Positions 1 through 23,701 of a stretch of DNA of 23,701 nt are shown here, piece after piece. Origin of the DNA: a virus. The stretch spans positions 1 through 23,701 of the IMG/VR virus record IMGVR_UViG_3300008107_000966, one strand, 5' to 3'. The notes under the pieces are model-generated. The model saw only the letters and a program-made list of their open reading frames with translations, was not told where the DNA came from and made no database searches. The number at the start of each line of letters is the position of its first letter. Positions within the stretch are counted from its first letter, which is position 1. Position numbers and translations under genes: made by a program.

Positions 1-3000
1 GCCGTAGTTATCTTGAAGATCCTTGCGCTTTCCTTCTTTACCTAGTCTATCTTTGTGACCAGTGCTGTGTGCAAGCTCGTGAATCAAAGTTTCAAAAATA
101 TCTTTTGGATCTGTAAACTGCTCTCTTAGAGGCATGTAGATTTTGTCTTCAGTAGGTGTGTAGTAAGCACCGTCTTGAGCTCTGTAAGTAATCTCTGGCT
201 TATCCTTGTAAGCATCTAGAACTATCTGTTCTGCTTCGGTTACTGGAACAGGGTCTCTAGTAACCAGTGGTGGCAAGCTAATTCCTTCTGCTTGCTCGAC
301 GTTAAATACTGGAATGAACTTAGGTGGTGTCCAGTAGAACTGTTTTTCAACAGTACCATCAGGTTGAGTTACATCTCTAAATCGTGGTGTCCAGTGGATG
401 ATGAAAGTTGCTTTCTCACCCTTCTTAATATTTCCACCAAGCTTTTCTGCTTGCTTGTATGTCAACCATCGGTTATCAGTCCAGTTGTTCTTTGTTGCAG
501 CAGCCCAGAGGGTGAGAATGTTTGTTCCACGGTATGGCTTGCCTGTGCTTACGCTAGTTGGCAAGAATCCACCACCAGTCCAAGGCTTGCGCCAAGGAGG
601 TGTTCCCTTTTCAATCATTTCGATGATTGCATCGGCAATTGCTTCTGTCTTCTCATCAAGTTTACGAGCAGTCTTTTCAGAATCCTTAACAGCTTCTTCA
701 GCAGTTACTGGGTCGATATCTTTTCCGACCTTCATTCCAAGAAGAGCTTCAACTGGATCTAAGTTTGCAGATTCGTCTGCTTCTGAAGTTACATCTGTAA
801 TCCAAGCAAGAGATCCAAGTTCAACAGCTTCCTCAGCACGAGTTACAGCAACGTATGAAAGACGCATTTCTTCTGGAGCTGGAAGCTTCATAGAACCATC
901 TTCTTCACTAAGCTCTGGACCCTTAAAGTCGTCAAATATTCTTACACGCTTCCACTGCTTGCCCTTTGCTTTGTGAGCAGTGATAATTTCTACTTCGATT
1001 GGCTTTTCTGGCTTGTAGCCACTTGCGGCTCTCTTAATCTTGTTAATTAAAGGTAGAAGCTCTTGCTTGTTATCAAGCTTCTTTGAATATGTAAATTGTT
1101 CAGGGTTGTATTCAAAACCTGCTCCTCTAAGAAGAGTCGAGTAATCTCCTCCATTTTTAATGGTCATTACGCCATTGTCTACAGAGTACTCAACATCAAC
1201 AGGGAACTGTCTTCCACCCTTGCTAATAGTCTTGTATCCAAGAACTCCCTTAGACCCATCCTTGAGATCATCGAGTGTTACAGGTACATATGGAGCGGTT
1301 GGCTCTGGCTTATTAGTAATCTTTTCGATTCGTGAGAGGACATCCTTAATGTCTTGAGGAGATTTATCTCTCAAAATGTTAACCATGTATGCCGCAGATC
1401 CTAAAGACTCTCCCTTTTGTACAGCGGAGATTACTTCTGCCCATGTGTTGAAGCTAGCTAAATCTTTATGTGCTCTTCTAACTCCTGGAGATACTCCACC
1501 AGCACGACCTGCACGCATCAACCATTCGATATCTTTGATAAGAGATTCATAGTCATTAAATGTCTTCTCATCAATACCAACAACTTTATTCTTTTCTAGC
1601 ATCTCAAGCATTGCTGAGATACCACCACCATTTGTTCTGGTGATGATTACTGTTGGATCTTCCATGACATCGAGGATTTCTCCATCTTTGCCTGGTAAAC
1701 CTTTGACACGATACTTAGATTCTAGCTTTGTAAGGAATCTATTTGCCATACCAGCGATCTTCTCGCCAAAGCGGAAGGTTTCTGTAATAGGCAAGTCATA
1801 ATCTGCTACAACGTTGTCTAGCTCGTCGATAGCACCACGGAAACCGTAGATTGCTTGGTTGCTATCTCCAACATAAATAACTTGAACATCTTTCTGATCA
1901 CGCATAACTTTAGCCATAACAGGGTTAATATCCTGAGCTTCGTCATACATAACAACATTGACATCTCTTGTTACTGGCTTACCCTTTGAGTCTGGACCGA
2001 TGAGTCCCTTAGAGAAATCTGGCTTAGATAGAGCCCATGCTTTTGTTAAGTCGCTAGGTGATGTGTAAAGCTTTCCTGTAGGACTTGAAAGATCGTCCCA
2101 CCACTTGTTTGCATACTCGATAAAAGCAGCTGGAACTTCATCTAAATTCATTCCAGCAAAATGCTTTACTGTGACTTTGTCGTCATCTGAAGCTGTGAAC
2201 TTATCAAGAGCATCTCTAAGAATTTTAGGGATATCTCTTGTTGAAAGGTTTTGCTCTGTTCCCTTTACTTTTACTGGTGTAGGAACTATCCCTAGGTGCT
2301 TAGAAATGTCTGGACCGTTAAGAATGAACTCTGCTTTTCTTGCTTTATCTCTAAGAGCTGGATTGACGTTCCAATAACCGATTGAGTCAGCAGTTCTTGG
2401 ATCTGTGTTGTCTGGGAACTCTTTAGAAGCTTCAACCTGAACAGACTTGTTAAATACGATGTATGTAATCTTCTTATCTGGCTTTTCTGCTTTAAGACGC
2501 TTTGCAGCAAGCTTGAGAGTTGATGTCTTTCCAGTTCCAGCCAAAGCACGAACAACGACATTCTTACCAGTCATAACTGCATCAATAACTGAGCGCTGTT
2601 CTGATGTTGGATTGATGCTTGCAATTCTGCTGTAATCAAATACATCTTCATCTGTACCGAGAACGCTTGGAGTTGGCTCTTCGTCATCTTCTTCTGGCAT
2701 AACTGCCATAGCTTGTAGCCCAACGATAGGGCTTGTGTAAGTATCTAGAGCGTTCTTGAGATCGATGGAGGATGTGTTCTTTTGGTTCTCTCCAGACCAA
2801 GTAATAGTTCCATCTGGCTTTATTGTTGCAAGATGTTCTTTTCTTAAAATGTATTCTGGAGTTGCCTTGAAAACAAGGATGTCATCTGGGCTAGAGATGT
2901 TCATCATCTCTGCATAACTTGCAAGCTCTCTTCCGTTTGGCTTATCAAAACCAAAGGTTACATTCATAGGTTCGCCAGTTTTTAGGCTTGGCATAAAGCT

Positions 3001-6000
3001 TTCTGTTGAAACCTTAGCTGGAAGATTTTCCTTGATAGCACCTACAACCTCTGGAGATGTAGAGACAAAGTTTAATTCTTCAGCAAGCTTGTTACGCTCT
3101 GCTTCTTTATCTTTCCAAGTCTTTGCAAGCTCTTCAGGGTTTGGAAGATTTTCTGGAGCATCTACACCTTCAGGAACAGGCTTAGATTGGATGTTCTTGA
3201 TTGTGTCTACAACATCTTGAACTGTCTTTGTAGATGTCTTATCAGCTGGGCGTAGGATGTCACCAGCGTTAATAACTCTTGGTGTGTAACCATCTGTTGC
3301 AGCATCGATGATTGACAAGCTGTCGCTTGCTACAGGTCCCTTAGAACCATCATCATATTTAATCTTTGCATAGTTGGAGTATCCAGCCTTGCCATATGTA
3401 TCAAATAGATTTACTACGCGGCCAGTCTTTTTGTTCTTAACATTAATAACTCTATCGCCCTTAGCAAGCTGTACACCTTCTCTGGTGAGATGCTCTGAGG
3501 TCTTTTCTCTATCTGCACCAAGTACTTGATCCTTGATGCTTTCATCAATGTTTGCACCCTTGACAGCTTCTTTAATAGTTTCTTCAGACTTTGCACCAGA
3601 TGTGATTTCATCGACGGCATCAGCAGCAACTGTCTTTACTTGGTCATCGGTTAGCTCTTCGCCCTTCACTGGAGCTACAGGCTCAATAACTACTGGAGTT
3701 TCATCAACTGGATCTGGCTTGATGGAATCGACATTGATCTGAGCGCTGCTCTTATCTCTGTTTCCATTAGGTCTAAAGATTCCGCCTTCAAGTCTTCCAT
3801 TCAAGAAGAACCCTGTTCCACCATCTTCTCTTACAGAGTCTCTGTTTTCTAAGACAACGCCATCTTCAATATCTGCACGGAATACTTTGACTGCATTTGC
3901 TGGATCTGACTCATCGTCTGCAAAAGCAACTACCTCTTGATAATTTCCATTCTTGCCAACAATAAAGTCACCAAGCTTGAGATCCTTAATTCTTGCGTTA
4001 TCTATAAATGTTGTGTTCTCTGGATCTTCAACCCAGTCCTTGTTAATTACTTCATCAGAGAATGCTGACTTATAAACTTTAGGAGTTACAACAGTCTCTT
4101 CACCATCAACAACTACAACCTTTTCATCGCCAACAGCGTTGATTTCTCCGACAGCTGCATCAATATCTGTAGTCTTACCAGATAGGAGTCGATCTGCTTG
4201 GATTGCAGCAATATCTTTAGCTCTCTGGTCACGGGACTTAATCCACTTGTCATATCCAGCGTCATACTTCTTGGTTGCTCCTGTTGTCTTAAAGTCTCCA
4301 GCTTGTACCTGAGACATAAGAGCACGAAGGACCTTCTCGGTTACATCGATATCAAATGCTGCATCGTGGAATCCACCTGGCGCATCTGTAGAAACACCAA
4401 GGCGCTGTGCCAAAGCCTTTAATGCATTAGAAGGAGCTACAAAACGCTTCTTCTCTTCTGAGTACTTCCAGTCAGCTCCATTGATTGTTACAACATCACC
4501 ATCAGCAGGATTTTCTGGGAATTCAACTGACTTCTGGTCTTTAGCTTGTAGAGCCTTAGCAATTGCTAGTGTGTCTACTGTTCCACCCATTGAGAAGTCA
4601 AGGCCAAGCTTTTCTGCCCAACGTTCGAGCAAGTTAATATCAAATGTGTTGTTCTGACCAACAAGGATTGGTTTTTCTCCAAAGAAATCAAGGAGTTTTT
4701 GCAGCTGCTCTTTAACATCAGGTTGTGTAGCTAGCCATTCATCTGTGATTGGGTTGCCTTCAGAATCTCTTAAGCGATCAGCTTTAAGAACTCTATTTCC
4801 TTCTGCATCTGTTTCATAGTAGTAAGTTGAAAGAGGTTCACCTGGGTTAATGAAAAGATTTAGCTCTTCTACCTTTTCTCCATTGACATACTTTGATGCT
4901 GCAACTTGTATAGGAGCATCTGGGTTAAGTGAGTTAGCTACATCTTTTCCAATTGTCTCGAAGTCGAAGACAATGAAGCCCTTCTCATCGAGAGCCTTCA
5001 TAACTTCAGAGCCATCGCCAAGAGCTAGGAGCTCTTCAGCAGATCCGTAGAATGCTGGAAGATTTGGCTTAGACTCTAGAGGAGTCACTCCCTTAAATGC
5101 ATCTGTTGTAGCAAATACTGGTGAGTAACCCTTATCTGCTTCAGCAATCTTTTCTTTGCGAGCCTTCTCGAGCTCTGCATAGTTTGGAAGAGTTTTATCT
5201 GGACGATCTAGAGGTTCTTTATCTCCAGCTGCAGGAAGATTTGTCTCACCACGAATTACTTCAATGTTAGTTCCAGAACGCCATTCTTTAGTTTGTGTCT
5301 GATGTCCAACATAATGTCCTTCAATAGTTGTTACACCATCTTTGCTTCCTACAACATTAGTTACAACAAAGAATTCCTTGAGACCATCTTTGTCTCTTCT
5401 AAATGCAATGTCTCCAACTTTAACCTCAGATGCTGCAACATTATCTGTATAAAGAGGATTTTTAGGAGTTGTTGGTGAACCTGACTTCGATTCGTCGTTT
5501 TCTGCAGTAACTTCTGGAGCTTGCCAGAGTGCCTTACGACGAGCAAGTTCTTCGTCATATGCTTTGTAATCTTCTAAGAATTTATCTGCAAGAGCTTTAT
5601 CCTTTGGCGCCCATAGAGTGCGATCCTTGTATTTAACCTTTGTCTGGTTTGGATATGCAAAATCTCCATAATCTTCAGCTTTAGGCTGATTAAGTTCTGG
5701 AAGATCTCCCTTTGCAGGAGGAGTTGCTCCACGATAAACCTCTGGTGCATAGTTGTCTGACCAAAGCTTGCTGGACTGTTCTACAGAACCTGGATAGTAA
5801 CCAGTTACTCTGTATGAAGGAACTTCTTGAACTTTTCCGTCAACACGAACTGGCTTTGTTCCTTCCTGTTCAATCTTGGTAATTGTGAAAGAGTCATCGA
5901 CCTTTACATCGCCTGGTTGTAGTTCAGAAGTTCTTATATTAAGTTTCTTTACAAGAGAAGATGCAGGAGTTGATTCAGTTTCTGGGGTTGTAGTTTCTTC

Positions 6001-9000
6001 TACTAAATCAGCGTTGCGTACAACCTCATTACTCTTCCTATAATCATTAAGATCAAGACTTCCGTTATATGTACTTACAAATTCTCTTGTTCCGTCTTCA
6101 TATGTGTAGATATATTCTTCAATAGTATATTTTCTGTCTCTGCCAGGCTGTGGATCTCTTCTTGTACGCTCTAGTTTTACAATGCGCTTCCAAGTGCCAT
6201 CAGGTTGCTTTACCCAGTCGCCTTCTTTCTTCTTGTGAAGAGATACGAAGTCTTCAACTACTCCAGTACCAGGAGCGTTTTCATCGTAGCCAGGAATTTC
6301 TTTAATCTCGTAACCATCTGCTGGATTAAGAGTTACTTTCTGTCTCCATGGGTTCCCACCGATCTGACCACTTGATTGATCCCAAGTGCCATCTTCTCTC
6401 TTTTTATACTCTATTCCTCGAGCAGTATCAACAACAACTGTTCCAGCAGGTAGGTAATCAAGATTATCGCCGTCCTGAGTTTTACCTCCAGGAACAAGTC
6501 TTCTTACTTTCTTAGGAGCTTCCGCTGGTTTTTCAGCTGCAGGTGCTTCAGCAGGAGTTGGAGAAGCTTCTCCCTTCTTGCCACGAATATATTCTTCAAT
6601 GAGGCTATCTTCATATGCCTTACGACGAGCTTTCTTTGCCTCTGCAATAATCTTTGCACGATCAGATGCGACTCTTTCTGACTCTATTCGAGCATCAATC
6701 TCGTCATAATAAAGATTGAGAATGTCAATCATGTCCTGATCAGAAAGTTCGTTGAGCTTACTTTCATAATCTTTCATAGCATCTCTGATGTATGGAGACT
6801 CGTTCTTTCTAAAACCAGCTCCCCACTTGAACCACATTAATTTAGCAATCATATCCTTGCGAGAACCGAAGATTGGAGCTGCTGGATCAGTCTTCTCTTT
6901 TGCCTTGTCAATTAGTTCATCAATAGTTGGAGTTTCTTCTGAGCCAAGAACTTCGTCAATTACTTGATTTTCTGGAGATTTAGTAGATGATAATGGCTCT
7001 CCAAGAACAATTGAGTCAATTCTACGAGTCAACTCATCATAAGCATCACGAAGAGCTTGCTTTTCTTCTGAAGTTGTCTCTTCAGCAAGATCAGCTTCAT
7101 CAATAGCGTCTTGAACTTTACGACGCTCTGAAACAAGGTCTTTAAGAACTTTTTTACTGTTATCATCAAAAACAATATTGTCTGATCCCTCATCAGTCAG
7201 CGCACCAAGTTCTTCAAGAAGACGATCATTTTCTTCAAGTGCTTCATAGATGTCTGTTGGATTTGCTTCAGGTAAGGCTTTTAGTATTTGTTCCAGTGCT
7301 TCGCCAAGTTCCTTACGTTCTTTAAGAAGCTCTTTAATTCTTGCTTCTTTTTCTTCTGGAGACATTTCTGATACATCTTTTGTTTCAGGCTTTTCAGAAA
7401 TTGGAGCTTCTTCTGTAATTTCAGGTGTTTGAGCTGGCTTTTCTTCTTCCTTTGGTCCAGCTTTGATATCTTCAATTTCTTTTTTAATCTTTTCAATTCT
7501 TTTAGCCATGCGGTCTTTTACAGAAGGCTTGACATCATCTTGCTTGATAAGTCTTTCAACCATCTCAAGCTCGTTTTCTAGATCTGCAATCTGTCGTTCT
7601 TCTCTGCTTGGAGACGGTGCAGGAGCTTCTTCTACTGGTTTCTCTGCAGATGGAGCATCGATGTCAATTGCTTCTTCACCAGCACGAGGTTGTAGGTCGA
7701 TTCCAAAGCGATCACGAAGTTCACGAGCAAATGCTTTGAACTCTTCGTCATCTTGTAATTTTGTCTGAGCCTTTACATTGATAACCTTGCCGTCACGCTC
7801 TACAGTGTCTGACCACTCAAAACCATTTTCTGCAAGGAAGTCTGCAACTTCTTTATCTCGGAATGGTGCGCCTTTACCAGCACGAAGCAGTGTGCGCTTT
7901 CCAGCACGCTTATAAGTTACTTGCTTCTTTACAGGCTCTTCAGGAGTTGGAGCTTCTGCTTCTGGAGTTTCTGGCTTAGCTGCCTTTTTTGGCTTTGCAA
8001 TTTTCTTTACAGCTGCGTTTGCATCTTTACCACGAAGTGCGATTGCATCTCGTAGAGATTCTGCAGAAACTGGGACATCTACTGGTTCGCCGTTTTCATC
8101 AGCGCCTGGAATATTGGCAGTGCCATCACCTTCCATAGCTTCTTTAAGTTTTTCATTAAGAAGTGTGTTTGGAGCAACGCTGCGAGGAGCTGCTGCAATC
8201 TCCATAGCTTCTGAGCGATCTTTTTCTGAAGATACGCCTGGTTTGTACATTCCTTCTGGAACTTCAACATCTTCGTTCTTTGGAATGTATTTGCTGTAAT
8301 CCTTTGAGTCAAAGATCGACTGCTTCTCTTCATCAGAAAGACCTTTAAATGCAGGAACACTGTCAAGATCATCAACAGTCATTCCAGTTTCTTCTTCTGG
8401 AGTTGCCTCTACCTCTGCTTCTGGCTCAGTGATTTCTGGTTCAGGAGCTGTTTCTGGTTCTGTCTCAACAACTTCATCAAACTTCTCTTCAAGATCTGCT
8501 GGCTTGGCTGCTTCTTCAACCTTCTTACCAGTGCGAGCTTCCATAAGAGCATCTTCATTTTTGCTGTTTCCAGCAATCTTGTCATAAGCTTTTGCAAGAG
8601 CCATTTCTGGATCTTGCCCTTGTGCGTCAAGTGCAGCTGCAATTGCTTCTGAACTAACATCTTCTGTTCTTCCATCTGGAAGATCTACTGGAGCAAAACC
8701 TGTTGCTCTATCAGTTGCACTTACTGGTTCTACAGAACGGAAAAGAGCATCTTCTAGGTCTGGTGTATCAACGCCAGCAAGAAAATCTGGGTCATCAAAA
8801 TCAAACTCTGGTGTGTACTCTGCAGTTGGATCAAATTTATATGCACGATCTGGAACTGTGAATGGGAAGCCTTCACCTTCTTTTGCTTCTGGCTTCTCTG
8901 TTCTCTTCTTACCGTCAAAAATTTTGTCTGCTTGATCTAGAAGCGGAGTTGTGTCATCTGAAGTTCTAGGCTCAGGGCGTGTGTAGTCACGACCTTCTTC

Positions 9001-10221
9001 TTCATCAAGATCTGGTTCATCTTGCATGATTTCGTTGTTTACATCTTTCCATTTCTGGGCAAATGCAAAATTAGTCTTCTGACCACGGCGAGCAACTGCA
9101 AAAACTGGTTCTTCTGGATTCCAGAACTGACGACCTGTATCTGGATCTGTCTCTCCAGTCTTTAGTTGTTTTGGAGCTGGCTTATCTAACTCTGCTGCAC
9201 GCTTGATTGATTCATCAAGCAAAGGCATTGCATCTTTAGGGCTGTCAAATTTAATAATGTCGTATTTATCGTCTGTGTATTTAGTTCCTTTACCTCTGTA
9301 ATCATCTTCTTTGCGATAAATACTAGGTGCATCACTAAATACAATTGAAGATTCTGGAATTACTGGGGCATTAGTTGGGTCTGCTTCTTTTTGAGAAAAA
9401 CCATCAACAGAGTCTGGATCAGAAATAAATGCTTTTAGACCTTCACCAGATTTAACTGGTACTGAAGCAACTTTTCCTTTACCAACTTCAATATCAACAA
9501 GCTGAGGAGAAAACATGTTCTGATTAAGGACAACACCTGAGTGGCTTCGTGTTGTTCCATCGTTTCTACGAACATAAGTTCTAAAACCATCTGTGGAGCG
9601 CTTCTTAAGAGAGCCAAACATATCGATCCAGCGCTCGAAGCGGTCTGAAAGCTGTACAGCTTCACGAGCACGACGGGCTGCAGCAGAGTTCTTACCTGCG
9701 TAAGGGTTTGCAGCAGCTGTAAGAGTCTCAAGAGGTAGTTCTGATGTTGGAATGTTCTCTAAACGAGTTAAAGCGTATTTGTACTCTGCAGAATCTGTTG
9801 GAGCAGACATAGCAGAAGCAACAAGTGATTTTACGTCATCATTTTTGATTCTTGGGTCATCTGTATACCAACGAATCTTTGCTTGAACTAATGCAGACGC
9901 TGATAATGCATGAATTTTTGTAGATCTTGGATGAGAAATTGGAAGAAGATCTGTGTGGTCTGCCATAAGACCAATAATTTTGTTGTGCTTGGCAAGTGAA
10001 ATATAGTTTGAAAGATCAGTAATGGCTTTATGCTTGCGAATAGAGAAAGGAAGTCCACGGGATTGGCTAAGAGAACGTGCAATTACTTTGTAAGCAGCTT
10101 TGCGATTAACTCTACGAGATCCTACAGAAAATTCGTTGGCTTTATCAACAAGCTCAATTACTTCACGACGAATAAGTCGAGCTTGCTCACGGGTAGATAA
10201 GGATCTTTGATTAAAAATCAT
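1..10221 (-). CDS. Giant phage polyvalent protein: DEDDh exonuclease, UvrD-like helicase, ArdC domain and HExxH metallopeptidase (C-terminus off the window)
   Basis: This is one uninterrupted frame of 3407 codons from ATG at 10221 to the window edge. It starts 2 bp after the upstream stop, behind a GAGGAAGAG ribosome site. Residues 1-300 are unrecognised. About 400-1200 is acidic, Pro/Ala/Glu-rich and coiled-coil (K/E heptads near 870-1150). Several small beta modules with a 'GD' turn lie about 1250-1720 and 2000-2350. A DEDDh 3'-5' exonuclease has D1753-F-E1755, D1861 and H1952-DAAF-D1957. An SF1 UvrD-type helicase has Walker A AGTGKT (2561-2566), Walker B DEAQD (2760-2764), a GDSNQAIYGFRG motif, TAHKAKGKQW (from 3081) and an arginine finger TRAEE (R3128). 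An ArdC N-terminal ssDNA-binding domain begins at PPWRKPW (3208-3214). A zinc peptidase motif HELAHSTGH spans 3381-3389. This domain mix defines polyvalent proteins, thought to be packaged and injected to protect and process incoming DNA. Linkage to the portal operon agrees. Domain calls are firm; the function in vivo is inferred. Confidence 0.93.
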   Translation of the reverse strand, partial: MIFNQRSLSTREQARLIRREVIELVDKANEFSVGSRRVNRKAAYKVIARSLSQSRGLPFSIRKHKAITDLSNYISLAKHNKIIGLMADHTDLLPISHPRSTKIHALSASALVQAKIRWYTDDPRIKNDDVKSLVASAMSAPTDSAEYKYALTRLENIPTSELPLETLTAAANPYAGKNSAAARRAREAVQLSDRFERWIDMFGSLKKRSTDGFRTYVRRNDGTTRSHSGVVLNQNMFSPQLVDIEVGKGKVASVPVKSGEGLKAFISDPDSVDGFSQKEADPTNAPVIPESSIVFSDAPSIYRKEDDYRGKGTKYTDDKYDIIKFDSPKDAMPLLDESIKRAAELDKPAPKQLKTGETDPDTGRQFWNPEEPVFAVARRGQKTNFAFAQKWKDVNNEIMQDEPDLDEEEGRDYTRPEPRTSDDTTPLLDQADKIFDGKKRTEKPEAKEGEGFPFTVPDRAYKFDPTAEYTPEFDFDDPDFLAGVDTPDLEDALFRSVEPVSATDRATGFAPVDLPDGRTEDVSSEAIAAALDAQGQDPEMALAKAYDKIAGNSKNEDALMEARTGKKVEEAAKPADLEEKFDEVVETEPETAPEPEITEPEAEVEATPEEETGMTVDDLDSVPAFKGLSDEEKQSIFDSKDYSKYIPKNEDVEVPEGMYKPGVSSEKDRSEAMEIAAAPRSVAPNTLLNEKLKEAMEGDGTANIPGADENGEPVDVPVSAESLRDAIALRGKDANAAVKKIAKPKKAAKPETPEAEAPTPEEPVKKQVTYKRAGKRTLLRAGKGAPFRDKEVADFLAENGFEWSDTVERDGKVINVKAQTKLQDDEEFKAFARELRDRFGIDLQPRAGEEAIDIDAPSAEKPVEEAPAPSPSREERQIADLENELEMVERLIKQDDVKPSVKDRMAKRIEKIKKEIEDIKAGPKEEEKPAQTPEITEEAPISEKPETKDVSEMSPEEKEARIKELLKERKELGEALEQILKALPEANPTDIYEALEENDRLLEELGALTDEGSDNIVFDDNSKKVLKDLVSERRKVQDAIDEADLAEETTSEEKQALRDAYDELTRRIDSIVLGEPLSSTKSPENQVIDEVLGSEETPTIDELIDKAKEKTDPAAPIFGSRKDMIAKLMWFKWGAGFRKNESPYIRDAMKDYESKLNELSDQDMIDILNLYYDEIDARIESERVASDRAKIIAEAKKARRKAYEDSLIEEYIRGKKGEASPTPAEAPAAEKPAEAPKKVRRLVPGGKTQDGDNLDYLPAGTVVVDTARGIEYKKREDGTWDQSSGQIGGNPWRQKVTLNPADGYEIKEIPGYDENAPGTGVVEDFVSLHKKKEGDWVKQPDGTWKRIVKLERTRRDPQPGRDRKYTIEEYIYTYEDGTREFVSTYNGSLDLNDYRKSNEVVRNADLVEETTTPETESTPASSLVKKLNIRTSELQPGDVKVDDSFTITKIEQEGTKPVRVDGKVQEVPSYRVTGYYPGSVEQSSKLWSDNYAPEVYRGATPPAKGDLPELNQPKAEDYGDFAYPNQTKVKYKDRTLWAPKDKALADKFLEDYKAYDEELARRKALWQAPEVTAENDESKSGSPTTPKNPLYTDNVAASEVKVGDIAFRRDKDGLKEFFVVTNVVGSKDGVTTIEGHYVGHQTQTKEWRSGTNIEVIRGETNLPAAGDKEPLDRPDKTLPNYAELEKARKEKIAEADKGYSPVFATTDAFKGVTPLESKPNLPAFYGSAEELLALGDGSEVMKALDEKGFIVFDFETIGKDVANSLNPDAPIQVAASKYVNGEKVEELNLFINPGEPLSTYYYETDAEGNRVLKADRLRDSEGNPITDEWLATQPDVKEQLQKLLDFFGEKPILVGQNNTFDINLLERWAEKLGLDFSMGGTVDTLAIAKALQAKDQKSVEFPENPADGDVVTINGADWKYSEEKKRFVAPSNALKALAQRLGVSTDAPGGFHDAAFDIDVTEKVLRALMSQVQAGDFKTTGATKKYDAGYDKWIKSRDQRAKDIAAIQADRLLSGKTTDIDAAVGEINAVGDEKVVVVDGEETVVTPKVYKSAFSDEVINKDWVEDPENTTFIDNARIKDLKLGDFIVGKNGNYQEVVAFADDESDPANAVKVFRADIEDGVVLENRDSVREDGGTGFFLNGRLEGGIFRPNGNRDKSSAQINVDSIKPDPVDETPVVIEPVAPVKGEELTDDQVKTVAADAVDEITSGAKSEETIKEAVKGANIDESIKDQVLGADREKTSEHLTREGVQLAKGDRVINVKNKKTGRVVNLFDTYGKAGYSNYAKIKYDDGSKGPVASDSLSIIDAATDGYTPRVINAGDILRPADKTSTKTVQDVVDTIKNIQSKPVPEGVDAPENLPNPEELAKTWKDKEAERNKLAEELNFVSTSPEVVGAIKENLPAKVSTESFMPSLKTGEPMNVTFGFDKPNGRELASYAEMMNISSPDDILVFKATPEYILRKEHLATIKPDGTITWSGENQKNTSSIDLKNALDTYTSPIVGLQAMAVMPEEDDEEPTPSVLGTDEDVFDYSRIASINPTSEQRSVIDAVMTGKNVVVRALAGTGKTSTLKLAAKRLKAEKPDKKITYIVFNKSVQVEASKEFPDNTDPRTADSIGYWNVNPALRDKARKAEFILNGPDISKHLGIVPTPVKVKGTEQNLSTRDIPKILRDALDKFTASDDDKVTVKHFAGMNLDEVPAAFIEYANKWWDDLSSPTGKLYTSPSDLTKAWALSKPDFSKGLIGPDSKGKPVTRDVNVVMYDEAQDINPVMAKVMRDQKDVQVIYVGDSNQAIYGFRGAIDELDNVVADYDLPITETFRFGEKIAGMANRFLTKLESKYRVKGLPGKDGEILDVMEDPTVIITRTNGGGISAMLEMLEKNKVVGIDEKTFNDYESLIKDIEWLMRAGRAGGVSPGVRRAHKDLASFNTWAEVISAVQKGESLGSAAYMVNILRDKSPQDIKDVLSRIEKITNKPEPTAPYVPVTLDDLKDGSKGVLGYKTISKGGRQFPVDVEYSVDNGVMTIKNGGDYSTLLRGAGFEYNPEQFTYSKKLDNKQELLPLINKIKRAASGYKPEKPIEVEIITAHKAKGKQWKRVRIFDDFKGPELSEEDGSMKLPAPEEMRLSYVAVTRAEEAVELGSLAWITDVTSEADESANLDPVEALLGMKVGKDIDPVTAEEAVKDSEKTARKLDEKTEAIADAIIEMIEKGTPPWRKPWTGGGFLPTSVSTGKPYRGTNILTLWAAATKNNWTDNRWLTYKQAEKLGGNIKKGEKATFIIHWTPRFRDVTQPDGTVEKQFYWTPPKFIPVFNVEQAEGISLPPLVTRDPVPVTEAEQIVLDAYKDKPEITYRAQDGAYYTPTEDKIYMPLREQFTDPKDIFETLIHELAHSTGHKDRLGKEGKRKDLQDNYG

Positions 10222-10223
10222 TT

Positions 10224-10604
10224 TTACTCTTCCTCGTCAATAGGAAGTAGGTCTGCATCTAGGCTTTCTTCACCTAGAGATGCTAGAAGAGCTGCTCTCT
10301 TGAATGGATCCTCTCCATTACGGACTGCACGAAGCCAAGATGCACGAATTGCATGCTCTGCTTCATATCCTAAATTTGAATACTCTGTTAGAGCAAGGAT
10401 TGCATCTTCTGGATTTGGATAATCTTCTGAATTACCGATACCTGCTTCTAATTCTTGCTGGTAGCTCCATTGTTCTGAAAGTTCTGCGAGCTCTTGTTCT
10501 GACTGGATGTTATTTCCAAGCTTTTCACCTTCGAGAACTCCGACATCAACGACGCCATCTGGAATAACCGCGAAACGACACTTACCTTCGTCTTCGACTT
10601 CCAT
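10224..10604 (-). CDS. Hypothetical acidic phage protein (126 aa)
   Basis: I do not recognise the family. The protein is acidic and ends in an IDEEE tail. The first 35 residues look like beta strands (KCRFAVIPDGVVDVGVLEG) and the rest looks helical (ASWLRAVRNG, KRAALLASLG). It sits between the Cys-rich 213-aa gene and the giant polyvalent gene, so it belongs to the late/virion operon. The start is uncertain. ATG 10604 has no purine-rich ribosome site, and the frame stays open upstream back to 10634, where it could be reached by a +1 shift at the GGG-TAA end of the preceding gene. Codon use (GAA, GAC, GTC) supports this frame over the two others that are open here. Confidence 0.72.
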   Translation of the reverse strand: MEVEDEGKCRFAVIPDGVVDVGVLEGEKLGNNIQSEQELAELSEQWSYQQELEAGIGNSEDYPNPEDAILALTEYSNLGYEAEHAIRASWLRAVRNGEDPFKRAALLASLGEESLDADLLPIDEEE

Positions 10605-10626
10605 GTCGATGATTCTGCACGAGCCG

Positions 10627-11268
10627 TTACCCAGTCATTCCTGGTCTGTGCGAAACAGAATATGCTCCTGCACCACGACGATAAACGGCTTTTAACATTC
10701 CTAGAGTTGCACGACGTCCCTTTGAAGCTTTTTCATTGTGCTTTGCAACTTTTTCACGAAGAGACTTCTCTACTGATGCTGAAAAATTAATTTTGCGAGA
10801 TCCAGATGCTGAACCTTTTTTATTTTTGCTTGATCCCTTAATGCGATCTTTTTTTGGAGCTGGAGTTTGAGAGATTGTGCGCTTTTTCTTTGCTGCAGCT
10901 GTCACAGGACCACCAGCAACCCAAGCGCGGCATGTACGAGCTGATGCACATTTAAAATCAAATGCTTCGCAGTATCCAAGCTCCCCAGCTGCATCGATTG
11001 AATCAAATTCATCTGAGTTATCTGTTAAACCAGTCTCAATACAAGAAAGCATTTCTGGTGTTTGGATAAATACAGCGCAGTTGCCACAAGTTTGCTTCTT
11101 AGCAGTCTCTGAATCAACGCCCCACTCAGAACCAAGTGCAGTCCAATACTCTTCGTTTGGTTCTGCAGGGTTAAGCGGTCCATACATTGCTGTATCGATT
11201 GCGTTCTTACGATTTTTAAGATTAAGTGCAATATCCTGCGTTGCGGGAGGACAAGTTTCTTCAGCCAT
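10627..11268 (-). CDS. Cys-rich phage structural-operon protein with C-terminal RGAGAYSVSHRPG motif (213 aa)
   Basis: The ATG follows directly on the portal stop codon (TAAATG), so the two are probably translationally coupled. Residues 61-113 hold six cysteines (C61, C64, C76, C100, C107, C113) in a CGNC...GYCEAFDFKC...TC pattern, suggesting a bound metal or Fe-S cluster. Residues 125-165 are a Lys/Ser-rich linker. The C-terminus (185-212) carries RRATLGMLKAVYRRGAGAY followed by SVSHRPGM, a motif I recall from small C-terminal domains of phage head-operon proteins (DUF5824-like). In those proteins I expect it to continue with W-x-x-AR. Here a TAA stops it at GMTG, while W-V-T-A-R-A-E-S is present in the -1 frame just past that point. 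It may be truncated, frameshifted, or simply a short version. Role unknown; head assembly or maturation is plausible from position. Confidence 0.8.
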   Translation of the reverse strand: MAEETCPPATQDIALNLKNRKNAIDTAMYGPLNPAEPNEEYWTALGSEWGVDSETAKKQTCGNCAVFIQTPEMLSCIETGLTDNSDEFDSIDAAGELGYCEAFDFKCASARTCRAWVAGGPVTAAAKKKRTISQTPAPKKDRIKGSSKNKKGSASGSRKINFSASVEKSLREKVAKHNEKASKGRRATLGMLKAVYRRGAGAYSVSHRPGMTG

Positions 11269-13014
11269 TTACTGCTGAGCCTCCTCTGTGTTTTCGGCTG
11301 GTGCTTCTGATGCAATACCTGCTGCTTCAGCCCCTGCTGCTGCTTGCTGAAGTGCTTGTTCTACCTCTGGAGGTAGTGGAGCGACAGATGCTGCTTGCTG
11401 TGCACCACGGATCTTGTTAATCACCTCTGGTGCAATAGCTCCAAGCATTGCTTCTGTAAATTCTGGTGTGATTGCACCCTTTTCTTGTAGAAGTCGAACT
11501 GCGACTTCTGTAGGAGTTGGTGCATCTTGGTCTGAGAAGCCATGAGCACGACGCCATGAGTCTGCAGAGACTGCCATACGGTCATAACCAGCGTCTGCAT
11601 CTGCAGCACGGTCATTGCGAGTTGCAATTGCTGATGGGTCATACCAAACAACAATGCGATTTACTTGTGACTCTTCAAAACCGTTTGCAAGAAGGTATGG
11701 ACGAAGATAGACAACAGTTAATGCATCTGCAATAAGCAACATAAGTGGCTCGATGTGTGCCTTGTATAAAGATTCGTCAATTTGCAGTGCGTTTGAGTAT
11801 TTAACATTTGCAAGACCTGTCACAACATCCTTTGGAACATCTAGTCCTTGAAGGATACGCTCTAATACACGATCAGCACGTTGTGCAAGTGCTGGATCAA
11901 ATGAACGCTCAAACTTAAACTGCTTAATCTTGTCGCCAAGCTCTGCAGGGCCTCTAATAATAAGTGGGACAACTGCTGATGCGGACTCCTCATCACGAAT
12001 TGGAGTCGTCATCGCATCCATTAGCTGTTCTTCGAATTCGTCCTCTGCTTCTTCAGCAGTAAACCCTGCACCGATACCATCCTCAGAATCGTAGGGGTAG
12101 TCTGCATCGCCTTGCGACGCGACGGAAAGACCATCTGGTAAGTAAAGCGCACCAGCATTGAGACGAGAGCGAGCAGTCGCACGGAATGTCCTATTCAGTA
12201 GAAGTAGTTCGGCGCAAAGATCAAGCAAACCTCTTAGCGATGAATCTGCTTCATCCGAAAATCTTGGATGCGAACGCCAAATGCGTCCAATAAATGCATT
12301 CTTACCTAATTTTGTATTTGCAGTAGCGCCTTGTGAAGAAGTTGATTGTTCACGACGACCAATAACATTAAAACCACCGCGAACATCTGCAGTTACTTCA
12401 TCAACAGAGCGAATATCCCAAGACTCAGGAAGGTTATTTCCTGGGCGAGCTGGCATTTGAACCAAGTAGCATTCTCCTGCAACCGCCAAATTAAGTGCTG
12501 CATCTTTAAGAAGCCCTGCTTGTCCACCATATGCTGAGTTTAATCTAGATAAAGCACGTTCAGCTGCATTTGCAAGTCTTTGGTCAACAATGTTTGAATT
12601 TCTTACAGATACTGGTTGCTCAGATGGATCATCAATTGCTGCTGCATAAATACGAATGCGTGAAACAACAGATGCAACTAGATTAAATGCATACTTGATT
12701 TCACCGATAGCGTCGTAGTATTCCCAAGCTTCTGCTTGCCATGCGCTAGAACCAGCAGCACGACGAATTCTAAATTGTTCGAACTCTCCCTTATCATTTA
12801 TCTTTATTTGAGCTGCTGCAGCTGTAAGAGATCTAGGTGCAGAGTAAGGGACAGCTTTTGCATTGTTGCTGAAAACAGAAACGATTGAAGATGTTGTAGC
12901 TGGAGCTTGAACTATCTGTGTAGAACGAGAAAAAGTTGATCTAGTTCTTTTGCGTGAAGACTTTTTTGGTTGAGGAGATGACTGTTCTGGATTATCGTTG
13001 GTAAAGATACCCAT
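11269..13014 (-). CDS. Phage portal protein (581 aa)
   Basis: This should be the dodecameric ring at the capsid vertex, the docking point for terminase and tail and the DNA channel. The length fits actinophage portals. A Lys/Arg/Ser-rich N-terminus (1-60) is followed by a mixed alpha/beta wing (about 80-260), a long helical stem, then a typical late motif with RILQGLDVPKDVVTGLANVK followed by YSNA and HIEPLMLLIADALT, seen in phage portals that loop around the tunnel. Residues 318-340 hold an acidic insertion (AEEAEDEFEEQ). The C-terminus (540-581) is Ala/Glu/Gln-rich with predicted crown helices. Start: ATG with a strong AAGGAG seven bases upstream. It follows the DUF1360 gene by 36 bp and abuts the 213-aa gene. 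The family call comes from motif memory, not a search. Confidence 0.9.
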   Translation of the reverse strand: MGIFTNDNPEQSSPQPKKSSRKRTRSTFSRSTQIVQAPATTSSIVSVFSNNAKAVPYSAPRSLTAAAAQIKINDKGEFEQFRIRRAAGSSAWQAEAWEYYDAIGEIKYAFNLVASVVSRIRIYAAAIDDPSEQPVSVRNSNIVDQRLANAAERALSRLNSAYGGQAGLLKDAALNLAVAGECYLVQMPARPGNNLPESWDIRSVDEVTADVRGGFNVIGRREQSTSSQGATANTKLGKNAFIGRIWRSHPRFSDEADSSLRGLLDLCAELLLLNRTFRATARSRLNAGALYLPDGLSVASQGDADYPYDSEDGIGAGFTAEEAEDEFEEQLMDAMTTPIRDEESASAVVPLIIRGPAELGDKIKQFKFERSFDPALAQRADRVLERILQGLDVPKDVVTGLANVKYSNALQIDESLYKAHIEPLMLLIADALTVVYLRPYLLANGFEESQVNRIVVWYDPSAIATRNDRAADADAGYDRMAVSADSWRRAHGFSDQDAPTPTEVAVRLLQEKGAITPEFTEAMLGAIAPEVINKIRGAQQAASVAPLPPEVEQALQQAAAGAEAAGIASEAPAENTEEAQQ

Positions 13015-13050
13015 TAGAACTCCTTGTCATCTTCAACGGAATATGAAGTA

Positions 13051-13347
13051 TTACTTGTCTTCATACGCAGTTAATAAACCAGCCACAGCTGATACAGCAT
13101 AAATTATAGCAATGATAGAAGTTACTGATGGAACGATTAGGAAGGCTCCAACAAAGGCCGAAGCGATCCAAAAGCTAAAGCACCATTCGCAAGTTGATAG
13201 GTAGCCTAGATAGGTAGACTCTGGAGGGAACTTTTTCCAGAAAAAGTTACGAAAAGGAGCGGTGATCATGTCTCTGGTGAAAAGACGAGTTACTCGATAG
13301 GTTGCTAGACCTAAAATGATAAACTGTAAAAGTGTTATATCTTTCAT
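13051..13347 (-). CDS. DUF1360-like small membrane protein (98 aa)
   Basis: This is a predicted inner-membrane protein with one hydrophobic helix at about 5-21 and two more in the C-terminal half (around FWIASAFVGAFLIV and IIAIIYAVSAVAGLL). Between them lies the family-like stretch YRVTRLFTRDMITAPFRNFF, then a TCEWCFSFW cysteine pair next to the second helix. The C-xx-C-xx-W motif and the RTRL...P pattern match DUF1360 as I remember it. A longer reading frame begins at 13428, but the ATG at 13347 overlaps the previous stop as ATGA, which is the normal coupling in this operon. Function is unknown. Position just ahead of the portal suggests expression with virion genes. Confidence 0.8.
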   Translation of the reverse strand: MKDITLLQFIILGLATYRVTRLFTRDMITAPFRNFFWKKFPPESTYLGYLSTCEWCFSFWIASAFVGAFLIVPSVTSIIAIIYAVSAVAGLLTAYEDK

Positions 13348-13712
13348 TCTGTTGGATCCTGACTTGAGTAAACGGAACTGTTTTGACCGTATGGGTTCCA
13401 AGCTCTCAACCGTGAGCCACAACCGCAATTTGAGTCTTTGATAAAGGCTACTACCTTTCCAGTCTCTGTAAGGACAGCGTTGAGTTTCCCATCAACGTGT
13501 CGTTCTGTGAATTTCTCTCTAAAGGCAATTTGTACACCTGCTGGGGTGTCAGTAGCTATCAAAACTTGATCGCCTTTAAGAACTATTCTGACTCTGTCTA
13601 TCTTTCGAGTGCCTTCAGGTGAAGGTCCAGGAATTTTTATGTCCTCTACGGCTGCCGTATTGGGAGGGGTTATCCAAATTATTGCTGGGAAGACGTCAGT
13701 TTGGACTCTCAC
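13344..13712 (-). CDS. Hypothetical phage protein with C-terminal NCGCGSRLRAWNPYG (122 aa)
   Basis: No known enzyme domain. The first 95 residues look like an all-beta fold (IIWITPP, RVRIVLKGDQVLIATDTPAG, AVLTETGKVVAFIKD). The C-terminus has a compact C-G-C pair in SNCGCGSRLRAWNPYG, a sequence style I associate with conserved small proteins of actinophage structural operons. It starts with GTG at 13712, sharing one base with the upstream TAG (TAGTG), and ends in a 4-bp ATGA overlap with the DUF1360 gene. The tight overlaps argue for a real co-translated gene. Role unknown. Confidence 0.75.
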   Translation of the reverse strand: MRVQTDVFPAIIWITPPNTAAVEDIKIPGPSPEGTRKIDRVRIVLKGDQVLIATDTPAGVQIAFREKFTERHVDGKLNAVLTETGKVVAFIKDSNCGCGSRLRAWNPYGQNSSVYSSQDPTE

Positions 13713-14056
13713 TACTTAAGATCTCCTTCTACATACTCTTCTGGGATATAAAAATCGCTCCAACCAAGTGTAACTGTTGCTAGAGGTAGATCTAGAAGTA
13801 CTGGGGAGTTTCTAGAGGTGTTTTCTAGCACCTTAAAAAACTCTTCTGAGCTTTTGACTTGTTTAGCCTCTTTGAAAGCCGAGTTGGTCATTAGATTTTT
13901 AATTGGGAAAGCCATAGGATAGCGAGAGTTAGGGCTTGTCATAGTCTCAAGCTGGCGCGATTGAGGTCGCTTGGTCTTCTTAGGGTTCTTCCAAACGATT
14001 ACAGCAAGGTCGCTCTCACTGTAGGTGCCATTCTTTGTTTTATAGCTTCTAATCAC
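13712..14056 (-). CDS. Hypothetical phage protein (114 aa)
   Basis: Not recognised. It is basic at the N-terminus (VIVWKNPKKTKRPQSR) and acidic at the C-terminus (FYIPEEYVEGDLK). A central helical stretch reads SAFKEAKQVKSSEEFFKVLE. It starts with GTG inside the last codons of the HTH gene (GTGA overlap) and is itself overlapped by one base by the next gene, so all four small genes here form one translationally coupled chain. No membrane helix, signal peptide or cysteine cluster is visible. Confidence 0.72.
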   Translation of the reverse strand: MIRSYKTKNGTYSESDLAVIVWKNPKKTKRPQSRQLETMTSPNSRYPMAFPIKNLMTNSAFKEAKQVKSSEEFFKVLENTSRNSPVLLDLPLATVTLGWSDFYIPEEYVEGDLK

Positions 14057-14550
14057 TGGCTAAGCCTCCTTGCCATAGCTCGGTAGGTAACTCCTGCAGC
14101 TTCTGCTATAGCGGCTGTAGGGACCCCACGAGCCCTTAACTGCTGGGCTAGGTAGGTCAACTCACGATTTGCTTCTGCTAGAGGGCTATCGTGGCGAGTT
14201 TTGGCTCTGTAGCGCTTTGAGAGCTCAGACAACTCCCTGAGACGTGGTCTTATCTCGGGAGGGACGCCCGGAGAAATGGACCTCAAACGAGGAGCATTCT
14301 TGGTGGGCACAGAGGTGGTTAAAGATTTGGGTGCAGGAGATGGGATTGGTCTCGAGAGCTTGAGGTCTTGTGCCCGTTTAACCCAGAAGTGGATTGTGGT
14401 CTTGGGGCGAGGGGGAGAAAAAGACGCCCCAATAATTGCAAGGGACCAGCCAGCTTTCCAAAGAGCACGGAGGCGAGATTCCATCTCAACTCGTGTAAGT
14501 GTAGAGAGGTAGTGCATCTCTTCCACTGGAAGTTTGAGTTGATTGGTCAT
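14053..14550 (-). CDS. Helix-turn-helix DNA-binding protein at head of late operon (165 aa)
   Basis: Two HTH-like segments are visible. One is near residues 20-60 (MESRLRALWKAGWSLAIIG then PKTTIHFWVKRA). A second, clearer one is at the C-terminus (GVPTAAIAEAAGVTYRAMARR). They are separated by a Pro/Ser/Arg-rich linker and a charged helix (RPRLRELSELSKRYRAKTR). It is the first gene of the portal operon. It could be a regulator or a small-terminase-like DNA-recognition protein; the order 'HTH, small genes, portal' allows either. The open frame extends to 14691, but that part is Ser/Tyr-rich and low-complexity. The ATG at 14550 sits 8 bases after a TACAAT -10-like hexamer, which suggests a leaderless mRNA. 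Confidence 0.78.
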   Translation of the reverse strand: MTNQLKLPVEEMHYLSTLTRVEMESRLRALWKAGWSLAIIGASFSPPRPKTTIHFWVKRAQDLKLSRPIPSPAPKSLTTSVPTKNAPRLRSISPGVPPEIRPRLRELSELSKRYRAKTRHDSPLAEANRELTYLAQQLRARGVPTAAIAEAAGVTYRAMARRLSQ

Positions 14551-14557
14551 GTAGATA

Positions 14558-14563
14558 ATTGTA
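14558..14563 (-). promoter_or_regulatory. Possible -10 element (TACAAT) for the late operon
   Basis: TACAAT on the minus strand ends 8 bases before the ATG at 14550, placing a transcription start at or just ahead of the start codon. No good -35 hexamer is visible at 16-18 bp and no Shine-Dalgarno is present, so a leaderless transcript or an activator-dependent promoter is the simplest reading. Confidence 0.4.
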
Positions 14564-15081
14564 CGGCAGTACGAAGAAGATGAATTTAAAGGAGGACAGT
14601 AGATCTTGTACGATGATGACGAAAATATGAACCTTTCCATATTTTGATTTTGACCCCGGAGAAGGGTACGGTATGTTTTTGGCTTTTTCAAAAATCGTTC
14701 CGGGGTATTTTTTCTTGCGGTTCCGCATATTTTTTACCCCCCGTATTCCGCTTTAACTGATCCAAAAAATATCTACGACTATTCCTAATGCCACCTAATT
14801 ATTATTATTTATTTGTATAAAAAATGCAGAAAAATCTACAAACTAAAGATCTCTTTATTATAAAAAATATTTATAAATAAAATATAGATAATAAAAACTT
14901 AGTCATGACTAACACATATAGTCTTGAACTTATATAGAAAGATCAACAAACTAAGTTGTTACTTTTGAGTAAGTTACTCAAAGCTTTCTTCAAGTAACTT
15001 ATAACTTGAGACTATAAAAAAATCTAGAAAGAATCTAACTATTCATGTCAAGGCTATGACAAAAAATCTACACGACACGAC

Positions 15082-15109
15082 TTGCAAAAGTGCAGACAAG
15101 TCTTATAGA
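15082..15109 (+). promoter_or_regulatory. SigA-like promoter with CAGACAAGT spacer box (gene at 15160)
   Basis: TTGCAA (15082-15087), then TGCAGACAAGT in the spacer, then TATAGA (15104-15109; spacer 16) or the overlapping TAGACT (spacer 18). One member of the repeated promoter family of this window. Confidence 0.7.
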
Positions 15110-15159
15110 CTTATCTTGCTGATCAGGGAGATCAGGGAAACTAAACTAGGGAGAAGCAA

Positions 15160-15408
15160 ATGGTTTCATATGGAGTTCATATAGTCGCAGGTGGAGTTCC
15201 TTACAACTTCCATGTAGACACAACCGCAGGTGTTAAAGAATTAATTGAAGGTTCAACAGATATAACCGCATTAGTTATTCATGAAGAGTTCCTAAGTTCT
15301 TACCGCAAACTATCCGATACAGAGATCCTTCATAGAATCTTTTTAGATAACACCGCAAGAACTTTAGAAGAGAAAGCACTACCGAGACTGTTACAGGTTG
15401 CCTCCTAA
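15160..15408 (+). CDS. Hypothetical early-type protein (82 aa)
   Basis: First gene to the right of the control region. It is expressed alone: its own TTGCAA/TATAGA promoter lies upstream and a terminator follows 16 bp after the stop. The ATG is preceded by CTAGGGAGAAGCAA, a good ribosome site. The protein begins with beta-like strands (GVHIVAGGVPYNFHVDT), followed by a helical half (AGVKELIEG, LSDTEILHRIFLDN, RTLEEKALPRLLQ). No motif is recognised. Position next to the switch-like palindromes suggests early expression or a regulatory role; that is inference. Confidence 0.75.
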   Translation: MVSYGVHIVAGGVPYNFHVDTTAGVKELIEGSTDITALVIHEEFLSSYRKLSDTEILHRIFLDNTARTLEEKALPRLLQVAS

Positions 15409-15424
15409 CCCCTAACGGCAAAAG

Positions 15425-15450
15425 ACCCCCTACCCCCTAGGGGGTTTTTT
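15425..15450 (+). terminator. Rho-independent terminator
   Basis: ACCCCC pairs with GGGGGT around TACCCCCTA, followed by TTTTTT. It ends the 15160 gene. An alternative CCCCC-TA-GGGGG pairing overlaps it. Confidence 0.85.
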
Positions 15451-15477
15451 GTTACCTAAAACACACGGCACTAATAC

Positions 15478-15507
15478 TTGCAAAAGTGCAGGGAAGTAGG
15501 TTACTAT
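15478..15507 (+). promoter_or_regulatory. SigA-like promoter with CAGGGAAGT spacer box (gene at 15558)
   Basis: TTGCAA (15478-15483), spacer 18 carrying TGCAGGGAAGT (15487-15497), then TACTAT (15502-15507). The first 17 bases (CTTGCAAAAGTGCAG) are the same as in the promoter at 15082. Confidence 0.8.
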
Positions 15508-15557
15508 TTTCTTAGCGGTAAACAACCAACCAAAAACCGCACTAGGGAGAAACAAAA

Positions 15558-15884
15558 ATGGAAATCACAATCACAATAGATGAGCAAGAATTATGGTCTT
15601 CAGTATTCGGTTCTGCTTTTGAAAGTTTCGGAACTCACTGGGACGAAGTTGAATACTTGGACGGCACTGACTGGGACAAGATCGGCAAGGTTCGTTTAGT
15701 TGCTATTGACGAAGTGACTGAAGAAAGAACTGAAAAGATTATCGGAATTGAAGAACTCGGCAAGGCTCTTCCTATTGCCAATAATCAAGTAAGCATGGAT
15801 CTATTTAACTTCGACAACTATGACGCTATTTGCGGTGACGCAGTTCTTCAAGTTGCGGTGTTAGGTGAAGTCATTTACGGATAA
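15558..15884 (+). CDS. Hypothetical acidic protein (108 aa)
   Basis: Monocistronic unit: its own promoter at 15478, ribosome site CTAGGGAGAAACAAAA and a terminator just downstream. The protein opens with MEITITIDEQELW and continues as a mixed alpha/beta acidic protein with EYLDGTDWDKIGKVRLVAID, a helical middle (EELGKALPIANNQ) and a hydrophobic C-terminal strand (AVLQVAVLGEVIYG). It resembles small conserved proteins of unknown function on actinobacterial phages and plasmids, as far as I can recall. No catalytic motif or cysteine cluster is seen. Confidence 0.78.
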   Translation: MEITITIDEQELWSSVFGSAFESFGTHWDEVEYLDGTDWDKIGKVRLVAIDEVTEERTEKIIGIEELGKALPIANNQVSMDLFNFDNYDAICGDAVLQVAVLGEVIYG

Positions 15885-15897
15885 CCCCTAGAAAGCA

Positions 15898-15931
15898 AAA
15901 AGCCCCCTACCAAAAGGCAGGGGGTTTTTTG
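15898..15931. terminator. Bidirectional terminator between convergent genes
   Basis: AAAAAGCCCCCT (stem from 15902) and AGGGGGTTTTTT (stem from 15919) around ACCAAAAGGC. There are T-runs on both strands, serving the plus gene ending at 15884 and the minus gene ending at 15942. Confidence 0.88.
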
Positions 15932-15941
15932 TTGTAATACT

Positions 15942-16364
15942 TTAAGGCTTAACACCTACATTAGTGCCAGCGAATAAATACGCCAACACCTCTTCATCAA
16001 AGCAACCGCACTCTTCTAAGCCTTTAGACTTTCTATAAGCGTTTATTGCTTCTACTGCTCCATCACCTAAACGACCAAACTTGTCGTTCATGCAACTGCT
16101 AAAGCCAAGTTCAACTAGTCTTAGCTGAACTGTCTTTACGCTTTCTGAATTGCCTTCATAAGCATTGACCTTCAAAGCAGACATGAAAACGATCTTGTCG
16201 CCTTCGGTATTCAACTTCGGTGCTTTGCTTTCTTTATTTGGCTCTTCGGCTTTCATTGTTGAACCATGTTCTGCTCTGTTCATGTCGGGTACGACTGGGG
16301 CAGGGGCAGGAACTACTGGCTCTACTGAACCAAGTAAAGGCTTCAACTCTTCTTGCTCGCTCAT
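15942..16364 (-). CDS. Peptidoglycan-binding protein, PG_binding_1-like (140 aa)
   Basis: Residues 1-70 are a Pro/Ala/Glu/Lys linker with no hydrophobic signal. Residues 72-130 match the three-helix PG_binding_1 pattern: SVKTVQLRLVELGF, then D-x-x-GRLGDGAVEAINAYRKS and the final helix DEEVLAYLF. This domain normally anchors a lysin to the cell wall. Here it is a free protein, made from an ATG that directly abuts the stop of the lysozyme-like gene (TAAATG; GGAGAGG site upstream). C91, C119 and C121 are unusual for the family. Likely the wall-binding half of a two-gene lysin, or an exported partner of the enzyme. Confidence 0.82.
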   Translation of the reverse strand: MSEQEELKPLLGSVEPVVPAPAPVVPDMNRAEHGSTMKAEEPNKESKAPKLNTEGDKIVFMSALKVNAYEGNSESVKTVQLRLVELGFSSCMNDKFGRLGDGAVEAINAYRKSKGLEECGCFDEEVLAYLFAGTNVGVKP

Positions 16365-16985
16365 TTACTTTACCTCTCCAGGGAATCTGCTAAGCCATTC
16401 TTTGAACTTAGCAAAATGTTTTCCACTGGTACTAGTATAAGCGTCTTTGCCTATATGCCATGAACTCCAGTTCTCTCCACCATTGCTCATATGGAAAGCG
16501 ATCTGAACATTAGTTACGGGATTGAATAGGTCTGCGTTATGGTCTAATTCAAACTTCTCCCTACGATCTTCTCCCAAACTACTTATCATGTTGATTTGAA
16601 AGATACCGTAGGAATTGTCTCCAGTTAGGGTATTGCCATTAAAAGCAAGGGGTCTGCCATTACTTTCCTTCTTGGCTATAGCCCAAGCCTCTTTTAGATC
16701 TTGACCTGTAAAGCCTACGACCTGAAGAAGTTCTACCAATTCTTTGTCGGTAAGACTGGTCTTGTTTTCAAAATAAGAAAGAGGGCGAAGCTTTGGCTTC
16801 TTGACTTCCTTCTTCTCTACTGCGAGCGCCTGTTGCGCTGATAAATCTGTAGTTGCCACTTGCTTTGGTGCGACAACCTCTTGTTCTTTCTCTACTGCTA
16901 CAGCAACTGCTCCTGAACTAACTACTATCAGTAAAGATAGAATAGCCAGTAGGTTCTCTGCCTTTCGCTTTGGAGAATAGTTCAT
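16365..16985 (-). CDS. Membrane-anchored lysozyme/lytic transglycosylase-like endolysin (206 aa)
   Basis: N-terminus MNYSPKRKAE then one hydrophobic helix (11-31: LLAILSLLIVVSSGAVAVAV), i.e. a signal-anchor or signal peptide. Residues 32-70 are a Lys/Glu/Val linker. The lysozyme-like domain (about 75-200) has the catalytic-type glutamate E107 in AIAKKESNGRPLAFNG, then SYGIFQIN (125-132) and NPVTNVQIAFHMSNGG with NWSSW, the usual SLT/goose-lysozyme layout. It should cleave the glycan strands of peptidoglycan during lysis. The start has AAGGAAAAACCGA upstream. It is first in a two-gene unit with the PG-binding protein and has its own TTGACT/TATGCT promoter at 17159. The long 5' leader suggests post-transcriptional control. 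Confidence 0.88.
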   Translation of the reverse strand: MNYSPKRKAENLLAILSLLIVVSSGAVAVAVEKEQEVVAPKQVATTDLSAQQALAVEKKEVKKPKLRPLSYFENKTSLTDKELVELLQVVGFTGQDLKEAWAIAKKESNGRPLAFNGNTLTGDNSYGIFQINMISSLGEDRREKFELDHNADLFNPVTNVQIAFHMSNGGENWSSWHIGKDAYTSTSGKHFAKFKEWLSRFPGEVK

Positions 16986-17129
16986 TCGGTTTTTCCTTTG
17001 TTAGGGTACAGGGACAAGGTTGCTTGACTTAGCCAACCCGACCATCGCCTCTTAGGGGATAGCCTTACTTCAAGTGTCTAATTCGTATATCTCCTTGTGT
17101 CACTTGGGTTCTTACTTGATTACAACCAT
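16986..17129 (-). promoter_or_regulatory. Long 5' leader of the lysin gene
   Basis: About 140 bases between the predicted start of transcription and the ATG at 16985. It contains an AAGGAG not followed by a usable ATG, the pair GGTTG/CAACC as a small hairpin, and repeated GGCTA segments (GGCTATCCCC, TTGGCTAAG). No ORF of use was found. Confidence 0.4.
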
Positions 17130-17159
17130 AGCATAAATGCAGGGAAGTCCAGCAGTCAA
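17130..17159 (-). promoter_or_regulatory. SigA-like promoter for the lysin operon, spacer box inverted
   Basis: TTGACT (17154-17159), spacer 18, TATGCT (17130-17135) on the minus strand. The spacer again holds TGCAGGGAAGT (17138-17148), but read on the plus strand, opposite to the direction of transcription. This argues that the box is a protein-binding site rather than part of the polymerase contacts. Confidence 0.72.
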
Positions 17160-17253
17160 GTCGTATTGAGCGTGTGTCTCAAAAAAACTTTTTACGCATA
17201 AAAATCTAGATCGACGTGCTAAAACCCCTAAAAACCTAAAATGCCTCAAAAAA

Positions 17254-17296
17254 GTTGCAGAGAAGTGGCTTTTACCCCACTTCTCTATAATGCAAC
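17254..17296 (-). terminator. Terminator with bulged stem after the holin-like gene
   Basis: On the minus strand, AGAGAAGTGG pairs perfectly with CCACTTCTCT (17259-17268 with 17277-17286). The outer GTTGC/GCAAC arms pair around a 5-base bulge (ATTAT), and TTTTTTGAGG follows. The loop contains GGGGTAAAA, a copy of the repeated GGGGTAAAAA element. The rest of 17161-17253 has no gene or clear signal. Confidence 0.8.
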
Positions 17297-17298
17297 CT

Positions 17299-17454
17299 CT
17301 ATCGTCTTTCTCTTGATGAAAGCAAGGCTGATGTCACGGCAGACAACCCGAACCCAAGAGTTAGGGTCTCCTGATTCATAAACGCTGAGACAACGCTTGC
17401 CAGTCCTAGGGCTAGGGCTACTACTGCAGTCCAAACTATGTTTTCCAGTTTCAT
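17299..17454 (-). CDS. Small membrane protein, candidate holin (51 aa)
   Basis: Begins MKLENIVWTAVVALALGLAS, giving one hydrophobic helix at about 6-25. A second weaker hydrophobic segment follows (TLTLGFGLSAVTSALLSS), then a basic tail RERR. The two-helix layout, small size, charged C-terminus and position one transcription unit upstream of the lysin are what a phage holin usually shows. No sequence family was recognised. The ATG overlaps the previous stop as ATGA. It is the last gene of the 18926-17299 operon and is followed by a strong terminator. Confidence 0.68.
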   Translation of the reverse strand: MKLENIVWTAVVALALGLASVVSAFMNQETLTLGFGLSAVTSALLSSRERR

Positions 17455-17657
17455 CTTTTCTTCGTTACCTTCTTTCCACCTCTAGGGTCTGTTCGACCCT
17501 TGACCCTTGTTGAAGGGTCTCTGGTTATTGCTCCATTGAGATTTATTGCCTTTCTAGCAGTTCTATAAGAAACCCCTAGTTCTTCGGCAACTGTCTCAAT
17601 AGCCAATCCTTCTTGATATAGTCGAATCGCTTCTTCTGAAATCTGTACGACCTTCAC
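17451..17657 (-). CDS. Small HTH DNA-binding protein (68 aa)
   Basis: A single helix-turn-helix at about 10-40, EEAIRLYQEGLAIETVAEEL then GVSYRTARKAI, is of the type found in resolvase/transposase N-termini and small phage regulators. A basic tail follows (KGRTDPRGGKKVTKKR), likely gripping the DNA backbone. It starts with GTG at 17657, behind GGAAAGGA, 3 bases after the stop of the upstream membrane gene. It overlaps the holin-like gene by 4 bp. It may regulate this operon or bind one of the repeated elements; both are inference. Confidence 0.8.
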   Translation of the reverse strand: MKVVQISEEAIRLYQEGLAIETVAEELGVSYRTARKAINLNGAITRDPSTRVKGRTDPRGGKKVTKKR

Positions 17658-17660
17658 GAA

Positions 17661-17840
17661 CTAAATCCTTTCCTTTCTGTTGATTTTATCTAATTGTGCT
17701 TCTAGTTCAATGATTCTTCGATTCTTGATTCTAATGACCTGCTCTAGTTCCATTGAACGGCGCAGTCCTACAACCATTACGAAACAAGCTCCTGCGAGCG
17801 CGATAGTGATTCCAATAATCGTTCCAGTATCAAAGTACAT
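17661..17840 (-). CDS. Small membrane protein with C-terminal coiled coil (59 aa)
   Basis: MYFDTGTIIG starts a hydrophobic helix (about 8-27: TIIGITIALAGACFVMVVGL). A charged helix RRSMELEQVIRIKNRRIIEL then runs to the end (LEAQLDKINRKER), typical of a short coiled coil facing the cytoplasm. The N-out/C-in layout resembles small spanin-like or holin-partner proteins, but no family is recognised. The ATG lies right behind TATATAGAAG + GGGGGGTAAAAA, one copy of the repeated element, whose G-run may also serve as the ribosome site. Confidence 0.7.
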   Translation of the reverse strand: MYFDTGTIIGITIALAGACFVMVVGLRRSMELEQVIRIKNRRIIELEAQLDKINRKERI

Positions 17841-17864
17841 TTTTTACCCCCCTTCTATATATGC
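17841..17864 (-). repeat. Copy of the GGGGTAAAAA element (half-site)
   Basis: Minus strand GCATATATAGAAG followed by GGGGGGTAAAAA, ending at the ATG of the 59-aa gene. The upstream ATATA could act as a -10-like box. Confidence 0.75.
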
Positions 17865-17867
17865 TCA

Positions 17868-18041
17868 TCACCTAATACTCCTTGGGTCTACCTGTTTTGT
17901 TCCTTGGCAAAACCCACACTCTTCGGCATGGGCATAACCCAACGCTCCAACTAGATTAGATACTCCGCACGACCTCATCAAAAGACATGCGAACTCTTGG
18001 TCTGATAACCCTGCTTGTGGATCTAATACTTCTTCGCTCAT
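17868..18041 (-). CDS. Small Cys-containing hypothetical protein (57 aa)
   Basis: Starts MSEEVLDPQAGLSDQEFACL. It contains C19, C25 and a late CGFC pair (ECGFCQGTKQVDP), so it could bind a metal with one knuckle, or be a DnaJ-type half zinc finger (C-x-x-C-x-G). It overlaps the DUF7694 gene by 4 bp (ATGA), the usual coupling in this operon. Function unknown. Confidence 0.7.
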   Translation of the reverse strand: MSEEVLDPQAGLSDQEFACLLMRSCGVSNLVGALGYAHAEECGFCQGTKQVDPRSIR

Positions 18042-18505
18042 GCTTCCACTTCTCTCTGAACTGAATTGACTGTCTCTTCGGGCTTGACTCCCAAGTCCAC
18101 CATTTTTCGCATGACTTCTGCGTCTCCCTTATTTCCAACGATACGACCCTGACTCTTCCAAGTGAAAGGGGTTGTTTGCCCAACTGGCATAACGAATAAG
18201 TGATACTGATTAGCGGTATCGACTAGATACTCTTCGGGTGGAAAAATCTCTAGCCCTTCTCGCTCGCTTCCAGCCAGTTCATTTTTGATTCTCTGAAAGT
18301 GTCTCCAGTCTCGAATTGCTTTTCTGTCGATATGTCGAATACTCAAATGGATAGCGCCTTCGTGTGTTCCCTGAAGATACTTTCTAATCACTACATAAAA
18401 TCTGTTCTGCCACATTGTTTCGTGTTCGCCAAGTTCTCCACCGATAGCCTCGACTTCTACGAACGGCGTCCATGTCGGCGCAGTTGCTCCCTTTTTCTTA
18501 CTCAT
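18038..18505 (-). CDS. DUF7694-like phage protein (155 aa)
   Basis: The core (about 30-115) reads WQNRFYVVIRKYLQG, IHLSIRHIDRKAIRDWRHFQ, RIKNELAGSEREGLEIFP and DTANQYHLFVMP. I recognise this as a conserved actinophage family of unknown function (DUF7694). The invariant-looking residues are the paired histidine and arginine in SIRHIDR, WRHFQRIKNEL, and the Y/H before the VMP strand. The last 40 residues are a basic, then acidic helical tail. It overlaps genes on both sides by 4 bp, so it is made with them. Role unknown. Confidence 0.82.
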   Translation of the reverse strand: MSKKKGATAPTWTPFVEVEAIGGELGEHETMWQNRFYVVIRKYLQGTHEGAIHLSIRHIDRKAIRDWRHFQRIKNELAGSEREGLEIFPPEEYLVDTANQYHLFVMPVGQTTPFTWKSQGRIVGNKGDAEVMRKMVDLGVKPEETVNSVQREVEA

Positions 18506-18732
18506 ACCAAGACCCCCTCTAGTCCTTCGTCATTTCCAAAATCACTAGCACTTACAACATCTAACCAATAACGGAACGCTTCTATTAGAACCTCATCAAC
18601 TCTTACTTCTGTTTTTACCCCACTCTTATATATAGACACAGGGTAAAACTCTTCGCACTCTTCGCAGAACCACCCTTGAGCGCAACCGCACTCTCTTAGG
18701 TCAAACTTTTCTTCTAATAAATAATTGTTCAT
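18502..18732 (-). CDS. Cys-rich acidic hypothetical protein (76 aa)
   Basis: CGC-x7-C-x2-C (ECGCAQGWFCEECEEFY) near residues 15-29 suggests a small zinc knuckle. The rest is acidic, with one amphipathic helix (DEVLIEAFRYWLDVV). It is joined to both neighbours by ATGA overlaps. Inside the coding sequence the codons for IYKSGVK spell the repeated element (TATATAAGAGTGGGGTAAAAA), an unusual overlap of a repeated DNA signal with a gene. Confidence 0.75.
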   Translation of the reverse strand: MNNYLLEEKFDLRECGCAQGWFCEECEEFYPVSIYKSGVKTEVRVDEVLIEAFRYWLDVVSASDFGNDEGLEGVLV

Positions 18733-18926
18733 GGATAAATCAAGTCCTTACAAAATTGAGACATCTGCTCTACATCTACTCGACACTCGGCAGGTGTTGT
18801 CGCATAGTTAGCAAGACCGAACGCCACAAGGAAGGCGAGCGCAATAGCCCAACCAATAACCAAGCGACCTCTGCGTGTAAGGCGTGAGTTAGTCTTTCGC
18901 TCTACCCAAGTAAATACTGCTTCCAT
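18729..18926 (-). CDS. Small single-pass membrane protein (65 aa)
   Basis: A basic N-terminus (ERKTNSRLTRRGR), then one membrane helix at about 22-41 (LVIGWAIALAFLVAFGLANY), then an outer tail with two cysteines (AECRVDVEQMSQFCKDLIYP) that could form a disulfide outside the membrane. First gene of the seven-gene operon that ends in the holin-like gene. It is led by CTCACTAGGGAAAGGGAAACAA. A role in lysis or superinfection control is possible but not shown. Confidence 0.75.
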   Translation of the reverse strand: MEAVFTWVERKTNSRLTRRGRLVIGWAIALAFLVAFGLANYATTPAECRVDVEQMSQFCKDLIYP

Positions 18927-18951
18927 TTGTTTCCCTTTCCCTAGTGAGATA

Positions 18952-18980
18952 ACTCTATCTTACTTCCCTGCTTTTTTCTA
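18952..18980 (-). promoter_or_regulatory. Promoter with GCAGGGAAGTA spacer box for the 18926 operon
   Basis: TAGAAA (18975-18980), spacer 17, TAGAGT (18952-18957). The box GCAGGGAAGTA is at 18961-18971, and a second copy GCAGGAAAGT lies just upstream at 18980-18989. Confidence 0.7.
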
Positions 18981-18992
18981 CTTTCCTGCTTT

Positions 18993-19175
18993 TTATCTTC
19001 CAGCGTGTCGCTTCGCTTCTGCGAGCAACTGCTCGAAACTTCTAGCGTCTCCACCACCTACAAACTCGGTGCGTGTATCAACTAGGCGAGCCATACGCTT
19101 CTTAGGGCGTGGCTTTCCAGCGTGCTTGATACGACTAAGTGTTCCCACTATTGCGCTATCTGGTAAAAACTTCAT
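18993..19175 (-). CDS. Basic hypothetical protein, probably leaderless (60 aa)
   Basis: Strongly basic (AGKPRPKKRMARLVDTR) with a helical C-terminus (RSFEQLLAEAKRHAGR), suggesting a nucleic-acid contact. No family is recognised. The ATG lies 6 bases after the TATTAT -10 box of its promoter, so the mRNA should start at or next to the start codon with no room for a ribosome site. Leaderless genes are common in actinobacteria, which fits the suggested host. Confidence 0.68.
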   Translation of the reverse strand: MKFLPDSAIVGTLSRIKHAGKPRPKKRMARLVDTRTEFVGGGDARSFEQLLAEAKRHAGR

Positions 19176-19181
19176 ACCTGA

Positions 19182-19210
19182 ATAATAACTTACTTCCCTG
19201 ACATTTTCAA
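19182..19210 (-). promoter_or_regulatory. SigA-like promoter with GTCAGGGAAGTA spacer box (gene at 19175)
   Basis: TTGAAA (19205-19210), spacer 17, TATTAT (19182-19187). This is the best match in the window to a canonical SigA promoter, with the conserved box at 19191-19201. Confidence 0.82.
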
Positions 19211-19263
19211 GTCCAAACCTAAGTTTTCATTTCCGGGTACTAAAGGTCCTGGAAAACTTTTTG

Positions 19264-19288
19264 CGATAAATACAAAGGGGGTAAAAAA
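19264..19288 (+). repeat. Copy of the GGGGTAAAAA element, plus strand
   Basis: CGATAAATACAAA followed by GGGGGTAAAAAA on the plus strand. It sits between the promoter of the 60-aa gene and the terminator at 19293. Confidence 0.6.
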
Positions 19289-19292
19289 TAAA

Positions 19293-19310
19293 GGGGAGCT
19301 TTCGCTCCCC
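19293..19310 (-). terminator. GAAA-loop terminator after the 72-aa gene
   Basis: Minus strand GGGGAGC-GAAA-GCTCCCC followed by TTTATTTTTT. Confidence 0.88.
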
Positions 19311-19326
19311 CTTATCTTTTATAACC

Positions 19327-19545
19327 TTACGCTACTGATACCCACTTCACGGCAGTTCTTAGCAAGTTGTCGTAATCTCCCGACATACTTTCATCAACAT
19401 AAGTATCTATTTCTTCGCTAGATACTCCTGCTTCTTTCATAGCCAGACAAACTCTAGCCATAATCGCTACGGCATTTCCATCTTCTCCAGTAAGTTGAAC
19501 TTTCACTTCTGGATACTTAGGTGCGTCTATTCCTGCAAAAGCCAT
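19327..19545 (-). CDS. Conserved phage hypothetical protein (72 aa)
   Basis: VKVQLTGEDGNAVAIMARVC, then a helical part (LAMKEAGVSSEEIDTYVDES) and SGDYDNLLRTAVKWVSV. I have seen this pattern (beta strand, GEDGNA, helix, SGDYDxLL) in small conserved proteins of actinophages and plasmids; function unknown. It forms a one-gene unit with its own promoter (TTGTAA/TAGGCT), leader CTCACTAGGGAAAGGAGGGAA and terminator. The AAAGGAGGG ribosome site is the strongest in the window, which implies high expression. Confidence 0.82.
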   Translation of the reverse strand: MAFAGIDAPKYPEVKVQLTGEDGNAVAIMARVCLAMKEAGVSSEEIDTYVDESMSGDYDNLLRTAVKWVSVA

Positions 19546-19573
19546 TTGGTTCCCTCCTTTCCCTAGTGAGATA

Positions 19574-19602
19574 AGCCTAAACTACTTCCCTGACTTTTAC
19601 AA
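19574..19602 (-). promoter_or_regulatory. SigA-like promoter with GTCAGGGAAGTA spacer box (gene at 19545)
   Basis: TTGTAA (19597-19602), spacer 17, TAGGCT (19574-19579). Confidence 0.78.
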
Positions 19603-19636
19603 CACGCCACGCAAATACTTTATTTCATCAGACTTC

Positions 19637-19642
19637 TAGAAT
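19637..19642 (+). promoter_or_regulatory. -10-like box for the plus-strand 41-aa gene
   Basis: TAGAAT on the plus strand, 35 bases before the ATG. Only a poor -35 (TTTATT) lies upstream. Confidence 0.4.
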
Positions 19643-19676
19643 AGACTTATGCCAAGCCAAGAGAAAGGGACTCACA

Positions 19677-19802
19677 ATGGCAACACGAACAAAGCAAGTA
19701 ATGATTTGGATAAACTGCTACCTCTGCGGAGAAAAGTTCCAAATACGCCAAAGAGATTATTACCGAAACCTAATCTGCTCAGACTGTCCGAAACATAAAT
19801 AG
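19677..19802 (+). CDS. Small zinc-ribbon protein (41 aa), opposite to its neighbours
   Basis: The sequence has two CxxC pairs 16 residues apart (NCYLCGEKFQ and LICSDCPKH), the layout of a treble-clef or zinc-ribbon knuckle, in a basic background (RTKQ, RQRDYYR). ATG is preceded by GAGAAAGG at 8 bases. It is the only plus-strand gene seen right of 15.9 kb, and its stop codon falls inside a plus-strand copy of the GGGGTAAAAA element. A longer 49-codon ORF overlaps in another frame (from 19649) but lacks any motif, so I prefer this one. Confidence 0.68.
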   Translation: MATRTKQVMIWINCYLCGEKFQIRQRDYYRNLICSDCPKHK

Positions 19803-19815
19803 TAAGAGGGTAAAA
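19793..19815 (+). repeat. Copy of the GGGGTAAAAA element, plus strand, over a stop codon
   Basis: ACATAAATAGTAAG then AGGGTAAAA. A small AGAGG/CCTCT hairpin (19806-19820) surrounds its end, between two convergent genes. Confidence 0.5.
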
Positions 19816-19818
19816 CCT

Positions 19819-20388
19819 CTAATCGGCGTATTGTGTCTGTAAATAGATAGGCTCGCCTGACTGTTTATCAAACTTACAAGATACGGCGAGCGCACTTTTT
19901 AAACTACTTCTAGCATTTGTAAGAGTTCTTTTCTTTCCTTCTGCTAACGCATTAAGCGCACCCAAAGCATACGGCGCACCTGAACCAATAGAATAAACTC
20001 CCAGTTCGTCGTGACACCAAGAATAATCCTCGCCTATCTCATAAATAGTTCCATTAACTATCGCCATTATCTGAGAGTCTTGTTCGCCATCTTTTGAATA
20101 AGAGTTCTCTTCAAAACATTTTTTTAGTTCTGGGATAAAGTGTGTAGTAATAAACTTATCTAACTTCACGCCTCTTGTTGTAGCACTACAAATCGGTGGC
20201 TTGAAAACATGAGCCAAAAGATTTATTGCTCTCATGTCGCCAGCCGCACCTAAAAGATACGAACCATTCTTTACTATTTTTCCATTATCTTTTGGCAAGG
20301 TATAAGCCCTGCCATCTTCTTCTGAAACTCTAGAGTCGTAGCCAACAACAGCCCAGCCCTCACCCTGAACGGCAGCTATTGTTGTCAC
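19819..20388 (-). CDS. Proteasome/HslV-like Ntn hydrolase (189 aa)
   Basis: Begins MTTIAAVQGEGWAVVGYDSR. After loss of Met, Thr2 would be the N-terminal nucleophile, and D18 then falls at mature position 17, exactly as in proteasome beta subunits and HslV. A lysine follows (K37 in NGKIVKNG, matching Lys33 of the family) and the late GSG motif is present (VYSIGSGAPYALGALNALAE). Length fits a bare beta-type subunit with no propeptide. It starts with GTG behind AAGGAA and follows the 82-aa gene by 21 bp. It could assemble into its own protease ring, or interfere with the host proteasome. The fold call rests on these motifs; the target is unknown. Confidence 0.85.
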   Translation of the reverse strand: MTTIAAVQGEGWAVVGYDSRVSEEDGRAYTLPKDNGKIVKNGSYLLGAAGDMRAINLLAHVFKPPICSATTRGVKLDKFITTHFIPELKKCFEENSYSKDGEQDSQIMAIVNGTIYEIGEDYSWCHDELGVYSIGSGAPYALGALNALAEGKKRTLTNARSSLKSALAVSCKFDKQSGEPIYLQTQYAD

Positions 20389-20409
20389 TTCTTTTTTCCT
20401 TACTGATTT

Positions 20410-20658
20410 TTAGTAGTAGTTAGAGTCATTCCAAAGTTCATCACGCAAAGCGTACTCGTATCTTTCCCCTGAATAAGAGTTTTTCTTACCTATGTCTTCA
20501 CTTTCTATTAAAGTGTCTAAAGAAAGAACGGCGGTACATTCTTCCTCTTCAAACATTATTACAAGTTTTGTATCTCCATCGGCAGGGTCATCAACAATTG
20601 CAACTATGAAAGGCGCACCACCACCATTAGCGTGATAATACTTTTGAACAATTTCCAT
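20410..20658 (-). CDS. Hypothetical acidic protein co-transcribed with the Ntn hydrolase (82 aa)
   Basis: Not recognised. Beta-rich N-terminal half (FIVAIVDDPADGDTKLVIMF) with an acidic EEEE patch, then a helical, Asp/Tyr-rich end. No cysteine cluster (one Cys), no membrane helix. It is the first gene of a two-gene unit with the Ntn hydrolase, so it could be a partner or substrate adaptor; this is only from position. No clear ribosome site lies ahead of the ATG. Upstream is the CAGGTAAGT box and a copy of the GGGGTAAAAA element. Confidence 0.72.
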   Translation of the reverse strand: MEIVQKYYHANGGGAPFIVAIVDDPADGDTKLVIMFEEEECTAVLSLDTLIESEDIGKKNSYSGERYEYALRDELWNDSNYY

Positions 20659-20681
20659 GACTTTAAGGATAACGGCACTAG

Positions 20682-20716
20682 ACTTACCTGATTTTTTACC
20701 CCTCTTCTATATATCG
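20682..20716 (-). promoter_or_regulatory. CAGGTAAGT box fused to a GGGGTAAAAA element upstream of the Ntn unit
   Basis: Minus strand ATATATAGAAGAG + GGGTAAAAAA at 20692-20716, running directly into TCAGGTAAGT (20682-20691). The -35/-10 hexamers are poor here (TAGTGC at 20675-20680 is a possible -10). It is the only place where the two repeated signals touch. Confidence 0.6.
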
Positions 20717-20729
20717 TGACAAAGAAAAA

Positions 20730-20747
20730 CCCCGCCTTTCGGCGGGG
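20730..20747 (-). terminator. GAAA-loop terminator after the 77-aa gene
   Basis: Minus strand CCCCGCC-GAAA-GGCGGGG followed by TTTTTC. Confidence 0.9.
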
Positions 20748-20753
20748 CTTCCT

Positions 20754-20987
20754 TTAGTCCCAAAGGTCTTCGAGCCTATCGGGCTCATTAGGGTCTCCCA
20801 TTTCTTCTTGCTCTTTCTCAAAAGTCCAAGAGTGTCCGCACTCGCACTTTACTTCTGAGGATACATTTCCCCAATCGTCGGTGCTGAAATCTTCTTCCCA
20901 AGCCTTACCGCACTCTTCACACTCGACTTCAAGAGTTACATCTACAGAGTCAATCCCTGACCCCTTCATGCTTCCTTCGTATGACAT
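20754..20987 (-). CDS. Zinc-ribbon protein (77 aa)
   Basis: CEECGKAWEE at about 23-32 and CECGHSW at about 48-54 give a C-x2-C...C-x-C-x-H type zinc site in a very acidic protein. The tail is Glu/Asp-rich (EKEQEEMGDPNEPDRLEDLW). It resembles small phage zinc ribbons of unknown role that may bind RNA polymerase or act as DNA mimics through their acidic surface; both are inference. ATG behind CTAGGGAAAGGAAAG. It is a single-gene unit with its own promoter at 21116, a long structured leader and a terminator. Confidence 0.78.
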   Translation of the reverse strand: MSYEGSMKGSGIDSVDVTLEVECEECGKAWEEDFSTDDWGNVSSEVKCECGHSWTFEKEQEEMGDPNEPDRLEDLWD

Positions 20988-21085
20988 TTACTTTCCTTTC
21001 CCTAGGTACTCGGTAGGGCGTCGTATTGTTTCGGGCTTGTACTGAGCCTTTCGTTTGACCAGCGACTGCCCCCTACCAAGTAACT
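20988..21085 (-). promoter_or_regulatory. Structured 5' leader of the 77-aa gene
   Basis: GGTAGGG and CCCTACC close a 66-base span (21012-21077). Inside is a hairpin GGCT-CAGTACA-AGCC with a 7-base loop, plus a small TCG...CGA hairpin. The outline is tRNA-like, but there is no T arm and the base before the would-be GTA anticodon is A, not T. No ORF. Likely a regulatory fold. Confidence 0.5.
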
Positions 21086-21087
21086 TA

Positions 21088-21116
21088 ATTCTAAACTACT
21101 TACCTGACATTTGCAA
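21088..21116 (-). promoter_or_regulatory. SigA-like promoter with GTCAGGTAAGTA spacer box (gene at 20987)
   Basis: TTGCAA (21111-21116), spacer 17, TAGAAT (21088-21093). Confidence 0.8.
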
Positions 21117-21119
21117 GGG

Positions 21120-21222
21120 AGACACTTCACCCACGCTAGGGATGCATGGGTAAAGTGCGGTGAGTAGGGTATCTCACCTCAACGGGGAGCGCATGAAAGG
21201 GATTTAGCGCTACGACCCGGTG
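21120..21222 (-). ncRNA. Candidate small structured RNA: three consecutive hairpins
   Basis: Read on the minus strand: hairpin 1, CGGG (21216-21219) with CCCG (21183-21186) plus inner AGCGC/GCGCT; hairpin 2, GGTGAG-ATACCCTA-CTCACC (21159-21178); hairpin 3, CACTTTACCCA with TGGGTGAAGTG (21147-21157 and 21123-21133). Hairpin 3 has a G-U pair on the minus strand where the plus strand would have a C-A mismatch, so the minus strand is the likely RNA. An extended -10 promoter lies directly upstream. No reading frame longer than a few codons was found. It could instead be a leader read through into the 77-aa gene. Confidence 0.5.
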
Positions 21223-21227
21223 ATAAT

Positions 21228-21255
21228 ATTCTAGCAGTTTTGATAGTGAGTACAA
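21228..21255 (-). promoter_or_regulatory. Extended -10 promoter ahead of the structured RNA
   Basis: TTGTAC (21250-21255), spacer 16, TGC directly before TAGAAT (21228-21233). It lacks the CAGGGAAGT box, unlike the other promoters nearby. Confidence 0.6.
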
Positions 21256-21261
21256 AAATTT

Positions 21262-21573
21262 TTACCCCCGGCTTGCAAAACAATCGGGGCACTCGACTTC
21301 ACGCATTGAGCCAGCTACCTCTGAACGAACCTTTCCCTCTCCATAACAAGTCTCGCAATTAGGATCTCCCTCATCAAGCACGCCAATATGGTTACTAACT
21401 GCTTGTACATCCCAACCATAATGCTCTTTCATGACTCGCCCGGCGGCACGCAAGCAAGCATCCTCATACACTTCGCCATCCTTCACTTCTGATTCAGGAA
21501 CGGCAACGCTCACAATCATTGAAAAGTAATCTCCAATAAAGATTACATTTTTTATATTTGATAATTCATCCAT
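21262..21573 (-). CDS. DnaJ-type zinc-knuckle protein (103 aa)
   Basis: Residues 1-70 form a mixed alpha/beta part (NVIFIGDYFSMIVSVAVPES, then DACLRAAGRVMKEHYGW). The C-terminus carries CETCYGEGKVRSE ... VECPDCFASRG, a C-x2-C-x-G-x-G followed by C-x2-C, as in the zinc-binding repeats of DnaJ and small phage ribbons. The ATG lies directly behind a copy of the repeated element (AGAAGAGGGGTAAAA), whose G-run may serve as ribosome site. It follows the terminator at 21611-21634. Function unknown. Confidence 0.78.
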   Translation of the reverse strand: MDELSNIKNVIFIGDYFSMIVSVAVPESEVKDGEVYEDACLRAAGRVMKEHYGWDVQAVSNHIGVLDEGDPNCETCYGEGKVRSEVAGSMREVECPDCFASRG

Positions 21574-21595
21574 TTTTACCCCTCTTCTATATATG
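21573..21595 (-). repeat. Copy of the GGGGTAAAAA element (half-site) at a start codon
   Basis: GCATATATAGAAGAG followed by GGGTAAAAATG. The last bases merge with the ATG of the 103-aa gene. Confidence 0.75.
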
Positions 21596-21610
21596 CCAAC
21601 AATAACACGA

Positions 21611-21634
21611 AAGCCCTACCTTTCGGCAGGGCTT
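21611..21634 (-). terminator. GAAA-loop terminator after the 152-aa gene
   Basis: Minus strand AAGCCCTGCC-GAAA-GGTAGGGCTT then TTCG. It has a G-U pair that forms only on the minus strand. Confidence 0.85.
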
Positions 21635-21652
21635 CTCGCGTCCGTAGCCTTT

Positions 21653-22111
21653 CTAGTCTTCTTCACCCTTGACTAGGGTAAATAAGAAACTCGCTCCTGT
21701 AGGTTCGTCATGAGAGTATCTGCGAGCGCTGAAACTCTTTCCACTAAACTCGACCTCGATACGAAAATCTCCTCTGAGGGTTAGAGCCTTCAAAGTCTTA
21801 TCTATCGGCACGACTCCACTTCCCATATCTCTAGTCCAGCCCATACCGCGACCATCTATCCGCACTAAATCCCAATTCACGCCAACCTGCTTACGCCATT
21901 CATAGATAGTGTCGTAAAAAATACTTTCACTATCGTCCCAACAACCCATACAACCATTTGCATTTTCTAATGTCCCACTAGTGCAATCGTCGCATTGTTG
22001 CCCTGCTTCTCCACCCATATAACCGATACCGCACTTATTACAGTCAAAGCATTGGCAATCGCTGTTTAATGAAAAAGATATTTTCCCTGCCTGTACTTCT
22101 ATTGCGCTCAT
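21653..22111 (-). CDS. Cys-rich zinc-binding protein (152 aa)
   Basis: Residues 19-57 hold eight cysteines in paired spacing (C19, C21, C24, C27; C40, C43; C54, C57), enough for two zinc sites. The rest is an alpha/beta domain with WRKQVGVNWDLVRIDGRGMG, an IDKTLKALTLRGDFRIEVEF stretch and SHDEPTGASFLFTLV, which I recall from a conserved small actinophage family of unknown function. The frame extends to 22141, but ATG 22111 has CTAGGGAAAGGAAAACG immediately upstream, the usual ribosome site here, so I use it. Possibly RNA or DNA binding. Confidence 0.78.
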   Translation of the reverse strand: MSAIEVQAGKISFSLNSDCQCFDCNKCGIGYMGGEAGQQCDDCTSGTLENANGCMGCWDDSESIFYDTIYEWRKQVGVNWDLVRIDGRGMGWTRDMGSGVVPIDKTLKALTLRGDFRIEVEFSGKSFSARRYSHDEPTGASFLFTLVKGEED

Positions 22112-22161
22112 CGTTTTCCTTTCCCTAGTTTTCGACGGCAAGCAAACTCTATCATAGATTA

Positions 22162-22230
22162 TTATTTCCCGGCTAGCTTCCGATGCATTTCACCCGGAAA
22201 ATACTTTCTCTCTTCCTGCCGACGCTTAAT
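22162..22230 (-). other. Possible short ORF without a normal start codon
   Basis: An open frame reads IKRRQEERKYFPGEMHRKLA, ending in GK and TAA, between the element at 22239 and the 152-aa gene. The composition looks protein-like, but the only ATG is internal (8 codons from the end). ATT at 22230 follows AAGGCTAGGG. It may be a peptide with a rare start, or chance. Confidence 0.25.
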
Positions 22231-22238
22231 CCCTAGCC

Positions 22239-22288
22239 TTTTTACCCCCCTTCTATATATCGCCGTATTTAGTAAGGGGATAAAAAAA
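22239..22288. repeat. Dyad of two GGGGTAAAAA elements
   Basis: Minus-strand copy (GATATATAGAAG + GGGGGGTAAAAA) at 22239-22262, facing a plus-strand copy (ATTTAGTAAGGGGATAAAAA) at 22266-22285 around a short CGCCGT-like centre. Confidence 0.65.
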
Positions 22289-22289
22289 T

Positions 22290-22309
22290 CCCCCGCCTTT
22301 CGACGGGGG
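22290..22309 (-). terminator. GAAA-loop terminator after the DUF3846 gene
   Basis: Minus strand CCCCCGTC-GAAA-GGCGGGGG then ATTTTTTTAT. It has a U-G pair that exists only on the minus strand. Confidence 0.9.
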
Positions 22310-22324
22310 ACTCTCTCACTTCTC

Positions 22325-22702
22325 TTATTGATACATCGGGTCTAGTAAATAAGCCGTTGGAATTACCGCCTTGTTATAGGCGAGCCACTTCTGAACCTGC
22401 TCCTCGGTAAGCCCAAGAGTTTCACCCTCATCATCTGCGCCACCTGTAATGATTACACTTCCGAGAATTGGATTACTTGCCTCGAAAGTTTCCTGATAGA
22501 TAGCCGAAGCCATTAGGTTTAACTCTCGGCGTTCTGCTATTCCATTTTCGTTACACCACATATCGGTATCCTCTGCCAACCGAACGCACTCAATCATCCC
22601 CTCAACTGCGTTCGATAGAGTTTTGTAAGAGTCACCAATAGTGAAAGTGACAACCTCTTTTGAGCCATTTGGCTTAATGATTACTGCCTTACCTTGTGTC
22701 AT
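22325..22702 (-). CDS. DUF3846-like protein (125 aa)
   Basis: The sequence follows the DUF3846 plan: an N-terminal strand (KAVIIKPNGSKEVVTF), a helix LSNAVEGMIECVRLAED, the MWCNENGIAERRELNLMASA segment (equivalent to the family's 'D-x-Y-x-N-E-x-G...N-x-x-A' motif), then GSVIITGGADDEGETLGLTE. The family is found in phages and mobile elements; function is not established. Single-gene unit: promoter at 22742-22770, leader with a CTAGCG/CGCTAG hairpin, CTAGGGAAAA ribosome site and a terminator 16 bp after the stop. Confidence 0.83.
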   Translation of the reverse strand: MTQGKAVIIKPNGSKEVVTFTIGDSYKTLSNAVEGMIECVRLAEDTDMWCNENGIAERRELNLMASAIYQETFEASNPILGSVIITGGADDEGETLGLTEEQVQKWLAYNKAVIPTAYLLDPMYQ

Positions 22703-22712
22703 TTTTCCCTAG

Positions 22713-22735
22713 TTTCTCTAGCGTGTTTCGCTAGT
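22713..22735. repeat. CTAGCG-TGTTT-CGCTAG inverted repeat in the DUF3846 leader
   Basis: Perfect 6-bp arms in the short leader between promoter and ribosome site. Possible operator or hairpin controlling translation. Confidence 0.6.
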
Positions 22736-22741
22736 GAGATA

Positions 22742-22770
22742 ATTCTATTCTAGTTTCCTGACATTTTCAA
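22742..22770 (-). promoter_or_regulatory. SigA-like promoter with GTCAGGAAACTA spacer box (gene at 22702)
   Basis: TTGAAA (22765-22770), spacer 17, TAGAAT (22742-22747). Confidence 0.8.
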
Positions 22771-22789
22771 CAACACGCAGAAAAAAAAT

Positions 22790-22809
22790 CCCCCACCTTT
22801 CGGTGAGGG
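22790..22809 (-). terminator. GAAA-loop terminator after the 29-aa gene
   Basis: Minus strand CCCTCACC-GAAA-GGTGGGGG then ATTTTTTTT. It has a U-G pair that forms only on the minus strand. Confidence 0.9.
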
Positions 22810-22816
22810 ACTTCTT

Positions 22817-22906
22817 TTATTTTTCTACTTCCTCAAGAAGTTCGGCGAGTATTTTTTCTAACTCTGGCGCAACTGCGTCGAGCTTTTCCTGTAACTCTTT
22901 TCCCAC
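22817..22906 (-). CDS. Very small acidic helical peptide (29 aa)
   Basis: Reads MGKELQEKLDAVAPELEKIL then AELLEEVEK, probably one amphipathic helix with Leu/Val at heptad positions (coiled-coil-like). It starts with GTG 8 bases after AAAGGAG. Although tiny, it has its own promoter (TTGAAA/TAAACT at 22936-22964), the usual CTCACTAGGGAAAGGAG leader and a strong terminator, so it is a complete transcription unit. Possible roles are an inhibitor peptide or partner binding; nothing in the sequence decides. Confidence 0.7.
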   Translation of the reverse strand: MGKELQEKLDAVAPELEKILAELLEEVEK

Positions 22907-22935
22907 TTGGATTATCTCCTTTCCCTAGTGAGACG

Positions 22936-22964
22936 AGTTTATTCTAGTTTCCTGACTTTTTCAA
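22936..22964 (-). promoter_or_regulatory. SigA-like promoter with GTCAGGAAACTA spacer box (29-aa gene)
   Basis: TTGAAA (22959-22964), spacer 17, TAAACT (22936-22941). It overlaps the end of the ORF to its right. Confidence 0.78.
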
Positions 22965-23070
22965 ATACTCGGTGCTAATTCAGCAAGTTCGTGTTTTTTT
23001 ATTTCTGTTTCTTTATACTCGATAGTCATAATGGAAGTGAGGGTAATTTTTATTTCATAACTCTTTCCAT
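22961..23070 (-). pseudogene. Short gene with a probable frame break, or a 22-aa peptide
   Basis: ATG 23070 follows an AGGAGAGGGGTAAAAA element with good spacing, but reads only MERVMK before TAA. The -1 frame is open and protein-like: YEIKITLTSIMTIEYKETEI then KKHELAELAPSI, ending in TGA at 22961. A shift after codon 4 would give a 36-residue protein. Without a shift, only the internal ATG at 23029 (22 aa, no ribosome site) could be used. Either a recent frameshift, a programmed one, or a base error. Confidence 0.4.
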
Positions 23071-23093
23071 TTTTTACCCCTCTCCTATTTATG
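23071..23093 (-). repeat. Copy of the GGGGTAAAAA element (half-site)
   Basis: GCATAAATAGGAGA then GGGGTAAAAA on the minus strand, ending at ATG 23070. Confidence 0.72.
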
Positions 23094-23102
23094 CTCTCCT
23101 TC

Positions 23103-23291
23103 CTAGTCTCCGTAATAACCATAATCCTCATCCGTTCCCCAACCTGCGCTCGCTAGCGTGTCTGCGTCCGCTTGTGCGTCCGTCATCTCCATTGGGTCTG
23201 TAATGGCGCAGTTATCGCACTCACCGATACAACACGCACACCCGCTCTCGTATTCGTGTTCGCAACACTCACGCAACTCCTCGCCGTTCAT
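23103..23291 (-). CDS. Cys-rich acidic mini-protein (62 aa)
   Basis: Eight cysteines lie within about 25 residues (ECCEHEYESGCACCIGECDN plus C), enough for two zinc ions or a small Fe-S/disulfide knot. The rest is Asp/Ala/Gly-rich with a Tyr/Gly tail (TDEDYGYYGD). The frame opens at 23324, but ATG 23291 overlaps the upstream stop as TAATG, so translation is coupled to the 50-aa gene. Not recognised. Confidence 0.72.
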   Translation of the reverse strand: MNGEELRECCEHEYESGCACCIGECDNCAITDPMEMTDAQADADTLASAGWGTDEDYGYYGD

Positions 23292-23443
23292 TAGATAAAT
23301 CTCCCGTCTTGGTGGTCGAACCAATAACTTTCGTTCCGGGTGCTTGCTGGTGCTTCACAATCGTGCCCATACTTCGCTTCTTGTAAATCCGTTTCATTAG
23401 ACAGGTCGAATACTCGCCCGCACTCTACGCAACTGGCTTTCAT
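23291..23443 (-). CDS. Small zinc-finger-like protein (50 aa)
   Basis: The sequence starts MKASCVECGRVFDLSNETDL and has a later YGHDCEAP, giving a C-x2-C...H-x2-C knuckle. This is the common 'CxxC...H..C' phage mini-finger. ATG is preceded by GGCTAGGGAAAGGGAAAAA. First gene of a two-gene unit, with promoter at 23477-23504. It stops in TAATG with the next Cys-rich gene. Confidence 0.75.
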   Translation of the reverse strand: MKASCVECGRVFDLSNETDLQEAKYGHDCEAPASTRNESYWFDHQDGRFI

Positions 23444-23476
23444 TTTTTCCCTTTCCCTAGCCGTTCGGTGGTATCT

Positions 23477-23504
23477 ATTCTATAACGCTTCCCTGCTCTT
23501 TCAC
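23477..23504 (-). promoter_or_regulatory. SigA-like promoter with GCAGGGAAGC spacer box (gene at 23443)
   Basis: GTGAAA (23499-23504), spacer 16, TAGAAT (23477-23482). An overlapping TTGTGA gives spacer 18. Confidence 0.7.
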
Positions 23505-23525
23505 AACACCTTGCCGTGCCGTTTC

Positions 23526-23575
23526 TTTTTTACCCCACTCCTATTTATCGCTATACATAGAAAGGGGGTAAAAAG
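23526..23575. repeat. Dyad of two GGGGTAAAAA elements
   Basis: TTTTTACCCC (inside 23526-23535) and GGGGTAAAAA (23565-23574) are perfect 10-bp arms. Between them CTATTTATCG and TATACATAG continue the symmetry imperfectly. This is the clearest two-sided copy in the window. Confidence 0.7.
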
Positions 23576-23579
23576 AAAA

Positions 23580-23599
23580 CCCCCCGCTTTCACGGGGGG
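23580..23599 (-). terminator. GAAA-loop terminator after the 28-aa ORF
   Basis: Minus strand CCCCCCGT-GAAA-GCGGGGGG then TTTTCTTTTT. It has a U-G pair that forms only on the minus strand. Confidence 0.88.
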
Positions 23600-23612
23600 C
23601 TCTCACTTCTGC

Positions 23613-23699
23613 TTATCCCTCTATGCCGAAGTCTTGGCAGACCGCCATAACTGCGTCATCTAAGTCTGTGATAAGCATTTCTATTTCGTTATCGGTCAT
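23613..23699 (-). CDS. Small acidic protein, possibly incomplete at the window edge (28 aa visible)
   Basis: Reads MTDNEIEMLITDLDDAVMAV then CQDFGIEG, an acidic helix. ATG is 2 bases from the right edge, so its ribosome site is not visible and the true start may lie outside the window. The following GAAA-loop terminator supports a real short gene. Confidence 0.55.
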   Translation of the reverse strand: MTDNEIEMLITDLDDAVMAVCQDFGIEG

Positions 23700-23701
23700 T
23701 C

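Follow-up and report, generated by a model that had tools for sequence, protein, structure and literature searches.

The window, i.e., the whole stretch of DNA that was analysed, measures 23,701 bp and is an entire IMG/VR record. It contains a minus-strand frame that runs from position 10221 to position 1, comprises 3,407 codons with zero stops and is open to the window edge. The frame starts with an ATG at 10221, which has a GAGGAAGAG stretch directly upstream. As the window is the whole record, the truncation of this giant gene is caused by the end of the contig. The features of the gene and of its upstream neighbours are the following.

1–10221, minus strand: gene of the giant polyvalent protein, of which the window has 3,407 codons (3′ part missing at the contig end); ~3,730 aa in full
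1–192, minus strand: first part of an MPTase-PolyVal zincin with HELAH, residues 3344–3407, completed in contig L101
385–648, minus strand: ArdC-N domain, residues 3192–3279 (PF08401, 1.3e-29 and 3.0e-33; ArdC structures 6i89/6sna, 3e-30)
823–2649, minus strand: SF1 UvrD-type helicase, residues 2525–3133 (phrog_1967, 2e-69; PDB 9xzj, 3e-18)
4267–5001, minus strand: DEDDh 3′-5′ exonuclease, PolC/DnaQ-like, residues 1741–1985 (RNase_T, 1.3e-10; PolC models, ~1e-15)
5002–5946, minus strand: region conserved family-wide with one weak internal repeat, residues 1426–1740
6622–9234, minus strand: acidic, indel-rich, fast-evolving linker, residues 330–1200 (from dN/dS, gaps and acidic composition)
9442–9693, minus strand: GNS module, a (G)NSxxAR..R..Q.xDRx.RW helix with a small beta barrel, residues 177–260, proposed start of the mature protein
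9709–9723, minus strand: motif LTAAA, residues 167–171, followed by a hinge predicted to be flexible; best candidate for a site of the capsid protease
9811–9825, minus strand: motif LVASA, residues 133–137, conserved, within a predicted helix
9892–9906, minus strand: motif LSASA, residues 106–110, degenerate in divergent relatives; weak candidate site
9724–10221, minus strand: helical N-terminal domain, residues 1–166, a distant DUF5824 relative; proposed propeptide or capsid-targeting domain
10224–11268, minus strand: remnant of a DUF5824 gene between portal and giant, 454 aa in relatives, split by 320 bp missing near 10633
11269–13014, minus strand: portal protein gene (phrog_776, 1.7e-108; 75% identity to the DSL-LC01 portal)
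12814–12828, minus strand: LTAAA near the portal N-terminus, portal residues 63–67, of the site class that defines the motif

The frame continues in other contigs. In contig L101, of which the protein is 99.9% identical to the giant of the window, it extends up to a stop codon after 3,689 aa. L101 lacks 42 aa of the exonuclease that are present in the window and in other close relatives, so the full-length protein is estimated at ~3,730 aa. An uninterrupted relative (L104) has 3,692 aa, counted from the same ATG. The first-pass annotation had described one unbroken frame of more than 3400 residues up to the window edge, which proved correct, with both relatives carrying the frame on. The 42 codons absent from L101 lie near positions 7862–7864 of that locus, and the catalytic residue E1755 is among them. 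The window thus misses 320 bp that are found in L101, and L101 misses 42 codons that are found in the window, as could be expected if the long frame were an assembly artefact fusing several genes. This explanation is hardly tenable, being refuted by independent contigs: many of these have open frames of 2,600–3,976 codons, and the complete genome of phage DSL-LC01 has an annotated gene of 3,289 aa. Moreover, dN/dS of the giant against close relatives is 0.17 overall and purifying throughout, which indicates that the frame is not a chance ORF. Chance or assembly fusion was rejected on these two grounds. The ratio is lowest on the enzymes (0.03–0.07; 0.05–0.07 for exonuclease and helicase and 0.04–0.07 for ArdC), and residues 420–1200 of the acidic linker evolve fastest (0.28–0.29), with repeated gaps.

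Pfam matches of the giant were judged against curated cut-offs, and all six listed domains lie above them: RNase_T (1.3e-10), AAA_19 (9e-9), UvrD-helicase (5e-8), UvrD_C (8e-7), ArdcN (1.3e-29) and MPTase-PolyVal (1.1e-11). The PHROGs agree with this assignment. The DEDDh residues of the exonuclease are D1753, E1755, D1861, H1952 and D1957, with the three Exo motifs complete; the acidic residues D/E/D/D are invariant in all relatives that cover them and the histidine is found in 22 of 27. The helicase has its motifs in order, i.e., Walker A AGTGKT at residue 2561, DEAQD at 2760 and motif VI TRAEE at 3127, and both its N- and C-terminal Pfam domains were found. The ArdC-N domain contains PWRKPW at residue 3209, and HELAH of the zincin is located at residue 3381. 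The first-pass annotation had called these exonuclease, helicase, ArdC and zincin motifs intact, as is confirmed by their positions and by the Pfam domains. The zincin domain itself is incomplete within the window. The C-terminal extension of L101 completes it (PF18818, 6.6e-18) and holds a second HExxH motif (HEIAHLMEG...GGH), for which the Pfam SprT-like match is weak (E 0.02). This second motif beyond the window edge was absent from the first-pass annotation, as was the N-terminal module. The succession of ArdC-N and an HExxH zincin is collinear with 6i89 over 209 residues. The closest solved structures are F-box DNA helicase 1 for the helicase, PolC for the exonuclease and ArdC for the C-terminus. 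PADLOC matches to GajB and to a CRISPR-associated DEDDh protein were rejected as a defence system, as they reflect generic UvrD and DEDDh similarity. Repeated beta modules had been claimed as well. A single pair was recovered (residues 1472–1548 with 1633–1697, ~30% identity, E 0.002), which lends weak support to this part of the claim; strong repeats were rejected.

Sequences related to residues 1–330 of the giant are encoded in at least 250 IMG/VR stretches. In the 27 contigs examined, open frames measure 2,609–3,976 codons, and the frames of several relatives are interrupted, either by sequencing error or by real decay. Alignment to the window revealed that residues 1–735 and 1426–2114 are conserved family-wide; the helicase and ArdC belong mostly to one branch. 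The DEDDh exonuclease was detected in 24 of the 27 contigs (the other three records are short or partly covered), and ArdC-N in only 12. A Pfam search of four C-termini from other branches returned nothing but the exonuclease and one weak NUDIX match. The same helicase type is carried on a different backbone by gp77 of Arthrobacter phage Mimi. The family forms a mosaic in which the front is constant and the back exchangeable. One contig (IMGVR_UViG_3300047564_003843, 160,704 bp; L072 and L079) has two portal-plus-giant loci and possibly consists of two related genomes joined together.

The gene is found in a slot with a fixed order, i.e., portal, large variable proteins, capsid protease and capsid protein. 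Downstream of the giant, relatives encode a small protein, a long protein with the capsid protease, and the major capsid protein (MCP). In the window, the DUF5824 gene on the portal side is split into frames of 213 and 126 aa, which may represent a population variant or an assembly error. Besides in the close relatives of the window, the slot between portal and capsid protease/MCP was seen in seven annotated phages: Arthrobacter Mimi, DSL-LC01, Microbacterium Pumpernickel and A3Wally, and Gordonia GMA2, Forza and Phendrix. Their slot proteins are large and mostly unannotated. Orf10 of GMA2 is annotated as a ‘putative structural protein’; the genome paper of this phage included virion mass spectrometry (PMC4524720). 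The C-terminus of Orf10 (L006 7981–10632) additionally has a weak match to Acb1 (anti-CBASS) or 2H phosphoesterases (Pfam E 8e-4, under the curated cut-off), and searches for this domain in PDB and PADLOC gave no match. Forza gp80 (L007 22172–25225) is a slot protein of 1,017 aa with a C-terminal ADP-ribosyltransferase domain (PF03496, 7e-18). Since DSL-LC01, which comes from a lake, is predicted to be an actinophage (PMC10611076), the virus of the window, also from fresh water, likely has an actinobacterial host; a search for a host link via GTDB genomes found no relative.

Elsewhere in the window, a transglycosylase (16365–16985; SLT_3, 1e-14) adjoins a weakly matched peptidoglycan-binding protein (15942–16364), and the two are likely a wall-degrading pair. 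The region 19819–20388 has a weak proteasome-subunit match (PF00227, 0.007); as an HslV-like protease gene is annotated in DSL-LC01, it possibly encodes a phage peptidase. On the plus strand, opposite to the head operon, a 108-aa frame (15558–15884) is probably a real divergent gene, since it is well conserved in L011.

Like the polyvalent proteins described by Iyer et al. (2017; PMC5512222), the giant combines several disparate enzyme domains in one chain and contains the hub domains ArdC-N (PF08401) and MPTase (PF18818). Moreover, its gene adjoins virion genes, between the portal and the capsid protease/MCP, as is the case for phage polyvalent proteins. By these criteria, which can be tested on sequence, it is a polyvalent protein, and the label given to it by the first-pass annotation stands. 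Its size and UvrD helicase had also been put forward as notable. Both are precedented, as a plasmid polyvalent protein of 12,242 aa with a UvrD helicase has already been reported (Iyer et al., PMC5512222) and close relatives of the giant reach 3,976 aa. The new elements are the exonuclease core and, at the N-terminus, the shared module proposed for delivery, including the motif. The main text of PMC5512222 does not list the near-constant DEDDh core among the polyvalent domains, nor does the paper describe a conserved N-terminal propeptide or tag module bearing a protease-like motif. The combination of ArdC-N and a zincin is shared with ArdC of plasmid pSa (PDB 6i89, 6sna; E 3e-30), but in the giant it forms the C-terminal module of a huge phage protein.

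Two slot proteins illustrate what is kept and what is exchanged. Mimi gp77 (2,709 aa, ‘DNA helicase’) resembles the giant in its post-portal position, in a helicase that is 34% identical over ~600 aa and in an N-terminal RDKxGRW module, but the exonuclease, ArdC and the DUF5824-like domain are all undetected. WJZ48510 of DSL-LC01 (3,289 aa, ‘hypothetical’) has the same slot, motif and module and is homologous over its N-terminal 330 residues (31%), whereas the DEDDh exonuclease, the UvrD helicase and ArdC are undetected.

DEDDh nucleases and UvrD helicases are common replication proteins, and coliphages have stand-alone relatives of the helicase of the giant. Hence, the protein could be an ordinary intracellular replication or recombination protein that acts on replicating phage DNA and never enters the virion. 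This is improbable in view of the head-operon position in every relative seen, the presence of ArdC-N and MPTase, and the motif and module shared with head proteins; besides, DSL-LC01 and Pumpernickel have separate helicase, polymerase and recombinase genes elsewhere. An equally improbable option is a mainly structural role of the giant inside the head, as a core- or scaffold-like protein whose enzymes are secondary or used during packaging. Its very large size, acidic linkers and place in the head operon would fit such a role, for which abundant internal proteins of the SPN3US type are a precedent. Against it, the catalytic domains are under strong purifying selection with conserved catalytic residues, and it is the C-terminal enzymes that vary among relatives, the N-terminus being constant.

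The N-terminal domain is conserved across 29 sequences with identities down to ~36%. Comparison of residues 1–166 with the DUF5824 region of the neighbouring protein gave an hhalign probability of 94%. In the AF2 model of the N-terminus (pLDDT 77), which replaced an earlier model from nine sequences (pLDDT 49), a low-confidence hinge at residues 175–185 (pLDDT < 50) joins the helical domain to the GNS module. Among viral folds, the model matched ChaB, XkdF and ‘prohead protease’ proteins of uncultured phages (E ~0.01–0.05). A fold search in PDB returned nothing beyond weak matches (E > 0.1) of the small barrel to Spindlin/Tudor-like structures. The RDRxGRW-type module recurs among the slot proteins of several phages: its pattern [RS]D[RK]..[GE][RK][WF] occurs 7 times in 27,679 residues of slot proteins versus 0 times in 144,217 residues elsewhere.

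Every portal N-terminus of the group bears an (L/M)(T/V)A(A/S)(A/G)-type motif, ~25–65 residues in. The motif [LM][TV]A[AS][AG] was defined from the portals alone, portal and MCP were left out of the counts, and the expectation was derived from shuffles. Slot proteins contain 26 copies versus 1.1 expected and all other proteins 7 versus 5.8. The P-values lack strict independence, given that the motif was first spotted by eye in portals as well as slot proteins and that related genomes were compared, but the contrast with the controls holds. The reversed motif and two altered (permuted) motifs stay at background level, without enrichment in slot proteins. For a slightly looser motif, 40 copies were counted in slot proteins versus 3.2 expected, and 21 versus 16 elsewhere. 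Most MCPs of the group have a copy at the junction of an acidic N-terminal region and the conserved mature part, e.g., EAPVTAAADN in a relative of the window and EMAMAASAAD in GMA2. Furthermore, of 52 distinct relatives, 48 have [LMVI]xA[ASG] no more than 16 aa before the GNS module, as compared with 3% of random windows; Mimi gp77 and Pumpernickel gp82 are without a perfect motif ahead of the module. Literature searches in open-access papers yielded no description of the motif.

One candidate cleavage motif is thus common to the giant, MCP and portal, as in processed head proteins of the T4/SPN3US type. Head proteins of SPN3US shed N-terminal propeptides of 111–254 residues, some being cut at several motif copies (PMC10052503), and in P1 DarB the first 30 residues are enough for packaging (PMC9024508). 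Based on the shared sites and propeptides of the former and the head targeting of the latter, we read residues 1–170 as a targeting propeptide that would be cut by the capsid protease. As proposed, the giant would resemble T4 internal proteins, P1 DarB and SPN3US gp53/gp54 in having an N-terminal targeting region and in a head protease that processes portal, MCP and internal proteins alike. A sequence relationship to these head-packaged proteins was not seen, and the motif differs from that of SPN3US, which is AXE. It was rejected that all copies of the motif are cut sites. Some lie in helices or folded regions, including those of MCPs and proteases, and the first site, LSASA, is degenerate in relatives, so not every copy can be cut.

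That MCPs and proteases have conserved copies within their folded parts would also fit a role of the motif as a structural or interaction element in a giant that is packaged all the same. Any processing would then be carried out by the zincin(s) of the giant itself, a mechanism that Iyer et al. proposed for P1 DdrB; the chain has two HExxH motifs, and the N4 virion RNA polymerase is packaged uncut (Iyer et al., PMC5512222). We regard this as rather unlikely, since the motif is common to the unrelated portal, the MCP boundary and the giants, is at background elsewhere and is positioned at a predicted hinge.

Taken together, the slot, the motif and the N-terminal module that is common to the relatives provide indirect evidence for delivery, beyond the list of domains that had been drawn up before. 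Probably, an actinobacterial tailed phage loads the giant into its head as a polyvalent protein that is targeted, cut by a protease and injected. Judging from the operon, it would be made late, together with the portal and capsid proteins. Its N-terminal helical domain (~170 residues) may bring it into the assembling prohead, where the capsid maturation protease would cut at [LM][TV]A[AS][AG], the motif common to portal and MCP. This cut would free a mature chain that starts near the GNSxxAR..RDRxGRW module and that presumably enters the host with the DNA on infection. From the properties of the respective families, the DEDDh exonuclease may then trim or protect DNA ends or degrade attacking nucleic acid, and the UvrD helicase, in this branch, may translocate on the incoming DNA. 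Likewise, ArdC-N would bind DNA and shield it against restriction, and the zincin peptidase(s) could separate the modules or attack host proteins.

A wider reading, for which the scales are about level, is that of a general head-delivery system common to actinobacterial phages. Interchangeable, often giant effectors would occupy the post-portal slot, each with an N-terminal targeting region and with the capsid-protease site [LM][TV]A[AS][AG] of portal and capsid protein, so that injected cargo could be read from the motif and RDRxGRW. Hitherto, the assignment of polyvalent proteins to virions has relied for the most part on the neighbourhood of their genes. A processing motif and an N-terminal module that are shared would provide a sequence handle on which actinophage proteins load into the head. 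The slot already holds likely counter-defence factors, i.e., ArdC in the window, an ADP-ribosyltransferase in Forza and possibly an Acb1-like domain in GMA2, and could be mined for others. If validated, the tag would offer a means to load chosen proteins into phage heads, as has been done with T4 and P1 tags.
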